DNA of 64,000 nt from Algiphilus aromaticivorans DG1253 (GTDB lineage: Bacteria; Pseudomonadota; Gammaproteobacteria; Nevskiales; Nevskiaceae): assembly GCF_000733765.1 (NCBI RefSeq), contig NZ_JPOG01000001.1, positions 1,860,001-1,924,000 of the forward strand. Reading direction: 5' to 3'. The position numbers and the translations under genes are program-made. Under the pieces are notes generated by a model. The model did not search any database and was not told the origin of the DNA. It worked only from the letters and a program-made list of their open reading frames with translations. Positions 1-64,000 of the stretch are shown in pieces (position 1 is the first letter of the stretch; every line of letters starts with the position of its first letter).

Positions 1-265
1 CACCGAAATCACCAGCACCGGCACCGCCGCCCGCCGCGCCGCGCAGACCATCGTGGCCGTAGCGGTCGTAGACCTGCCGCTTCTGCGGATCGGAGAGCAC
101 CTCGTAGGCCTCGCCGGCTTCCTTGAACTTGTCGGCCGCCTCTTCGTCGCCCGGGTTGCGATCCGGGTGGTACTTCATCGCCATGCGGCGATAGGCCTTC
201 TTGATGTCTTCGTCGGAGGCGTCGCGAGAGACGCCCAGGACTTCGTAGTAATCGCGCTGGCTCAT
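1..265 (-). CDS. dnaJ: DnaJ co-chaperone, N-terminal part (runs off the window)
   Basis: The first 88 codons of DnaJ are present; the rest lies beyond base 1. They encode a full J-domain beginning [11 protein letters not shown], with the HPD motif in KYHPDRNPG that stimulates the ATPase of DnaK, followed by the start of the Gly-rich linker. The ATG at 265 is preceded by GGGAG at good spacing. The gene follows dnaK on the same strand but is separated from it by two hairpins that look like terminators, so its expression is probably reduced relative to dnaK. Identification is clear; only the length is unknown. Confidence 0.96.
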
Positions 266-304
266 GCTGCTCCCTGGTGCAGTAGGGCTGCCCGAAACGC
301 AAAA

Positions 305-320
305 CGCCCGAAGACGGGCG
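305..320 (-). terminator. Second terminator-like hairpin between dnaK and dnaJ
   Basis: Read on the minus strand this is CGCCCG-TCTT-CGGGCG followed directly by TTTTGCG, a 6-bp GC stem with a tetraloop and a short T-run. It lies after dnaK and before dnaJ. It fits an intrinsic terminator or attenuator that lowers read-through into dnaJ. Confidence 0.6.
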
Positions 321-343
321 CTGCGTGCGGATGAACGGCAAAA

Positions 344-374
344 ACCGGGGCCGCGCTGGCGGCGCGGCCCCGGT
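344..374 (-). terminator. First terminator-like hairpin after dnaK
   Basis: A perfect 12-bp inverted repeat (ACCGGGGCCGCG, 7-nt loop, CGCGGCCCCGGT) followed on the minus strand by TTTTTGCC. It starts 12 bases after the dnaK stop codon. The stem and T-run are typical of a rho-independent terminator. Confidence 0.7.
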
Positions 375-385
375 CTGGACAGCCG

Positions 386-2314
<1,929 letters not shown>

Positions 2315-2378
2315 AGTTGTGGACTCCTAAAAGATTGAAATTCGGTTGCCGGCAGTAATCTCCGGCCGATGCCTGAGC

Positions 2379-2407
2379 AAATTGGGGCGCACGCCGGGCA
2401 TTCAACC
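2379..2407 (-). promoter_or_regulatory. Sigma-32 (heat-shock) promoter of dnaK
   Basis: On the minus strand: GGTTGAA (complement of 2401-2407), a 13-nt spacer, then CCCCAATTT (complement of 2379-2387). This closely matches the RpoH consensus CTTGAA-N13-17-CCCCATNT. It lies in the grpE-dnaK gap, so dnaK can be heat-induced independently of grpE. The promoter before grpE has the same 13-nt spacing. Confidence 0.8.
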
Positions 2408-2420
2408 CCGGCGCGACGAA

Positions 2421-3062
2421 TCAGCGCTTATCGCTGCCCGACGGCGCCTCGCCGTCATCCTGCGCTTGGCTGCCATCATCGCCACCGCTCTGCGCCTGCG
2501 AGGCCGCAGCAGCAGCGACGACCACGCGCGCTGGCCTGAGCACGCGCTCGTGGAGCTGAAAACCCTTCTGCACGACTTCCAGCACGTGATTCGGCGCCAC
2601 ATCGGCGCTGGGGGTCATGGAGACGGCTTCGTGAAACTCCGGGTCGAAGACGGCGCCGGCCGGGTCGAGCTCGACGACGCCATGCCGCGCCAGGGTGTCG
2701 CCCAGCTGCTTGCGAGTCAGTTCAATGCCCTCGATGACCGGCTGCGTGGCGCCCGCCTCGCGCGCGGCCCTGAGGCCGAGTTCCAGACTGTCGACCACCG
2801 CCAGCAGATCCCGGAAGACCTTCTCCGCCGCGTACTTGACGGCATTGGAATTCTCGCGCTCCATGCGCTTGCGCTGATTCTCGGCCTCGGCGCGCGTGCG
2901 CAGCAGCTGGTCCTTGTAGGCCTGGGCCAGCGCCTCGGCGCGGGCCACCGGATCCTCCTGAGCAACCTCGCCTTCAGCGCCCTGCGGCATCTCGGCTTCC
3001 GGCTGTTGATCCGTGGCTTCCTGCGGATCCCCTGATTTGCGCGCGTCGTCGTTATCCGACAT
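2421..3062 (-). CDS. grpE: GrpE, nucleotide exchange factor of DnaK
   Basis: Encodes 213 residues if started at the ATG at 3062 (MSDNDDARKSGD). A longer in-frame start at 3113 is less likely because it would overlap the promoter and leader region. The acidic, disordered N-terminus leads into a long helix with heptad character (RTRAEAENQRKRMERE), and then the beta-domain ending in HERVLRPARVVVA. This matches GrpE, which releases ADP from DnaK. It lies between hrcA and dnaK in the usual order. A hairpin (3094-3111) sits in the leader. Confidence 0.97.
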   Translation of the reverse strand: MSDNDDARKSGDPQEATDQQPEAEMPQGAEGEVAQEDPVARAEALAQAYKDQLLRTRAEAENQRKRMERENSNAVKYAAEKVFRDLLAVVDSLELGLRAAREAGATQPVIEGIELTRKQLGDTLARHGVVELDPAGAVFDPEFHEAVSMTPSADVAPNHVLEVVQKGFQLHERVLRPARVVVAAAAASQAQSGGDDGSQAQDDGEAPSGSDKR

Positions 3063-3121
3063 AGATCTCTGGCTCGTGCGTGGAATGGACTGCGGCCGCG
3101 AAAACGCGGCCAACGCCGAGC

Positions 3122-3150
3122 ATCTTGGGGGCGCTCAGGAAGCTTTCAAG
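3122..3150 (-). promoter_or_regulatory. Sigma-32 promoter of grpE inside the end of hrcA
   Basis: On the minus strand: CTTGAAA (complement of 3144-3150), a 13-nt spacer, CCCCAAGAT (complement of 3122-3130). The -35 element is a perfect RpoH match and overlaps the last codons of hrcA (stop at 3135). Transcription would start about 50 bases before the grpE ATG. Confidence 0.75.
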
Positions 3151-4172
3151 CCTTCGCTGAGAATTCGCGCCGTGTCGCGCACCAGTGGAATGATCCGCCC
3201 ATAGGCCATGCGCGTGGGGCCGATGACGCCGATGATGCCCGCCACGCGGCCATCCAGCGAATAGGGGGCGGTGACCACACTGCAGTCGTCGAGTACGCGA
3301 TAACCCGATTCGTCACCGATGAAGAGCTGGACGCCCTGCGCCTCCAGACACTGATCGAAGACCGCGAGCAGATCGCGTTTGCGATCGAGGGCGTCGAAGA
3401 GATCGCGCAGGCGATCGATCTGCGCCAGTTCCTCGAAGGCGAAGAGATTGGCGCCGCCCGCGACGACCATATCGCCGTCATCGCGCTTCTCGGGCGCAGC
3501 GGATTCCAGCAGCTCCAGTGCCGACTGCAGCTGCGCGTCGACGCTCTGCTTGGTCTCGCCGAGGTCCTGGCGCAGTGCCTCGCGCAGCGCCAGCAGGTCA
3601 CGGCCGGCGAAGTGGGTATTGATGGCGTTGGCAAAGCGTTCCAGTTCCTCGGCGGCATAGGTGCGCTCGGTCTGCAGCACGCGGTTTTGCACCTCGTGCT
3701 GATTGACGACGAGGATGGCGAGCACGCGCTGCCCCGATAGCGGCAGGAACTCGATGCGACGCAGCACGGCACGGTTGCGCCGCGGCACGGTGACGACGCC
3801 CGCCATGGTCGACAGGCTCGACAGCACGTGCGAGGTCGCCTGCAGCATCTCGTCGGAACCCGCCGCGCGGCTGCCCAGGATTTCCTGCATCAGCCGCCGC
3901 TGCACGCGCGCCGGCATGTGCTCCGGCTCCAGCAGTTGATCGACGAAGAGCCGATAGCCCTGCTGCGTCGGGATGCGACCGGCCGAAGTATGCGGAGAAC
4001 AGACGAAGCCCATCTCGTCGAGATCGGCCATGACGTTGCGGATCGTCGCCGGCGACAGACTGTTGCCGACCTCGCGCGAGAGCTGCCGAGAGGCCACCGG
4101 GTGGCCGTCACGGATATAGCGCTCGATGAGCAGCTTCAACAGCCAGGCGGCGCGGTCATCGAGTTCAGCCAT
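3135..4172 (-). CDS. hrcA: HrcA, heat-inducible transcription repressor
   Basis: A 345-residue protein, normal for HrcA, if started at MAELDDRAAWLL (4172); the upstream in-frame start at 4220 adds 16 residues without homology. It has an N-terminal winged helix (VASRQLSREVGNSLSPATIRNVMADLDEMGF) and a C-terminal GAF-like domain ending in GVIGPTRMAYGRIIPLV. HrcA binds CIRCE operators and depends on GroEL for activity. No CIRCE element (TTAGCACTC-N9-GAGTGCTAA) is visible in this window, so its target is probably groES-groEL elsewhere. It shares a 95-bp divergent gap with nadK. Confidence 0.96.
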   Translation of the reverse strand: MAELDDRAAWLLKLLIERYIRDGHPVASRQLSREVGNSLSPATIRNVMADLDEMGFVCSPHTSAGRIPTQQGYRLFVDQLLEPEHMPARVQRRLMQEILGSRAAGSDEMLQATSHVLSSLSTMAGVVTVPRRNRAVLRRIEFLPLSGQRVLAILVVNQHEVQNRVLQTERTYAAEELERFANAINTHFAGRDLLALREALRQDLGETKQSVDAQLQSALELLESAAPEKRDDGDMVVAGGANLFAFEELAQIDRLRDLFDALDRKRDLLAVFDQCLEAQGVQLFIGDESGYRVLDDCSVVTAPYSLDGRVAGIIGVIGPTRMAYGRIIPLVRDTARILSEGLKAS

Positions 4173-4267
4173 GGCGGGAACGCTATGCCGACCTCGGGGA
4201 CGCGTCAAGCCGGCTGTCACCTAGTCAAAACCGCTACGCTTGGCGCAACAGGGATCCCGGATTCAGC

Positions 4268-5137
4268 ATGCAGCGCTTCTCAACCATCGGTATCGTCGCA
4301 AAGCGCGATGCAGCCATCGCCAGCACGCTGGCGACGCTGATCGAGTTCCTCCGCGACCACGACTGCGAGATCATCACCGACGCTGGCTGCGCCGCTCTAC
4401 TGCCGGAGCAGCTCGATGCCTGCGCGCCCGAGGCGCTGCACGCCTGCGATCTGGTGATTGTCGTCGGCGGCGACGGCACCCTGCTGCACGCCGGCCGCGC
4501 GCTGGCCGCCCGCGACGTCCCCATCCTGGGCATCAACCAGGGACGACTCGGCTTCATGGTTGATGTCGCTCCGAACGACCTCGCCGCGTCACTGACCGCC
4601 GTGCTGGCGGGCGACTATCACGAAGAGCAGCGCCCGATGCTCGATGCGCACATCGAGCGCGACACCGATGGACGGCACCAGTTACTCGCCGTCAACGACC
4701 TCGTCATCCGCAACCAGGCGGCGATCCGGATGATCGAGTTCGAAACCTTTCTCGACGATGCCTTCATCAGCACACACCGAGCCGACGGCATCATCGTGGC
4801 CACACCTACCGGTTCGACGGCCTACGCCCTATCCGGAGGTGGGCCCATCATCCATCCTGGCGTGGACGCCGTGACACTGGTGCCGATCTGCCCGCACGCG
4901 CTGTCGGACCGGCCGGTTGTGGTGTCGGCACAGCACAGCATCCGCATCAGGCTCATCGGCGACGCGCGCACGCGTGCCGTCTGCACGGCCGACGGCCAGC
5001 ACAACGAAACCATCCGTAGCGGCGACACCCTCTGCGTGCAGCGCGCGCCTCGACCGCTCCGGCTCATCCATCCGCCGTCCTATAATTATTTCGAAGTGCT
5101 GCGCAGCAAGCTGCACTGGGGCCGCGACCGCGTCTGA
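4268..5137 (+). CDS. nadK: NAD kinase
   Basis: 289 residues, typical of bacterial NAD kinases, which phosphorylate NAD to NADP using ATP or polyphosphate. The GGDGTLL signature is at about residues 67-73. NDLVIRN and the conserved TPTGSTAYALSGGGPI block follow. The C-terminus ends in the family-typical NYFEVLRSKLHWG. The gene is divergent from hrcA and 10 bp upstream of recN, an arrangement common in gammaproteobacteria that suggests co-transcription. Confidence 0.98.
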   Translation: MQRFSTIGIVAKRDAAIASTLATLIEFLRDHDCEIITDAGCAALLPEQLDACAPEALHACDLVIVVGGDGTLLHAGRALAARDVPILGINQGRLGFMVDVAPNDLAASLTAVLAGDYHEEQRPMLDAHIERDTDGRHQLLAVNDLVIRNQAAIRMIEFETFLDDAFISTHRADGIIVATPTGSTAYALSGGGPIIHPGVDAVTLVPICPHALSDRPVVVSAQHSIRIRLIGDARTRAVCTADGQHNETIRSGDTLCVQRAPRPLRLIHPPSYNYFEVLRSKLHWGRDRV

Positions 5138-5147
5138 GGCTGCCTGC

Positions 5148-6827
5148 ATGCTCGTGCATCTGGATATCCGCGACTTCGCCATCGTCGACGCCGTCTCGCT
5201 CGACCTCGCCGCCGGCATGACCGTTCTCAGCGGCGAGACGGGCGCGGGCAAGTCCATCCTGGTCGACGCCATCGGCCTGCTGCTCGGCGACCGCGCCGAT
5301 AGCGCCAATGTCCGCGACGGTGCCGCGCAGGCGGAAGTCTCCGGCCAGTGGACACTGGCTGCCGATGACGACGCCGTGCGCTGGCTCGACGAGCAGGCCC
5401 TGACCGACGAGGCCGAACCGGAGAGCATCGTGCTGCGACGGGTGATCTCCGCGGACGGTCGCTCGCGCGCCTTCATCAACGGCCGGCCAGTATCGGTGGG
5501 CGCACTGCGCGAACTCGGCGAGATGCTCGTCGAGATCCACGGCCAGCACGCCCATCAGCTGCTGCGCAAGCCCGAACACCAGCGCCGCCTGCTCGACGAC
5601 TTCGGTGACCACGATGCGCTGCTCGCGGAGGTGGCCGAGGCTGCCCGAGCCCTCAGTGAATCCAAACGCCAGCACGAGGCCGCGATCGGCACCCATGCCA
5701 CCGACCCCCGACAGCTCGAATACCTGCGCCACCAGGTCGAGGAAATCGAGGCACTAGAGCTCAGCGAGGAGGGCTTGAGCGAGCTGGAGGCAGACCACCA
5801 GCGGCTGGCGCATGCCGAGTCCCTGCTCTCCACCGGCGGCCAGGCGCTCGCCGGCTTGAGCGACGACGAAACCTCCGCCCGGTCACAGCTCTCCACCATC
5901 CACGGCCTGCTGAGCGAGCTCTGCGAGCGCAGCGAGGACTTCCGTGAAGCTGCCGATCTGGTTGATCAGGCCTTCATCGCAGTGGACGAGGCCACCACCA
6001 GCCTGCGCCACGCCCTCGACCGCATCGAGGTCGACCCCGAGCGCCTGCGCCAGGTCGAAGAGCGAATCTCAAGCATTCACGACATAGCGCGCAAGCATCA
6101 CGTCCGTGCCGCCGAGCTGCCCGGCCTCGGCGAGCGCTTGCGCGGCGAGCTGGAGGCAGCCGAGGCCGCGGGCGGTGACATCGCGCGACTGGAAGCCGCC
6201 ATCGAGGAAGCCCGCCAACGCTACCGCGACGCCACCGCACCATTGAGCCAGGCGCGCGCCGAGGCCGCCGAGGCGCTGTCTGCGACGGTGCAGGAACGCC
6301 TCGCGCAGCTGTCCATGCCGGATGCGCGGCTGCAGGTAGCGGTGCGCAGCGCCCCGGAAGAACGCGTATCACCGCAGGGCAGCGACGAAGTCGAGCTGCA
6401 ATTCAGCGCCAACCCCGGGCAGAGCCCGCGAGCGCTGACACGCGTCGCCTCCGGTGGTGAGCTGTCGCGCATCAGCCTAGCCCTGCAGACCGCGCTGTCG
6501 GCGCGCGCCAAGGTCGGCGTCATGATCTTCGACGAAGTCGATGTCGGTGTCGGCGGCGCCACCGCCGAGGTCGTCGGCCGCATGCTGCGCGGGCTGGCCG
6601 AGCGCGCGCAGGTGCTTTGCGTAACGCATCTACCGCAGGTAGCCGCCCAGGGGCATCATCAGATCACCATCGCCAAGACCACCTCGGACAGCACCACCCG
6701 CGTCTCAGCGCAATCCCTGACCCATGACCAACGCCGCGACGAACTGGCACGCATGCTCGGCGGCGTGGACATCACGGACAAGACACGGGAGCTGGCCGAG
6801 CAGATGCTCGCGCAGAGCGCGGCCTAA
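5148..6827 (+). CDS. recN: RecN, DNA repair ATPase
   Basis: 559 residues from the ATG at 5148 (MLVHLDIRDFAIVDAV); longer in-frame extensions run into nadK. The Walker A motif GETGAGKS is near residue 30. A long coiled-coil region follows, then the ABC signature region ASGGELSRISLAL and Walker B MIFDEVDVGVGG. It is an SMC-like protein that acts early at double-strand breaks. No LexA box (CTG-N10-CAG) was recognised just upstream, so expression probably comes from the nadK transcript or a promoter inside nadK. Confidence 0.98.
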   Translation: MLVHLDIRDFAIVDAVSLDLAAGMTVLSGETGAGKSILVDAIGLLLGDRADSANVRDGAAQAEVSGQWTLAADDDAVRWLDEQALTDEAEPESIVLRRVISADGRSRAFINGRPVSVGALRELGEMLVEIHGQHAHQLLRKPEHQRRLLDDFGDHDALLAEVAEAARALSESKRQHEAAIGTHATDPRQLEYLRHQVEEIEALELSEEGLSELEADHQRLAHAESLLSTGGQALAGLSDDETSARSQLSTIHGLLSELCERSEDFREAADLVDQAFIAVDEATTSLRHALDRIEVDPERLRQVEERISSIHDIARKHHVRAAELPGLGERLRGELEAAEAAGGDIARLEAAIEEARQRYRDATAPLSQARAEAAEALSATVQERLAQLSMPDARLQVAVRSAPEERVSPQGSDEVELQFSANPGQSPRALTRVASGGELSRISLALQTALSARAKVGVMIFDEVDVGVGGATAEVVGRMLRGLAERAQVLCVTHLPQVAAQGHHQITIAKTTSDSTTRVSAQSLTHDQRRDELARMLGGVDITDKTRELAEQMLAQSAA

Positions 6828-6836
6828 GCGAACGGG

Positions 6837-7244
6837 CTACTTCTCGGACTTCGGCCGGACGTAAAGAACGAGGCTGTGGTCCTCGATCTCGTAGCCGTGC
6901 TCGGCTGCGATCTCCTTCTGCAGACGTTCGATCTCGGCGCTGTAGAACTCGATGACCTGCCCGGACTTCACGCAGACCATGTGGTCGTGGTGCTTGTCCG
7001 GCGCCAGTTCGAAGACCGCGCGACCGTCGGAGAAATGATGCCGCTCCACCAAGCCCGCCGACTCGAACTGGGTCAGCACGCGGTAGACGGTGGCCAAGCC
7101 GATATCTTCTCCGGTATCGAGCAGCAACTTGTAGACATCCTCCGCGGAGAGATGTCGCGTGTCACTGCCTTCCAGGATCTGAAGGATTTTTAGCCGCGGC
7201 AGCGTGACCTTAAGGCCCGCGTTCCGAAGGTCTTGCGATTCCAT
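6837..7244 (-). CDS. fur: Fur, ferric uptake regulator
   Basis: 135 residues with an N-terminal winged helix (VTLPRLKILQILE, then IGLATVYRVLTQFESAGLV) and a C-terminal metal-binding dimerisation domain with the HHDHMVC motif. The first CxxC of the structural zinc site of Escherichia coli Fur is replaced by CVKSG, as in pseudomonad-type Fur proteins, so a Cys4 zinc site is unlikely. It converges on recN (9-bp gap) and is divergent from bamE, the usual gammaproteobacterial neighbour. Confidence 0.97.
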   Translation of the reverse strand: MESQDLRNAGLKVTLPRLKILQILEGSDTRHLSAEDVYKLLLDTGEDIGLATVYRVLTQFESAGLVERHHFSDGRAVFELAPDKHHDHMVCVKSGQVIEFYSAEIERLQKEIAAEHGYEIEDHSLVLYVRPKSEK

Positions 7245-7250
7245 TGGCGC

Positions 7251-7275
7251 AAGATACCAGTGTTTTATCTTAAGA
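7251..7275. promoter_or_regulatory. Shared fur/bamE control region with inverted repeats
   Basis: The 38-bp gap between the divergent starts holds AAGATA-N9-TATCTT (7251-7271) overlapping the palindrome ATCTTAAGAT (7266-7275). It is AT-rich against a GC-rich background, as promoters here are. It could be an autoregulatory Fur site, but the match to the Fur box is weak. Confidence 0.35.
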
Positions 7276-7282
7276 TGCAGGG

Positions 7283-7750
7283 ATGAAGCTGATCCGCACC
7301 CTCCTGCGCTCCACCGTCTGCGCCATCCTCGTCGCCGGCATCTCGGCCTGCGGCATTGTCTACAAGCTTCCCACGCGACAGGGCAATGTCCTGGAGCAGG
7401 AAAAGCTGGACCGCGTCGAGGTCGGCATGAGCCGTAGCCAGATCCGTTTCCTACTTGGAACGCCGCTCGCCGCCAGCCCCTTCACCGAAGATCGCTGGGA
7501 CTATCTCGGCTTCTACCGCAGCCCGCGCGGCCAGACCGCGAAGCGCGTCGTGAGCCTCTACTTCGACGGCGACCAACTCGCGCGCGCCGAGGGCTTGAAG
7601 CCCGCGAGCGAGCGCGCCGCAGAGGCCGCGAACCCCGAAGCGGTGCGCGAAGACACTGAAGCCTTTGGCAGCGGCCCGCTGCCCGAGCGCGACACCGGCG
7701 CCCCTGACGACATCATCAGTCCTCCGGACGACCCCTCTCCGGGGCCCTGA
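7283..7750 (+). CDS. bamE: BamE (SmpA/OmlA) lipoprotein of the outer-membrane assembly machine
   Basis: 155 residues. The signal peptide ends in the lipobox ISAC (lipidated Cys about residue 23), followed by the SmpA/OmlA fold with the conserved YKLPTRQGN, GMSRSQIRFLLGTPL and RWDYLGFY segments. BamE is anchored in the inner leaflet of the outer membrane and stabilises the BamD-BamA complex. The C-terminal 50 residues are acidic and proline-rich, longer than in E. coli, and probably disordered. Confidence 0.95.
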   Translation: MKLIRTLLRSTVCAILVAGISACGIVYKLPTRQGNVLEQEKLDRVEVGMSRSQIRFLLGTPLAASPFTEDRWDYLGFYRSPRGQTAKRVVSLYFDGDQLARAEGLKPASERAAEAANPEAVREDTEAFGSGPLPERDTGAPDDIISPPDDPSPGP

Positions 7751-7764
7751 CAGGCGTCCGGCGG

Positions 7765-8061
7765 TCAGGCGCCGGCACGCCCCTTGGCCGCACGCTCGCG
7801 CCGCGCCTGCTTGGGATCGGCCTTGAGCGGCCGATAGATCTCAATGCGGTCACCGTCGCGCACCGGGTCTTCCAATGCGCAGAGCTTGCCGAATACCCCC
7901 ACGCGCATCTGCTGCAAGTCGATATCGGGATGCTTGTCAAGCATCCCGGATGCGCGGATGGCCGCTTCCACCGTCGCGCCGGATTCGACGTCGGCGGCGA
8001 GCAGGTACTGCTCCTGCGGATAGGCAAAGGCCACTTGGATGTGCAGCAACTTTCCGGTCAA
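7765..8061 (-). CDS. rnfH: RnfH family protein (UPF0125)
   Basis: 98 residues with the ubiquitin-like beta-grasp pattern of RnfH (VAFAYPQEQYLLA; RVGVFGKLCALEDPVRDGDRIEIYRPL). The family's biochemical role is unresolved. The only suitable start is TTG at 8061, which overlaps the stop of the upstream transporter gene as TTGA, so the two are translationally coupled. RnfH normally accompanies bamE, smpB and ratA in gammaproteobacteria. Here ratA is absent and a transporter takes its place. Confidence 0.9.
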   Translation of the reverse strand: MTGKLLHIQVAFAYPQEQYLLAADVESGATVEAAIRASGMLDKHPDIDLQQMRVGVFGKLCALEDPVRDGDRIEIYRPLKADPKQARRERAAKGRAGA

Positions 8062-9464
8062 TTCGGACTCCAGAAACGAATAAGCAGGTCGACGAGGCCG
8101 AGACCGTAGAGCATCGCCGCGATGACCGCCACGCGCGTGGGATAGACCAGCATGAAACGCACGAAGTTGGCGCGCCGTCCAACGCGCTGCGGGTCGCCTG
8201 GACCCTCGCGTCCACGCAGCGCAGCATCAAGTTCCGCGCGAGTCCAGACACGGCCCACGTAGATCAATAGCAGCAATATCGCCAAAGGCGCGCCCAGCCG
8301 CAACGCAAAGATCTGCAACCAGCCGAAGACGCTGCGCCCACCCAGCTCTCCCAAGGCCGTGCTGCCGAAGGTCAGAACCGTGAGCAATCCCATGAACCAG
8401 ATGGCAAAACCTACCGCGGTAACGGCGTAGACCCGCGTGCAACGCTTGCGCGCCATCAGGAACTGCACAAGCGGCTCCATCAGCGCGATGATGGATGCCA
8501 CCGCCAGCGCCACGACGACCAGATAGATGGCGGCCGGCACCACGCGCCATCCCTGCTCTGCGGCCACGACCACAGGCGCCACGAAAAGCGCCGGCATCTG
8601 CCCCTGCAGACGCTGAGGCGCATCGGCGAGCAAGCCCATGACCAGACTTCCCCCCACCACGGCGAGCAGCGTGCTGAGCGCCAGCACCGCCGCCGCGCTG
8701 CGCAACAACCGCGCGCGCTCCGGAAGATAGCCGGCATATGCGGCCATCATGCCCAAACCGAGTCCGGCCGAGAACAGCGCTTGACGCAACGCTTCGAGAA
8801 TGCCGCGCCAGCCAAGAGCGGACCAATTCCAGCCGGCCCAGGGTTGCAGGGCAGCCGCCCAATCGCCACGACGCGCCACAGCCAGCGCCAATAGGGCCAG
8901 CAGCAGCAACACACCCCACAGCAGACCTCTTGCGGTCGTCTCGATGCCACCACGGATACCGCGTGCCGCGATCACGCCGCAGGCGACCACCATGATGGTG
9001 AACCAGGCAAGCGTGCGCTCGGCATCCTGCGCCACGGCGAGGAAGAGCACCGAAGGATTCTCGGGGTCGGCACCAGCCAGCGCACCGCTGGACGCACGCA
9101 GCAGAAAGGCGACATTCCAGCCCGCGATAACCGCGTAGTAGCTTGCCACCACCAAGGGCGCCAATAGCATGAGCGCCGCGATCAGCATCCATATGCGGGA
9201 AGCACCGCGCGCGCTGATATCAGCGTGCAAGGCACCGGCCAGATCCTGGCGCATAACGCGACCAAACAGCCATTCGGTCGTCAACAGCGGCCAAGCGACC
9301 AGAAGCAGGAAGCCGATATAGACGCACAGGAAGGCGCCACCGCCGTACTCCATCGCGAGCTGTGGAAGTCGCAGCAGCACCCCCGCCCCGACGAGCGCGA
9401 GTACCGATGCCACCATGAAGCCGCTTCCGCGGTGCCAATAACCTCCCGGGCTCGATGGCACCAT
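8058..9464 (-). CDS. Sodium:neurotransmitter-symporter (SNF/LeuT) family transporter
   Basis: 468 residues from the ATG at 9464; longer in-frame extensions run into smpB on the other strand. There are about eleven hydrophobic segments. The first (residues about 15-60) carries the LeuT-type unwound helix and GGGAFLCVY motif, and the family's NIWRFP is altered to VLLRLPQ. SNF proteins import amino acids or related solutes with sodium; the substrate here cannot be read from sequence. It overlaps rnfH by 4 bp and is divergent from smpB (87-bp gap). It is an unusual insertion in the smpB-rnfH-bamE neighbourhood. Confidence 0.88.
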
Positions 9465-9551
9465 CAGCGCGCTTCCCGGCTGGACAAGCCCACTGTCCGT
9501 GAATTCTTGCAGCGTCGGGGCTGTGACATAGGTCTCCTTATAATGGGGCTT

Positions 9552-10031
9552 ATGGCCGACGCATCGCCCAAGCAATCCGCCCCGCGCGTCATCGCGGTAA
9601 ACCGTCGCGCCCGCTTCGAATACTTTATCGAAGATCGCTTCGAGGCTGGCCTCGCGCTCGAAGGCTGGGAGGTCAAAGCGCTGCGCGCCGGGCGCGCGCA
9701 GATTACGGAAGCCTACGTCACCATCCGCAACGGCGAGGCCTTCCTGCTCGGTGGCCATATCACCCCGCTGCAGTCCGCCTCCACGCACATCAAGCCCGAC
9801 CCGCGTCGCACACGCAAGCTGCTGTTGCACGGCAAGGAACTGGCGCGCCTGATCGGCAAGGTCGAGCGCGCCGGCTACACGCTGGTGCCGCTCGACCTGC
9901 ACTGGACGCGCGGCCGCGCCAAGCTCGATATCGGCCTGGCGAAAGGCAAGAAGCAGCACGACAAGCGCGCGGATGTGAAGGAGCGGGACTGGCAACGCCA
10001 GAAATCCCGCATTCTCAAGTCTTCAACCTAA
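9552..10031 (+). CDS. smpB: SmpB, tmRNA-binding protein
   Basis: 159 residues: OB-fold core ([32 protein letters not shown]) and the basic C-terminal tail ([16 protein letters not shown]) that enters the ribosomal mRNA channel. SmpB delivers tmRNA to stalled ribosomes. I chose the ATG at 9552 (MADASPK) by family length; the ATG at 9543 would add three residues and has an equally weak ribosome site. Its partner RNA, ssrA, follows 93 bp downstream. Confidence 0.97.
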
Positions 10032-10124
10032 GCGGCTCAGCAACGCTTTTCGCCTACCACCACCGGCGCCGCCTCATCGGGCTCTATGGAACCAAGAGCG
10101 CGCGTGCTAGTCTTAACATTACCT

Positions 10125-10491
10125 GGGGGCGATCTGGGTTCGACGGTGATCGTGAAGCCCAAGGTGCATGCCGAGGTGTCACCTCCCTCGTAAAACCTGT
10201 GGCAACCAAGCTTAGTTGCGAACGACGACAACTACGCCCTCGCCGCCTAAAACCCGGTGAGCACTCCATCCACTGGCGCCGGTTCTGGTGGAAACGGGGT
10301 GTCGACTACAACCGGCTCGCGATGACGGCCCGCTCCGGCCAATCCATCGTTAAATCCAAACGGAGATAAGCGTCTGCCTAGTCCCCAGCCCGGAGGATTC
10401 GTAGGCGTCGAAAACCTAAATCCGGACTAAGCATGTAGAGCCGAGGGTGGAGCATCATCGGACGCGGGTTCAATTCCCGCCGCCTCCACCA
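10125..10491 (+). ncRNA. ssrA: tmRNA (ssrA), tag ANDDNYALAA
   Basis: 367 nt from GGGGGCG (10125) to the encoded CCA (10491). The 5' seven bases pair with CGCCTCC before the terminal ACCA (one G-U pair), forming the acceptor stem. The conserved GGTTCGA-type T-arm lies near the 3' end, and the 5' end has the usual CTGGGTTCGACGG. The tag frame at 10218-10250 reads Ala-Asn-Asp-Asp-Asn-Tyr-Ala-Leu-Ala-Ala-stop, close to the E. coli tag. tmRNA rescues stalled ribosomes with SmpB. Its 3' end serves as the attachment site of the downstream island and is regenerated intact. Confidence 0.97.
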
Positions 10492-10496
10492 GTTTC
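10478..10496. repeat. attL, left 19-bp core repeat
   Basis: CGCCGCCTCCACCAGTTTC, covering the last 14 bases of tmRNA and five bases beyond. It is identical to 28044-28062. It marks the left boundary of the island and keeps ssrA functional after integration. Confidence 0.92.
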
Positions 10497-10524
10497 TGGT
10501 TTGAAGAAGTCCAGAGAAGCACAT

Positions 10525-10550
10525 AAGCCCGCGTAAATGCGGGCTTTTTT
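10525..10550 (+). terminator. Terminator after ssrA, supplied by the island
   Basis: AAGCCCGC, 6-nt loop, GCGGGCTT, then TTTTG: a strong rho-independent terminator 34 bases after the tmRNA end. It lies inside the island, so the integrated element supplies the transcript end of ssrA. Confidence 0.85.
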
Positions 10551-10585
10551 GTGCGCGCGAGGGCCTGTTAGGTCCGAGGAAGTCC

Positions 10586-10654
10586 GGGGGCATGCCCCCA
10601 AAAGTGGGGGCATAATTGGGGGCATAGAGCACCCCTCCGGAGGCTATGCCCCCA
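10586..10654. repeat. Integrase arm-type sites, left end
   Basis: Palindrome GGGGGCATGCCCCC (10586-10599), two direct TGGGGGCATA copies 12 bp apart (10605-10614, 10617-10626), and an inverted copy (10645-10654) touching the integrase start codon. The same pair at 12-bp spacing recurs at the right end. The pattern suits binding sites of the integrase N-terminal domain and may also let the integrase repress its own gene. Confidence 0.7.
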
Positions 10655-10655
10655 A

Positions 10656-11855
10656 ATGACCCGCCAGACCAACACGCTTTCAGCAGTCGCCGTCCGCAAT
10701 GCCCAGTCCTCTGGGCAGATAAGCCGCCTTTACGACGGCGGCGGGATGTATCTCGAAGTGGCCCCAAGCGGCAGCAAGATCTGGCGCTTGAAGTACCGGC
10801 GCCTTGGCAAGGAGAAGCGCTATACGATCGGCGCCTACCCGACCATCTCGCTGGCCGAGGCACGCAAGCGGCGGGATGAGGCAAAAAGGATGCTCGCCGA
10901 CGGCCTCGATCCCAGCGGCGAGAAACGTCTTAACGCCATACGAGAGCGCACTGCCGGGGAGAACACCTTCGAGATGGTCGCCCGCGAATGGCTCGAGCGC
11001 GTCTACAGCTCGCAGGTCTCCGATAGCCATTTCGTTCGCAATCGCAGACGGCTTGAGCTGTACACCTTTCCGTACATCGGGAAGCAACCGGTGTCGCAGA
11101 TCTCACCACCCGAAATCCTGGACTGCCTGCGCAAGATCGAAGCCCGCGGCCACGTACCGACCGCTGATAGGGTCAAGACGCTATGCGGCCAAGTGTTTCG
11201 ATATGCCGTGGCCACCGGACGTACAGAGCGCGATATCACCGCCGACCTCCGCGGCGCACTGCGCACGCACCGCGCCAAGCACCACGCGGCCATCATCGAG
11301 CCCGATGAACTCGCGGAGCTAGTCGGCGCCATCGAAAGCTATCGCGGACAGCCAACCACTCGGGCGGCCCTGCTGATGAATCTGCACGTTTTTGTGCGGC
11401 CCGGGGAACTGCGCAAGGCGCGCTGGCAGGACATCGACCTGGATTGCGGGACTTGGAGCTTCGTGGCCAGCAAGACCGCCACCCCACACATCGTGCCCCT
11501 CTCAAAGCAGGTGCTGGCCATCCTCAAGGAGATGCACCAGCTGAACGGCCGCTCGGAGTACGTCTTCCCGAGCACGCGCTCACGCAAGCGACCAATGTCC
11601 GACGCGACCCTCACTGCCGCTCTCAAAACGCTGGGCTATGCCGAGCGAATGAGCGCGCATGGCGCTCGGGCAACTGCGCGAACCCTGCTCAACGAGAAGC
11701 TGGGCTATCGACGCGAGCTGCTTGAACTCCAACTGGCACATGCAGTGAAAGACAGCAATGGTCGTGCCTATAACCGCACCACCTTCATCGACGAGCGGCG
11801 CGAGATGATGCAGCGCTGGTCCGACTATCTCGACGGCATCACTGCCTCCGCCTAA
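10656..11855 (+). CDS. P4-type tyrosine integrase of the island
   Basis: 399 residues, the usual size. The N-terminal arm-binding domain (GGGMYLEVAPSGSKIWRLKYR, KRYTIGAYPTISLAEARKRR) precedes a SAM-like core-binding domain. The catalytic domain has Arg in FVRPGELRKARW, HGARATAR and the nucleophile Tyr in GRAYNR. The usual HGFRAT is HGARAT, a minor change that keeps the His and Arg. It integrates and excises the island by recombination between 19-bp cores at the ssrA 3' end. Its start codon abuts an inverted arm-site copy. Confidence 0.95.
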   Translation: MTRQTNTLSAVAVRNAQSSGQISRLYDGGGMYLEVAPSGSKIWRLKYRRLGKEKRYTIGAYPTISLAEARKRRDEAKRMLADGLDPSGEKRLNAIRERTAGENTFEMVAREWLERVYSSQVSDSHFVRNRRRLELYTFPYIGKQPVSQISPPEILDCLRKIEARGHVPTADRVKTLCGQVFRYAVATGRTERDITADLRGALRTHRAKHHAAIIEPDELAELVGAIESYRGQPTTRAALLMNLHVFVRPGELRKARWQDIDLDCGTWSFVASKTATPHIVPLSKQVLAILKEMHQLNGRSEYVFPSTRSRKRPMSDATLTAALKTLGYAERMSAHGARATARTLLNEKLGYRRELLELQLAHAVKDSNGRAYNRTTFIDERREMMQRWSDYLDGITASA

Positions 11856-11890
11856 GCGCGCCGCCACCCCAGCCTAGGCGCATTCCGGCG

Positions 11891-12323
11891 TCAGGCTGAC
11901 ACTCGCGCACCGCCCTTCTTAGCGGCTTGCGCTGCCTTGCGAATCGCTTCATCGAGCGTGGTTCCTTCTAAAAGCTGTACCGCGTTGTGGATAGCGTAAA
12001 AATCCACGTGGGAGCAGTCACAACGGTGGATCAGAGAGTGAAGGTACTCCGCTGAGCGCGTTATCACTTCGCTTCGGTTGCAGAGCAGGAACGCCACCGC
12101 CTCGGCCTCCATCTCAGCGATTTCTGTTCTGACGCGGCGTCGATCTGGCCAATAGCCCTTCGGATCCGCACCCACGTGCCCACAGAGCACGTGACCTAGT
12201 TCGTGACACAGGGTTGCGAAGGCTGTCGCTTCGTCATGGCTCGCATTCAGGCGAACGCGCCAGCGCATACCGAATGCATCAGCCTGGGAGCTTGGCAAAA
12301 CGGTCATGCCGCTCGCCGTGCCC
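11891..12323 (-). pseudogene. 3' part of a split ArdC/IrrE-like zinc metallopeptidase gene
   Basis: Encodes the C-terminal ~140 residues, with the zincin motif CHELGHVLCGH and a downstream EMEAEAVAF segment that would supply the third zinc ligand. It is cut from its 5' part (13692-14226) by the IS. Joining the parts across one copy of the 8-bp duplication gives a continuous frame (..RLAGTASGMTVLP..) of roughly 320 residues. Such proteins in mobile elements are related to ArdC antirestriction or ImmA/IrrE repressor-cleaving peptidases. Which of these applies is uncertain. Confidence 0.8.
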
Positions 12324-13691
12324 GGTCGTGTCCCACGACGTGGTGTAAGTGATTGGGTGTCACCGGTGGCAACTGGTTTAGGTTTGGATTGCGACGACCA
12401 ACCTTCACCGAGGAACCACCGATGACCGATGAGATGATGAACCTGCGAGCGCTGCTGGAGAAGAGCCCGGACGCTGATTTGCTGCGTGAGATGATTGGTT
12501 TTGCCAGTCAGCGCCTGATGGAGCTGGAGATTGGCGCCCGCACGGGTGCGGGTTACGGCGAGAAGAGCGCCGAGCGTCTGGTGCAGCGCAATGGCTACCG
12601 CGAGCGTGACTGGCAGACGCGGGCCGGGACCGTGGAGCTGCGCATTCCCAAGCTGCGCAAGGGCAGCTACTTCCCGGGCTTTCTGGAGCCCCGACGGATG
12701 TCGGAGAAGGCACTGACGGCGGTGATTCAGGAGGCCTACATCCAGGGGATCTCGACCCGCTCGGTCGATGATCTGGTGCAGGCCATGGGCGGCACCGGCG
12801 TCTCGAAGAGCCAGGTCTCGCGGCTGTGCGAGGAGATCGACGAGCGCGTCCACGCGTTTCTGGAGCGACCGATCGAGGGGGACTGGCCCTACCTGTGGAT
12901 CGATGCCACCTACGTCAAAGTCCGACAAGCCGGCCGGATCATCTCGGTGGCGGTGATTGTCGCGGTCGGCGTCAACGACGATGGCCGCCGCGAGGTGCTT
13001 GGCATGGATATCGGCCCGTCGGAGGCCGAGACCTTCTGGAAGGACTTTCTGCGCAAGCTCGCGCGGCGAGGACTGCGGGGCGTCAAGCTGGTGATCTCCG
13101 ATAGCCACGAAGGCATCAAGGCGGCTGTCTCCAAGGTCTTCACCGCCACCTGGCAGCGCTGCCGTGTCCATTTCATGCGCAACGCTCTGGCACATGCCGG
13201 CAAGAGTGGCCGGCGCGTGGTCTCCGCCTTCATCGCCACCGCCTTCGCCCAGAATGACGCCGAGGCAGCGCGCCAGCAGTGGCGCCACGTCGCCGACCAA
13301 CTCCGCAGCAGCGTGCCCAAGCTCGCCACGCTCATGGACGACGCCGAAACCGACGTACTGGCCTACATGGACTTCCCCGCCGCCCACCGCGTGAAGCTGC
13401 ACAGCACCAACCCGCTGGAACGTCTCAACGGCGAGATCAAGCGACGCACCGAGGTTGTCGGCATCTTCCCCAACGAAGCGGCAATCCGGCGCCTCGTCGG
13501 CGCCATCCTCCTGGAACAGAACGACGAGTGGGCCGTGCAACGTGCCCGCTACATGACCCGGGAAACCATCACCGAGGTCATCCATCCACCCGCCATGCAA
13601 CTGCCGGCTGTGGCAGCCTAAGCAACGCAGCCAGCCGAACCGGTAGCCACCGTCATACCCAAGGAGCTACACCACGGCTAGGGACACGACC
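12324..13691 (+). mobile_element. IS256-family (Mutator) insertion sequence, 1368 bp
   Basis: The imperfect terminal inverted repeats begin GGTCGTGTCCC at both ends; over the outer 27 bp, 22 positions match, and similarity continues inward (GTGGTGTA, TTGGGT, CGGTGGC). It is flanked by the 8-bp direct repeat CCGTGCCC (12316-12323 and 13692-13699), the target duplication size expected for this family. It carries one complete transposase gene. Intact ends and an exact duplication suggest a recent, possibly still active, insertion. Confidence 0.92.
12422..13621 (+). CDS. IS256-family transposase
   Basis: 399 residues from ATG 12422 ([14 protein letters not shown]); an in-frame extension to 12353 would lie in the inverted repeat. 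The Mutator-type DDE catalytic residues are visible: Asp in [11 protein letters not shown], Asp in VISDSHEGI, and Glu in [13 protein letters not shown] near the C-terminus. The C/H region ([11 protein letters not shown]) is also typical. Full length with no frameshift, so it is likely functional. Confidence 0.95.
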
Positions 13692-14226
13692 CCGTGCCCG
13701 CCAGCCGATGCCCATAACTTTCGGTGAACTCGATCTGTATGCCGAGCACTTTCGCGCGCATGAGGAGCCGCTGCCAATCCGTGCGGCTCGGCGCACCTTT
13801 CGCCAGCAGGCTCTCCAACTGAGCCTCTTTCACCGGCGGACCGACTGTATCCGTGAGTTCGTACAGCACTTCGAAAGGGCCATGCGGATACAAGATCAGG
13901 ATCGGCACGCCGTCGGGCCTTATCTCGCGCCCCAGCTCCTTCCAGCGCTTGCGCTTCGCGACAAGCGAATGCCCTGGTCGCTGCATCTCGACCATGACGG
14001 CGTTGAAGAGCGCCAGTGGGCGCAAACAGCCGACCAGAGACTGAAAACTCTGCTGCACGGCTGATACGCCACGCGTCCGCGCCGCGTTGCGAAACAGCTC
14101 GTTCACGGATTCGCGAGTCTGCTCGATGGTGTCGGCACGTGCCGCCTTGACCTCGCCGAGCACACTCGGCGAAGGGGCCGAACGAAAGATATCGCGCTTG
14201 TCGAGCTGCCAGTTCTGTAGCGACAC
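13692..14226 (-). pseudogene. 5' part of the split ArdC/IrrE-like gene
   Basis: From a GTG at 14226 (behind a GGAGGGGGG stretch) this encodes about 175 residues before entering the IS. The segment WKELGREIRPDGVPILILYPHGPF followed by LTDTVGP resembles the N-terminal ssDNA-binding-type region seen before zincin domains in ArdC-like proteins of mobile elements. Reading on into the IS gives only four extra residues and a stop (13678). The matching C-terminal half is at 11891-12323. Confidence 0.75.
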
Positions 14227-14475
14227 CCCCCCCTCCCCCTTACTACTCAGCCGCTACTCGAACTCTGCCAGCTTCCCTTGCCAGCCGGTAGCGGAAAGGC
14301 GGTCGAGGCCGGATTCGGCGGCGGCGGCGCAACTCACCGAAACCCCCTGAAAAGCCCGCCACGATGGACGCTCCGATGGGGCTGTCACGCGCTGTGGGCC
14401 ATGTTCCAAATCGGTCCCACCATAGGTATCGCCGTCCGAGAACGACGGTAGTTCAACCAACCAAAGGAACAGCCC

Positions 14476-14679
14476 ATGAACGGCGATCACGACAGCATTC
14501 TCCGCCTCCCCGACGTACTTGAGCAGACCGGCCTGAGCCGCTCGATGCTCTACCAGCTCATGGCCGAGGAGCGTTTCCCTCGGGCAGTCCGCCTCGCCCA
14601 GCGCGCAGTCGGGTGGCGGCAATCCGACATCTCTGCCTGGATCGCATCCCGAGTCCCGGCGACGACGGAGGCCGAGTAA
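14476..14679 (+). CDS. AlpA-family helix-turn-helix regulator
   Basis: 67 residues, the usual AlpA size. The pattern ILRLPDVLEQTGLSRSMLYQLMAEERFPRAVRL..RAVGWRQSDISAWIASR is the MerR-like winged helix of AlpA proteins, which act as regulators and excision factors in P4-like islands. AAAGGA precedes the ATG. It overlaps the next gene as TAATG, so the two are coupled. In the 249 bp upstream (14227-14475) I see no other gene; its promoter probably lies there. Confidence 0.9.
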   Translation: MNGDHDSILRLPDVLEQTGLSRSMLYQLMAEERFPRAVRLAQRAVGWRQSDISAWIASRVPATTEAE

Positions 14680-15929
14680 TGAGCAACCAGCAGAAGAACG
14701 CTGGCCATCAGTACTACACGGCTTCGCTGACCACTGTCCACGCTATCGCGGCGCATTACCGGCAAGATCCCAAGCGTGCGCTCTCCGCAGTCGGCGGATA
14801 TCTCGCTCTGTGCGCCAGCAAGCAGAAGACACGGAACGAGCTGACTACTGGCGGCGGGCAGGCTATCGCGAAAACCCTTGGTAGATCTCGCCGATTGGCT
14901 GGGAAGGTTCTCGATGACCTCCGGCAAGTCAGAGTCGATGGCCCCGATGGGAAGTCAGCAGCCGTCGTTGCCACAGCCGATTGGAACGCAACGTGTTCGA
15001 GCGACATGAGCCTACCGGAGCGTATAGGTGTCATGCAGACGCTTGTTCTCCCCTGGCACGGGGACCCTGTCAGCTATTCGCCGAAGTTTCTCCAAGGATT
15101 TGACCCGGCACACCCGCCCGAGAAACGACCGCTGAGGAAGATTCTGGCGGCAGATGCACCGGATGATCGCTGCCTAGAGGCACTCCTCCTCTTCCTTGAA
15201 CTGAATCAAAATCTGGCACTCGACATGCACGGTGGTGTTGATGGATCCGTTCTAAACCGGCGCTGGCAGCCAGGCCTCTCCTGGGCCATTCACGAATCGA
15301 TTGAGCGGCAGATAGGCGACTTCCATTTCAGCTGGGTCCAGCCGGAGCGAGACGACAACGGGACTCAAGCCATTCATGCCAACGCGGACCTCGTGCTGCG
15401 CACCGTTGGCAGCGGTGGGCCAGACGGCATCGAGCGCGTCCGGGAAGCAGTTGACCTTCTAATGGCTTTGGGTTTGCTGCACGAACGCGTCGTGATATTC
15501 GACTTACCCCCGGAACATCACCCGGCGACGGAGATGGCCTACGTCGCGTTGTACCTAAGCAACAAGGAACGCCGCCGCATGGAGCAACTTGAACAGGGCG
15601 CAATATGCAAGCTCGCGCTGAATGCCTGGCGTCGCGCAGACCATGAGGCGGACGCTATGGTTGAAGGCAATCCGAACATCCAGTACGTAGAAGACTCCTT
15701 CGACCTACCCACGGGAAAGATGCCTTTCGCGGCGGTCAATCATGGGCGCCCACCGGTAGTCCGATCTATCTTCATGTGCGACCCCGAGCCGCTGACACTG
15801 GACAATCAGGCCGGTTTTGCTTGGATGAGTGAACAAAACAAGCGGTGGGCAAGGCGCCTCCAAGAAGCCTTCCGCGGCCCCAAGTCTGATAGAGACGGCG
15901 AATGGTGGGAAAAGAGGCTCGCTTCATGA
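14679..15929 (+). CDS. Island protein of unknown function, 416 residues
   Basis: Starts at ATG 14679, overlapping the alpA stop as TAATG. I do not recognise the family. The N-terminal 90 residues (QDPKRALSAVGGYLALCASKQ, then GGGQAIAKTLGRSRRLAGKVLDDL) look like a winged helix, and a second helical domain with DLLMALGLLHERVVIFDLPPEHH follows near residue 275. The soluble, helical nature and coupling to an AlpA regulator suggest a DNA-binding or replication-related island protein. That is inference. There are no membrane segments or obvious catalytic motifs. Confidence 0.75.
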   Translation: MSNQQKNAGHQYYTASLTTVHAIAAHYRQDPKRALSAVGGYLALCASKQKTRNELTTGGGQAIAKTLGRSRRLAGKVLDDLRQVRVDGPDGKSAAVVATADWNATCSSDMSLPERIGVMQTLVLPWHGDPVSYSPKFLQGFDPAHPPEKRPLRKILAADAPDDRCLEALLLFLELNQNLALDMHGGVDGSVLNRRWQPGLSWAIHESIERQIGDFHFSWVQPERDDNGTQAIHANADLVLRTVGSGGPDGIERVREAVDLLMALGLLHERVVIFDLPPEHHPATEMAYVALYLSNKERRRMEQLEQGAICKLALNAWRRADHEADAMVEGNPNIQYVEDSFDLPTGKMPFAAVNHGRPPVVRSIFMCDPEPLTLDNQAGFAWMSEQNKRWARRLQEAFRGPKSDRDGEWWEKRLAS

Positions 15930-16244
15930 GGAATGATCCAATAGATCAGCACCTTACGGGTGCTCCGTGCACTTCTAGGCGCTTCCATCTTCTCCCATGC
16001 AGTTCCACTTTCTATGTTCTTCAAGGCTTTGCCAAACGCTTCCAAGTAACGCCAGAACAACAGGAGCACGCGCATCACGATCAGCCTGCGGCTGCGGTGC
16101 GCCAAGACATCTCGACGGCGAGCAAGAATCTGTGCGCAGTCGAGGTGAGCAGTGCGAACGGCCATCGCGCGCGTGCACGTCATGGGGTTCGGAGTGTCTC
16201 GCACAACGCCTCACCATCCGTTCATGCAGCCAGGGGGGCTCGAT
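15930..16244. other. Gap without a convincing gene
   Basis: 315 bp. Open frames exist on both strands (minus 15806-16204, plus 15902-16255), but neither has a good ribosome site or a recognisable domain. The minus frame overlaps the end of the 416-residue gene antisense. It may contain decayed island DNA. Confidence 0.5.
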
Positions 16245-16496
16245 ATGATAAGTGAGCTGGTCTTTACGGCCGCAGGCCTGTACGTCGGACCCTCAGGAAA
16301 GCAGCCATGCCGCGCCTTTGCCCGTAACACCGGGCAACCGTGCCGCATGACAGCGTTGGCCAACGGCCGATGCAAGCTGCATGGCGGCCTGTCCACAGGG
16401 CCAAGGACGCCAGCAGGCAAGGCCCGGAGCCGTGCGAACCTGCGCCAATTCAACTCCGGCATCAATAAAGCGCCACGCTCACGTCCCCATCCGTGA
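16245..16496 (+). CDS. Small HGG-motif zinc-finger-like protein
   Basis: 83 residues from ATG 16245 behind AGGGGGG; a longer in-frame start at 16152 is possible. The core is CRAFARNTGQPCRM, then GRCKLHGGLSTGPRTP. This Cys-x8-Cys...Cys-x3-His pattern with HGG-STGP is a recurrent small family in phages and islands. It probably binds one zinc and may bind nucleic acid. Function is unknown. Confidence 0.7.
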   Translation: MISELVFTAAGLYVGPSGKQPCRAFARNTGQPCRMTALANGRCKLHGGLSTGPRTPAGKARSRANLRQFNSGINKAPRSRPHP

Positions 16497-16542
16497 CGGC
16501 TCCTGCACTACTCACGGAGCCCTCACTGATTCATCGGTCCTG

Positions 16543-16577
16543 CATGGAGGACTCCGGGATGGCTCATGCAGGACTCC
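16543..16577. repeat. Direct repeat upstream of hsdM, possible operator
   Basis: CATGGAGGACTCC (16543-16555) and CATGCAGGACTCC (16565-16577): twelve of thirteen bases identical, starts 22 bp apart, about two helical turns. Partial inverted symmetry (CCTGCATG / CATGCAGG) is superimposed. They lie 83-117 bp before hsdM, which suits a regulator site controlling the restriction-modification genes. Confidence 0.45.
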
Positions 16578-16659
16578 ATGAGGAACGTGTGAGCAGATGC
16601 TCGATTGCCGGCCACTGCATTAGGATGCAGCCACATAGGGGACAACTCGCGGAGCACGC

Positions 16660-18639
16660 GTGAACACCGAAAACCACTCGCAGATGGCGGCCTTCATCTG
16701 GTCCGTCGCGGATCTGCTGCGCGGAGACTTCAAGCAGAGCCAGTACGGGCGGATCATCCTGCCCTTCACACTGCTACGGCGGCTTGAGTGCGTGTTGGCG
16801 CCCACCAAGGACAAGGTGCTGGCTGCGGCGAAGGAGCACACCGACAAGCCGGACGCGGTGCGTGAACAGCTGCTGCTGCGCGCCTCCGGACAGCAGTTCT
16901 TCAACGCTTCGGAGCTGACGCTGGGCACGCTGTCCGACGCGCAGACGGCCGACGACCTCATGAGCTACGTGCAGGCGTTCAGCGCTGATGCGCGCGAGAT
17001 CTTTGAGCACTTCCACTTCGAGGACTTCGTCCAGCAGCTGTCGGCCAACAACCTGCTCTACCAAGTCGTGCAGCGCTTCGCCGGCTTCGACCTGAGCCCG
17101 CAACGCATCAGCAACTTCGGCATGGGCAGCATCTTCGAGGAGCTGATCCGCAAGTTCGCCGAAAGCTCGAATGAAACTGCCGGCGAGCACTTCACCCCGC
17201 GCGATGTCGTGCACCTGACAACCTCGCTGGTGCTGACCGGCGAGGAAGAGCGGCTGCGACCCAACAGCATCTTCACCATCTATGATGCAGCGGCAGGCAC
17301 CGGCGGCTTTCTCAGCGAGGCCGACGAGTACATCGCCCAGGTCAGCGAGCAGGTCACGACCTCACTCTTCGGCCAGGAGCTGAACCCGGAGTCCTACGCC
17401 ATCTGCAAGGCGGACATGCTCATCAAGGGCAAGGAAGTCGCCAACATCAAGCTCGGCAACACGCTGAGCGACGACCAGCTGGCCGCCGACCGCTTCGACT
17501 TCATGCTGGCCAATCCGCCCTTCGGCGTCGAGTGGAAGAAGGTCCAGAAGCAGGTCACTGACGAGCACAAGCTCCGCGGCTTCGACGGCCGCTTCGGGCC
17601 CGGCCTGCCGCGCGTGTCGGACGGCTCCCTGCTCTTCCTGCTGCACCTGGTCAGCAAGATGCGGGACCCGCGCGATGGCGGCTCGCGCATCGGCATTATC
17701 CTGAACGGCTCGCCGCTGTTCACAGGCGGCGCCGGCAGCGGCGAGTCGGAGATCCGGCGCTTCCTGCTGCAACGCGACATGGTCGAGGCCATCGTCGCGC
17801 TGCCGACGGACATGTTCTACAACACCGGCATCGCGACCTACGTCTGGATCCTGTCCAACGAGAAGCCGGCCGAGCGCCGCGGCAAAGTGCAGCTCATCAA
17901 CGCCACCGAGCGCTACAGCAAGATGCGCAAGTCGCTCGGCTCCAAGCGCCAGTACATCGACGACGCCAGCCAGGAAGCCATCGTGCGGGCCTACGGGCGC
18001 TTCGAGGAGAGCGATGAGAGCAAGATCTTCCCGGTGGAGGCCTTCGGCTACCGCCGCATCACGGTCGAGCGCCCGCTACGCCTGAACTTCCAGGCCAGCG
18101 AGGAACGGTTAGCGCGCCTTGCTGAGGAAAAGGCGCTACAGAAGCTGGACGACGAGCGCCTAGACGCCATAAGGCGCGCCTGTGGCCGCCTGAACGCGGA
18201 TTACCGCTACACCAACCGCGAGACCTTCCTTGGCGATCTCAAGGCTACCCTGAACGCCGAGAAGCTGAGACTGGCCGCACCGCAGCTCAAGGCCGTGGTC
18301 AGCGCCCTCAGCGAGCGCGATCCGGAGGCCGACATCTGCAAGGACGCCAAGGGCAACCCCGAGCCCGACAGTAGCCTGCGCGACAACGAGAATGTGCCGC
18401 TCGGCGAGTCCATTTTTGACTACTTCGAACGCGAGGTCCGCCCCCATGTGCCGGACGCCTGGATCGACGAGTCCAAGCGCGACGAACAGGACGGCGAGAT
18501 CGGCATCGTCGGCTTCGAGATCCCCTTCAACCGCCACTTCTACGTCTTCAAGCCGCCGCGGCCACTGGAAGAGATCGACGCCGACCTCAAGGCCTGCACG
18601 GATCGGATCGAGGGGATGATTGAGGAATTATCGGCGTGA
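16660..18639 (+). CDS. hsdM: HsdM, type I DNA adenine methyltransferase subunit
   Basis: 659 residues from a GTG at 16660 with GGAG six bases upstream. An N-terminal HsdM helical domain precedes the N6-adenine methyltransferase core: SAM-binding [11 protein letters not shown] (motif I) and catalytic NPPF in [12 protein letters not shown] (motif IV). The C-terminal ~200 residues form a long extension typical of the larger HsdM subfamily. With HsdS it methylates the recognition site; with HsdR it forms the restriction complex. The end overlaps hsdS as GTGA. Confidence 0.97.
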
Positions 18640-20027
18640 GTTTCCCTCAGTATCAGACGTACCGCGATTCAGAGTCCGAATGGCTCGGCCTTATTCCGAG
18701 TCATTGGACGATAAAGAGGTTTCGCCACATATTCGCAGAAAGCAAGGAAAAGATAACTGATCGGGCTGTAGGGCCAATGCTTTCCGTATCAGGGTATCGC
18801 GGCATTGAGATCAAGGAATACGATGATGAGAACCGCCGCCGGACCGATGAGGAACTAGAGAACTACCGCATCGTGAGGCCTGGCCAGCTAGTCGTGAACA
18901 CTATGTGGATGAATTACGCTGGGCTTGGTGTCTCTGCCCTTGAAGGGCATGTCAGCCCCGCGTATAGGTGTTACTGGATATCAAACGAGATTGAGGAGAA
19001 CTACGCGCACCACTTGATGAGGAGTTCGATTTATGTCGAGGGGTATAAGAAATTTCTAACCGGAATACGACCCAACTCCTTACAGATGGGGACAGACGAC
19101 CTTCGCGCTTTGCCGATCTTATTGCCACCACGCGAAGAGCAAAAATACATAAGTCGCTTCCTCGACCACGAAACCGCCAAGATCGACGCGCTGGTGGAGG
19201 AACAGAAGCGCCTGATCGCGCTGCTCAAGGAAAAGCGCCAGGCCGTCATCTCCCACGCCGTCACCAAGGGCCTGGACCCGAAGGTGCCGATGAAGGATTC
19301 GGAGGTGGAGTGGATAGGCCAAGTGCCGGCACACTGGCTCATAGGCCCGCTTCGATGGTACGCCGCGATACAGGGCGGCATAGCAAAGGGGAAGGAATAC
19401 AGCAGCAGAGACAACCTTGTCAGCCTTCCTTACCTGCGTGTTGCTAACGTCCAGAATGGATACGTCGACCTTGCAGAAGTAGCAGAAATCTCGGTACTAC
19501 CTGAGGAAGCGCAGCGGTACGCGCTTAGAGATGGCGATGTCTTGATGAATGAGGGTGGAGATAACGACAAGCTCGGGCGGGGAGCCGTCTGGCGAGCCCA
19601 AATTGAGCCTTGCCTCCATCAGAATCATGTATTTGCAATTAGACCCAATTACCACCTTTCGGCGGACTGGCTCTCGTGGTTTACGTCCTCCGACCAAGCT
19701 CGTAGCTACTTCTACTTGTACTCGAAGCAGAGCACGAACCTAGCGTCCATCTCCTCGAGCAACATCATGAGTTGCCCTCTACCGCTTCCGCCACCGCCCG
19801 AACAGGCAGAAATAATTCGTTACATCGAGGAATCCGTTAACCAGTTGGACGCTTTGATGGATGAGGTTCAAGCAACTACGAACTTGCTTAACGAGCGTCG
19901 CGCCGCCCTCATCTCCGCCGCCGTCACGGGCAAGATCGACGTCCGCAACTGGCAGCCAAGCGACAGTTCAGCTGACATCGAACAGGCGCTCCCCATGGCC
20001 GCGGAAGAACCCGCCAGCTACGGGTAG
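18636..20027 (+). CDS. hsdS: HsdS, type I specificity subunit
   Basis: 463 residues from GTG 18636, overlapping hsdM. Two target-recognition domains are visible, each opening with the family's (I/V)P-x-HW motif ([20 protein letters not shown]). Each is followed by a coiled-coil conserved repeat ([16 protein letters not shown] and [16 protein letters not shown], with [13 protein letters not shown] / [13 protein letters not shown]). The TRDs are more AT-rich than hsdM, as expected for exchangeable specificity segments. The recognised sequence cannot be predicted from this. Confidence 0.96.
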
Positions 20028-20124
20028 GCTGAGCGGCGGTCACAGGCCGAGGCATTCCCAGCAATCGCGCCAGCAGCCGACCCGGTAGTAGACTCCCAAT
20101 AAAGCAAATTTCAGGCAGCCAAGC

Positions 20125-20388
20125 ATGGCCCGTTCGCTGCAAGACATCGAGCGCGACATCCAGGCGCTAGAGCCAACTGACCAGCAGCAACTGCTCCGGG
20201 ACCTCATCGCGGACATGGATGAGGGCGAGGATGCCGACTCCATCGAGCGCGCCTGGCGTGCGGAAGCCCAGCGGCGCCTGAGTGAGCTGCGCAGCGGTTC
20301 CGTGACGCCTGTGCCAGCCGAGAAGGTCTTCGCGAAGGCCCGCGCGCGGCTGGGTGGTGCGGGTTGCGCGCCACTCGCTCTTGGATAG
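20125..20388 (+). CDS. Orphan addiction-module antitoxin-like protein
   Basis: 87 residues, resembling the short addiction-module component family paired with ParE/RelE toxins: LEPTDQQQLLRDLIADMDEGEDADSIERAWRAEAQRRLSEL then GSVTPVPAEKVFAKARARL. The family normally stops right after that segment, overlapping the toxin start. Here it runs on with GGAGCAPLALG and no toxin gene follows. The next 100 bp may hold a decayed toxin start, since another frame reads VRVARHSLLDRDD. It sits between hsdS and hsdR, an uncommon position. Confidence 0.72.
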   Translation: MARSLQDIERDIQALEPTDQQQLLRDLIADMDEGEDADSIERAWRAEAQRRLSELRSGSVTPVPAEKVFAKARARLGGAGCAPLALG

Positions 20389-20486
20389 AGACGACATCCG
20401 AACAGCCGCCGCCACACATCAGAAGCGACGTTCGGGCTACTGGCGACAACGCAGACGCTGAGCGCCGACAGGGGGAGACGGGGAGC

Positions 20487-23400
20487 ATGGCGGACAGCCG
20501 AGAGACGCAATTCCAGCAGGACATCATCGCCGCCATGACGGCCGGCGGGGAATGGATGAGAGGCCCGGCATCGGGCTATGACCGCACCAATGCCTTGTAT
20601 ACCGAGGATCTGCTCGCCTTCTTCCGCGAGGCCTATCCAGAGCGCTGGGACAAGCTCTGCAAGAACAATCCGCAGGATCCGGACAGCGCGCTGGTTCGGG
20701 CGGTTGTGCGTGGGCTAGAGAAGCAGGGCACCCTGGAAGTTCTGCGCCACGGCGTGAAGGTGCCGGGTGTAGCGATCGCTACCTGCGCCTTCAAGCCAGA
20801 CCACGGCATGAACCCGGATGCCGCCGCACGCTATGCCGCCAACCGCCTGCGCGTGGTGCCGGAAGTCTCCTATTCGCCGCATGCGCGCGAGGGCGAGTAC
20901 AACCCGCGGCTGGATCTCGTGCTTTTCGTCAACGGCATCCCCGTGGCCACGCTAGAGCTGAAAAGTCAGTTCAAGCAGAGCGTTGACCAGGCCAAGCGGC
21001 AGTATCGCAACGACCGACCGCCGAAGGATCCGACCACCCGCAAGCCTGAGCCACTCCTGACATTCAAGCGCGGCGCGCTGGTGCACTTTGCCGTCAGCCA
21101 GGACGAGGTGGCAATGACCACCAAGCTGGCGGGCACAGACACGGTCTTCCTGCCCTTCAACCAGGGCACGGCCGAGGGCGGCGCAGGCAACCCGCAGGCG
21201 CCGGACGATATGCACTACGCCACGGCCTACCTGTGGGAGCGCGTCTTCCAGCGCGATGCCTGGATGCGCATCCTTGCCCGTTTCCTGCACTTGCAGCAGG
21301 AGACCAAGGAACACTTCGACGGCACGCGCACCACGAAGGAGACGCTGATCTTCCCGCGCTATCACCAGTGGGAAGTGGTCAACCGGCTGATGGACGCCAC
21401 GCGCACCGAAGGCGTGGGGAAACGGTATCTGGTGCAGCACAGCGCCGGCTCCGGCAAATCCAACTCCATCGCCTGGATGGCGCACCAGCTCAGCGGGCTC
21501 TACGGCGACGACGGCAAGCAGCTGTTCAACTCCGTCATCGTTGTCACCGACCGCACCGTGCTCGACGACCAGCTTCAAAGGACGATCTACCAGTTCGAGC
21601 ATGCACATGGGGTTGTGCGGCCGATCACGCGCGACGTGGGCTCGCAGAGCAAGTCCGAGCAGCTGGCCGAGGCGCTGGTCGCTGGCACGCGCATCATCAT
21701 CGTCACCATCCAGACCTTCCCCGCCCTCTTCGAGGCGTTGGACAGGCGGCCGCAGCTGGCCGAGGGGCGCTACGCCGTCATCGCCGACGAGGCACATTCG
21801 TCGCAGACCGGCAGCTCGGCCGCCAAGCTCAAGGCCATCCTTGGCACGGAGGCGGACGACGACAACGAAGAGATCAACGCGGAAGACATGATGGATGCCG
21901 CCGTGGCGGCCCGAACGCCGACCGATCGCATCAGCTACTTCGCCTTCACTGCCACACCCAAGGCCAAGACCCTGGAACTATTCGGCCGGCCACCGGATTC
22001 GACGCAACCACCCGGCAACGACAACACGCCCGAGCCCTTCCACCTTTACTCCATGCGTCAGGCCATCGAGGAGGGCTTCATCCTCGACGTGCTCGAAAAC
22101 TATGTGACCTACGCGACCGCGTGGAAGCTGTCGCACCCCGACGGGGACGAGAAGGAAGTCGACACGCGCAAGGGCTCGACCAAGCTGGCGCGCTGGGTGC
22201 GCCTGCACCCCCACAACATCAGCCAGCGTGTGCAGGTCATCGTCGAGCACTTCCGCGAGAACGTCCGTCACCTGCTCAACGGCCAGGCAAAAGCCATGGT
22301 CGTCACCGGCAGTCGGCAGGAGGCCGTGCGCTATACGCTGGCCATGCGCAAGTACATCGAAGAGAAGGGCTATGCCGATGTGCACCCGCTGGTCGCCTTC
22401 TCCGGCACCGTACCGCCGGATGAGGAAATTCCGGAGGAGGTCGCGGAGAACAGCAGCCGACTGAACCCGGGGCTCAAGGGCCGCGACCTGGCCGAGGCAT
22501 TCGACACCGACGAATACAACGTCATGATCGCGGCCAACAAGTTCCAGACCGGGTTCGACCAGCCGAAGCTCTGCGCGATGTACGTCGACAAGAAGCTCCA
22601 AGGGGTTGATTGCGTACAGACGCTCTCCCGACTCAACCGGACCTTCCCCGGCAAGCAGACTTTCGTCCTCGATCTCCACAACGAGCCGCAGGAAATCCTC
22701 GAAGCTTTCCGCCTCTACTACAACAAGGCAGAGTTGGCGGACGTCTCCGACGCCAACGTGGTCTACGACCTGCAACAGTCGCTCGATGCCCAGGGCATCT
22801 ACCACTGGGACGAGGTTGAGGCGTTCGCTCGCGCCTTCTTCGACCCCAAGGGCGCGGCCAGCAAACTGAGCTACTACTGCAAGCCGGCGCACGAACGCTA
22901 TACGACGCGCTACAAGGAAGCAGTCGCCGAGATTCAGGCGCTGGAAGCAAAGAAGCGGGAAGCCGAGCGTACCGGCGACCAGGCGGGCGCCAAGCGCTTC
23001 ACGCAGGAGTTGGAGGAAGCAGGCAAGGCCCGCGACACGCTGGACCTCTTCAAGAAGAACCTCGCCAGCTTCGTCCGTACCTACGAGTTCCTGTCGCAGA
23101 TCATCAGTTACGAGGACCGCGAGCTGGAACAGCTATGCGTCTTCGCCAAGCACCTGCATCCGCTGCTGCGCACGCAAGCGCCCGAAGGCGAGGAGATCGA
23201 CCTCTCCGAGCTGCAACTGACCCACTACCGGCTGACCAAGCGCGCGGAGCACCAGCTCCAACTTGCCGAGGAACAGGGCGAGTACGGCCTGAAACCGGTC
23301 AGCGATGTCGGCTCCGGTAAGCCCTACGATCCGGAAAAGAAGCGGCTATCCGAGATCATCGAGAAGCTCAACGAGCTGTTTGGGGCAGAGGTCAGCGACG

Positions 23401-23672
23401 CTGACAAGCTGCAATACGCGAACGGCATCGCCGACCGCATCGAGCGCGACGAGGCGGTAATGGCGCAGGTGAAGAGCCATTCGCCGCAGCAGGTCATGCA
23501 CGGCCTGTTCCCGAAGCGGGTGACCGACACGGTGCTCGATGCCATGCAGGACCACCAGAAACTATCGATGGAGGTCTTGGAGAACAACGTCACGGAGAAG
23601 GAATTCCAGTGGCTGATCCTTCGACTGTTGGCTGACCGCATCTCCGGCAGTCAGCCCGGGAGCCAGCCCTGA
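20487..23672 (+). CDS. hsdR: HsdR, type I restriction endonuclease and translocase subunit
   Basis: 1061 residues from ATG 20487 behind GGGGGAG; an in-frame extension to 20364 would overlap the antitoxin and lacks homology. The N-terminal nuclease domain has the D...ExK pattern (RLDLVLFVNG, then ATLELKS; about residues 143-160). The helicase domain has Walker A HSAGSGKS (about 318-325), DEAH in VIADEAHSSQ (about 434) and later motor motifs (NKFQTGFDQP, QTLSRLNR). A helical C-terminus contacts HsdM. It cleaves unmodified DNA after ATP-driven translocation. Its stop overlaps the mrr stub as TGATG. Confidence 0.97.
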   Translation: MADSRETQFQQDIIAAMTAGGEWMRGPASGYDRTNALYTEDLLAFFREAYPERWDKLCKNNPQDPDSALVRAVVRGLEKQGTLEVLRHGVKVPGVAIATCAFKPDHGMNPDAAARYAANRLRVVPEVSYSPHAREGEYNPRLDLVLFVNGIPVATLELKSQFKQSVDQAKRQYRNDRPPKDPTTRKPEPLLTFKRGALVHFAVSQDEVAMTTKLAGTDTVFLPFNQGTAEGGAGNPQAPDDMHYATAYLWERVFQRDAWMRILARFLHLQQETKEHFDGTRTTKETLIFPRYHQWEVVNRLMDATRTEGVGKRYLVQHSAGSGKSNSIAWMAHQLSGLYGDDGKQLFNSVIVVTDRTVLDDQLQRTIYQFEHAHGVVRPITRDVGSQSKSEQLAEALVAGTRIIIVTIQTFPALFEALDRRPQLAEGRYAVIADEAHSSQTGSSAAKLKAILGTEADDDNEEINAEDMMDAAVAARTPTDRISYFAFTATPKAKTLELFGRPPDSTQPPGNDNTPEPFHLYSMRQAIEEGFILDVLENYVTYATAWKLSHPDGDEKEVDTRKGSTKLARWVRLHPHNISQRVQVIVEHFRENVRHLLNGQAKAMVVTGSRQEAVRYTLAMRKYIEEKGYADVHPLVAFSGTVPPDEEIPEEVAENSSRLNPGLKGRDLAEAFDTDEYNVMIAANKFQTGFDQPKLCAMYVDKKLQGVDCVQTLSRLNRTFPGKQTFVLDLHNEPQEILEAFRLYYNKAELADVSDANVVYDLQQSLDAQGIYHWDEVEAFARAFFDPKGAASKLSYYCKPAHERYTTRYKEAVAEIQALEAKKREAERTGDQAGAKRFTQELEEAGKARDTLDLFKKNLASFVRTYEFLSQIISYEDRELEQLCVFAKHLHPLLRTQAPEGEEIDLSELQLTHYRLTKRAEHQLQLAEEQGEYGLKPVSDVGSGKPYDPEKKRLSEIIEKLNELFGAEVSDADKLQYANGIADRIERDEAVMAQVKSHSPQQVMHGLFPKRVTDTVLDAMQDHQKLSMEVLENNVTEKEFQWLILRLLADRISGSQPGSQP

Positions 23673-23782
23673 TGGCCATACCGGACTTCCAAACCCTGAT
23701 GCGGCCCGTGCTCGAATACATCTCGGCCACCGGGGAGGAGCAGCTCAAGGATATTTACGAGGAGTGGGCTGCGCATTGTTAG
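23672..23782 (+). pseudogene. Truncated mrr-like restriction gene (N-terminal stub)
   Basis: A 36-codon frame that overlaps the hsdR stop (TGATG): MAIPDFQTLMRPVLEYIS, then EEQLKDIYEEWAAHC and a TAG. This matches the start of the Mrr N-terminal winged-helix domain (compare the pattern P-x-(F/Y)-x-x-(F/L)-(M/I)-x-P-(V/L)-L). The rest of that domain and the nuclease domain are missing. Either the gene was cut when the neighbouring ABC operon arrived, or it decayed after recombination. The 80 bp after it hold only a short CCCC/GGGG hairpin. Confidence 0.65.
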
Positions 23783-23864
23783 TACCGGAGGCAGAACAAT
23801 TCCGGGCCGTCGTGAAACGGTCATACGTAGCCGCATAGCGAAGAATGCTCCCCTGAATCGGGGG

Positions 23865-25811
23865 TTACTGCCCTTGCCAGTCTTCCGGGACCAGTGCCGG
23901 CGGTTTAGTCCATGGCTCTTCCACCAACGCCTCTTGGAACCAGGTCTCACCAAGATTCGCGTGTTCGGTGACGATCAACTGGAAGCCAGGAACATCCTCT
24001 TGGGTAAACTTGAGTAACAGTTCGAACAGTCGGCGCACAGCATTGAGGTCAGCGTCAGCTTCGGTCTTCTGCACTGAACCATCGGCGTCTTTGTAGACCT
24101 GCTCGGATGGAAAGTAGACCTGGGTCGGCTGGTCGATCAGCAGGAAACGCGGGATAGGGCGGTTTCCTTTTGCGGCAAAGAAATGTAGAGCGAGCAGCGC
24201 GGATAGATGATAAGCAAGATGATTCTCGCCACCGCCAGTTCTGCTCATCAGCATGGGACGTTCGGGACGATCAATAATGATCGTCAACTGCTGAAGATTG
24301 ATCCGTGCAGGATACGAAGAGAACTCAGCGCCGAATTCCTGGATATACCGCGTCACATGAGCCGAGATGTTGTTGAGAATCGAAACCAATCGATCGCTAC
24401 TCTCGTCAGCGCCAATCTTCTCCTCGAGCTGCCTTACCTTGTTGTCGAGGTGCTGATGCTCTGCTTCCAATCTGCCAAGCTCTTCATCCGGGAGTAGCCC
24501 TTCTAGGAACAGGCTGATACGACCAACCACGCGCGCGGCAGCATTGTTGCGCGCTCCCATCTTGGCGATGACGTCGTTCGCCGATATCGCAGCCGATAGC
24601 TCTCCCTCCTTTTTTTTGATCGTGTTCACTACCTCATCCACCCTGCCATGAAGCTCGGCAAGGTAGGCTTCGAGCTTCGGCCGTTGGCCGGTAGCGGTAC
24701 GCAACTCCTTATCTAGGGATTCCAGCTCTCTGAGTAATACGGTAGCGACGGGCGTATCCAGCGCAAGGTTGCGCTCGCTAAACGGCCACTGCCACTCGCC
24801 CGTTTCCGGATTCCTCGGAAATGCTTTGATAGAAGCCAGCCGGTCCACCTGTTCGGCAGCCTCACTTTCATAGCCGCCCGCTCGCTTAGCGAACTGCCGT
24901 GCCGCATCTATCCGGGCTTGGACATCACGGCGCTCCTGACGTAGCTCCCTCAGCTCTTCTTCGAGACGCGAAATTCGGCTTCCATCGTCATCTGGCGCCG
25001 ATTCGGGCGCCCATGACAACGCTGACCTCAATGCGTCGATAGTCCCTTCGCCATCAGGCTCAACATCAGAGGGCCCAATTACGCCCACGGTCCTGGCCTC
25101 TGAGTAGAGGCCGGCAGCCTTCGCATGAGACGTATCCCGTTCGTTTCGCGCCTGCGCGAGTTGTTTTCTCTTGATCCTTAAATCCCGCTGCACGGTACGT
25201 AGCTTTGCTTCTAGTTCATAGCGATCCTGGGAGGACACGCCAAGAAGAATCGGCAGTGTGTCGCGGATCGCTTGTGGTTGGAATTGCTCATTCTGCCGAT
25301 AGAACAACTGATCCTTGTTCGCGACCAATCCCTGCTTTTGGAAGAGATAGTAGAACGTGTGCTTCACGTTGGCGGCGAAGCTATCGCGACTATTTGTGAC
25401 CTCGACATCGGTGCGGTTCTCGGGGATACCCAGCATGCGCGACAACAGCTCGACAATGCTTTCGTCCTGTGTGTTGGTCTCCAACTCCTCAAATTTCGGC
25501 GGCTGCAACTTGGCACCCCGTCGCAGCATTGCTGTGCTGCAACTCGCGGCGCCACTAGACGGGGTTGGCTTCGCCACTAGCACTTGCTCCCCCTCAAATT
25601 GGTAAACGACCGCAAACCAAGCCACTTTCTCGCGGATCACACCTTCGGGCACATTAAAGGTGGAGCGCCCCATGCAGTATTCAATGATTTCGGAAAGGGC
25701 AGACTTCCCAGTCGAAGATCGACCTGTGATGATGTTGAGCCCATCAACATTGAAACGAAGGTCCCGACGCTGACCATCGTGGCTATATATATGGATTGAG
25801 CTAATCTTCAC
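23865..25811 (-). CDS. DUF3732-type ABC ATPase of an ABC-three-component-like system
   Basis: 648 residues. Walker A GRSSTGKS is at 30-37 in an SMC/Rad50-like N-terminal half, then a long coiled-coil stretch (about 200-480), then a signature-like RTGGGENHLAYHLSALLALHF and Walker B FLLIDQPTQVYFPSE. DNA-repair-type ABC ATPases of this kind drive predicted conflict systems. It starts with GTG at 25811, overlapping the middle-component stop as GTGA, and is the last gene of a three-gene operon. The family assignment is from memory of the DUF3732 pattern; biological function is unproven here. Confidence 0.85.
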   Translation of the reverse strand: MKISSIHIYSHDGQRRDLRFNVDGLNIITGRSSTGKSALSEIIEYCMGRSTFNVPEGVIREKVAWFAVVYQFEGEQVLVAKPTPSSGAASCSTAMLRRGAKLQPPKFEELETNTQDESIVELLSRMLGIPENRTDVEVTNSRDSFAANVKHTFYYLFQKQGLVANKDQLFYRQNEQFQPQAIRDTLPILLGVSSQDRYELEAKLRTVQRDLRIKRKQLAQARNERDTSHAKAAGLYSEARTVGVIGPSDVEPDGEGTIDALRSALSWAPESAPDDDGSRISRLEEELRELRQERRDVQARIDAARQFAKRAGGYESEAAEQVDRLASIKAFPRNPETGEWQWPFSERNLALDTPVATVLLRELESLDKELRTATGQRPKLEAYLAELHGRVDEVVNTIKKKEGELSAAISANDVIAKMGARNNAAARVVGRISLFLEGLLPDEELGRLEAEHQHLDNKVRQLEEKIGADESSDRLVSILNNISAHVTRYIQEFGAEFSSYPARINLQQLTIIIDRPERPMLMSRTGGGENHLAYHLSALLALHFFAAKGNRPIPRFLLIDQPTQVYFPSEQVYKDADGSVQKTEADADLNAVRRLFELLLKFTQEDVPGFQLIVTEHANLGETWFQEALVEEPWTKPPALVPEDWQGQ

Positions 25812-26296
25812 GGACGAACTCCGAAGGTCGTGTAAATGGTTGACCGGTCAGCGATTCGGGCGAACTCCTTTCCAAGAATGCGCGCAACCTTTTGGCAAGC
25901 GACGGTCTCGTCCGTACCTTTCACGGCCTTGCGCACCGTCTTCGGCACTGACTGGATACGGGCGTCATTCGATATGGCCACACAGCCCTTTTCCATCAGC
26001 AAGCCAAACCCTTCGAAAGCATAGGGCAGCATTTGTGTGACTCTATCGGCGAAGCCCACCATAAGTTGCTGATTCAATTCCGTGGTGCTGAGTAATCGGC
26101 TTCGCGAGTTTCTGGCGATCACGTCACGCGAGTCTTTGTAGAGGCACAGTGGCAGCAACAACAACGTCAGGGAGAAAGGCATGCCGCGGGCGTCTGCTTC
26201 CTCGTACCCGCGTATTCCACGGAACAGAATCAGGCCGCAAAAAGCCGGATTGAACAAGTTGCGAATCTCGAACGGGCGCTGATCCAACCGCTTCAT
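25808..26296 (-). CDS. Middle component of the ABC-three-component-like system
   Basis: 162 residues from ATG 26296, which overlaps the stop of the effector gene as ATGA; its own stop overlaps the ATPase start. EIRNLFNPAFCGLILFRGI near the N-terminus, PFSLTLLLLPLCLYKDSR, and the C-terminal end TIYTTFGVRP fit the small middle-component family (MC3-like) that links the ATPase to the effector. It has no catalytic motif and no signal peptide. Function is inferred from family and operon position. Confidence 0.8.
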   Translation of the reverse strand: MKRLDQRPFEIRNLFNPAFCGLILFRGIRGYEEADARGMPFSLTLLLLPLCLYKDSRDVIARNSRSRLLSTTELNQQLMVGFADRVTQMLPYAFEGFGLLMEKGCVAISNDARIQSVPKTVRKAVKGTDETVACQKVARILGKEFARIADRSTIYTTFGVRP

Positions 26297-27516
26297 GAAG
26301 CAGCCCCCAACACCTTGTCGATCCGGTCGAGGAACCTCGGATGCCAATAAACTCTGGGTTTTGGTGCGCCATCGGCAAGGATATGGAAATTGCCGCGAAG
26401 AACATACGGCTCGGTCACCCTCGCGCGAATGCGCATGGATTCCATATTCCCCGTCTCGAACTGGGCCCAGTTATAGAGAGCAGCACCAGCTTCGCGCAGA
26501 GCCTCCTCGGCGCTATCATCAGCTAGCACATCAAAGACGACATCTTTGTAGCGACTCCATTCGTCTACCAGACGGTCTTCGTATTCCTCGACCTCGCCAG
26601 TCACTAGTAAATTTTGCCGCGCCCAAGCAGATCTCTGCTCAAAGGCCCGATAGTAGTCCAGAATCGCGCTCCTAATACGTTTAGATGACAGGCCGATTTC
26701 GTGGAGCTGCCTGACAAAAAGACGCGGATCAGCATCAGTGTCGATCTCCTCAGCGGGCTCCGTCCCACGGAAGGTTATGGGGAGGTTTCCCGCTGTATAT
26801 TCCTCAGCTAAGTTCGACAACTTGTCCGAGACTTCGTAGCCGGGAATCGCCTCACGCCTAGAGCCCGTCAATTGCTGAATCACCGTTTCAGTCCACCAGC
26901 CTTCTAGGCGCTCGAAGATAAGCTCACGATGTTCTCGCCGGATGCTGCGCATGTGCACGTCGCGGACGATCGACGGGATGTCACCAATTCGGGGGCTGCT
27001 ATCAATAATCAGGATGCGTTCGAGAAAGTCCTGTTTTTCTGGATCGGGCAGCTCATTAAACGCTGTGGCAATCGACCCGATGGTCTGAGACCTTGACTTA
27101 CTGAGTGCGGCATCAGCCAGCTCAGCCAGCGTATGAGTGTCGCCGGTGTCAACTGGATGGTCCGGGAGAAACCGGGCGAGAAACGAATCGCTGGATACCG
27201 CGCTCGTAGTGAACATAAAGAACCGCAGGTTCGAGGAAACCGCACCGTCGCGCTTGTAGCGTGACAACCAGATATTCACTGACTTCCAGAAGTCTGTCGA
27301 AAGGTCGGTCAGCCTATCGCCCTCCGCCTTGTGCTTGAGCGAGGCCAGAGCCTTTCCACCACTGCCGTCAACAAAATCTAGGTCGTCATCCTTTTCGAGG
27401 ACGAGAGCGGTCTCCTCCGGCATTTGCAGCAAACGGAGCAGCGCGAGCCGCGCCTGGTAGATGTATCCCAGGCCCTGCTCGCTGGCTGAGTATCTATCGT
27501 TCACCGACTCTGTCAT
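26293..27516 (-). CDS. Effector of the ABC-three-component-like system, nuclease-like N-terminus
   Basis: 407 residues, first gene of the operon. The N-terminal domain has the order Q14-GLGYIYQARLALLRLL, then LEKDDDLDFVD (E41, D44), then LASLKHK (K61-K63). This is the pattern of restriction-endonuclease-fold dsDNA nucleases such as the DUF4297/Cap4 group. The C-terminal ~140 residues (AILDYYRAFEQRSAWARQ; VLRGNFHILAD; VYWHPRFLDRI) match the C-terminal domain that couples effectors to the ATPase and middle component. Likely role: DNA degradation on sensing invading DNA. This is inference; no activity is shown by sequence alone. Confidence 0.8.
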   Translation of the reverse strand: MTESVNDRYSASEQGLGYIYQARLALLRLLQMPEETALVLEKDDDLDFVDGSGGKALASLKHKAEGDRLTDLSTDFWKSVNIWLSRYKRDGAVSSNLRFFMFTTSAVSSDSFLARFLPDHPVDTGDTHTLAELADAALSKSRSQTIGSIATAFNELPDPEKQDFLERILIIDSSPRIGDIPSIVRDVHMRSIRREHRELIFERLEGWWTETVIQQLTGSRREAIPGYEVSDKLSNLAEEYTAGNLPITFRGTEPAEEIDTDADPRLFVRQLHEIGLSSKRIRSAILDYYRAFEQRSAWARQNLLVTGEVEEYEDRLVDEWSRYKDVVFDVLADDSAEEALREAGAALYNWAQFETGNMESMRIRARVTEPYVLRGNFHILADGAPKPRVYWHPRFLDRIDKVLGAAS

Positions 27517-27959
27517 GTGCGGATAGCCGACTTCGGCCCCGGCCGCCTACGCCGCCCCTGACCTTCACGCATCTCCCCCTCCATTTCACTACTAGAACGA
27601 CTGCCAGTGCCGCTAGCTAGTCGCCCATCACTCCCTTGAGTACGTAGCCTGCGCGCCTGGCGAACAGGCGTCAAAGCCTGGCACCTCCATCTATCCTGGC
27701 GCTCCCTGGAAATGCTGCCTCCTCTTCACCGCGCGGCCCTCTTTGGACTTTGACTACTCAACTAATCTCGCCGAGGCCCCGGTTGATCGAGCGCGCACTA
27801 GCAGCACCACACCACACGCATTGAGTGCGCCCTTCGGCACCACAACGAACGTTCGGGAGAAGCCCTATCGGTTGGGCCTGTATCGGCAGGTCAAGGCTAA
27901 ACTGGGCATATTTAAGCGCTGAACTAGGGCATGGTCTTCAAAGCCCACCACCCAGCAGA
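27517..27959. other. Non-coding right part of the island
   Basis: 443 bp between the effector start and the right arm sites. No gene is convincing: the long plus frame beginning at 27825 is antisense to the crotonase genes. It should hold the promoter of the three-gene operon, though I see no clear -10/-35. A degenerate arm-like TGGGCATATTT lies near 27903. Confidence 0.5.
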
Positions 27960-27981
27960 TGGGGGCATATTTGGGGGCATA
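27960..27981. repeat. Integrase arm-type sites, right end
   Basis: Two direct TGGGGGCATA copies (27960-27969 and 27972-27981) with the same 12-bp spacing as at the left end, 63 bp before the right core repeat. An AT-rich stretch with a T-run (about 27985-28040) lies between and could help DNA bending. Confidence 0.7.
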
Positions 27982-28043
27982 TTCAAATCGCGGATATATT
28001 TTTTTGTACACTTTTCAAGGCGTTAATAACCTTTTACTGTGGA

Positions 28044-28062
28044 CGCCGCCTCCACCAGTTTC
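28044..28062. repeat. attR, right 19-bp core repeat
   Basis: CGCCGCCTCCACCAGTTTC, identical to 10478-10496. It is a copy of the tmRNA 3' end with no tmRNA body, so it marks the right boundary of the island. Confidence 0.92.
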
Positions 28063-28096
28063 ACGACGAAGCCCGCCTCGCGCGGGCTTCGTCGTG
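28062..28096. terminator. Long hairpin at the chromosomal right junction
   Basis: Perfect 15-bp inverted repeat CACGACGAAGCCCGC / GCGGGCTTCGTCGTG with a 5-nt loop, directly after attR and 8 bp from the end of the convergent crotonase gene. No T-run follows. It was probably the original ssrA terminator before the island inserted, and may now end crotonase transcripts. Confidence 0.55.
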
Positions 28097-28103
28097 TCCG
28101 GCC

Positions 28104-29018
28104 TCAGCCCTTGAAGGTGGACATGCCGAAGTCGCCAAAGGGCTCGTCACGCTCGCGCACGGCCTGCTTGAAACCCGCCTCTGCAGCGCGCTGCTGGAAG
28201 GCATAGCCCTCCGGCGTGTGGCGGGTGATACCGTCAAAAACGGTGCCCAGCATCTGCGCCGTGTGCAGCCCCTGCTGCATGACGGATTGGTTGAGCAGAA
28301 GCTTCATCATGACGAGCTGGTTCACCGGCATGCGCGCGATACGCGCGAGCAGCGCCTCGAAGCGCTCGTCGAGCGCCTCAGCCGGCGCCGACTCAATCGC
28401 CAGCCCCCATTCGACCGCTTCCTTGCCGGAGAGGCAGTCCCCAGTAAAGAGCAGGCGCTTGGCTTTCTCCAGGCCGAGTCGGTGGAACCACATGGAGGTG
28501 GTCGGAGAGCCCCAGACGCGCGCCGGCGGGTAGCCGATCTTGGCGTCGTCGGCGATGACGAGCAAATCCGAGCACAGCGCCATATCGGTGCCACCCGCCA
28601 CGCAGAAGCCATGGACCTTACAGACCACCGGCTTCTCGCTGTGAAACAGGCTCATGAAGCCTTTCACGTTGCGGCTCATCATGGCGTAGTCGGCTATCGG
28701 ATCCCAGGTCTGGTCCGGGTCGTGGTTGTGCTGCTGCAGCTCGGGATCAAGCACCGTGCCTGCCGGACGCGCCGCGCTGTCGTCGCCGCCGGCCTGGCCC
28801 TCGGCCGACTCGACGAGGTCGTAGCCGCCGCAGAAGCCGCTGCCCCGTCCCGAGAGCGCAATGACATGCACACCGGTATCGAGATTGGCGCGCTCGACAC
28901 AGGCCGCCAGCTCGCGCGGCAACTCCATGGTGATGCCGTTGCCGCGCTCGGGGCGATTCAGCGTGATACGCGCAACGCGGCCGTCGCGCTCGTAGGTCAT
29001 CGTGGTCGGTTCAGTCAT
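28104..29018 (-). CDS. Crotonase-family enoyl-CoA hydratase/isomerase (second gene of pair)
   Basis: 304 residues from ATG 29018 (MTEPTTMTYERDGRVARITL), with GGAGAG upstream. The crotonase fold is shown by ITLNRPERGNGIT, the oxyanion-hole segments ALSGRGSGFCGGYD and GFCVAGGTDMALCSDL, and RVWGSPT. The insert around residues 80-125 (HNHDPDQTWDPIADYA) is longer than in simple hydratases. It lies 2 bp after the other crotonase gene on the same strand and likely acts with the divergent acyl-CoA dehydrogenase in fatty- or aryl-acyl-CoA breakdown. Substrate unknown. Confidence 0.9.
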   Translation of the reverse strand: MTEPTTMTYERDGRVARITLNRPERGNGITMELPRELAACVERANLDTGVHVIALSGRGSGFCGGYDLVESAEGQAGGDDSAARPAGTVLDPELQQHNHDPDQTWDPIADYAMMSRNVKGFMSLFHSEKPVVCKVHGFCVAGGTDMALCSDLLVIADDAKIGYPPARVWGSPTTSMWFHRLGLEKAKRLLFTGDCLSGKEAVEWGLAIESAPAEALDERFEALLARIARMPVNQLVMMKLLLNQSVMQQGLHTAQMLGTVFDGITRHTPEGYAFQQRAAEAGFKQAVRERDEPFGDFGMSTFKG

Positions 29019-29020
29019 GC

Positions 29021-29830
29021 TCAGCTCTCCTGCTGCGGGTCGTCGAAAGCACCGTGGCGCCCCGTGCCGCTGCTGAAGCGGCCTGCTCCAGTGCGTGTTT
29101 CCCCTGACTGCAGCGTGACGAGCCCATGGCGGAACTCGTTGCTGATGGCAGCCTGCTCGTCCATGCCCCACTGCTCACGCGCGCTGGCCCGGTCGCCGCG
29201 CATGCATTGCTGTGGAAAGCCAGCGAGTTGCCGTGCCAGCTCGCGCGCTGCGCTCAGTGCCTCGCCTTCTGGCACCAGCCGATTGACCAGCCCCATGGTC
29301 TCGGCTTCGGTGGCCTCGACGGCGCGGCCGGTGAGAATCAGATCCATGGCGCGACTCGCGCCGATCAGGCGTGGCAGGCGCACGGTACCGCCATCGATCA
29401 GCGGAACACCGAAGCGCCGGCAGAAGACGCCGAACACGGCTGTGGTGTCGGCGACGCGCAGGTCGCACCAGCAGGCCAGCTCCAGGCCACCCGCCACACA
29501 GTAGCCGCTGATCGCGGCGATGACCGGCTTCGATAGCTGCATGCGCGACGGCCCCATCGGGCCATCGCCCTCGGCATCGATGCGATTGGCGCGTTGCGGA
29601 TCGTCGCCCGCGACGGCCTTGAGGTCCGCTCCGGCGCAGAAGTGACCGCCCTCGCCGCTCAGGATAGCAACCGACAGCGCCTCGTCGGCCTCGAATGCGC
29701 GGAAGGCATCCGCCAGCCCCGCGGCAGTCGGCCCGTCAACGGCATTACGGCGCTCGGGCGCATCGATATAGACCTCCATGAGCGGCGGATCACGGAGGAT
29801 GCGGACGGTATCAACGGCGTGCGAAGGCAT
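29021..29830 (-). CDS. Crotonase-family enoyl-CoA hydratase (first gene of pair)
   Basis: 269 residues: APERRNAVDG, SGEGGHFCAGADLKA (oxyanion hole and CoA loop), GYCVAGGLELACWCDLRVA with a conserved Glu, and RFGVPLIDGGTVRLPRLIG. It resembles short enoyl-CoA hydratases of beta-oxidation. It is the first gene of a two-gene operon reading away from the acyl-CoA dehydrogenase, sharing an 86-bp control region with it. Confidence 0.92.
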   Translation of the reverse strand: MPSHAVDTVRILRDPPLMEVYIDAPERRNAVDGPTAAGLADAFRAFEADEALSVAILSGEGGHFCAGADLKAVAGDDPQRANRIDAEGDGPMGPSRMQLSKPVIAAISGYCVAGGLELACWCDLRVADTTAVFGVFCRRFGVPLIDGGTVRLPRLIGASRAMDLILTGRAVEATEAETMGLVNRLVPEGEALSAARELARQLAGFPQQCMRGDRASAREQWGMDEQAAISNEFRHGLVTLQSGETRTGAGRFSSGTGRHGAFDDPQQES

Positions 29831-29852
29831 GCGGAGAGCTCCCGGGTATCTG

Positions 29853-29899
29853 CAATAGATATTACATATATTGACGCTTTCCGCATACAGGAGTAATTT
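29853..29899 (+). promoter_or_regulatory. Promoter and operator-like palindrome of the acyl-CoA operon
   Basis: TTGACG (29871-29876), 17-bp spacer, TAATTT (29894-29899) upstream of the acyl-CoA dehydrogenase. An imperfect 21-bp palindrome with arms CAATA and TATTG (29853-29873) overlaps the -35, as expected for a repressor site. The PaaX-type and TetR-type regulators encoded downstream are candidate ligand-responsive repressors. Confidence 0.5.
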
Positions 29900-29916
29900 C
29901 CAGGTGAGCCATCACT

Positions 29917-31611
29917 ATGGACCGCGCCATGAACAAGCCGCAGATTCCGCTAAACCCCGACGCCCTCGCCGCCACGCACGAGGTCACCAATCAGCCACCA
30001 CCGCTGCAGGACTACAACGCCTTCGAGGGCGACACTGCGCTGGTCGAGGCGGTCAAGCGCGAGGGCGGCGCATGGGGCATCGAAGCGCTACGCGCCGACG
30101 GCGCACGCACCGGTAGTGAGGAAGTCATTTCCTGGGGCTACCGCGCCAACGCCTACAAGCCCGAGCTGCAAGCCTTCGACCGGCAGGGCCATCGCATCGA
30201 CCAGGTCGCCTACCACGAGGATTACCACCGACTGATGGCGCACTCGCTGCAGGCGGGTATCCACAGCTCGCCGTGGGCGGACCCGAAGCCCGGGGCACAC
30301 GTCGTGCGCTCGGCGCTGCAGTACATGCACTACCAGGTCGACGCCGGCCATCACTGCCCGGTCACCATGACCTTTGCCTGTGTGCCGGCCATCCGCACCA
30401 CGCCCTCGGTGGCCGAGCAGTGGCTGCCCGGCATCCTCACCGCCGACTACGACCCGCGCGACATCCCGCACACCCAGAAGCGGGCGCTCACCGTCGGCAT
30501 GGGCATGACCGAGAAGCAGGGCGGCTCCGATGTACGCATCAACACCACCAGCGCTCGGCCCGTCGGCAACGGCACCGGCCCGGGAGCAGTCTATGAACTG
30601 CTGGGCCACAAGTGGTTCACCTCGGCGCCCATGTGCGATGCCTTCCTGATGCTGGCGCAGACCGAGGGCGGACTGTCCTGTTTCCTGGTACCGCGCTGGC
30701 GCGAGGACGGCAGCAAGAACCCGATCCAGGTCCAGCGTCTGAAGAACAAGGCCGGCAACGTTTCCAACGCCTCCTCGGAAATCGAGCTGCGCGGCGCACA
30801 GGGCCGGATGCTTGGCGAAGAAGGCCGCGGCGTGCCCACCATCATCGAGATGGTGGCGATGACCCGCTACGACTGCATGGTCGGCTCGACGGCGAGCATG
30901 CGCCAGGCCACCGCCCAGGCAATCCACCACTGTGCACACCGCGAGGCCTTCGGCAAACGCCTGATCGAGCAGCCCGCAATGGCCAACGTGCTGGCCGATC
31001 TGCAGCTGGAAGTCGAGGGCGCACTTGCGCTCACCATGCGCATGGGGCGCGCGCTGGACAACCCGGACGACGAGCACGAGAAGCTGCTGCTGCGTCTCGG
31101 CCTGCCCACCGGCAAGTACTGGATCTGCAAGCGCAACCCGAACCACACCTACGAAGCCATGGAGTGCATCGGCGGCAACGGCGTCATGGATGACTTCATC
31201 ATGGCGCGCCTCTACCGCGACGCCCCCATCAACGCCATCTGGGAAGGCTCCGGCAATGTCCAGGCCCTGGATCTGCTACGCGCCATGAGCAAGTCGCCCG
31301 CCGCACTGGAGGTCTTCCTCGGCGAACTGGAGGCGGCACGTGGCATGCACGACCACTTTGACGCCGCCCTCGACCACCTGCACGCAGCGCTTTCCGACCA
31401 GGAGGCGCTGGAGCACCGCGCCCGCGATCTTGCCGAGCGCATGGCGCTGTGCATGCAGGCCTCCCTGTTGCTGCGCCACGGCAATGCACGCGTCGCGGAA
31501 GCCTTCACCGCCTCCCGGCTGGGGCCGGAGCACACCCACAACTACGGCGTGCTACCGCGCGGCCTGGACCTCGAGACCATCATCGCACGCGGCAACCCGC
31601 TGAAGCCGTGA
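29917..31611 (+). CDS. AidB-like acyl-CoA dehydrogenase
   Basis: 564 residues, longer than ordinary acyl-CoA dehydrogenases (~380) and like the AidB group. MTEKQGGSDVRINTTSA (flavin-binding region), KWFTSAPMCDAFLMLAQ, AHREAFGKRLIEQPAM and YEAMECIGGNGVMDDFIMARLYRDAPINAIWEGSGN are conserved, with a C-terminal helical extension. AidB proteins bind FAD and can bind DNA, but this operon of crotonases and regulators favours a catabolic acyl-CoA role. ATGs at 29917 and 29929 are both possible starts. Its stop overlaps the PaaX-type gene as GTGA. Confidence 0.92.
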   Translation: MDRAMNKPQIPLNPDALAATHEVTNQPPPLQDYNAFEGDTALVEAVKREGGAWGIEALRADGARTGSEEVISWGYRANAYKPELQAFDRQGHRIDQVAYHEDYHRLMAHSLQAGIHSSPWADPKPGAHVVRSALQYMHYQVDAGHHCPVTMTFACVPAIRTTPSVAEQWLPGILTADYDPRDIPHTQKRALTVGMGMTEKQGGSDVRINTTSARPVGNGTGPGAVYELLGHKWFTSAPMCDAFLMLAQTEGGLSCFLVPRWREDGSKNPIQVQRLKNKAGNVSNASSEIELRGAQGRMLGEEGRGVPTIIEMVAMTRYDCMVGSTASMRQATAQAIHHCAHREAFGKRLIEQPAMANVLADLQLEVEGALALTMRMGRALDNPDDEHEKLLLRLGLPTGKYWICKRNPNHTYEAMECIGGNGVMDDFIMARLYRDAPINAIWEGSGNVQALDLLRAMSKSPAALEVFLGELEAARGMHDHFDAALDHLHAALSDQEALEHRARDLAERMALCMQASLLLRHGNARVAEAFTASRLGPEHTHNYGVLPRGLDLETIIARGNPLKP

Positions 31612-32447
31612 GCGACGGCAGCGGGCCGGCGGCTCCCACGGACCGCCGGCCCAGCACGAAGCGGCTGCTGCTGGATCTGCTGCTGGCGATGGATCCCGAG
31701 CCGCTGCCGGCGCGCGACGCCGTGGCAGCCTGTTCCATCTTCGGCATCGGTGAGTCCAGCGCGCGCGTCACACTGACCCGGCTGTCGGCCGCCGGCCTGA
31801 TCGACAACGCCGAGCGCGGCAGCTATCGCCTCAGCCCTCCCGCGCATCAGCTGGCCGAGGAGGTCGCCACCTGGCGGCGCATCGAGCAACGCCTGCGTTC
31901 CTGGCCGGGGGACTTCGTCGTCATTCACACAACCGCCCTCGGCCGCAGCGATCGCCCAGCCCTGCGCCGTCGAGAGCGCGCCATGGCCATGCTCGGCTTT
32001 CGCGAGTACCGCCGCGGCCTGCATCTGCGCCCCAACAATATCGAGACCGATGTCGCTACCATCCGCCGCCGCCTGCACACCTTGGGGCTGGAGGCGGAAG
32101 CTCCCGTGTTCGTCGCCAGTGACTTCGGCGAAGCCGTCGCCGAGCGACTGCCGGCGCTCTGGGAAACCGGGAAACTGGACCGCAACTATCGCCATATCAC
32201 CGCGCGGCTGGAATCCTGGATGGCGCAGCATGAAGCGCTGAGCCTAGAGGCGGCGGCGCGCGAATCCTTCCTGCTCGGCGGCGAGGCCATCCGCCAACTC
32301 GTCTTCGACCCCCTGCTCCCCGAGCCCATGGTCGACGCCGACGCGCGGCGCGCACTGCTGCAGGCAACGCTGCGCTTCGACGCCCTCGGCCAGCGCATCT
32401 GGCGGCGCCTCTACGCGCGCAACGACGACACCAACCACGCTACCTGA
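31608..32447 (+). CDS. PaaX-family transcriptional regulator
   Basis: 279 residues from GTG 31608, overlapping the dehydrogenase stop. N-terminal winged helix (ARDAVAACSIFGIGESSARVTLTRLSAAGLI, then GSYRLSP) and the PaaX central/C-terminal region (RSWPGDFVVIHT, MLGFREYRRGLHLRPNNI). PaaX repressors typically respond to aryl-CoA thioesters such as phenylacetyl-CoA. Co-transcription with the dehydrogenase suggests it senses that pathway's CoA ester. The ligand is not deducible. Confidence 0.9.
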   Translation: MSDGSGPAAPTDRRPSTKRLLLDLLLAMDPEPLPARDAVAACSIFGIGESSARVTLTRLSAAGLIDNAERGSYRLSPPAHQLAEEVATWRRIEQRLRSWPGDFVVIHTTALGRSDRPALRRRERAMAMLGFREYRRGLHLRPNNIETDVATIRRRLHTLGLEAEAPVFVASDFGEAVAERLPALWETGKLDRNYRHITARLESWMAQHEALSLEAAARESFLLGGEAIRQLVFDPLLPEPMVDADARRALLQATLRFDALGQRIWRRLYARNDDTNHAT

Positions 32448-32489
32448 CATATCGCCTTTCGCGAGTTGCGTCGTAGCGCGCCATGATAG

Positions 32490-32503
32490 ATAGTGATTGC
32501 TAT
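32490..32503. promoter_or_regulatory. Operator-like palindrome before the amidohydrolase gene
   Basis: ATAGTGATTGCTAT, a palindrome of form ATAG-nn-AT-nn-CTAT in a short AT-rich stretch, 21 bp before the amidohydrolase ATG. A repressor bound here would block transcription; the TetR-type gene at the end of this pair is the natural candidate. Confidence 0.4.
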
Positions 32504-32523
32504 ATAAATTGCAGGAGACACTC

Positions 32524-34338
32524 ATGGCCGATGCGCGCTACGACATCGTCATCAAGAACGGCACAGTCTTCGATGGCCGCGGCAACCCGGGGCGGCGCCT
32601 GAATGTCGGCATCCGCGACGGCGAAGTCGTCACGCTCACCGAACTGCCGCTGAGCGAGGCCGGTGCCGAGGTCATCGACGCACAGGATCAATGGGTCATG
32701 CCCGGCATGCTGGACATGCACACCCACTACGACGCCGAGCTGGTGGCTGCGCCGGCACTGCGCGAGTCCGTCAAGCACGGCGTGACCACGGTCGCCGTCG
32801 GCTCCTGCTCGATCTCGATGATTCTCTCCGAGCCGGAGGATTGCTCGGACCTGTTCACGCGCGTCGAGAGCGTGCCGCGCGAGAAGGTCCTGCCCTTGCT
32901 GCAGCAGGCCAAGACCTGGGACAGCGCCGCGGGCTACGTCGACTTCCTCAAGCGCCATCCCCTCGGCCCCAATGTCGCCGCCTTCCTCGGGCATTCGGAT
33001 CTGCGCGTGCGCACCATGGGCCTGTCGCGCTCCGTTCAGCCCGGACTACGGCCGGAGCCTGCCGAGATGAAGGCCATGGAAGGCCATCTGGAGGAAGCTC
33101 TGGACGCCGGCATGATGGGGCTGTCCGGCATGACCAACCCCTGGGACAAGCTCGACGGCGATCGCGAGCGCTCGGCCTCGCTGCCCTCCAGCTACGCGCC
33201 CTGGTGGGAGCTACGCCGTCTGAATCGCATCCTGCGCCGGCGCGACAAGGTGCTGCAATCCGCGCCCAATCTCGTCACCAAGTACAACGCGCTGCTCTTC
33301 GGAATCACCTCGGCGGGCTGGTTCTTCCGGAAAAAGCTGAAGACCACGCTCATCACGCTGATGGCCGTCAAGGGGCAGGAATCGTTGCCGCGGCTAGCGG
33401 GTTTCCTCGCCAACTTCTTCAACCGCTTCTTCCGCGCCGATTTTCGCTGGGAGTCTCTGCCCACGCAGTTCGAAGTCTTCTCCGACGGCATCGATCTCGT
33501 CATCTTCGAGGAATTCGGCGCCGGCGAGGCCGTGCTGCATCTGGTCGATGAGCTGCAGCGCAACGAGCTGATGCGCGATCCGGAATACCGCAAGCGCTTC
33601 CGCAAGGACTACGAGAAGCGCTTCGGCGCCCGCGTCTGGCACCGCGATCTGGGCGATACCAACATCGTCGAGGCGCCGGACGCATCGCTGGTCGGCAAGA
33701 GCTTCGCCGATGTGGCCGCCGAACGCGGCGTGCACGAAGTCGACGCCTTTCTCGATCTCGTCGTCGAGCACGGCCGCAAGCTGCGCTGGCACACCGTCAT
33801 TGGCAACTACCGACCCGAGCAGGTGCGCTACATCGTCAACCAGCCCTGCACCCTGCTCGCCTTCAACGATTCCGGCGCGCACATCCGCAACATGGCCTTC
33901 TACAACTCGCAGCTGCGCTTTCTCAAGCAGGTGCGCGACAGCGCAGCGGCCGGCGACCCGGTCATGCCGCTGGAGAAGGCCATCTGGAAGCTCAGCGGCG
34001 AACTCGCCGACTGGTTCGACCTCGACGCCGGCCATCTGGAGGCCGGCGCGCGCGCCGACATCGCCGTGATCAACCCCGAAGGTCTCGGCGAGCAGCTCAG
34101 CGAGTTCGGCGAGGCCGACATCGAGAATCTCGATCTCAAGCGCTTGGTGAACCGCAGCGACCACGCCGTCACCGCCACCATCATCAACGGCCGCGCGGCC
34201 TTTCGCCAGGGCCGCTTCGCGCCCGAACTCGGTCAGCAAATCGGCTTCGGCACCTTCCTGCCGGCCGGCGCCCGCGGCGTGCGCGCCGCCACCCCCGCGA
34301 CTCCGGCGGAACAGGCTCCCGACGCCGCCCGCGCATGA
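32524..34338 (+). CDS. Amidohydrolase, N-acyl-D-amino-acid deacylase-like
   Basis: 604 residues from ATG 32524 behind GGAGA. N-terminal beta-sandwich (YDIVIKNGTVFDGRGNPGRRLNVGIRDGEV), metal-binding HTH in MLDMHTHYDAEL, KHGVTTVAVGSC, and a C-terminal amidohydrolase end (LEAGARADIAVINPEGL). It is larger than D-aminoacylases (~480) owing to an insert around residues 225-330. The substrate is uncertain: an N-acyl amino acid or a lactam/cyclic amide. It is coupled (ATGA) to the TetR regulator that follows. Confidence 0.85.
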   Translation: MADARYDIVIKNGTVFDGRGNPGRRLNVGIRDGEVVTLTELPLSEAGAEVIDAQDQWVMPGMLDMHTHYDAELVAAPALRESVKHGVTTVAVGSCSISMILSEPEDCSDLFTRVESVPREKVLPLLQQAKTWDSAAGYVDFLKRHPLGPNVAAFLGHSDLRVRTMGLSRSVQPGLRPEPAEMKAMEGHLEEALDAGMMGLSGMTNPWDKLDGDRERSASLPSSYAPWWELRRLNRILRRRDKVLQSAPNLVTKYNALLFGITSAGWFFRKKLKTTLITLMAVKGQESLPRLAGFLANFFNRFFRADFRWESLPTQFEVFSDGIDLVIFEEFGAGEAVLHLVDELQRNELMRDPEYRKRFRKDYEKRFGARVWHRDLGDTNIVEAPDASLVGKSFADVAAERGVHEVDAFLDLVVEHGRKLRWHTVIGNYRPEQVRYIVNQPCTLLAFNDSGAHIRNMAFYNSQLRFLKQVRDSAAAGDPVMPLEKAIWKLSGELADWFDLDAGHLEAGARADIAVINPEGLGEQLSEFGEADIENLDLKRLVNRSDHAVTATIINGRAAFRQGRFAPELGQQIGFGTFLPAGARGVRAATPATPAEQAPDAARA

Positions 34339-34988
34339 GCGCCGCGGTAGCCGCCCCCTCTCGGACGCAGGCCGAGCGGCGTGCAGCCACGCGCCGCCGC
34401 CTGCTCGATGCCGCCGCCGAGGTACTGGTCGCCCAGGGTTATGCACGCGCTTCGGTGCAGGCCATCGTGTCTCAGGCGGGACTCTCGCAGGGGGCGCTTT
34501 TCGGGCATTTCGACACGCGGCTGGATCTCATGCGCGCGGTCGCGGATGACGTCGGCGACCGGCTGATCAGCGCCTATGGCGAAGCATTTCGGCAGGCCGG
34601 CACGACCGGTCACGAAGACTGGCTGCGCGCGGCGCTGGAGCTGGTGCGCAGCAACTGCCGCTCGCGCCTGCATCAGGCCTGGTTCGAGCTGCTCATGGCC
34701 GCGCGCAGCGACCTGAATCTGCACGTCGCGCTGGCTCCGGCGTGGAGCCGCCACATGTCGCGCGTTCAGCGCATTGCTGCACAGCTCATGCCGGCGGCCG
34801 CCACGCGCATGGGCGCCGATTTCGAAGTCTCGGTGGATGCCGCGGTCACGATGCTGCACGGCGAAGCCGTGGACAACTTCGTACGCGCCGATGCAGCGGC
34901 GGACGAAGCGCGCATGCGCTGGCTCTGCGAGAGCCTGCGCATGCGGCTCGAAGCAGCTCCGGCCGCCCCGCGGGCGACCGGAGCCTAG
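34335..34988 (+). CDS. TetR-family regulator
   Basis: 217 residues. N-terminal helix-turn-helix RRLLDAAAEVLVAQGYARASVQAIVSQAGLSQGALFGHFDTRLDLM is canonical TetR; the rest is a helical ligand domain. Its start overlaps the amidohydrolase stop (ATGA), so it probably controls that gene and possibly the nearby acyl-CoA genes. Confidence 0.93.
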   Translation: MSAAVAAPSRTQAERRAATRRRLLDAAAEVLVAQGYARASVQAIVSQAGLSQGALFGHFDTRLDLMRAVADDVGDRLISAYGEAFRQAGTTGHEDWLRAALELVRSNCRSRLHQAWFELLMAARSDLNLHVALAPAWSRHMSRVQRIAAQLMPAAATRMGADFEVSVDAAVTMLHGEAVDNFVRADAAADEARMRWLCESLRMRLEAAPAAPRATGA

Positions 34989-35000
34989 ATCAAAACCGGA

Positions 35001-35672
35001 TCAGAAGTCCCAGCGCAGGCCGGCGTTGTAGCCGTAGGTCCGCAGCTCGCTGCTCTGGTGATAGACCTGCCCGCCGAGACTCAGGCGGATATCGGGCGCA
35101 TTGGGCATCAGCAAGCGGAGCGGAAGCATGATGTTGCCGCCAAAGGTAATGCTGTCATACGAAGAATCGACTGTTCTCACGGAATCAGCATTTCCGTCAT
35201 CAGTGGTATCGGCAGGGAAGCCCTTGCTGTATTCAGTGCGCGCATAGCCCACAGGAAACGACAGCTCAAACATGTCGAAAACCACCGCGTGCGGCACCAC
35301 GAACAAGCCGTAGTAGAGATCCGTCTCAATATCGTTAGAGACCTGCGCGTTCGCTTCTTCCAGCGGCACATCCAGCTCGCCGGAATAGTCGCCGTCGCGC
35401 ACACCCGCTCCAATATGAGCCTCGAAGGTCAGGAAGGAGCCACGCCCGACGAAGTTCTCAGGACGCACACCAAGCTTGACGTTGACGAAGTCACTCTTGA
35501 AATCTTCGTTGCTGAGCGCTGCGGAATCCGTCTCCGAGAAGGAGACATTGGTGTTGGCGTAATCCGCCGCCACGGTGTACTTAACGCTGCGGTCTTCGCC
35601 GAACAGGCCGGCCATCGCGACCGTAGGTGCGCTGCATGCGCAGGCGATGATGACAACGGCTGTTTTTTTCAT
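35001..35672 (-). CDS. Outer-membrane beta-barrel protein
   Basis: 223 residues from ATG 35672 with a signal peptide (MKKTAVVIIACACSAPTVAMA). The mature part has alternating amphipathic strands (KYTVAADYANTNVSF; SFLTFEAHIGAGV; DIRLSLGGQVYHQ) and ends in WDF, the C-terminal aromatic recognised by the BAM complex. Porin/adhesin-like small barrel of about 8-10 strands; function unknown. It stands alone, with the Nudix gene divergent. Codon use is slightly more AT-rich than its neighbours. Confidence 0.8.
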   Translation of the reverse strand: MKKTAVVIIACACSAPTVAMAGLFGEDRSVKYTVAADYANTNVSFSETDSAALSNEDFKSDFVNVKLGVRPENFVGRGSFLTFEAHIGAGVRDGDYSGELDVPLEEANAQVSNDIETDLYYGLFVVPHAVVFDMFELSFPVGYARTEYSKGFPADTTDDGNADSVRTVDSSYDSITFGGNIMLPLRLLMPNAPDIRLSLGGQVYHQSSELRTYGYNAGLRWDF

Positions 35673-35827
35673 GGACTCCCCACTCCCGGTACTTGTAGTG
35701 AATTCGCGCCGACAGCTTGCCCCCGCCAGCGGCGTTGCGGGGATCATGTCCGATCGGGCACGCCGATGTCCAGCCTTTGCTAGGCTCAATTTATGGCTTT
35801 CACCTTCCCGCTACCGGTGCGTCCGGC

Positions 35828-36409
35828 ATGAAGTACTGCTCGGACTGCGCCGCGCCGCTACGCGTAGAGGTTCCGGCCGGCGACAACATGCCGCGCAAGG
35901 TCTGCTCGAGCTGCGGCGCCATTCATTACCGCAATCCGCGCGTGATCGTCGGAGCGATCTGCGAGTACGAAGGGCAGCTCCTGCTCTGCCGGCGCGATAT
36001 CGAGCCCCGGCGCGGCTTCTGGACCTTTCCAGCGGGTTTTCTGGAAGTGGGCGAAACGACCGCAGAGGGCGCGGCACGCGAGACCTTCGAGGAGTCCGGC
36101 GCCAAGGTGGAAATCGAGGACCTCTGCGCCATCATCAACGTGCCCTATATCGCGCAGGTCTACATGAGCTACCGCGCGCGTATGACCAATCCCCACCACC
36201 ACATCACGCCGGAAAGCTCCGAGACCTGCCTCATTGCCCCCGAGGACATTCCCTGGGACTATCTCGCTTTCCCGACGATCTGGCACAGCCTGAAGTTCTG
36301 GATGGCCGACCGCGCAGCCGGTACGCGAAGCTTCCACACCCTCGACCTCACTACGCGACCACGCGAACCGATCGCGCGGGAACGCAGCGCCGACGTAGCT
36401 GACGAATGA
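35828..36409 (+). CDS. Nudix hydrolase with N-terminal zinc ribbon
   Basis: 193 residues from ATG 35828. The zinc-ribbon Cys pairs CSDC and CSSC precede a Nudix domain with the complete box [23 protein letters not shown] (G-x5-E-x7-REUxEExGU). Nudix enzymes cleave nucleoside diphosphate derivatives with magnesium. The ribbon recalls NudC-like NADH pyrophosphatases, but the protein is shorter and the substrate is open. It ends with a conserved [16 protein letters not shown] segment. Confidence 0.9.
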
Positions 36410-36473
36410 CAAGGGTATCGGCGCCCGGATCGTTATACTTCTCAGCTGTCACACGAGCGCGCGGAAAACGCAC

Positions 36474-36797
36474 ATGACCTTCGTCGTCACCGAAAACTGC
36501 ATCAAGTGCAAGTACACCGACTGCGTGGAAGTCTGCCCGGTGGATTGCTTCCATGAGGGCCCGAACTTTCTCGTCATCGACCCCGAGGAGTGCATCGACT
36601 GCACCCTCTGCGAGCCCGAGTGCCCGGTGAACGCCATCTACGCCGAGGACGACCTGCCCGAAGAGCAGGCGCACTTCCTCGAGCTCAATACCGAGCTGTC
36701 GAAGGAATGGCCCGTCATCACCGAGCAGAAGGACCCGCCGCCCGACGCGGCCGAGTGGGAGGACAAGCCCGACAAGCTCGAGCTACTGGAACGCTGA
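36474..36797 (+). CDS. fdxA: FdxA, 7Fe ferredoxin
   Basis: 107 residues, the usual length. The first cluster region [18 protein letters not shown] and second [13 protein letters not shown] give the 3Fe-4S plus 4Fe-4S pattern of FdxA. An acidic C-terminal extension follows. Cytosolic electron carrier. Monocistronic, between the Nudix gene and a convergent dsbC. Confidence 0.96.
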
Positions 36798-36805
36798 GGC
36801 ACCCA

Positions 36806-36829
36806 CCCGCCGCCCGTAGCGGCGGCGGG
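36806..36829. terminator. Hairpin between convergent fdxA and dsbC
   Basis: CCCGCCGCC, 6-nt loop, GGCGGCGGG: a perfect 9-bp GC stem in the 55-bp gap between the two convergent genes. No T-run, so rho-independent activity is uncertain. Confidence 0.45.
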
Positions 36830-36852
36830 CGGGAGTTGCTCCCGGCCTTGGC

Positions 36853-37680
36853 TTACTGCGCCGCCGCGAGCGGATCCTGTTCCGGCTCGGAGTCCAGACG
36901 CGCGGCCAGCCGGTCGGCCGGCACGTAGCCCTGCACCACCTCGCCGTTGGGCAGCACCATCATCGGCGTACCGCGCAGGCCCAGCTGCCTGCCAACGAGC
37001 AGATGCTGGTCGACCGGGTGGTCACAGCTCCTGGTGCCCGGATCCTTGCCCTGCTTGGCGCGCGTCAGCGCCTCCTTACGGTCCTCACTGCACCAGGTGG
37101 CGACGGCCTTTCGGTAGGAAGCGCTGTTCTGGCCGCTGCGCGGATAGAGCAGGTAGCGGATACCGATGCCGGCATCGAGATACTGGTCGATCTCGGAATG
37201 CAGCTTGCGGCAATAGCCGCAATCGATGTCTGTGAATACGGTCACCATGTGCTTGGTATCGTCGCCACCGAAAGTGATGGAACGCTCCGCAGCATCGTCC
37301 AGCACCTTCTTGCGCGCCCCGCGGCGCCGCTCCTCGGTGATCTGCCGGCCGGTGGCTAGGTCGATGAGGTCGCCTTCCAGCAGGTAGCGCCCGTCGGCAG
37401 TGACGTAACCCATTGCCATGCCGCGCGAAAGCTCGTAGAGGCCGTCGACCGGGGTTTCACGCAATTCGCTTTCAGCCAGATTCGGAACACGTTTGGCGAG
37501 CTTCTCGCGCAGCGCCGACATCTCAGGGCTATCCGGCGCCTTCCGCTGCGTCGACTCGGCGGCCTGAGCCCCGGCTTCGCTGCTATCGGCGGGCTGACCG
37601 TCGGCGTCGGATTCGGCGGCGCTGCAGGCCGAAACAAAGACGACGGCAGCAGCAGCGAGGGAGATCAGATAGGCGGGCAT
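36853..37680 (-). CDS. dsbC: DsbC-type disulfide isomerase with a lipobox
   Basis: 275 residues from ATG 37680. The thioredoxin-fold catalytic domain has CGYC (DIDCGYCRKLH) and the cis-Pro loop GTPMMVLPNG; a cystatin-like dimerisation domain (ELRETPVDGLYELSRGMAMGYV) precedes it. It reshuffles wrong disulfides in the periplasm. The signal sequence ends VSAC (Cys about 19), a lipobox, and is followed by a ~45-residue acidic Ser/Ala-rich linker, so this DsbC may be a lipoprotein. The gene follows xerD, the usual order. Confidence 0.94.
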   Translation of the reverse strand: MPAYLISLAAAAVVFVSACSAAESDADGQPADSSEAGAQAAESTQRKAPDSPEMSALREKLAKRVPNLAESELRETPVDGLYELSRGMAMGYVTADGRYLLEGDLIDLATGRQITEERRRGARKKVLDDAAERSITFGGDDTKHMVTVFTDIDCGYCRKLHSEIDQYLDAGIGIRYLLYPRSGQNSASYRKAVATWCSEDRKEALTRAKQGKDPGTRSCDHPVDQHLLVGRQLGLRGTPMMVLPNGEVVQGYVPADRLAARLDSEPEQDPLAAAQ

Positions 37681-37743
37681 GAATATTTCCACTAAGGCGA
37701 TGTTGGGAGGGATACGACTTGGACGTCGCACGCGCGACGACGT

Positions 37744-38673
37744 TCAGCCGCGCGGATGATGCTCGGCGTGCAGGCGCTTCAGACGCGCCCGTGCGACATG
37801 CGTGTAAATCTGGGTGGTGTCGAGATTACTGTGCCCAAGCAGCATCTGCACAGCGCGCAGGTCGGCCCCGTGGTCGAGCAAGTGGGTCGCGAAGGCGTGG
37901 CGCAGGCTGTGCGGCGACAGCTTGCCGCTGATGCCCGCCGCCGTGGCGTGTAGACGAATACGCTGCCAGGCATTCTGCCGGCTCATGGCGTGCCCGCGCC
38001 GCGACAGCAACAGGGCCTCGTCCGGGCGCGGGCCGGCGAGCATCGGACGCGCTTCGCGCAGGTACCGGGCCAACCAGTAGGCCGCCTCATCGCCCACCGG
38101 CACAAGGCGCTCGCGCCGTCCCTTGCCCATCACCTGCACTAGGCCTTGCTGCGCCGAGTAGGCGTGCAACGGCAGACCGACCGATTCGCTGACACGCAAG
38201 CCGGTCGCGTACATCAGCTCCAGCCAGGCGCGGTCGCGGAGCCCGACCGGATCATCGATATCAGGCGCGGCCAGCAAGGCCTCGACCTGGCCCGCGCTCA
38301 GAGTCGCCGGCAGAGCACGCGGCAGATGCGGGCTCTTAAGCCGCGCGGCCGGGTCATCACTCCGGCGACCACTGCGCAGCAGCCAAGCATAGAAGCGCCG
38401 CAGTGCGCTCTGCGCGCGCGCCTGCGAGCGCGCTCCGAAACCGCCGCTCGCGCTGCGCGCGGCCAGATAATCGCGCAAATCGGACAATCGCGCCTCGCCG
38501 AGGCAAACGTCGCTCGCCGAAAGCCAGCGCGCCGCCGCGCGTAAATCGGTCGCATAGGCCGCGCGCGAGGCGCGCGCCAGGCCATCTTCCAGCCAGAGCG
38601 CCTCGTCGAAGGCAGCCAGTAGCGCCTCATCCGTGGCGTCGATGCCCTTTGCGGTATTCGCCTTCTCCGTCAT
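37744..38673 (-). CDS. xerD: XerD, site-specific recombinase
   Basis: 309 residues. N-terminal SAM-like domain and catalytic domain with all tyrosine recombinase residues: Arg in MYATGLRVSE, HSLRHAFATHLLDHG, LLGHSNLDTTQIYTHV with the nucleophile Tyr. With XerC it resolves chromosome dimers at dif. The xerD-dsbC pairing supports XerD rather than XerC. Divergent from the acyltransferase gene (73-bp gap). Confidence 0.96.
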   Translation of the reverse strand: MTEKANTAKGIDATDEALLAAFDEALWLEDGLARASRAAYATDLRAAARWLSASDVCLGEARLSDLRDYLAARSASGGFGARSQARAQSALRRFYAWLLRSGRRSDDPAARLKSPHLPRALPATLSAGQVEALLAAPDIDDPVGLRDRAWLELMYATGLRVSESVGLPLHAYSAQQGLVQVMGKGRRERLVPVGDEAAYWLARYLREARPMLAGPRPDEALLLSRRGHAMSRQNAWQRIRLHATAAGISGKLSPHSLRHAFATHLLDHGADLRAVQMLLGHSNLDTTQIYTHVARARLKRLHAEHHPRG

Positions 38674-38746
38674 CGGGCGCTGCGATCTCGGATCATTGTG
38701 TAATGTTACGCGCCATGTTCAGAGACACCCCACAGGCGACGCGGCG

Positions 38747-39496
38747 ATGAGCGCCCCGCAACCGCTTCAGCGCGCCCTAGGCGCGCTCTACGGTGGCTGG
38801 TGCGCGCTCATATTCGGCCTTCTCATATTCGGCCTTCTCAGCGCCTGCGTACTGCTTGCGCCCGGCGTGCAACGTCGGCGCCGCGTTGCCGGATTGGTCA
38901 TCCGCGCCACCCTGTGGCTTTGCGCCTCGCCGCTACGGGTGGAAGGCGTCATGCCCGCAACGAAGCCGGTCATGGTGGTTGCGAATCACGCCAGCTATCT
39001 CGACGGCCTGGTGCTCACCGCCGCGCTGGGGCCGGAGGTCAGCTATGTCGTCAAGGACGATGCCAGCAGCTGGCCGCTGGTCGGGCGCGTACTGCAACGC
39101 CTCGGCGTCGTCTTCATCGCCCGCGATGAAGTCCAGATGAGCGCGCGGCAAACACGCACTCTTCTCAAGCGCATGCGCGCTGGCGACTCGCTCGGCATCT
39201 TTCCGGAAGGGACCTTCCGCGCCGAGCCCGGCCTGCTCCCCTTCAAGCTGGGTGCCTTCATGCTGGCCGCGCGCACGGGCACAATTATCGTGCCGGTAGC
39301 GATCCGCGGCTCCCGCGAATTCTACGGTCACGATGCACGGCTGCCGACGCGCAGCCCGATCACGGTCGCCATCCTGCCACCGGAGCCCTGCGACGGCATC
39401 TCCGCCGAGGCGCTGGCCAAGCGTGTGCGCCGACGGATGCAGCAGGCGCTCCCCGAAGAACACCCGTCCGTCGCCGGGGAAGAGGTGGCAGCATGA
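38747..39496 (+). CDS. PlsC-like lysophospholipid acyltransferase
   Basis: 249 residues from ATG 38747. An N-terminal membrane segment (LIFGLLIFGLLSACVLLAPG) precedes the acyltransferase domain: catalytic NHASYLDG (H-x4-D) and FPEGTFRAEPGLLPFKLGAF. Transfers acyl chains to lysophosphatidate or a similar acceptor. First gene of a three-gene operon with 4-bp overlaps to the FAD oxidase and zapE. Confidence 0.92.
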   Translation: MSAPQPLQRALGALYGGWCALIFGLLIFGLLSACVLLAPGVQRRRRVAGLVIRATLWLCASPLRVEGVMPATKPVMVVANHASYLDGLVLTAALGPEVSYVVKDDASSWPLVGRVLQRLGVVFIARDEVQMSARQTRTLLKRMRAGDSLGIFPEGTFRAEPGLLPFKLGAFMLAARTGTIIVPVAIRGSREFYGHDARLPTRSPITVAILPPEPCDGISAEALAKRVRRRMQQALPEEHPSVAGEEVAA

Positions 39497-40794
39497 AACC
39501 GCTCCGACTGGTGCGACGCGGCATCGCGCGCCGGCGCGCCGGTGGTGGTGAGCACGCGCCGCGCTTCATCACCACGCCCGCCGTGCTGGAGCAGATCCAG
39601 CGCGAGGTGGCCTACGCGGCAGAAACCGGCAGTCACCTGCGAGTGGCGGGCCGCGGACATACACGAGCACCGATGTGTCGCTGCGACGACGGCTTGCTGC
39701 AGCTATCGCGCTTCACCGGCCTGGAGGAAGTCGATGCGGTGCACGGCATCGTCTGGGTCCGTGCCGGCACACGCATGGCACAGCTGGCACGCGAGCTGGC
39801 CGGCTACGGAATGATGCTGCCGACCCTGGGCTGGCCGGGGAACGAGAGTATCGGTGGGGCCGTCTCCATCGGCAGCTACGGCCTCGGCACCGGCGACAAT
39901 CGCCACGCCTGCCCCGTTGTCGGGCTACGCATGATCGGCGCCGACGGCGCGCTTTTCTCCATCGGCGCACAGGAGGCACGGCTGCCGGTGGCGCGCGTCA
40001 GCCTCGGCACCCTGGGCGTGCTGACCCACGTCGGCCTGCGCTGCGTACCGGCGACGCACATGCGCGCGCGCGTCGCACGCGGCTCACTTTCCGCGGCACT
40101 GAAGCGCGTCGAAGCCACCCGCGCGCACGACTACGTCGAGTGGTACTGGCACGCCCACGGCGACGACATTCGCATCCGCACCATCGATCGTCGGCCGCGC
40201 CGCCCACCCTCGCAGCGCGGCCGACCACTGGATTCCGGCGCCGCACGCCTGCGCAGCGCCGCGCTGCGGCTGGCCGACGCCCTGCCACAGGTGAGCCGTC
40301 GCCTGCCCAGGCGCCTGATTCCCGAGCGCGCCCGCGTGCCGAAGGATGTGGATGCCGCCTACAGTTGGCAGCTCTTCGCCGATTCCAGTCTCGGCAGCCT
40401 GGGCTACGCCCTGCCGGTAAGCGAGCTCGGCGATGTGCTGGAATCGCTGGGCGGCGTCATGCGCGCGCTGGACCCGCGCGACCGGGTTCTGCTGCGGGTG
40501 CGCTACATCTGTGCCGACGATGGCGCGCTGTCGCCGGCCTACGGGCAGGAAACCGCTGTCGTGCACCTCACGGCCGCCGAAGGCGCCCGCGAACACGCCG
40601 AGGCCGCAGGTGAGATCTTCGACCGCGCCGGCGCCCGTCCACTGTGGAGCATGCCGGTAGAGCATCACGCCGCAGACCTCGCCGCGCGCTTCCCGCTCTG
40701 GGAGGATTTCGCGACGCTACGCGCCGATCTGGACCCGCGCGGGCTCTTCCTCAACGATTATCTCGCCGGACTGTTCGGCGTATCGGAGCCATGA
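39493..40794 (+). CDS. FAD-linked oxidase of the aldono-lactone oxidase type
   Basis: 433 residues. The FAD-binding PCMH domain has LRVAGRGHTRAPM (the His often carries covalent FAD), WVRAGTRMAQLARELAGYG and GNESIGGAVSIGSYGLGTG. The C-terminal half resembles D-arabinono/L-gulono-lactone oxidases, ending LDPRGLFLNDYLAGLFG. It oxidises a sugar lactone or related alcohol with oxygen or another acceptor. It overlaps plsC (ATGA at 39493) and zapE (ATGA at 40791). The link to phospholipid acylation is not obvious. Confidence 0.85.
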   Translation: MKPLRLVRRGIARRRAGGGEHAPRFITTPAVLEQIQREVAYAAETGSHLRVAGRGHTRAPMCRCDDGLLQLSRFTGLEEVDAVHGIVWVRAGTRMAQLARELAGYGMMLPTLGWPGNESIGGAVSIGSYGLGTGDNRHACPVVGLRMIGADGALFSIGAQEARLPVARVSLGTLGVLTHVGLRCVPATHMRARVARGSLSAALKRVEATRAHDYVEWYWHAHGDDIRIRTIDRRPRRPPSQRGRPLDSGAARLRSAALRLADALPQVSRRLPRRLIPERARVPKDVDAAYSWQLFADSSLGSLGYALPVSELGDVLESLGGVMRALDPRDRVLLRVRYICADDGALSPAYGQETAVVHLTAAEGAREHAEAAGEIFDRAGARPLWSMPVEHHAADLAARFPLWEDFATLRADLDPRGLFLNDYLAGLFGVSEP

Positions 40795-41900
40795 GCGGCA
40801 GCAAAAGCAAGGACAGCCCGCTTCGACGCTACGAGCAGGCCCTGGCGACTGGGCAGCTGCAGGCCGACCCCGGCCAGGAGAAGGCCGTGCAGGCCTTCGA
40901 GCGCATCCACCGCGAACTGGCGGGAAGCCCGGCGCCGCGACGCAAGCTCTTCAACCGCGGGCGCGGTAGCTGGCCGCCGGTACAGGGGCTTTACCTCTGG
41001 GGTGGCGTCGGCCGCGGCAAGACCATGCTGATGGACAGCTTTCATGCCAGCCTGCCGATCAGCGAGGTGCGGCGCACGCATTTCCATCGATTCATGCTGG
41101 AGGTACACGCGCGCCGGCGCGGCTATCTCGACGAACAGGACCCGGTCGCGCTCATCGCCGAGGAGCTGGCGCGCGAGCTGCGCGTGCTCTGCTTCGACGA
41201 GTTCTTTGTCTCGGACATCGCCGACGCCATGATCCTGGCGCGACTGACCGAAGTGCTGTTCCGGCAGGGCGTCACGCTGGTGGCCACCAGCAACGTCGCG
41301 CCCGACGATCTCTATCGCGATGGCCTGCAGCGCGAGCGCTTCCTGCCCGCCATCGATCGCATCAAGCAGCACTGCGCAGTCATGGAGCTGGACAGCCCCA
41401 ACGACTTCCGTCTGCGCACCCTGGAAGGTGCTCCGCTGTACCTGCACCCCTGCGACGAAACGGCGATGCAATCGCTGGCCGCCGAGTTCACTGCGCTGGC
41501 TCCCGGCCAGATCACGGCCGAACCAGTCACGCTGGAGATCAACGGCCGCCGCGTCGAGGCTCTGGGCGCGGTCGACGACGTCGCCTGGTTCGCCTTCGCC
41601 GAACTCTGCCAGAGCGCGCGAGCGGCCTCGGACTACATAGCGCTGGCGCGCGAGTACCAGACCGTACTGCTATCCGGCGTGCCGCAGCTCGACCGCTCGC
41701 TGGAGGACAGCGCCCGGCGCTTCCTGCATCTGGTCGACGAGTTCTACGACCGCAACGTCAAGCTGGTCATCGCCGCGGATGCGCCACTGGATGCGCTGTA
41801 CACCGGCGACAAGCTGCGCTTCGAATTCCAGCGCACGGTTTCGCGACTGACAGAGATGCAGTCGCACGACTATCTGGCGCGCGCGCACCGCCCGGTCTAA
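40791..41900 (+). CDS. zapE: ZapE (AFG1-like) cell-division ATPase
   Basis: 369 residues from ATG 40791. Walker A GGVGRGKT (71-78), Walker B VLCFDEFFVSD, and the sensor region LVATSNVAPDDLYRDGLQR are AFG1/ZapE hallmarks. ZapE interacts with FtsZ and acts under stress and low oxygen. Last gene of the plsC/oxidase/zapE run. It converges on the glutamate dehydrogenase gene across a 43-bp gap. Confidence 0.95.
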   Translation: MSGSKSKDSPLRRYEQALATGQLQADPGQEKAVQAFERIHRELAGSPAPRRKLFNRGRGSWPPVQGLYLWGGVGRGKTMLMDSFHASLPISEVRRTHFHRFMLEVHARRRGYLDEQDPVALIAEELARELRVLCFDEFFVSDIADAMILARLTEVLFRQGVTLVATSNVAPDDLYRDGLQRERFLPAIDRIKQHCAVMELDSPNDFRLRTLEGAPLYLHPCDETAMQSLAAEFTALAPGQITAEPVTLEINGRRVEALGAVDDVAWFAFAELCQSARAASDYIALAREYQTVLLSGVPQLDRSLEDSARRFLHLVDEFYDRNVKLVIAADAPLDALYTGDKLRFEFQRTVSRLTEMQSHDYLARAHRPV

Positions 41901-41943
41901 GCGCCGGCGCTCTGTCCCGCCGGCAAGGGGCGCGCGGACGCGC

Positions 41944-44900
41944 TCAGAACATGCGGATCTGCCGCAGGGCCCGCACCCCCACGGACAGCGACATGAAGTC
42001 CTGCGGCGTATGCCCGCGCAGCGCCTCGATGCGCGCCAACGCATCAGTGGCCGCAGTTCCGTGCGCCTCCAGCCAGATTTCGACGCGCGCCGCCGGCTCG
42101 CCCGGCTCGGTCTCGGCCAGCACGCGCTCGACGATGCGCCGGTGCAGACGATAGGTGTCCTCCCGCAGATTGGCACGCGCCAGCGCCTGGTAACGCCCTT
42201 CCACGTTCAGCGCCACGATGGCCGATAGCAGCCAGACGATGCGCAGACGCTCGCCGAGCGCGAAGTAGACGCCGGCGGCCTGCTCGGGGGCGCTGCCGGT
42301 GGCCCCGGCCGCCTGCACGATGTCCGGGAAGCTGCCGCAGACCAGCGTATCGGCATAGGCACGCGCAACCGCCTCGGGCACGCCGTCCTCTCGCCACTGC
42401 TTGACCGCCGCGTCCCAGTCCTCACGGTAGGCTGGCGGCAGTGCGTCAGGCAGCAGTCCGGCCAGCGTCTGCAACGGTGCCTGCAATCGGTCCAGCGCCT
42501 GCTGCAGCGGCCGATCCGCGTGGTGCTCGGCCAGCGCCCAGGCCGTGACGTGCTTCATCAGCCCGATCAGGCGCTGGTAGAGCCGCAGCTGCACCTTGCC
42601 GTCGATCTGCCCGTCCAGGGCATCGGCTTGCCCGGCGAGCACATCACCTTCCATCAACTGCCAAGCCAGCGCGAAGGCACGCACCACCTGCGGCCGCCGA
42701 GCGCCCTGATCCTCGGCCAGGCGATGCGCGAAGCTGAAGCCCATGCGGTTGACAAGTTGGTTGGCCTGACCGGTAGCTATAAGCTCCCGGCGCAGACGGT
42801 GACTACGCAACGCTTCGGCGTAGTCCCTCCGCATGGCAGCGGGAAAGTACTCCAGAAGCTGGGCCTCGAATGCAGGATCATCGGGCACATCGGACGCCAG
42901 CAAATCATCGAATAGTGCGTTCTTGGCATAGGCCAGCACGACGGCAATCTCGGGCCGGGTCAGACCCTGCCGCTGGCTGCGCCGCTCGGCGAGCTGCTCG
43001 TCATCGGGCAGGAACTCGACGCTCCGGCTGAGGCCGGCCTCGCGCTCCAGCGTTCGCATGGTGTGGGCATGCTCGTCCAGGCGCACCGGCGCCTCCGCAC
43101 TGATCAGGCTGACGGCCAGGCTCTGCTCATGGCTATCCGCGAGCACGGCCTGGGCGACGTCTTCGGTCATCGTCTCCAGCAGCGCATCACGCTCCGGCCG
43201 TTCCAGCTCACCGGCGGCCATGCAGGCGTTGAGCGGGATCTTGATGTTGACCTCGCGGTCCGAGGAATGCACGCCGCCGGAGTTGTCGATGGCATCGGTA
43301 TTGATGTAGCCGCCGGCCCCGTCGCGGCCGAGCTGGGCGTACTCGATGCGACCGAGCTGCGTGCAGCCGAGATTGCCGCCCTCGCCCACCACGCTGCAGC
43401 GCAACTCGCGGCCGTCGACGCGGATAGCGTCATTCGCGCGGTCGCCCACCGACTGATGCGATTCGCCTCGAGCCTTGACGTAAGTGCCGATGCCGCCGTT
43501 CCAGAGCAATTCCACCGGCGCGCTCAGGATGGCGCGCAGCAGCTCGTTGGGTCGCACGGCCTCGGCATCGATACCCAGCGCGGCGCGTACCTGCGACGAC
43601 AGCTGGATACGCTTGGCGTCACGCGACCAGATGCCGCCGCCTTCGCTGATCTTGGAACGGTCGTAGTCCTCCCAGCTGGAGCGGCCCATGTCGAAGAGGC
43701 GCTTGCGCTCCGCAAAGCTGGTCGCCGGATCCGGATCCGGATCGATGAAGATATGCAGGTGGTTGAATGCAGCCACCAGCCGGATCTGCTCGGACAGCAG
43801 CATGCCGTTGCCGAAGACGTCGCCCGACATGTCACCGATGCCGACCACCGTGAAGGGCTCGGACTGGATGTCCTTGCCCAGCTCGCGGAAGTGGCGCTTG
43901 ACCGACTCCCAGGCGCCGCGGGCGGTAATGCCCATGGCCTTGTGGTCATAGCCGGCGCTTCCGCCCGACGCGAAGGCATCACCCAGCCAGAAGTCGTACT
44001 CGGCCGCCAGGGCATTGGCGGTGTCCGAAAAAGTGGCCGTGCCCTTGTCAGCGGCCACCACCAGATAGGGATCGTCGCCGTCGGCACGCAGCACGCGTTG
44101 CGGTGGCACCACTTCCTTGCCGACGCGGTTGTCCGTAATGTCCAGCAGCCCGCGCACGAAGATCTGATAGCAGGCCTTGCCGGCTGCGGCGAAGGCCTCT
44201 CGATCCGCGAAGCCGCGTTGCTTGACCACGAAGCCTCCCTTGGCGCCTACCGGCACGATGATGGCGTTCTTCACCATCTGCGCCTTCATCAGGCCGAGCA
44301 CCTCGGTTCGGAAGTCGGCCGGCCGGTCCGACCAGCGCAGGCCGCCACGCGCCACCAAGCCTCCGCGCAGATGCACACCCTCGACCTCGGGGGCGTAGAC
44401 GAAAGCCTCGAAGACTGGGCGCGGCTCGGGAAGCTCCGGCATACGGCCGGGGTCGAGCTTGATGGCCACGCGTGACTTGGGCTGCCCGTTTGCGTCCGGT
44501 TGATAGTAGTTCGTGCGCAGCGTTGCCTCGACCACGCCCAGATAAGCACGCAGGCCGCGGTCGGCGTCCAGCGACGCAACAGCCTCCAGCGCCTCGCCCA
44601 GGCGCGCGCGCACCGCTTCGATATCAGCCTCGCGATCGCCGCGCAGATCGGGATCGAAGCGCGCAGCGAAAAGCGCCACGAGATCGCGCGCAATGGCCGG
44701 ATGCTCGGCGAGCAGCGACTCCAGCATATGACGACCGTAGGGCAGGCCCGTCTGCAACAGATAGCGCGTCAGCGTGCGCAGCAGCACGATACGGCGCGAA
44801 CTCAGACCCGCGCCCAGCACCAGGCGATGCAGCCCATCGTCCTCGGTCTCGCCGGCTATGCAGCGCGACAGGGCCTCTTCGAAGAGGCGCTTCTGTGCGG

Positions 44901-46749
44901 CCGGCTCGATGGCGCAATCGCCCGCGAAGCGCACGTCGAAGATCTGCACCCAGAGCGTCGCGCCCGCCCCCTTCGGCTGAACCGGGTGCGGTGACTGGCG
45001 ATGCACGCGCATGCCGAAGTGCTCCAGCGTCGGCAGGATGTCGGAAAGCACCATCGGCGCGCCGTGGGCGTAGAGGCGCAACTCCGTGGGGCACGATGGG
45101 CCCACGGCCGCTTCGTCAATCACGAGCCTCGAAAACAGTGGCTTATCGGCGCTGAGCTGCATCAGGCAGTGCACATCCAGCGCAGCCGTAACCGGCGAGT
45201 TCTCCTGCTGATAGCCCGCGTCGAATGCCTCCAGGAAGGACAGCGCCAGGGTGCTTTCTGCCTGCGCACCAAGGGCGGCGCGCAGCTTCTCCGGCCAGCT
45301 GCGAGTGGCCTCCTGCAGATGACTCTCGATCGCCGCTACGTCGACCTCGCGCTCACGGCTGCTGCTGACGTGTACGATGACGTGCAAGCGCGCGAAGTTC
45401 TCGCCGCGCGGGAACTCGACACTGCGCTCGATGCGGTCGCCGTCGAGTTGCGCGCGCAGCTCCTCGCAAAGCGTGTCGCGCAGCTCAGCGGAATAGCGCT
45501 CGCGCGGTAGGAAGAGCAGCGCCGAGTAGAAGCGCCCGTAGCGGTCGCGACGCAGGAAGAGCCGCAGTCGATGGCGGTCGCGCAGCGCGCGCACGCCATT
45601 GCACACCCGCGTCAGCTCTTCTTCGGAGGACTGGAATAACTCGTCGCGTGGCAGCTGATGCAGGATGTCGCGCAGCTTTTTGCCCGAATGCGAGCCCGGC
45701 GACAGACGCGAGCGGCGCAACACTTCCTGCACGCGCTGACGAACCACCGGGATGTTTTGTGGCCGGTCGATATAGACGTCACCCGAGAACAATCCGATGA
45801 AACGGTGCGTGCCGCGCAAACGGCCGTCGGCGTCCAACTGCTTGATGGAGATGGCATCCAGTGTCAGCGGATGGTGGATGTGCGAGCGCGCGTTGGCCTT
45901 GGTCACCACGACAAGCCGAGGCGACGCCGCGTAACGATTCAGCGTCTCTGCCGACGCGAGCAGGCGCTCGATGTCGCCGAAGCAGGCGTCCGGCCGCAGC
46001 AGTCCGAGACAGCTTTCGGCGGCAACCCGAACATTGCGCGCTTCCTTGCCACCTTCGGCCTCGGCGAAGGCGTAGCCGAGAAAGGTGAAGTGATGCTCGG
46101 CGAGCCATGTGGCGAACTCGCGCGCCTCGTCGATCCACTCGGGCTTGAGCTCGCCCAGCGGCGGCTGCAGCGTATCGGCGATATCCGTGCAGCGTTGCCG
46201 CATGGCGGGAAAGTCGGCAGCGATCAGCGCAATATCGCGCAGCGCCTGCTCGGCACGCGCTCGCAGCGCCTCGTAGTCCTCGGCTGCCGGCAACGGCGTG
46301 ATCTCCATGCATACCAGAGATTCCGGTTGGCCACCGTCGTCGTCCTCGAGAGCGAGCAACGCACCGGCTTCGTCGCGCCGAACGCGCAGCACCGGATGCA
46401 CCGACCAATCCACCGAGCTGCCGGTATCGCGCACGGCGATGGAAAGACTGTCCACCACGAAGGGCATGTCATCGCAGAGGCTTTCGAGCCGTGCCAGCGC
46501 CGTCGGATCGTCTTGCGGCGGCGGCGTGATCCGCACCACAGGCTCGCCGGGCGAGCGCCGTCTGACGAGATCGTGCTGCGCGCAGACTATGGCCGCCAGC
46601 GCCTCCGGCGAGCGTTGCGTCAGGATCTCGTGCGAAGCCGCCGCGAAATAGCGGGCCGCGAAATCGCGCAAAGCCTCGGCACTGCCGTCGCCCGCCAGGC
46701 ACCTGTCGACGCTGGCCAGAAGCAGCTCGTGCTGCGACTCATCGGACAT
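41944..46749 (-). CDS. gdhB: NAD-specific glutamate dehydrogenase, large (180-kDa) class
   Basis: 1601 residues, the expected size for the GDH180 class. N-terminal ACT-like regulatory repeats precede the catalytic region (GGLRWSDRPADFRTEVLGLMKAQMVKNAIIVPVGAKGGFVVK; then ADKGTATFSDTAN, GIGDMSGDVFGNGML, LWNGGIGTYVKA) and a long C-terminal helical part. It deaminates glutamate to 2-oxoglutarate with NAD and feeds the TCA cycle. Monocistronic; its start lies 99 bp downstream of the end of the GST-like gene on the same strand. Confidence 0.97.
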   Translation of the reverse strand: MSDESQHELLLASVDRCLAGDGSAEALRDFAARYFAAASHEILTQRSPEALAAIVCAQHDLVRRRSPGEPVVRITPPPQDDPTALARLESLCDDMPFVVDSLSIAVRDTGSSVDWSVHPVLRVRRDEAGALLALEDDDGGQPESLVCMEITPLPAAEDYEALRARAEQALRDIALIAADFPAMRQRCTDIADTLQPPLGELKPEWIDEAREFATWLAEHHFTFLGYAFAEAEGGKEARNVRVAAESCLGLLRPDACFGDIERLLASAETLNRYAASPRLVVVTKANARSHIHHPLTLDAISIKQLDADGRLRGTHRFIGLFSGDVYIDRPQNIPVVRQRVQEVLRRSRLSPGSHSGKKLRDILHQLPRDELFQSSEEELTRVCNGVRALRDRHRLRLFLRRDRYGRFYSALLFLPRERYSAELRDTLCEELRAQLDGDRIERSVEFPRGENFARLHVIVHVSSSREREVDVAAIESHLQEATRSWPEKLRAALGAQAESTLALSFLEAFDAGYQQENSPVTAALDVHCLMQLSADKPLFSRLVIDEAAVGPSCPTELRLYAHGAPMVLSDILPTLEHFGMRVHRQSPHPVQPKGAGATLWVQIFDVRFAGDCAIEPAAQKRLFEEALSRCIAGETEDDGLHRLVLGAGLSSRRIVLLRTLTRYLLQTGLPYGRHMLESLLAEHPAIARDLVALFAARFDPDLRGDREADIEAVRARLGEALEAVASLDADRGLRAYLGVVEATLRTNYYQPDANGQPKSRVAIKLDPGRMPELPEPRPVFEAFVYAPEVEGVHLRGGLVARGGLRWSDRPADFRTEVLGLMKAQMVKNAIIVPVGAKGGFVVKQRGFADREAFAAAGKACYQIFVRGLLDITDNRVGKEVVPPQRVLRADGDDPYLVVAADKGTATFSDTANALAAEYDFWLGDAFASGGSAGYDHKAMGITARGAWESVKRHFRELGKDIQSEPFTVVGIGDMSGDVFGNGMLLSEQIRLVAAFNHLHIFIDPDPDPATSFAERKRLFDMGRSSWEDYDRSKISEGGGIWSRDAKRIQLSSQVRAALGIDAEAVRPNELLRAILSAPVELLWNGGIGTYVKARGESHQSVGDRANDAIRVDGRELRCSVVGEGGNLGCTQLGRIEYAQLGRDGAGGYINTDAIDNSGGVHSSDREVNIKIPLNACMAAGELERPERDALLETMTEDVAQAVLADSHEQSLAVSLISAEAPVRLDEHAHTMRTLEREAGLSRSVEFLPDDEQLAERRSQRQGLTRPEIAVVLAYAKNALFDDLLASDVPDDPAFEAQLLEYFPAAMRRDYAEALRSHRLRRELIATGQANQLVNRMGFSFAHRLAEDQGARRPQVVRAFALAWQLMEGDVLAGQADALDGQIDGKVQLRLYQRLIGLMKHVTAWALAEHHADRPLQQALDRLQAPLQTLAGLLPDALPPAYREDWDAAVKQWREDGVPEAVARAYADTLVCGSFPDIVQAAGATGSAPEQAAGVYFALGERLRIVWLLSAIVALNVEGRYQALARANLREDTYRLHRRIVERVLAETEPGEPAARVEIWLEAHGTAATDALARIEALRGHTPQDFMSLSVGVRALRQIRMF

Positions 46750-46848
46750 GGTTGTCTCCCGCCCCTGTTCTGATAAAGGCAGGCTAGCGCATCAACAATC
46801 GCCGCGCGCGTCTTGCAAGGCACAGCGGACTCAGGAGGGCTGCTCTTC

Positions 46849-47505
46849 CTAGAGCGACTGCCGCAACGCGTCGGACTGCGCCTTGGGCGCCGCCGCCTGG
46901 AAGGCCGCCAACGCACTGCAGCTGCGATAGACGGTGCGAACGCGCTTGTAGGGAGTCAGGTCGATGCCGTTCTTCAGCGCGTTGTAGACCTGCGGCACGA
47001 GACAGACATCCGCCAGCGTCGGCGTTTCGCCGTAGCAGAAGGGCGTATCGCTCTGATCGCGCTCCAGTACCGATTCAAGCGCGGCGAAACCGGTGTGGCA
47101 CCAGTGCTCGTACCAACCGCGGCGCTGGTCGTAGCCGAGCTCCATGCTGTCGCGCATGTAACGAAAGACACGCATGATGATCAGCGGTGTGAAATCCGCC
47201 ACCACGGTCTGCGCGAAGCTGCGCACACGCGCGCGCTGCTCGGGACTGCTCGGCAGCAGTGGTCGCTCCGGGTAGCGCTCCTCCAGATACTCAAGGATGG
47301 CGAAGGACTGCGTCACTACCGTCTCGTCCTCCAGCACCAGCGCCGGCACCAGGCCCTGCGGGTTCAGGCGCAGATACTTCTCGTCCTGATGCTGACCGCG
47401 ATCCTGATCGATGTAGCGCGAGTCGTAGTTCACGCCCTTGTGGTTGAGGGCGATGCGCACGCGGTGCGTGGAGATGCTGCGGTAGTAGGTATAGAGCTGG
47501 AGCAT
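46849..47505 (-). CDS. maiA: Maleylacetoacetate isomerase-like glutathione S-transferase
   Basis: 218 residues, zeta-class GST. The thioredoxin-like N-terminal domain has YYRSISTHRVRIALNHKG (the SxxxxRVRIAL active-site segment) and NPQGLVPALVLEDETVVTQSFAILEYLEE; the C-terminal helical domain has CYGETPTLADVCLVPQVYNA. MaiA isomerises maleylacetoacetate in tyrosine breakdown, but no homogentisate pathway gene is next to it, so another GST role is possible. Confidence 0.87.
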   Translation of the reverse strand: MLQLYTYYRSISTHRVRIALNHKGVNYDSRYIDQDRGQHQDEKYLRLNPQGLVPALVLEDETVVTQSFAILEYLEERYPERPLLPSSPEQRARVRSFAQTVVADFTPLIIMRVFRYMRDSMELGYDQRRGWYEHWCHTGFAALESVLERDQSDTPFCYGETPTLADVCLVPQVYNALKNGIDLTPYKRVRTVYRSCSALAAFQAAAPKAQSDALRQSL

Positions 47506-47889
47506 GCTGGCGTCGGCTTGGCATCAAAGTAGGCTGGCGCAGGCTGCGCCCGGCCGTGCACCATGGTAGCCGCGTGCCGCGGTTGGCGCGCGCATGCGAT
47601 GGAGTTTGGCGGCATGCCGGGCAACTGCTGGCTGCACGAGGATGAAGCCGCCCACCAACAGGTGGTCGTCGACCACGATCTACCGCCGAAGCCGCAACGA
47701 AAGCGCTGTTCGGCGCGAGTCCGAGCCCCGGAGCGCATGGCCCTGAAGCCACCGAGCAGTTCCTTATCGATCCGAGGACCGGCGAGTCCTCCGAAGCTGA
47801 TCGCGCCCTATGTGCTGCGAAAACCTCCGGCCACGATCGCAGCGTGTATCGCAGCACCGCGCCGAAACAGGGAGACGGTCGTTGGGTCG
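47506..47889. other. Gap between maiA and the FabR-like gene, no clear gene
   Basis: 384 bp. Frames are open on both strands because of high GC (for example plus 47563-48081 and minus 47291-47911), but none has a good start site or recognisable motif. They overlap real genes antisense or out of frame. It may hold a decayed gene. I see no RNA or repeat. Confidence 0.5.
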
Positions 47890-48561
47890 CTAGTTCCCGG
47901 TCTCGCGCCAAGCGCCAGCACCGAGAAAGATCAGGCGCAGGCGATCCGTGAGTTCGTTCACGAGTTCCGCCTGTGCCGCTTCCCCGGCGGGGGCCTCAAG
48001 AATATCCCCGGCGGCATCGAGCATCGTCGCCACTACCAGCCCGCAGACCATGCGCAGCACCCGCGGCGACAGATGCGGTAGAAAGCCCAGCGCGCGCAGA
48101 TCCTCGGCCATATCCTCGGTAAACCGTCCAACCTCGCCCCGAATCTCGGCGCGCACGCGCGGCGGCCCGTTCAGCCGCTCGCCGGCGATGAAGCGCATGT
48201 GCAGCGGGTTGGCATGCAGATAGGCGACATAGACGTCCACCGAATGCCGGATGATGTCCTCGGCCGGCAAGTCGCCGCGCCGGGCCTCGCGCAACAGACG
48301 GCGCAGGGTCGCGCCACCCTCGTCGACCAGTGCCAGGCCGAGCGCCTCCATGTCCGCGAAGTGCCGGTAGAAGGCCGTAGGCACCACCCCGGCGCCACGC
48401 GTCACTTCACGCAAGCCGAGGCTGCCGAAGCCACGCCCCTCGGCGAGCAATTCCAGGGCCGCGTGCATCAGCTTCTCGCGCGTGGGCGGGCGCTGCGCGC
48501 GCGCTTCGCGCATGCGCTCCAGCGAACTGCGACGGGTTTTGGTGTCGGTCTTGCGCGTCAT
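47890..48561 (-). CDS. FabR-like TetR-family regulator
   Basis: 223 residues from ATG 48561 (MTRKTDTKTRRSS). The helix-turn-helix FGSLGLREVTRGAGVVPTAFYRHFADMEALGLALVDEGGATLRRLLREAR is very like FabR, which represses unsaturated fatty-acid synthesis genes in response to acyl-ACP/CoA pools. The C-terminal helical domain is ordinary. No fab gene is adjacent, so targets are unlinked or different. A basic N-terminal extension of about 30 residues precedes the domain. Confidence 0.85.
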   Translation of the reverse strand: MTRKTDTKTRRSSLERMREARAQRPPTREKLMHAALELLAEGRGFGSLGLREVTRGAGVVPTAFYRHFADMEALGLALVDEGGATLRRLLREARRGDLPAEDIIRHSVDVYVAYLHANPLHMRFIAGERLNGPPRVRAEIRGEVGRFTEDMAEDLRALGFLPHLSPRVLRMVCGLVVATMLDAAGDILEAPAGEAAQAELVNELTDRLRLIFLGAGAWRETGN

Positions 48562-48734
48562 TACGTTCCGCTTGCCGCGGCGAGGAAAAGCCCCGCTACT
48601 CTGTCGCTTGCTGCTATGGCTGCCTGCCGGCACATGGATGGCGTGCGGCCACCGGAGCGCATGATAGCGGGCTCGCCGCGAGCTGGGGCCGGCGCCCCCG
48701 GCAGGGAAGGCGGCACGGCGTTAGCCTTATACCT

Positions 48735-49718
48735 ATGAACAACACGCCCCCGATACCCGCCGCTGCCCAGCGCGCGCTGGACGCGCACGTATCGTGGCTG
48801 CTCGCACGCAGCGAGGGCCAGGCGCTGGAGGCGTGGCTCGACGACACCGTGGACGATGCGCTGGCGCACGCCGAAACCTTGCAGCTGGGCGAGGTCGTGA
48901 GCTGCGAGCAGGTCAGTGAGACCGCGCTGCGCTACGCCGCCGATCTGCCCATGACCGGTGGCATTCCGGATCTCGTGGGCGAGGTCGCGCGCGCACTGCT
49001 GGCGATGCCCGAGCTGTCGGAGGCGCGACTCGCCGACCTGCTGCCCGATCGCGCGATGCGAAGCATGATCGGCAAGGCAGCCGAGCTGCATGAGCTGCGC
49101 GGGGCAATCATCCGCGAGCTGCAGGCGAGCGCCGCATTCCGACAGTTCCTGACGGAAGTGCTGCACCAGGGGCTGAACGGGCTGCTTCGTAGCACACCGA
49201 TGGCGGAACGACTCGGCCTGCAGAGCGTGCTCGACCGTGTTGTCGCACCGCGACTGGACAGCGTGGCCGCCCAGCTGACACGCGCCTCCAGCAGCCTGAT
49301 CGCCGCCGTGGACGATGAGGCCATGGAGGAAGCCCTCGATCAGTTGTGGGGGGCCGTAAGCGAGCTACCGCTGGCGCCACTGCAGGAACGACTGAGCGCG
49401 GAGGACATCGACGACTTCGCCGCGCTGGCCTACGCCTTCTGGCAGGAGGAGCGCGGACGCGCGCTCTACCGCGAGTTGATACGACGCGCGATCGAAGCGA
49501 TCTTCGCGCGCTACGGAGACACAACGCTGGCCGCGCTGCTCGCAGACCTCGGCGTCAGCCGCGACATGATGCTCACCGAGGCGCGCCAGTACGCTGGGCC
49601 GGTGCTCGCGGTGCTGCGTAGCCGCGGCATCCTTGAGCAGATCATCCGAAAGCAGCTTGAGCCCTTCTATCGGTCGCCGGAACTCGCCGCCGCGCTCGCT
49701 CCCCAAAGCAGCGACTAG
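48735..49718 (+). CDS. Conserved helical protein of unknown function, 327 residues
   Basis: An ATG at 48735 begins MNNTPPIPAAAQRALDAH. The protein is almost entirely amphipathic helix, without signal peptide, membrane spans or catalytic motif. Features include a repeated LARxSEGQALEAWLDDTV-type N-terminus and a Leu-rich middle (LNGLLRSTPMAERLGLQSVLDRVV). I do not recognise the family. Normal codon use for the host, so likely a resident gene. The 173-bp gap upstream should carry the divergent promoters shared with the FabR-like gene. Confidence 0.8.
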   Translation: MNNTPPIPAAAQRALDAHVSWLLARSEGQALEAWLDDTVDDALAHAETLQLGEVVSCEQVSETALRYAADLPMTGGIPDLVGEVARALLAMPELSEARLADLLPDRAMRSMIGKAAELHELRGAIIRELQASAAFRQFLTEVLHQGLNGLLRSTPMAERLGLQSVLDRVVAPRLDSVAAQLTRASSSLIAAVDDEAMEEALDQLWGAVSELPLAPLQERLSAEDIDDFAALAYAFWQEERGRALYRELIRRAIEAIFARYGDTTLAALLADLGVSRDMMLTEARQYAGPVLAVLRSRGILEQIIRKQLEPFYRSPELAAALAPQSSD

Positions 49719-49766
49719 GCGCACAGCGCCCGCCTCGCCAGAGCCGGCGTGGCATGCTGCGCGCCC

Positions 49767-50504
49767 ATGACGCCCAGCCCCGAAATCGTCGCTGCGCTCG
49801 CCGAGCACGGCTACATCCGTCTGCCTGCCGAGGAAATGCGCGCGCGACTGGCCGAAGCCGGAGTCGGCGACACGGACTGGCAGCGCTTCGCGGAGGCCTG
49901 GCAGCGCATGCCGGTGGACCGCTACATGGCCGATGGCGGCCGCTACAGGCGCCGCCGCCACGCCGTGTTTCGTGTGGACTCGGATGGCTCAAGCCTCCGT
50001 CTGCCGCGCCAGCCGCACTACCAGAGCCGCGACTACAACCCCCTCAACGGCGGCATCCAGCGCTGGTTCTCACCAGTCGAGGCGGACACCGCTGACGGGC
50101 CCGTGACGACGGCGCTACTCGCGCTGTGCGCGCAATGCTTCGGAGCCCTGACGCCGGATACCTCTGACTGGCACGTCGAGATGCATCAATTCCGCATCGA
50201 GGCGGCGCGCGAGCTCGCCGGGCAGCCGACGCCGGAGGGCGTGCACCGCGACGGCGTCGACTACGTGCTGGTCACGCTCATCGGCCGGCACAATGTGGCA
50301 AGCGGCAGCACCCACATCCAGGGGCCGGATGGCACCCCACTAGGGAGCTTCACGCTGACCGAGGCCGGCGACAGCGTGCTGCTCGACGATCATCGCGTGC
50401 TGCACGGTGTCACCCCCATCGTCCCCATAGACGACAACAGCCCTGCCTGGCGCGATGCCCTGGTCGTCACCTTCGCGCGACAGGCTCCGAAGCAAGCGGG
50501 CTGA
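49767..50504 (+). CDS. 2-oxoglutarate/Fe(II) oxygenase-like protein
   Basis: 245 residues from ATG 49767; a GTG at 49749 would add six. The pattern EGVHRDGVDYVLVTLIGRHNVASGS supplies H-x-D, and DDHRVLHGVTPI the distal His, of the 2OG-Fe dioxygenase group that includes amino-acid hydroxylases (BsmA/IDO-like). The N-terminal PVDRYMADGGRYRRRRHAVFRV and HYQSRDYNPLNGGIQRWF segments are typical. Likely hydroxylates a free amino acid or similar. Substrate inferred only by family. Confidence 0.87.
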   Translation: MTPSPEIVAALAEHGYIRLPAEEMRARLAEAGVGDTDWQRFAEAWQRMPVDRYMADGGRYRRRRHAVFRVDSDGSSLRLPRQPHYQSRDYNPLNGGIQRWFSPVEADTADGPVTTALLALCAQCFGALTPDTSDWHVEMHQFRIEAARELAGQPTPEGVHRDGVDYVLVTLIGRHNVASGSTHIQGPDGTPLGSFTLTEAGDSVLLDDHRVLHGVTPIVPIDDNSPAWRDALVVTFARQAPKQAG

Positions 50505-50618
50505 GAGCGACTTCCGCAGTTTCTACTAGCCGGATCATTGGCGCGAAAATGTCGGCAGCGTGTAACCTTCGTGACAGGCGCATGACAACAAGCGCCACGA
50601 AGCCCGGAGGAGACACCG

Positions 50619-53435
50619 ATGCCCCGTTTCATATTGCGCCGCGCGACCCCGCTGCGCGCGCTTAAGCTGTTCGCATTCGCCACCACGCTGACCGCCTGCG
50701 GTGGCAGCAGCGTCCCCACGAACGCCCCGGGAAACGGTGACTCCGGCCCACCCCCGGAGCGCGAAAGCATCGACGAGCAGATCGCCGACGCAATCGGCAA
50801 CGCAGAGCAACGCGGCTGCGATTTCCTGGATCCGGCCTACTGCCAGTTCCCCTGGCCGAGCAATGCGCTCACGGTCGAGGATCCAGAAACGCCCACCGGT
50901 CGGCGTCTGAACCTTCAGCTCGCCGGCATGCCGATGAATATCGTCGGCCTCCCGATGAATCCGTCGGAATGGAATGTCGACGACGGCTTCTCTCCCGGCC
51001 AAATGATGCTGACGCATGTCCCCGACCTCGACCTTGAGGCAAGCGGTGCTGCGCCGGTCACGGACATCGAAGCCTCGCTGCAGACCGACGCCCCCATCCT
51101 CGCCATCGACGCCGAGACCGGCGAACGCCACCCCATCTGGATCGAGATCGACAGCAGCGAAACGGCAGCGACACCGGTCTGCGATGCCGCGCCCGGCGTC
51201 AACGAGCTCTTCGCGCTGATTGGCGACGCGCCGGAAGGCCTGGGCGCAGTGCTGGAGACTCTCAGTGACGGCTGCGCCACAGCGCTGGCGCCGATTTTTG
51301 AGGTGCTCGGCGAGGTCCTCGACAGCTCCGGTCTGCTGCCCAACAACACCTTCAAGGTCGACCCGCCGGCGCTGATTCTGCGCCCTGGCCGCAACTTTCA
51401 GGAAGGTCACCGTTACATCGTTGCCATGCGCGATCTGCGCGACGCCGAAGGCGAGCCACTGGATGCGCCGGCGACCTTCCGCGTCTTCCGCGACAACCAC
51501 GTCAGTGAGCTGGAAGCCGTCAACGCGCGCCGCGAGAACATGGAAGGGATCTTCGCGAAGCTCGCCGATCACGGCGTCGATCGCGAGTCGCTCTATCTGG
51601 CTTGGGACTTCACCGTGCGCAGCAGCGAGAATCTGGCCACGCCGGTGCTGCGCATGCGCGACGAGGCGCTGGACAGCCTCGGCGGCGGCGCACCCGACTT
51701 CGAGATCGTCGAGGTCCAGGACTTCGGCGACGGCAATGACTCGATCCGCCGCGTCGAGGGCCGCATGACGGTGCCGAACTATCTCAACGCGCCGGACGGC
51801 CTGTGCGACAACACACCCGTGCTCAGCGAACTGGCCGACTACTGTGCCGGTATCGAGGACACCGTCGCCGCGCTGCAGGGCACGGAGGCGCCCGTCATCA
51901 GCGACGCCGCCAACGGCATCGCCGACGGTCTGGAGCTGCTGCTGCGCGACCTCGGGCAAATCCCGCTGTCGCGTCTGAACTACGGCACGCCGCGTGGCGA
52001 AGCGCCCGAGCAGAACCCGCTACAGCCGACGCAGGAATTCCGCTTCCAGTGCGAGATTCCGCGCACAGCCATCGGCAGCTTCGAGGATGCAGCCACCTGG
52101 GTGCGCCCGGCCGTCCCCACGCTCTACGGCCACGGTCTGCTCGGCGGCAAGGGCGAGGTCGGTGGCAGCTCCACCGAGCGCCTGCGCGAGCTGAACCTGA
52201 TGCATTGCGCCATCGACTGGATCGGGATGTCCACGCGCGACGTGCCCTCGACGCTGCTGATCCTGCTGGAGATGGGTCAATTCGCCAGCATGACCGACCG
52301 CATGCAACAGGGCATCATCAACTGGCACTTCATGGCGCGGCTGCTGAAGCATCCCGACGGTCTGGCCAGCAATCCGGCCTTCCAGAGCGCCGACGGCCGG
52401 CCGGTCTTCTCCAATGAGCGCGTCGTCTATGACGGCAACAGTCAGGGCGGCATTCTCGGCGGGCCGGTGATCGCCACCTCCCCCGACGTAACGCGCGCCT
52501 CGCTGGGCGTGCCGGGCATGAACTACTCCACCCTGCTGCGCCGCAGCGTCGACTTCGATCCCTACGGCACCTTCTTCTACGCGGCCTACCCCAACAGCTT
52601 CGACCAGTCCTTCATCCTGTCGCTGGTCAACAACCTCTGGGACCGCGGCGAGAACAACGGCTACATCAACGACCTGCGCCGGCCGGACGCCTACAACGCC
52701 ATCGCACAGCCGATTCCCGACCACGAGGTGTTGATGCACGTCGCCTTCGGCGACCATCAGGTAGCGGATGTCTCGGCCGAAGTCATGAACCGCAGCCTGG
52801 GGGGTGCCATCCACCGTCCCGGCGTCGAGGAAGGCCGGCACAGCAACGTCAACCCCTACTGGGGCATGCCGACGGCGGTCGATGGCGAGTCCGGCTCGGC
52901 GATGGTGATCTGGGACATCGGGCCGCTGGGCAACGACTTCAACGAAGGCACGGCCACCTCGCCAACCACAAACACACCGCCGCACCAAGGCCAGGACCCG
53001 CACAGCGACCCGCGCAAGGAAGTGGCCAGCGCCATTCAGCGCTACGACTTCCTGCTCGACGACCGCTTCACCAATGTCTGTGGCGGCCGCCCCTGCTTCG
53101 CGCGCGACTACGTCTCCGCGGGCGTGGCCAGCGGTGCGGCGGGCAATGCCCAGCCGCTGGTGCGCGTGCCCGGCCCCGCCACGGCGGTGGCTGGCGGCAG
53201 CGCCCAGCTCTTCGCCATCGCGGCCGATCCGGACCGCGACGCGCTTGGCTACAGCTGGGAAGTCCGCTCGGGTGGCGACTGCGTGAGCGCGCTGACCGAA
53301 TCCGATCAGCCGATTGCCGCCATTTCGCTGGATGGCGGCTGCGCCGACCAGAGCGTTGCCCTGACCGTCACCGTATCGGACGGACGTGGCGGCAACGCCA
53401 GCGCCGATACTCGCGTGGAGATTCTGGCGCCCTGA
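50619..53435 (+). CDS. Large lipoprotein with alpha/beta-hydrolase features and a C-terminal Ig-like domain
   Basis: 938 residues. The signal peptide ends LTAC (lipidated Cys 27), followed by a Gly/Ser/Pro linker. The middle has a nucleophile-elbow-like DGNSQGGILGG (Ser about 608) preceded by PTLYGHGLLGG, and FGDHQVADVSAEVM may supply the catalytic His/Asp; together these suggest an esterase-like hydrolase. The last ~90 residues (VRVPGPATAVAGGSAQLFAIAADPDRDALGYSWEV, TVTVSDGRGGNAS) form a PKD/cadherin-like domain. Envelope- or surface-located. Exact substrate unknown; ATG at 50619 follows GGAGG. Confidence 0.78.
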   Translation: MPRFILRRATPLRALKLFAFATTLTACGGSSVPTNAPGNGDSGPPPERESIDEQIADAIGNAEQRGCDFLDPAYCQFPWPSNALTVEDPETPTGRRLNLQLAGMPMNIVGLPMNPSEWNVDDGFSPGQMMLTHVPDLDLEASGAAPVTDIEASLQTDAPILAIDAETGERHPIWIEIDSSETAATPVCDAAPGVNELFALIGDAPEGLGAVLETLSDGCATALAPIFEVLGEVLDSSGLLPNNTFKVDPPALILRPGRNFQEGHRYIVAMRDLRDAEGEPLDAPATFRVFRDNHVSELEAVNARRENMEGIFAKLADHGVDRESLYLAWDFTVRSSENLATPVLRMRDEALDSLGGGAPDFEIVEVQDFGDGNDSIRRVEGRMTVPNYLNAPDGLCDNTPVLSELADYCAGIEDTVAALQGTEAPVISDAANGIADGLELLLRDLGQIPLSRLNYGTPRGEAPEQNPLQPTQEFRFQCEIPRTAIGSFEDAATWVRPAVPTLYGHGLLGGKGEVGGSSTERLRELNLMHCAIDWIGMSTRDVPSTLLILLEMGQFASMTDRMQQGIINWHFMARLLKHPDGLASNPAFQSADGRPVFSNERVVYDGNSQGGILGGPVIATSPDVTRASLGVPGMNYSTLLRRSVDFDPYGTFFYAAYPNSFDQSFILSLVNNLWDRGENNGYINDLRRPDAYNAIAQPIPDHEVLMHVAFGDHQVADVSAEVMNRSLGGAIHRPGVEEGRHSNVNPYWGMPTAVDGESGSAMVIWDIGPLGNDFNEGTATSPTTNTPPHQGQDPHSDPRKEVASAIQRYDFLLDDRFTNVCGGRPCFARDYVSAGVASGAAGNAQPLVRVPGPATAVAGGSAQLFAIAADPDRDALGYSWEVRSGGDCVSALTESDQPIAAISLDGGCADQSVALTVTVSDGRGGNASADTRVEILAP

Positions 53436-53480
53436 AAGCACGCTGAGCCGTCTCTGAGCCGCCTCTAGCGGCGCTCATAA

Positions 53481-53509
53481 GCCCACGCCTGCCGTCTGTC
53501 GGCGTGGGC
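53481..53509 (+). terminator. Hairpin after the lipoprotein gene
   Basis: GCCCACGCC, 11-nt loop, GGCGTGGGC: a perfect 9-bp stem 45 bp after the stop codon. No T-run, so it is a possible terminator or mRNA-stabilising structure. Confidence 0.45.
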
Positions 53510-53571
53510 CTCGCGCCACATGAATCCGGCGTCATGGTGCTTGTCAGGCACAGCACCAACCGGAGAATCCC

Positions 53572-53844
53572 ATGGCGCAAGCAGCTTTCAGCACCGTCGC
53601 GGCGACCGTCAGCGACGAGCGCACCCGCGGTTTCATCCGCAACGCGCAACAGAGCCTGATCGAGGCACTGGCCGAAGGCGATCATTCGCGCAGCGCCAGC
53701 GCGCTGGCCGAGCTCCGCCTCGCCCTACGCTCGGCGTCGGTGCGCGAAACGCAGGGCGAAGCAGCTCTGTCAGCGGTCGACGCGCTCGGTGGTACGTTGC
53801 GGCACTGCTACAGCATCCACGAAACACGCAAGATCGCCGCCTGA
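53572..53844 (+). CDS. Small helical protein of unknown function, 90 residues
   Basis: The ATG at 53572 follows CGGAGAATCCC. The sequence (VAATVSDERTRGFIRNAQQSLIEALAEG, SASALAELRLALRSAS) is helical and soluble. No family recognised. It converges on cobS with a 6-bp gap. Good ribosome site and host-like codons support a real gene. Confidence 0.65.
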   Translation: MAQAAFSTVAATVSDERTRGFIRNAQQSLIEALAEGDHSRSASALAELRLALRSASVRETQGEAALSAVDALGGTLRHCYSIHETRKIAA

Positions 53845-53850
53845 TCTAGG

Positions 53851-54612
53851 TCAGCCCGGGAGGACGACACAGGCTGCGATGAGCACCGCCGCCTCGACCG
53901 CCTCCAGCGCGGCACCGGCCGTATCCCCGGTTGTCCCTCCCAGGCGCGCGCGCAGCATGCGCGCCCACAGCCAAAGCAGGCCGAGCGGCAACGCAACCGC
54001 AAGCAGCGCGACCACGGGCCCGGCCTGCAAACCGCATAACAGCAATACTCCAATGAAGGACAGCGCGGCAAGCTGGCCGGCGCGCGCAACCGGCAGCGCG
54101 CGCGCCATCTCGGCACCGATACCGCCGACCCGCGCATAGGGCAGCGCAGCGAGAAGCAGCGGCATGGCCGCCCGCCCGGCGAGCGGCGCCGCGATCAGCA
54201 CCAGCCAAGCTTGCCCGGCCACCACTACGCTGAGCGCCGAGAACTTGATCAGCAGCAGAACGGCCGCCGCTACCACCGCCGCCGCGCCGCTGTGCGAATC
54301 GCGCATGATCGACAAGGTGCGGCGACGATCGCCATGCCCGCCCAGCCAGCCATCGGCGGTATCGGCGAGCCCGTCCAGATGCAGCGCACCGGTGACCACG
54401 GCCCAGCCAGCGAGCAATAGCGCCGACGCCGGCATCGGCGGCAACACGGTGTTCAGCACCCAGGCCGCTGCCGCCAGCGACAGACCCAGGCCCAGTCCGA
54501 TGACCGGATAGCAGAGCAGCACCTGCCCCTGCTCGCTCGGCGTCAAGGCGCGCGGCAAGCGCACGGGGATCACGGTCAGGAACTGCAGCGCGGCGAGTAG
54601 CGGAATCTTCAT
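53851..54612 (-). CDS. cobS: CobS, cobalamin-5'-phosphate synthase
   Basis: 253 residues, polytopic membrane protein with the family motifs [12 protein letters not shown] and [35 protein letters not shown], whose acidic residues bind metal. It joins adenosylcobinamide-GDP with alpha-ribazole phosphate, the last step of nucleotide-loop assembly. The start overlaps cobT (ATGA). Not the CobS ATPase subunit of cobalt chelatase, despite the name. Confidence 0.95.
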
Positions 54613-55670
54613 GTTTTCTGTGCAACAGCGGCTTCATCGAAGGTGGCCATGCCATTGTGCAGCGCACAAGCCATGCGCAGCAGCGGTACAGCGACGGCCG
54701 CCCCGCTGCCCTCTCCCAGCCGCATGCCCAGATCGAGCAAGGGGGTCGCCTCAAGCTCGCGCAGCACACGCGCGTGGCCAGGCTCGGCAGAGGCGTGGGC
54801 ATAGATCAGCCAATCCGTGAGCCCCGGGCACAGCCGCGCCGCGGCCAAGGCTGCCACCGAGGCGATAAAACCATCCACCAGTACTGGAATCCGGAGCTGG
54901 CCGCAAGCGATATAGGCACCAGCCAGCGCAGCGATCTCGAAACCGCCCACTGCGCGCAGCGCCGCAAGCGGCTCGGTGGCGACATCATGGCGCTCAAGAG
55001 CGCGCGCAATAACGGCAGCCTTGTGCGAGACACCGTCGGCGTCGAGACCGGTGCCGGGCCCGACCAGGGCCTCCGGATTCTCGCCGGTCAGCAGACAGGC
55101 CACCGCCGTGGCCGCGGTGGTGTTGCCGATCCCCATCTCGCCGCCGATGAAGCAATCCGTCGTTCCGGCTCGGATAACGGCGTCGCGGCCGGCCGTCATC
55201 GCCTCGACAAGCTCGGCTTCGGATAGAGCCGAGCCCTGCGCGAAGTTGCGTGTCCCGGGGCCAATGCGCTGCCGATGCAAGAGCACATCGTTGGCCGGCG
55301 TCGGTGTCGGCTCGTCTGCCACCGTGCCGAGATCGACGACCTCCAAGCGTGCGCCCAACTGCCGCGCCGCCACACTAATGGCGGCCCCACCCGTGCAGAA
55401 ATTCGCAATCATCGCTGCCGTCACCGACTGCGGAAACGCGGAGACACCCTCAGCGACGATGCCGTGGTCGGCGGCAAAGACCGTGATTGCCACCGCATCG
55501 ATTGCCGGGCGTTCGCGTCCCTGCAGGCCGGCTAAGCGCACCGCCAGCGCCTCCAGCCGCCCGAGCGCTCCGGGTGGCTTGGTGAGCTGCGCCTGCCGCG
55601 CCTCGGCAGCGGCCATGCAATCAGCGTCGATGGCCCGCGCCGGTAGCTCCCACCACGATGCTTTGCTCAC
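54609..55670 (-). CDS. cobT: CobT, nicotinate-nucleotide:DMB phosphoribosyltransferase
   Basis: 353 residues from GTG 55670, overlapping cobU (GTGA). Conserved [55 protein letters not shown] and the C-terminal EGSGAAVA with the catalytic Glu. It makes alpha-ribazole phosphate from dimethylbenzimidazole and nicotinate mononucleotide, feeding cobS. Confidence 0.96.
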
Positions 55671-56191
55671 AGCGGCTCTCCCTTCAACACCAGCGGTAGT
55701 CCGGCCGCGGTCAACACGACGCGCTCACAGATAGCGGCCAGCTCTTGATGAAGCTGACCGGCCTCGTCGCCGAAGCGTCGGCTGAGGGCATCCATCGGCA
55801 TGATGCCGAGGCCCGTCTCGTTGGCGACCAGAATCAGCCGCCCGCGCGCGTCGCGCACGGCCTCCAGCAAGGAGGCCTTCTCGACTTCCAGCAGCGTGTC
55901 GGCGTCCTCAGCGCAGAGGATCTGGGTCAGCCACAGCGTCAGGCAGTCGACAAGCACAACGCGGCCGGCGCCGTCGACCTCGCGGATGGCTGCACCCAGC
56001 GCCGCGCCGGGCTCGATGGTCTGCCAGTGGGCCGGACGCTGCAGACGGTGCGTGGCGATGCGCGAAGCCATCTCGGCGTCGCCGGCCTGCGCGGTCGCGA
56101 TATAGGACACGGACCCGCCATCCTCACGCGCCAGCTTCTCGGCCAGTCGCGACTTGCCGGAGCGCACACCACCCAGAATCAGTTCGCGCAT
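55667..56191 (-). CDS. cobU: CobU/CobP, adenosylcobinamide kinase / guanylyltransferase
   Basis: 174 residues from ATG 56191 ([14 protein letters not shown]); an upstream in-frame ATG at 56212 adds seven. The P-loop GGVRSGKS and the [12 protein letters not shown] and [22 protein letters not shown] segments are characteristic. It phosphorylates adenosylcobinamide and adds GMP. Its start overlaps the end of cobQ by 13 bp. Confidence 0.95.
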
Positions 56192-57675
56192 GCCGACCCC
56201 CGCTGTCCGCAAAGCGCAAGAATACGGTCCATCGACAGATGCCGGTCCACCGCATCCGCCAGCCGCTCGAAGGCCGCCTCGCGCATGGCCCGCATATCGA
56301 CGGCCGCGCCCGCGCGCAGCCCGGCGTGGCGCAGCAGCACATCGGCCGCCGCCGGCTCGTCGAAGAGGCCGTGCAGATAACAGCCCAGGATCTGTCCGTC
56401 CGGGCTGATGGCCCCGTCCGGCTGGGACGGCGCGTCATCTTCGCCGGCATCGAGCTGCAGCAGCGGTGCGGCCAGTGCCGGTCCCTGCGTGCGACCGGCG
56501 TGGATCTCGTAGCCGCGGGTCGCCGCGCCTTCCTCGAGCAGCAGCCGCGCGGAGCGGTTGCGCAGTACCTTGGTGGCGGTCAGTGTGGTTTCCATGGCGA
56601 ACCAGCCCAGGCCCTCACTGCTGCCGGGCGCGGACTCGACTCCCTCCGGATCGTGGATGGCGCGGCCCAGCATCTGGAAGCCGCCGCAGATGCCGAGCAC
56701 ATGACCGCCGTAGCGCAGATGACGCGCAATAGCCGCTTCCCAGCCCTGGGCGCGCAACCAGGCGAGATCGTCGCGCACGGCCTTCGAGCCGGGTAGCAGG
56801 ATGAGATCGGCGGGCGGCGGCGCCTCATTGGGGCCGACGAGGCGTAGATCCACGCCCGGATGGCGGCGCAGTGCGTCCAGATCGGTGTGATTGCTGATGC
56901 GCGGATACACCGGCACCGCCACACGCAGCGCATCGGCGCCATCGGCATTCGAGACCTCGCGCGACAGCCCATCCTCGGCGTCGAGCTGCAGGCCCTGCAG
57001 ATAAGGCAGCACCCCCAGCACCGGCTTGCCGGTGCGCTGCTCCAGCCAGTCCAGGCCGGGTTGCAACAGGCTGATGTCGCCGCGAAATCGGTTGATAACA
57101 AAGCCGGCCACCCGAGCGCGCTCGCTGTCGGATAGCAGCTCCAGGGTGCCGACCAGATGCGCGAAGACGCCACCGCGATCGATGTCCGCGACCAGGATCA
57201 CCGGGCAGTCGACGGCCTCGGCGAAGCCCATGTTGGCGATGTCGCGATCGCGAAGATTGATCTCCGCCGGCGAGCCGGCGCCCTCCACCAGCACGAGTTC
57301 GAAGGCTTCCGACAGTCGCGCGTGGCTTTCCAGCACCGCGCGCATCGCGGTCGGCTTGTAATCGTGATAGGCCGCAGCCTCCAACTGAGCGGCCGGGTGG
57401 CCGTGGATGATGACCTGCGCACCACGATCGGTAGTGGGCTTGAGCAGCACCGGATTCATGTCGATGCGCGGGGCCAGCCCGCAGGCCGCTGCCTGCACGG
57501 CCTGGGCGCGGCCGATCTCGCCGCCGTCTTCCGTCACGGCGCTGTTGTTGGCCATGTTCTGGGGCTTGAAGGGCACCACCGGGATGCCGCGCCGATGCAG
57601 CGCACGCGCCAACGCAGTAACGAGCAGACTCTTGCCCGCGTCGGAGGTCGTGCCCTGCACCATCAACGTGGCCAC
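56179..57675 (-). CDS. cobQ: CobQ, adenosylcobyric acid synthase
   Basis: 498 residues from GTG 57675 ([16 protein letters not shown], the family's usual opening). The N-terminal P-loop-like ATPase domain is followed by a class I glutamine amidotransferase domain with the nucleophile in [10 protein letters not shown] and the His in [10 protein letters not shown]. Amidates four side chains of the corrin ring. Separated by 3 bp from the DUF2149 gene upstream. Confidence 0.96.
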
Positions 57676-57678
57676 GGA

Positions 57679-57975
57679 TCAGCGCCCCTCGTCGATGAGC
57701 ACCATGCGCCCGGTTTCACGATCGCGATAGACCTGCCCCACCGCCTCGTAGCCACTGCCAGCCTCGCCCGCGCCCTGCGGCACCTCAGGCAGCTCGCGAC
57801 CGCGCTCGACATCGGCACCCGCCTGTTTCTGTTTCAACCCATCGCCAGCTGCGGCCAGCGCAATCATCAGCCCGACCGCGAAGACCAGCATGATGTCCGC
57901 CAGATTGGCCAGCGGCCCCATCGGATCGTCCTCGCCGTCGTCGAAACGGCTGCGGCGGTAATCCGGCACGCTCAT
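57679..57975 (-). CDS. DUF2149 protein, ExbD-like small membrane protein
   Basis: 98 residues with one N-terminal membrane helix (LADIMLVFAVGLMIALAAAG). The Asp in NLADIMLV (about residue 27) sits like the proton-channel Asp of ExbD/TolR (DVMLVLL). The remainder (YEAVGQVYRDRETGRMVLI) is a short periplasmic domain. It overlaps the ExbB-like gene by 4 bp (ATGA) and lies 3 bp before cobQ. DUF2149 proteins recur beside CobN-like and ExbB-like genes; their role as motor stators is inference. Confidence 0.85.
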   Translation of the reverse strand: MSVPDYRRSRFDDGEDDPMGPLANLADIMLVFAVGLMIALAAAGDGLKQKQAGADVERGRELPEVPQGAGEAGSGYEAVGQVYRDRETGRMVLIDEGR

Positions 57976-58415
57976 GCCAAGGCCTCCAGCCGAGCGATCG
58001 CCGCGTCGTACCAGCGCCGTCGCAGGCGGCCGATCAAGAAGCCGAGAATACCGGCCAACAGTCCGAGCACGGTGGTGTTGAAGGCTACCGTCACGGCCTG
58101 CGCCAGCACGTCCAGCTCGCCGCGCCCGAGTGCGGCCAGGCCCGGCCCGAGGGGAATCAGCGTGCCCATCAGCCCGAGCATCGGCCCGACCCGGGCCAAT
58201 AAATCCGCGCGGTCGATCCGCCGCCGCGCCCGCCGCGACAGCGTCCCGATCGATCCGCGCGCCTCCGCGCGCGCCAACCCGCCGGCCCGCTCGCCGAGCA
58301 GCAGCCCCAGCTCCCAGACCGCCAGCGCAATGAGCAGTAGCAGCGCGACGATGACCGGCTGCAGCAGCCAGCCGACGACGGCGTCCATGATCTCTAGAGA
58401 GGCCGAGGTGAACAT
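57972..58415 (-). CDS. MotA/TolQ/ExbB-type proton channel protein
   Basis: 147 residues from ATG 58415 (MFTSASLEIMDAVVGW); an upstream in-frame start at 58514 is not supported. Three membrane helices are visible (VIVALLLLIALAVWELGLLL; LLARVGPMLGLMGTLIPLG; AFNTTVLGLLAGILGFLIG) with the TolQ-type GPMLGLMGT and AFNTT motifs. Together with the DUF2149 protein it makes an ExbB/ExbD-like pair that can couple proton flow to envelope work. Coupled to that gene by overlap, downstream of the CobN-like gene. Confidence 0.88.
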   Translation of the reverse strand: MFTSASLEIMDAVVGWLLQPVIVALLLLIALAVWELGLLLGERAGGLARAEARGSIGTLSRRARRRIDRADLLARVGPMLGLMGTLIPLGPGLAALGRGELDVLAQAVTVAFNTTVLGLLAGILGFLIGRLRRRWYDAAIARLEALA

Positions 58416-59195
58416 CAGGAGATCTCCGCGTAACTGTTCATGAATAGCCCAAGTGGTGAGCCTGTTCAGCAGCAGCCGGTACGACCGTTTCCGCCCTGGG
58501 TTCCGCGCCCTCAAAGCATCCCGCTATCGAGCAGGCGCCCAGCCCGGCGCTCCGGCGCTGGTATACGGGGAACATGGAAGGCTCGTCGCTTCGCGACATC
58601 GCGCGAGGACGTCCGCGCCATTTGCGGCGATGTCGCGTAGCGACGAGCCGTCCCGGGTCGTGCCCTTGGAGGGGTGATGCGCGACCGACTTGCCAGTGGC
58701 AAGTCGCAGTGCGCATCACGGCTGGGCCAGGGAAGGCCCAGCCAGGGTCACTTGATGAGGTCCGGAAGACCGAATCTAGTGACCGCGGCAATCTTCGCGC
58801 GACACGTGGGCCGCGGTTGCCTGCCATCCATGGCGCTACTTTTTCGCTAAAACCAAACCCCGGCCCGGACGTCCTTGTCCGGGCGTTCGCCCGCTGCGAA
58901 GCGCCACTGGCGCTTCGGTCGGGCTCACCCGCGTCAGGCCGCCCGGCGGGCACACGGCTTTTGGTGACTTTTTGCCAAGACAAAAAGTCACCCGCGCCGG
59001 CGCCGACAGAGCATTCGACAGCGTCCAGCTTTACAAGCGCGGAACCGCGAGCGAGAACGGCTGTATAGCCAACAGATTCATCGCCAAGGGCTGCGCCGAT
59101 GCGAACCACCCTCTCCCACCACCCGCTTCGCGGGCGGTCCCCCCTCTCCCGCACAGCGGGAGAGGGAATACTTCGGCAACGGAGACGGTCGCGCA
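58416..59195. repeat. 780-bp gap filled with hairpin repeats
   Basis: No convincing gene. At least seven inverted repeats crowd 58580-59166: 58580-58649 (23-bp arms, one mismatch), 58675-58718 (nested), 58721-58742, 58863-58884, 58897-58917, 58963-58992 (12-bp arms GGTGACTTTTTG) and 59142-59166 (CCCTCTCCCGC arms, next to the CobN-like gene end). It looks like an accumulation of REP-type intergenic elements. The minus-strand open frame through it has repeat-like low-complexity text, not a protein. The last hairpin may terminate the CobN-like transcript. Confidence 0.8.
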
Positions 59196-62100
59196 TCACC
59201 CTCGCCTCCCGGCCCGAACGCCACCGAGCAACAAGATCAGAACCACCCCGGCAATCAACCAGGGCAACAGGCGCACCGCACCCTCAGCGGCCGCTTCCGC
59301 CTCCGCATCCTCCGAGGCACGGCGCTGCTCCTCGGGCTGCTTGCGCTGCGCATCGGCCGCTTCGTCGGCCTTCTGATCCACCCGGATCTCGGCAACGCTG
59401 GCCGGATCCGTCGCCCGCGGCTGCTCCGGCCGCCGCGCCGCATCGCGTACGGCGTTGAATGCCTCGCGCAACGCCTGGTCGTCGAGCCGCTCGGCTACCC
59501 AGTCCATCGTCGGATGATCCGGCGCGGTATGACCGCTGCCGGGCAGGCCGTGCTCGGCCACCAGCTCGGCAAAATCCGCCGCCAGCGCGTCGACGACAGC
59601 CGCCTCGGCCTCCCAGAAGCCGCGCTGGGCGGCGACCAGCAGGATGGCCTGCAGGTGCGTCTTGACATGCACCTTGTCGCCTTCGGCCAGGAAGTCGTCG
59701 AGGCCGATGTCGTGCCGGTCCTCCAGATAGACCTGGTGTACCTCGTCCCAGACCCAGGAGCGCACGATCTCGGGACTGGTGACCTGCCAGCCCCAGAGGT
59801 TGTCGATGAAATCGGCGGCCATCGTGCGCGCGCCGGCGTAGCCCTGCGCCATCAGCGGCTCCAGCCACTGCGGATTGAGATTGCGGCTGCGCAGCTCGCC
59901 GAGCAGGGCGCGCTCGGTGGACTCGACGCGGGCGTTGTCCGGGTCGGCGTATTGCAGAACGTTGTTGGCCGGCGCCTTGCCGGACAGCGACTCGACGGCC
60001 ATCGACAACCCGCCCTGGAAGTCGAAGCCGTCGTCGTTGTCGAGCAGGCCGTAGACATGGCTGGCGCGGCCGAGATAGCTGCGACCGACCTGCCGCAGGC
60101 GCTGCTCGAAGGCGTCGTGCGCAGCCGTGCCGTCGCGACCGCCGCCATAGGCGTGGCCCATGCGGCGGATATAGGCATCGGCCAGCTCGCCACGCGCGTC
60201 CCAGGCACCCGAGCGATCGGCCAGGCGGTTGACGCCGGCGCCGTAGGCCCCGGGCGTTGTCCCGAAGACGCGTAGGGCCGCATCGCGACCGGCGGCCTCG
60301 GCGCCGCGACCCTCGCCCATCAGCGCCTTGGTGTCGGCCACCCAGCTCGCCGCCACATCGTTGGCGGCCAGCGGCTCGTCGCCGGCTTCGCGCAGATCGT
60401 CCGGCAAGCTCTCCAGCGCCGCGTCGAGCGCACCGGCGAGCTGTGGGTGCTTGCTGCGAATGGTGCCGGCGCTGCCCGCCAGCGCCACGCGCACGGCACG
60501 GTCGAGCAGCGCGAGCTGGTCCTCGTAGAGATCGCGGAAGAGACCGGAGGTCGTGAAGAGCGCGTCGCGGCGGCGGCGGCCGTCGGTCAACGGCAGGCGC
60601 TGCAGGTCGGTGACGATACCGCGCGCATTCCAGACCGGCTTGACGCCCAGCATGTCCAGGCCGAAGGCGACCATCACGCCCTCGTCGCGCACGGTATCGG
60701 AGGCCCAGAGCACGATGGCCTCGCTGCCCTTGGCTTCGGCGTCGCCGCGGGCACGCGCTTCGGCGGCCAGCTCGCTGCCCAGCGACCAGGCGACGCGCGT
60801 GGGCACGAGATCGCTGGACAGCGCGTGGAAGTTGCGGCCGGTGGGCAGCACCTCCGGCGTGCGCAGGGGATCGTTGCCCTGCCCCGGCGGCACATAACGG
60901 CCTTCCAGGCCGGCGAGCAGATGCGCCATCTCCTCGCCCGGCGAGGCAACCAGCTTTTCTCGCCATGCCGGCTTGGCCTCGCCGTCGTCGCCGGCCATGG
61001 AGGTCAGCATGGTCTCCAGCGCCTCTTCATCCCAGTCGCGCCCGAAGACGTGCAGGCCCAGCGGCATGTGGCGTTCCTGCATCTCGGTCACGTAGTGGCC
61101 GACCTCGTGCACCAGCAACTCATCGTCGACGTCATTGAGCGAGACGCTCGGCGCATGCTCCGCATTCCCGTCGCCCTCTCCTCCGTGCTCGGCGGCAATC
61201 TCGCGCTCCAGCTCGCGCGCCAGATTCAGCTCCTCGACGCGGCTGCGCAGCCGCTCGACCGCGCGTTGGCGGGTCGGCGAATCGGGGTCGACGGCAGCCT
61301 CGAAGGTCTCCACCAGCTGGCGCAGTTCCAGCAGCTGGTCGTAGAGCTCGGTGGCCGCCAGCGGCGGTGTCAGATGGCTGATCATCACGCCCATCGCGCG
61401 GCGCTTGGCCTGGATGCCCTCGCCGACGCCATCGACGATGTAGGGATAGAGCACCGGCAGCGCACCGCCCAGGATGTCGGGGTAATCGTCGGCGGCCAGC
61501 CCCGCGCCGCGTCGCGGCAGGAACTCGCGCGTCGAGTGCCGGCCCAGGTAGACGAGCGCGTCGGCTTCGAAGTCCTCACGCAGCCAGCGATAGAAGGCGA
61601 CGTAGTGATGCGTGGGCGGGAAGCTGGTGTTGGCGTGCAGCAGTTCCTCCTTCAGCTCCCAGCCGCGCGGCGGCTGCGGACCGATGAAGATATTGCCGAA
61701 GCGCAGACCCGGAAAATGCAGCGCGCCGTCGTGCACCATGGCCTCACCCGGCGCCTCGCCCCAGCCGGAGAGACCCGGAATGCCAGTGCGGATCAGCGCA
61801 TCGCGCAGCTTCGCCAGATCCGCCTCGCTCGCTTCCTCGCGCAGCCGCGCCTCCCAGCCCCGCTCGAGCTGATCGAGCAGATCCAGCGCGCGATCGCGGG
61901 CGGGGTGCTCGAGCTCCTCCAGCAGGTGGCGCAGATCGGCGACGCCGCGCGCCAGCACGCGCTTGCCGATGGCCGGCGCTTCGGCTTCGACCGCTTCCAC
62001 CATGCGCGCATGCAAGAAGCCGATCGGGCCGTGCTCCAGCTCGGCGCGCACGCTGTCCGGCAGCGTCTCGAAATAGAGCTGATAGGCGTCGACCGGCATC

Positions 62101-63596
62101 GCCGGCACGCGTCCGTCAAGCTCGGCCAGCGCGTCGCGGTGCTCGGGCAAGTAGACGCCGCGGTCCTGAATCATCGACAGCAGCGCATCGCCATCCTTGG
62201 GCAGTTCGCCGGTGTCGTAGCCGGCCACCTGGAGGGCGCGCAGGATCTCCAGCAGCGATTCCGGCACATTCAGCTTGTCGGCGCCGATGTTCTGCCGGCC
62301 GGGCGGATGGTTGTAGTAAACCAGCGCGACGCGCTTGTCGGCGTTGTCGCGCGTGCGCAGCCTCTGCCAGCGCTGCAGGCGCTCGGCCATCATGTCCACG
62401 CGCTCGGCCACCGGCCGCGTCAGGCGCAGGCGCACGCCGGTGACCGGGTCGGTTTCCGACGGTCGCGCCACGGCCAGCACGATGGGGGCGATCATGCCCT
62501 GCAGCTCCGGCATCGCCAGTTTGTAGTGCACGGCATCGGCCGGCACGCCCTGCGCAGACAGACGCCACTCGGCCTCGCTGCGATCGGCGAGGCGCATGCC
62601 CTTGATGACCGGTACATCCAGGGCTTTCAAGGCCTTGGTCACCGCGCGCCGGCCCTCGCCACCGCCCACGGTGAAATCCTGCAGGCTGACGACCGCGCTC
62701 AACGCTGCCGGCGCCGCGCGCTCTGCCAGCGTCTCGACGGCCTCCACGCTCGCCCCGCCCCAGCGCGCCAGCACGCCGAAGCACTGCAACCCGCGCGTCT
62801 CCAGCGCGTCGCAGGCCGCGTCCAGCAGTTCGCGGTCGCCGGGCCGGTCGCCGGAGTCCAGGTCGAGCAGCGCCACCGCCGGGCCGTCAGCAAGATCCAG
62901 GTCCGCGGCATCGGCGTGCGCACGGCCGTCGCGGTAGTAGCGCAGCAGTGGCCGGGGGGTGACCTCGGGCACGGCAATGTCGTGGCCGGCACGCGCCAGC
63001 AGCCAGCGCATGAGCCCCTCGATATGTTCGGGGCTGCGGCCGCGATAGAAGGCGCGGCCTTCCAGCCAGGCGGCGTGCTCCGGGAAGGCTTCCTGCTGTG
63101 CGCGCAGATGTACCAGCGGGTCGGCACCGGCTTCCGGGTTCTGGGTGAGCGCGTCGATATCCGCGCCGCTGAATCCGGCGAGGAGCCGCTCACCATCGAG
63201 CCGCGACAGGCGCGTGATGTCGCGATCGCTATTGGTGGCGAGCACCGGCACATCGCGCCCCGGCGGCGCCTCGCGGAACAACCGCTGGATGCGCCCGACC
63301 TGATCACCGAAGACCGCGGCCATGACCACCGCATCGGCCTCGCGCCAGAGCGCGGCCACTTCGGCATCGCTCATGCCCGCGAGCTGCTCCGGCGTGCGCA
63401 GCCGCACTTCGTGCTCCGGATGCTGTTCGACAAAGAGCTCGGCCCCGGCGGCCATCTCCGCCGCGGAGCGCTCGGAGACGATGCCGGCAATGGTTGCCGC
63501 CTGCGCTGCACACGGGGCGAAGAGCAACGCCAAGAGCAAGCGAAGGGGGAACCGCAGATTTCTCAGATTGGAAAGATTGAAAGTCATGTTCTTCAT
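59196..63596 (-). CDS. cobN: CobN-like chelatase-family protein, secreted and membrane-anchored
   Basis: 1466 residues from ATG 63596. Signal peptide (LRLLLALLFAPCAAQA) at the start; one C-terminal helix (LLPWLIAGVVLILLLGG) then RAGRRG. The body is CobN/BchH-type: YYNHPPGRQNIGADKLNVPESLLEIL, PPTHHYVAFYRWLREDF, then LVYLGRHSTREFLPRRG where cytosolic CobN has GKHGNLEW, and GEGIQAKRRAMGVMISHLTPPL. So the catalytic domain should sit in the periplasm, unlike classical CobN. No CobS/CobT ATPase subunits lie nearby; an ExbB-like/DUF2149 pair does. It may chelate or dechelate a tetrapyrrole in the envelope. Overlaps cobC by ATGA. Confidence 0.88.
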   Translation of the reverse strand: MKNMTFNLSNLRNLRFPLRLLLALLFAPCAAQAATIAGIVSERSAAEMAAGAELFVEQHPEHEVRLRTPEQLAGMSDAEVAALWREADAVVMAAVFGDQVGRIQRLFREAPPGRDVPVLATNSDRDITRLSRLDGERLLAGFSGADIDALTQNPEAGADPLVHLRAQQEAFPEHAAWLEGRAFYRGRSPEHIEGLMRWLLARAGHDIAVPEVTPRPLLRYYRDGRAHADAADLDLADGPAVALLDLDSGDRPGDRELLDAACDALETRGLQCFGVLARWGGASVEAVETLAERAAPAALSAVVSLQDFTVGGGEGRRAVTKALKALDVPVIKGMRLADRSEAEWRLSAQGVPADAVHYKLAMPELQGMIAPIVLAVARPSETDPVTGVRLRLTRPVAERVDMMAERLQRWQRLRTRDNADKRVALVYYNHPPGRQNIGADKLNVPESLLEILRALQVAGYDTGELPKDGDALLSMIQDRGVYLPEHRDALAELDGRVPAMPVDAYQLYFETLPDSVRAELEHGPIGFLHARMVEAVEAEAPAIGKRVLARGVADLRHLLEELEHPARDRALDLLDQLERGWEARLREEASEADLAKLRDALIRTGIPGLSGWGEAPGEAMVHDGALHFPGLRFGNIFIGPQPPRGWELKEELLHANTSFPPTHHYVAFYRWLREDFEADALVYLGRHSTREFLPRRGAGLAADDYPDILGGALPVLYPYIVDGVGEGIQAKRRAMGVMISHLTPPLAATELYDQLLELRQLVETFEAAVDPDSPTRQRAVERLRSRVEELNLARELEREIAAEHGGEGDGNAEHAPSVSLNDVDDELLVHEVGHYVTEMQERHMPLGLHVFGRDWDEEALETMLTSMAGDDGEAKPAWREKLVASPGEEMAHLLAGLEGRYVPPGQGNDPLRTPEVLPTGRNFHALSSDLVPTRVAWSLGSELAAEARARGDAEAKGSEAIVLWASDTVRDEGVMVAFGLDMLGVKPVWNARGIVTDLQRLPLTDGRRRRDALFTTSGLFRDLYEDQLALLDRAVRVALAGSAGTIRSKHPQLAGALDAALESLPDDLREAGDEPLAANDVAASWVADTKALMGEGRGAEAAGRDAALRVFGTTPGAYGAGVNRLADRSGAWDARGELADAYIRRMGHAYGGGRDGTAAHDAFEQRLRQVGRSYLGRASHVYGLLDNDDGFDFQGGLSMAVESLSGKAPANNVLQYADPDNARVESTERALLGELRSRNLNPQWLEPLMAQGYAGARTMAADFIDNLWGWQVTSPEIVRSWVWDEVHQVYLEDRHDIGLDDFLAEGDKVHVKTHLQAILLVAAQRGFWEAEAAVVDALAADFAELVAEHGLPGSGHTAPDHPTMDWVAERLDDQALREAFNAVRDAARRPEQPRATDPASVAEIRVDQKADEAADAQRKQPEEQRRASEDAEAEAAAEGAVRLLPWLIAGVVLILLLGGVRAGRRG

Positions 63597-63627
63597 GAAT
63601 CTGCGTGCATCTGCGTAATCTGCGGTT
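63550..63627. repeat. 78-bp repeat with 11-bp inverted ends at the cobC/cobN junction
   Basis: AACCGCAGATT (63550-63560) and its perfect reverse complement AATCTGCGGTT (63617-63627) bracket the junction. Inside, ATCTGCG units repeat every 9-10 bp and AGATT units recur. The element encodes the last residues of CobC (PQITQMHADS) and the first of the CobN-like protein (NLSNLRNLR). It resembles a dispersed miniature repeat that inserted and was adopted as coding sequence. Confidence 0.65.
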
Positions 63628-64000
63628 GATGCGCTTTGAGACGATCGAGTGCGGCGTCCAGGCGCTGCAGACCTGCCGCATCTGGGGGCAAGCCGAAGCG
63701 CAGCGCCGGCGGTTCCTCGAAGGTGCGCGAGAGGATGCCCTGCCGGGCGAGCCGGTCCTGGATCGCCGCGGCTTGCGGATGCGGGCAGTAGCGGAAGAGC
63801 GCGGTGCCACCGGCCACAATCAACCCGTGCCGTTGCAGCACGGCATCCAGCGCGGCGGCCTGAGCGGCCAGCGCCTCGCGCGTGGCGTGTTGCCAGTCGC
63901 GATCGGCCAGGGCACGGGCCAGCACCCAGCGTGCCGGGTGGCTGACGGCCCAAGGCCCGAGCTGCGCTTCCAGCTCGTCACACAAGGCCGGCGGTCCGAA
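63593..64000 (-). CDS. cobC: CobC-type threonine-phosphate decarboxylase, C-terminal part (runs off the window)
   Basis: About 135 C-terminal residues of a PLP-dependent class I/II aminotransferase-fold protein: FGPPALCDELEAQLGPWAVSHPARWV, then GGTALFRYCPHPQAAAIQDRLARQGILSRTFEEPPALRFGLP. These fit CobC (CobD of Salmonella), which makes the aminopropanol-phosphate linker of cobalamin. The catalytic Lys lies beyond base 64000. The last ~10 residues come from the 78-bp repeat. The stop overlaps the CobN-like start (ATGA). Confidence 0.88.
   Translation of the reverse strand, partial: FGPPALCDELEAQLGPWAVSHPARWVLARALADRDWQHATREALAAQAAALDAVLQRHGLIVAGGTALFRYCPHPQAAAIQDRLARQGILSRTFEEPPALRFGLPPDAAGLQRLDAALDRLKAHQPQITQMHADS

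Follow-up and report, generated by a model that had tools for sequence, protein, structure and literature searches.

A putatively exported and membrane-anchored CobN-like protein grouped with an ExbB-DUF2149 pair in a cobalamin operon of Algiphilus aromaticivorans

The window analyzed here, a stretch of 64,000 nucleotides from Algiphilus aromaticivorans DG1253, contains a gene trio encoding a CobN-like, an ExbB-like and a DUF2149 protein. On balance, the trio probably constitutes an energized periplasmic corrinoid-handling machine within a riboswitch-controlled operon for B12 uptake and completion. The operon order is btuB-cobO-cobB-bluB-btuF-cbiB-cobD-[trio]-cobQ-cobU-cobT-cobS, and all features given with coordinates below lie on the (-) strand. 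A cobalamin riboswitch (RF00174) is situated 6.9 kb past the window end, followed by btuB, cobO, cobB, bluB, a BtuF-type gene, cbiB and cobD; the 3' part of the last (threonine-phosphate decarboxylase, 63593..64000) falls inside the window, and the gene runs on beyond it. The trio comprises the CobN-like protein of the BtuS/HmuS side (1466 residues, 59196..63596), exported and anchored by sequence, the ExbB-like proton channel subunit (147 residues, 57972..58415, ATG at 58415) and the DUF2149 protein (57679..57975). It is followed by cobQ (cobyric acid synthase, 56179..57675), cobU (adenosylcobinamide kinase/guanylyltransferase, 55667..56197), cobT (nicotinate-nucleotide-DMB phosphoribosyltransferase, 54609..55670) and cobS (adenosylcobinamide-GDP ribazoletransferase, 53851..54612).

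The CobN-like protein matches PF02514 at 838 bits (cut-off 24.5, E 1.6e-251) in a profile search, and lies under the curated cut-offs of all nine CobN and BchH equivalog models listed. Its best CobN equivalog score is 588 bits against a cut-off of 1248 (NF004644), with 534 against 822 for TIGR02257, and filing it as CobN was rejected on these cut-offs. The NF004644 name is itself no proof of CobN, because one trio protein of group A also passes that model (1316.5). In a tree whose CobN and BchH labels were assigned from motifs and position (the four CobN and two BchH rows checked pass the matching cut-offs), groups A and B and HmuS fall together with a support of 0.984, while group B, whose signature residues this protein carries, forms its own clade apart from CobN.

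By eye and hydropathy, the protein appears to begin with a signal peptide of about 34 residues (LLALLFAPCAAQA-A, 63495..63596) and to end in a transmembrane anchor made up of a hydrophobic helix and an Arg-rich end (59199..59276), in line with the first-pass annotation. Because of these two elements the body should face the periplasm. Cys262 and Cys272 (62781..62813) are present in all 24 aligned group B sequences, with neither found in 20 group A or three HmuS sequences, and Cys occurs in CobN rows at position 262 in 3 of 19 and at 272 in none of 19. At least 47 of the 48 group B proteins keep the pair, which likely forms a disulfide. Signal peptide, anchor and clade-only Cys pair all agree with the envelope localization proposed earlier.

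A fold model of residues 240-1360 (pLDDT 87.2, pTM 0.88) matches HmuS, CobN and ChlH. In domain III, GRHSTREF (61521..61544) occupies the place of GKHGNLEW in CobN, a replacement noted in the first-pass annotation and borne out by the alignments, and of GTHG(S/A)LEF in HmuS, BchH and ChlH. Its His687 aligns with HmuS His538, the superfamily catalytic His, mutation of which (H538A) abolishes HmuS turnover (PMC12583661); His687 and Glu691 are present in 48/48 group B proteins. HEVGH (residues 830-834, 61095..61109) represents an H-[ED]-x-G-H motif of the group B clade, with both His residues in 48/48 members, while column counts make the joint presence of the two His impossible in any group A, HmuS, CobN or BchH row. 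The domain V motif LLDNDDGFDF (60018..60047) contributes Asp1189, which aligns with HmuS His1209, and Asp1186, which is common to CobN (24/24 group B, 18/19 CobN, 4/20 group A, 0/3 HmuS and 1/12 BchH).

HmuS of the Bacteroidota hmuYRSTUV operon (PDB 9D26, 9P4S) shares with the CobN-like protein its PF02514 clade, export, membrane anchor, ExbB and DUF2149 partner genes, a TonB receptor in the operon, and both the catalytic His and the Glu of the domain III motif; the similar trio that had earlier been attributed to hmu operons is indeed found in hmu loci and in papers. Filing the protein as HmuS was nevertheless rejected on signature residues. The Met79/His254 haem site at the head and neck of HmuS (His254 in three and Met79 in two of three HmuS-type sequences) is replaced by other residues in the CobN-like protein and its relatives, and LSLDHxxEFMGG (His1209, Glu1212) gives way to LLDNDDGFDFQGG (Asp1189, Asp1192). 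The Met-rich domain IV insert of HmuS (about 120 residues) is absent, the flanking blocks being separated by about 300 residues in HmuS and about 110 here, whereas about 84 extra residues lie between two aligned blocks ahead of domain III. The CobN-like protein further differs in its conserved Cys pair and in its cobalamin, rather than haem, operon. Operon context narrows the substrates first suggested, haem or cobalamin analogues, to corrinoids. Purified HmuS de-chelates haem with NADH, in the absence of HmuU and HmuV and with low turnover (PMC12583661).

Exported CobN-like proteins already constitute a named family, BtuS (Rodionov 2003, as cited in PMC6460266) and HmuS, a point absent from the first-pass annotation. 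Bacteroides fragilis BtuS1 and BtuS2 are likewise a predicted periplasmic third CobN-like type distinct from CobN and ChlH, and the features by which that text defines BtuS are found here: export, an anchor, and separation from CobN/ChlH by sequence features and tree. A B. fragilis Hmu-like operon lies behind a cobalamin riboswitch according to PMC10100974, but the BtuS proteins studied so far are tied to haem iron, in contrast to the cobalamin setting here. CobN (PDB 7C6O, 9UK9, 9FPC) shares the fold (Z 40.3 over 915 residues with 7C6O, rmsd 2.8), the catalytic His, the Asp1186/Asp1189 motif and cobB, cobO and cobQ as neighbors; however, it is cytosolic and partnered by CobST or ChlID, whereas the CobN-like protein is exported, anchored and accompanied by ExbB and DUF2149. 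Related trios also occur in haem loci and nickel-linked settings, and in a zinc-starvation operon (PMC4542158). This is the Zur-regulated Pseudomonas aeruginosa set PA1922-PA1925, which according to PMC4542158 and PMC9431628 similarly combines a TonB receptor, a CobN-like protein, an ExbD-labelled gene and DUF2149, but belongs to a zinc starvation regulon; PA1923 is taken as group A in type, a placement made with its sequence outside the tree. Trios near cobalamin genes or riboswitches are already in print, and the coupling of anchor and motor, which was not found in the literature, is new here.

The ExbB-like protein is divergent and matches PF01618 at 39 bits (cut-off 22.9), the weakest of 12 MotA/ExbB places in its own genome, and the DUF2149 protein matches PF09919 over cut-off at 33.8 bits, as the earlier grouping with a TolQ/ExbB-type channel and DUF2149 anticipated. 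DUF2149 has an ExbD-like layout of N-terminal segment, single helix and β-hairpin; a low-confidence model (pLDDT 65.9) places the helix at 20-42 and strands at 80-84 and 91-95. The helix carries the predicted ExbD-type Asp (Asp27, within ADIMLV), which is invariant in 48/48 aligned proteins. The protein is not among the seven ExbD/TolR (PF02472) matches in its genome. The pair resembles TonB-ExbB-ExbD in its ExbB-type channel, its small subunit with a membrane Asp, and a single-anchor client with a juxtamembrane strand-forming peptide (D-box, PMC10907165), but DUF2149 is not matched by PF02472, and the proposed client, unlike TonB, is chelatase-like and anchored at its C-terminus. DUF2149 was found in 19 of 397 Pseudomonadota genomes, at 20 places. 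Among the 19 places fetched, ExbB adjoins all and a CobN-like gene 18; at the exception, a Sel1-repeat protein with a signal peptide and a C-terminal anchor precedes ExbB, with no CobN-like gene. The control genome of Methanosarcina acetivorans, an organism not known to have an outer membrane, yields matches anywhere in it to PF02514, PF09919 and PF01618 but not PF02472.

Anchor and motor co-occur almost perfectly. Among 93 proteins, a count to which the window's own CobN-like protein does not contribute, the C-terminal anchor and the ExbB-DUF2149 pair are both present in 44 (one of which lies on a contig ending before DUF2149) and both absent from 49. Relatives outside Marinobacter have the anchor in 24/24, ExbB in 24/24 and DUF2149 in 23, the remaining contig ending, while 18/18 Marinobacter relatives retain a hydrophobic N-terminus and lack the anchor and any neighboring ExbB or DUF2149. 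Ordinary CobN/BchH proteins have no anchor, ExbB or DUF2149 (31/31). The 20 control loci (L121-L140) extend just about 1.1-2.7 kb to either side; across their genomes, DUF2149 occurs anywhere only in G324. Ten of 11 plasmid records were covered. Nine loci with a CobN match were left out of the count: L038, L082, L083, L084 and L096 are broken off, frame-shifted or shorter than 1050 residues, L098-L100 are short stretches of genes counted under other ids, and L101, which could have stayed in, is a complete CobN without a motor. Of these, the 4352-base Aquisalimonas contig L082 is discordant, with an anchor and no ExbB in the next 1.2 kb. Only a few independent events underlie this co-occurrence, namely the whole clade and a loss in Marinobacter, which has lost both the anchor and the neighboring motor genes. 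Since both are absent there, a motor encoded next to the gene is dispensable in Marinobacter. Conservation of the trio in many named species makes the grouping more than chance, and its association with TonB receptors and B12 riboswitches extends to other genomes: BtuB-like matches occur in 44 of 46 named relatives' loci and CobB or CobO matches in 43 of 46, the others being short or ending contigs, and the riboswitch in 6/6 loci searched.

The tail ahead of the anchor contains a D-box-like peptide, PASVAEI (59385..59405). The TonB D-box pattern P..[VIM]..[VIL] is found in 26 of 30 group B tails (shuffled mean 1.9) and in none of 20 group A or three HmuS tails; another box, [VIE].G..[LM], is found in 20/20 group A tails, from which the pattern was itself derived, and in none of the three HmuS tails. 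Both patterns were loosened after the tails had been inspected. The Sel1-protein tail also matches [VIE].G..[LM], a single match that is suggestive only, because 8.75% of its shuffles match too. ExbD captures the TonB D-box through strand recruitment (PMC10907165).

These features suggest how the trio may operate. BtuB would deliver a corrinoid to the periplasm, where the anchored CobN-like protein would take the ring into the cavity that performs metal chemistry in CobN, ChlH and HmuS, at His687. ExbB and DUF2149 would make up a small stator driven by protons, akin to ExbBD, TolQR and MotAB, with DUF2149 gripping the D-box-like tail peptide and ExbB packing against the C-terminal helix; both the complex and its proton coupling we infer. 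Proton flow might then pull the clamshell-shaped protein through its cycle, a mechanical task that in the cytosol falls to ATP-driven AAA+ subunits (CobST or ChlID). The ring, altered in metal or axial ligand state, would pass to the periplasmic binding protein and importer, and be finished by CobB, CobO, CobQ, CbiB, CobU, CobT and CobS. The corrinoid ligand is suggested by operon context, and its hand-over is conjectured likewise. Within this scheme metal insertion or exchange, which would make incomplete or wrongly metalled corrins usable, is a serious but tentative candidate for the chemistry.

A periplasmic cobaltochelatase, one that supplies cobalt to corrins devoid of metal or depleted of cobalt, the proton motor replacing CobST, is possible though doubtful. 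It would suit the CobN-type Asp1186 and the pathway order cobB-cobN-cobO-cobQ at L071, L074, L076 and L078, all of them Marinobacter loci without the motor. As the first-pass annotation held, no chelatase ATPase is recognized in the operon. By profile search the genome shows no second CobN, no CbiC, no match to CobT (chelatase, PF06213), and TIGR02442 matches that are weak and below cut-off throughout; of a full-length PF01078 match and a 24-position fragment, the former is by reading ComM. Searches for CbiC and PF02514 covered the genomes, as drafts, of 30 of the 46 named loci, and those for TIGR02442 and CobT the same 30 and the own genome; a CobT-family match over cut-off, as a profile match only, occurs in 7 of 31 (27.7-102.4 bits). 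Halospina and Halovibrio score over cut-off for TIGR02435 (CobG, a cobalt-late enzyme) and have a single PF02514 protein, with no CobT and no TIGR02442 over cut-off. Against this reading, the body is predicted to be periplasmic, yet it is CobB, in the cytosol, that makes the known substrate; the nearest characterized relative takes metal out, and CbiC is absent from 22 of the 30 draft genomes, which rules out a de novo role there. De novo cobaltochelatase was accordingly rejected as a general role and retained as possible for Halospina and Halovibrio.

Somewhat less probable is a protein that captures corrinoids and hands them over between BtuB and the importer, either without metal chemistry or acting on the axial ligand. 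The frequent BtuB-like genes, BtuF-type matches following in 17 of 46 loci, ABC permease or ATPase genes likewise following at the three loci examined (L052, L053 and L054), the deviation of GRHST(R/Y)EF and HExGH from the chelatase consensus, and the anchorless Marinobacter version are all consistent with this. However, His687 and Glu691, common to true chelatases, are invariant, a chelatase fold of 1466 residues is a high price for simple carriage, and the loci often hold a BtuF-type gene as well. A de-chelatase that strips imported corrinoids of cobalt or of an incorrect metal, in the way HmuS takes iron from haem, is unlikely: the HmuS clade, catalytic His, shared trio and related haem, zinc-starvation and nickel-linked loci favor it, but Met79, His254, His1209 and the Met-rich insert are missing, and a riboswitch operon that has the late B12 pathway but lacks ring synthesis should not sacrifice corrins to obtain their cobalt.

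Least likely of all is that ExbB-DUF2149 energizes BtuB through TonB, its adjacency to the cobN-like gene being operon convenience: Bacteroides papers draw HmuU/HmuV in this way (PMC12583661, figure legend; PMC10100974) and most trio loci contain a gene for a TonB receptor (a BtuB-like match in 16 of 19 DUF2149 loci, beside the relatives above), but the pair tracks the anchor and not the receptor (Marinobacter retains btuB without either), the own genome has seven ExbD/TolR and 11 other MotA/ExbB places, one Trichlorobacter lovleyi cluster holds the trio plus a separate exbB-exbD-tonB, and the Methanosarcina matches and a DUF2149-TolQ link tabulated for methanogens (PMC9425974) also speak against it. 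Together, anchor-motor co-occurrence, D-box-like tails and the Sel1 locus argue for a dedicated proton stator working a periplasmic effector, not TonB.

More broadly, and tentatively, ExbB-DUF2149 could be a third general proton-driven stator beside TonB-ExbBD and TolQR. It would grip a D-box-like tail peptide and so work directly on periplasmic effectors with a C-terminal anchor, most of them proteins resembling class I chelatases, in settings of haem, zinc, nickel or corrinoid, and at least one of them a Sel1-repeat protein; in this clade it would replace the AAA+ ATPase, the proton gradient paying for periplasmic cobalt insertion into or exchange in corrins. The general stator half is the likelier, and cobalt insertion the bolder. 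The class I chelatases known so far work in the cytosol and run on ATP; the reason for their high energy need is unsettled (PMC7689651). A periplasmic proton-motor branch, if true, would mean that mechanical coupling through a membrane can power a chelatase; it would explain the role of HmuU/HmuV in gut Bacteroidota, give DUF2149 a function, and hint at a little-noticed mode by which the cell envelope acts mechanically on rings that contain a metal. Marinobacter offers a natural control without anchor, tail box and motor, and the three are genetically separable.

Two further observations concern the motor and the locus. Strict motor-dependence is at odds with both HmuS turnover without motor proteins (PMC12583661) and the Marinobacter orthologues lacking anchor and neighboring motor. 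The cobN-like/exbB spacer (58416..59195) includes a 28-nt sequence that occurs once within the window and so is not a local repeat family; the spacer is 780 nt long here, compared with -1 to 209 nt in 26 relatives when exbB is taken as 444 nt.

The window carries three minus-strand genes encoding a 1466-residue CobN-like protein of the CobN/Mg-chelatase family (63596..59196; PF02514, 838 bits), an ExbB-type protein (58415..57972) and a DUF2149 protein (57975..57679), the latter two identified by a profile search of the window. Gene calls and profile matches at these positions bear out the coordinates and motifs of the first-pass annotation. A signal peptide at the N-terminus of the CobN-like protein and a hydrophobic helix (the anchor) with Arg residues at its C-terminus would place its body in the periplasm, and the DUF2149 protein reads as probably N-in, C-out, as in ExbD. 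There is good genomic evidence that a dedicated proton stator, the ExbB-DUF2149 pair, would act here on a periplasmic chelatase-like effector. The trio is a real, conserved and under-described module, a variant of the BtuS/HmuS kind in clade and setting. A 780-nt spacer (window 58416-59195) separates the cobN-like and exbB genes; the interval in 26 relatives is -1 to 209 nt. The spacer holds a TTTTTGTCTTGGCAAAAAGTCACC stretch that occurs once within the window.

The trio follows a cobalamin riboswitch (RF00174, 87.6 bits by RNA family search, in sequence beyond the window) and the genes btuB, cobO, cobB, bluB, a BtuF-type binding protein gene, cbiB and cobD, and is followed by cobQ, cobU, cobT and cobS. 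Matches to cobO, cobB, bluB, cbiB and cobD each exceed a model cut-off. The 'btuB' and 'btuF' assignments are family-level calls, given that the former scores 569 bits against the B12-receptor model TIGR01779 (cut-off 599.7) and the latter 50.9 bits against the BtuF model (cut-off 234), with Peripla_BP_2 over its cut-off. A profile search of the whole genome confined PF02514 matches to one gene and found neither CbiC nor CobT, nor a TIGR02442 match over cut-off. The sole full-length PF01078 match is read as ComM, leaving no recognised ATPase for the CobN-like protein. Corrinoid completion is possible in this genome, but CbiC, a hallmark of ring synthesis, is missing.

In a tree of 78 proteins, including 19 cytosolic CobN and 12 BchH, CobN and BchH form separate clades (support 1.0 each). 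Trio-associated proteins form a third clade (0.984), comprising clade B, which holds the window's protein and its relatives (1.0), the sister group A (0.474 alone, 0.797 with HmuS) and the haem de-chelatase HmuS (1.0). Six CobN/BchH rows of the tree were compared with NCBIfam models, and all exceeded their cut-offs. The group A trio protein L103:8474-12427 also passes the CobN equivalog NF004644; the label thus extends into the trio family, and public 'cobaltochelatase subunit CobN' names can conceal exported, motor-linked proteins. Clade B is marked by Cys262/Cys272, H-[ED]-x-G-H at residues 830-834, GRHST(R/Y)EF and Asp1186. The H-[ED]-x-G-H element (window 61095-61109), a zinc-protease-like HExxH pattern, occurs in 48/48 clade B proteins and in none of the sister groups. 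Most CobN proteins agree with clade B at Asp1186 (18/19) and Asp1189 (17/19). Met79, His254, His1209 and the Met-rich insert of HmuS (HmuS numbering) are all lacking from clade B. At the fold level, the structure predicted for the body (residues 240-1360) resembles those of HmuS, CobN and ChlH (Foldseek TMq 0.76, 0.75 and 0.68; VIA Z 31.8, 40.3 and 40.0), matches that do not discriminate between functions.

Anchor and motor were counted together in 93 CobN-family proteins of sufficient length. Non-Marinobacter relatives have the C-terminal helix and ExbB in 24/24 cases and DUF2149 in 23/24, the remaining contig stopping earlier. Helix, ExbB and DUF2149 are all absent from 31/31 ordinary CobN or BchH proteins and from 18/18 Marinobacter proteins, which retain a hydrophobic N-terminus. 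Loci selected by DUF2149 have a C-terminal hydrophobic segment in 18/18 cases (16 exceed the threshold of 1.6, and the other two score 1.37 and 1.32), and all three features are present in 2 further loci. Two misfits were noted: L055, a cut contig, and L082, a 4.35-kb MAG contig excluded from the 93 for its length, in which the helix is present and ExbB absent from the next 1.2 kb. As Marinobacter is nested inside clade B in the trees, its state represents a loss. The independent events behind this pattern are few, at least two, and their agreement is the strength of the case. The anchorless Marinobacter orthologues (L061-L094) end in a C-terminal Cys in 14/18.

In E. coli TonB, ExbD captures a short strand near the membrane anchor, the D-box (QPISVTMVTPAD peptide; PMC10907165). 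A pattern derived from this peptide, P..[VIM]..[VIL], occurs before the anchor in 26/30 anchored clade B tails (shuffled mean 1.9, maximum 7, 300 rounds), in 2/31 control tails (shuffled mean 1.5) and in 0/20 group A tails. A different box, [VIE].G..[LM], is found in 20/20 group A tails versus 0/31 controls, and HmuS tails have neither (0/3). Because the patterns were picked with the tails already in view, and because the sequences share ancestry, these counts describe more than they test.

DUF2149 was found by profile search in 19 of 397 Pseudomonadota genomes, at 20 places; 159 of the same genomes have PF02514. At the 19 places examined with their neighbours, the own locus excluded, ExbB always adjoins DUF2149 and a CobN-like protein adjoins at 18. 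At the exception (L115:8075-10046, genome G498), exbB is preceded by the gene of a Sel1-repeat protein (PF08238) that has both a signal peptide and a C-terminal helix and is possibly a second kind of client for the motor. At the position of the tail box it has VQGQAL, similar to VQGQKL of L102; the probability of a chance match to the loose pattern [VIE].G..[LM] in this tail is about 0.09. DUF2149 also matched 11 plasmid records, of which 10 were examined. A CobN is annotated at the locus in 8/10; the PF02514 protein of L149 (1043 bits) lacks annotation, and L151 is a remnant beside a truncated receptor. The trio lies in haem (HmuY) loci of Prevotella, Bacteroides and Aureibacter. On Runella slithyformis plasmid pRUNSL01 (L156) it stands with a TonB receptor within a hydrogenase maturation cluster (hypA, hypB, hypF ... 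hypC, hypD, hypE), a setting that suggests a nickel role. On Azospirillum brasilense plasmid ABSP7_p4 (L150), cobN-exbB-DUF2149 is accompanied by genes for an iron-type ABC importer and a TonB receptor, and nikR lies about 6.7 kb away from the trio. A Trichlorobacter lovleyi plasmid (L152) has the order DUF2162, ExbB, DUF2149 and CobN-like, then canonical exbB-exbD-tonB and a second receptor. DUF2162 (PF09930) may be the HmuT counterpart; Prevotella HmuT has no Pfam match.

Scanning named genomes yielded 46 loci encoding relatives of 58-69% identity, distributed over Marinobacter, Halomonas/Billgrantia/Vreelandella, Thioalkalivibrio, Aquisalimonas, Halospina, Halovibrio and Alcanivorax. The first-pass annotation had proposed looking in other genomes for TonB receptors and B12 riboswitches, and both recur: 44/46 loci have a BtuB-like match, and all six searched for RNA families have a cobalamin riboswitch. 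CobB or CobO is matched in 43/46. A BtuF-type match lies 3' of the CobN-like gene in 17/46, and each of the three loci checked also encodes an ABC ATPase or FecCD permease there. Genome-wide searches of 30 of the 46 genomes found PF02514 at a single place in each, and CbiC in eight.

Three hints suggest that the clade B protein may put metal in: its domain V motif is CobN-like, cobB-cobN-cobO-cobQ are pathway-ordered in four Marinobacter loci, and Halospina and Halovibrio have CobG of the cobalt-late pathway, with the clade B protein as sole PF02514 protein, no CobT and no TIGR02442 over cut-off. Topology, the 22 genomes lacking CbiC and the HmuS precedent stand against insertion. HmuS needs NADH, not ATP (PMC12583661). 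In G439 and G502, the cob-operon trio is of group A type (loci L114 and L112) and a second, higher-scoring CobN lies elsewhere, suggesting a division of labour. That the ExbB-DUF2149 pair serves to energise TonB, in keeping with a receptor near 16/19 trio loci, is argued against by the complete canonical exbB-exbD-tonB adjoining the T. lovleyi trio and by seven ordinary ExbD/TolR places in the A. aromaticivorans genome. HmuU/V are depicted as powering HmuR in PMC12583661, and PMC13227078 allows an effect of HmuT/U/V on HmuS activity as a possibility.

Both the trio and its link to the riboswitch have been seen previously. PMC10100974 places Hmu-like operons behind cobalamin riboswitches in B. 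fragilis NCTC 9343 and likens HmuV to ExbD, PMC6460266 describes BtuS1/BtuS2, whose double mutant still released PPIX, and traces the BtuS family by citation to Rodionov 2003, and PMC3403914 reports cobN of unknown role within a TonB cluster of T. lovleyi (then Geobacter lovleyi). PMC8620254 cites a speculation on the possible insertion of cobalt into acquired cobalamin. Other sources are PMC4542158, PMC8531726, PMC9431628, PMC10434189, PMC9425974, PMC10846266, PMC7689651 and PMC12204202. The parts of the open literature covered contained no statement of an ExbB/DUF2149 pair driving a chelatase-like protein, nor the anchor, tail-box and Sel1 observations.

Genome G428 has two trios (loci L106 and L107), one of clade B type beside cob genes and a riboswitch, the other of group A. 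A clade B-like CobN gene of 61% identity lies on a 210-kb plasmid of Marinobacter sp. M3C (NZ_CP092285.1, 136277-140320). Elsewhere in the window, 10125-10491 is a tmRNA gene with the tag ANDDNYALAA.
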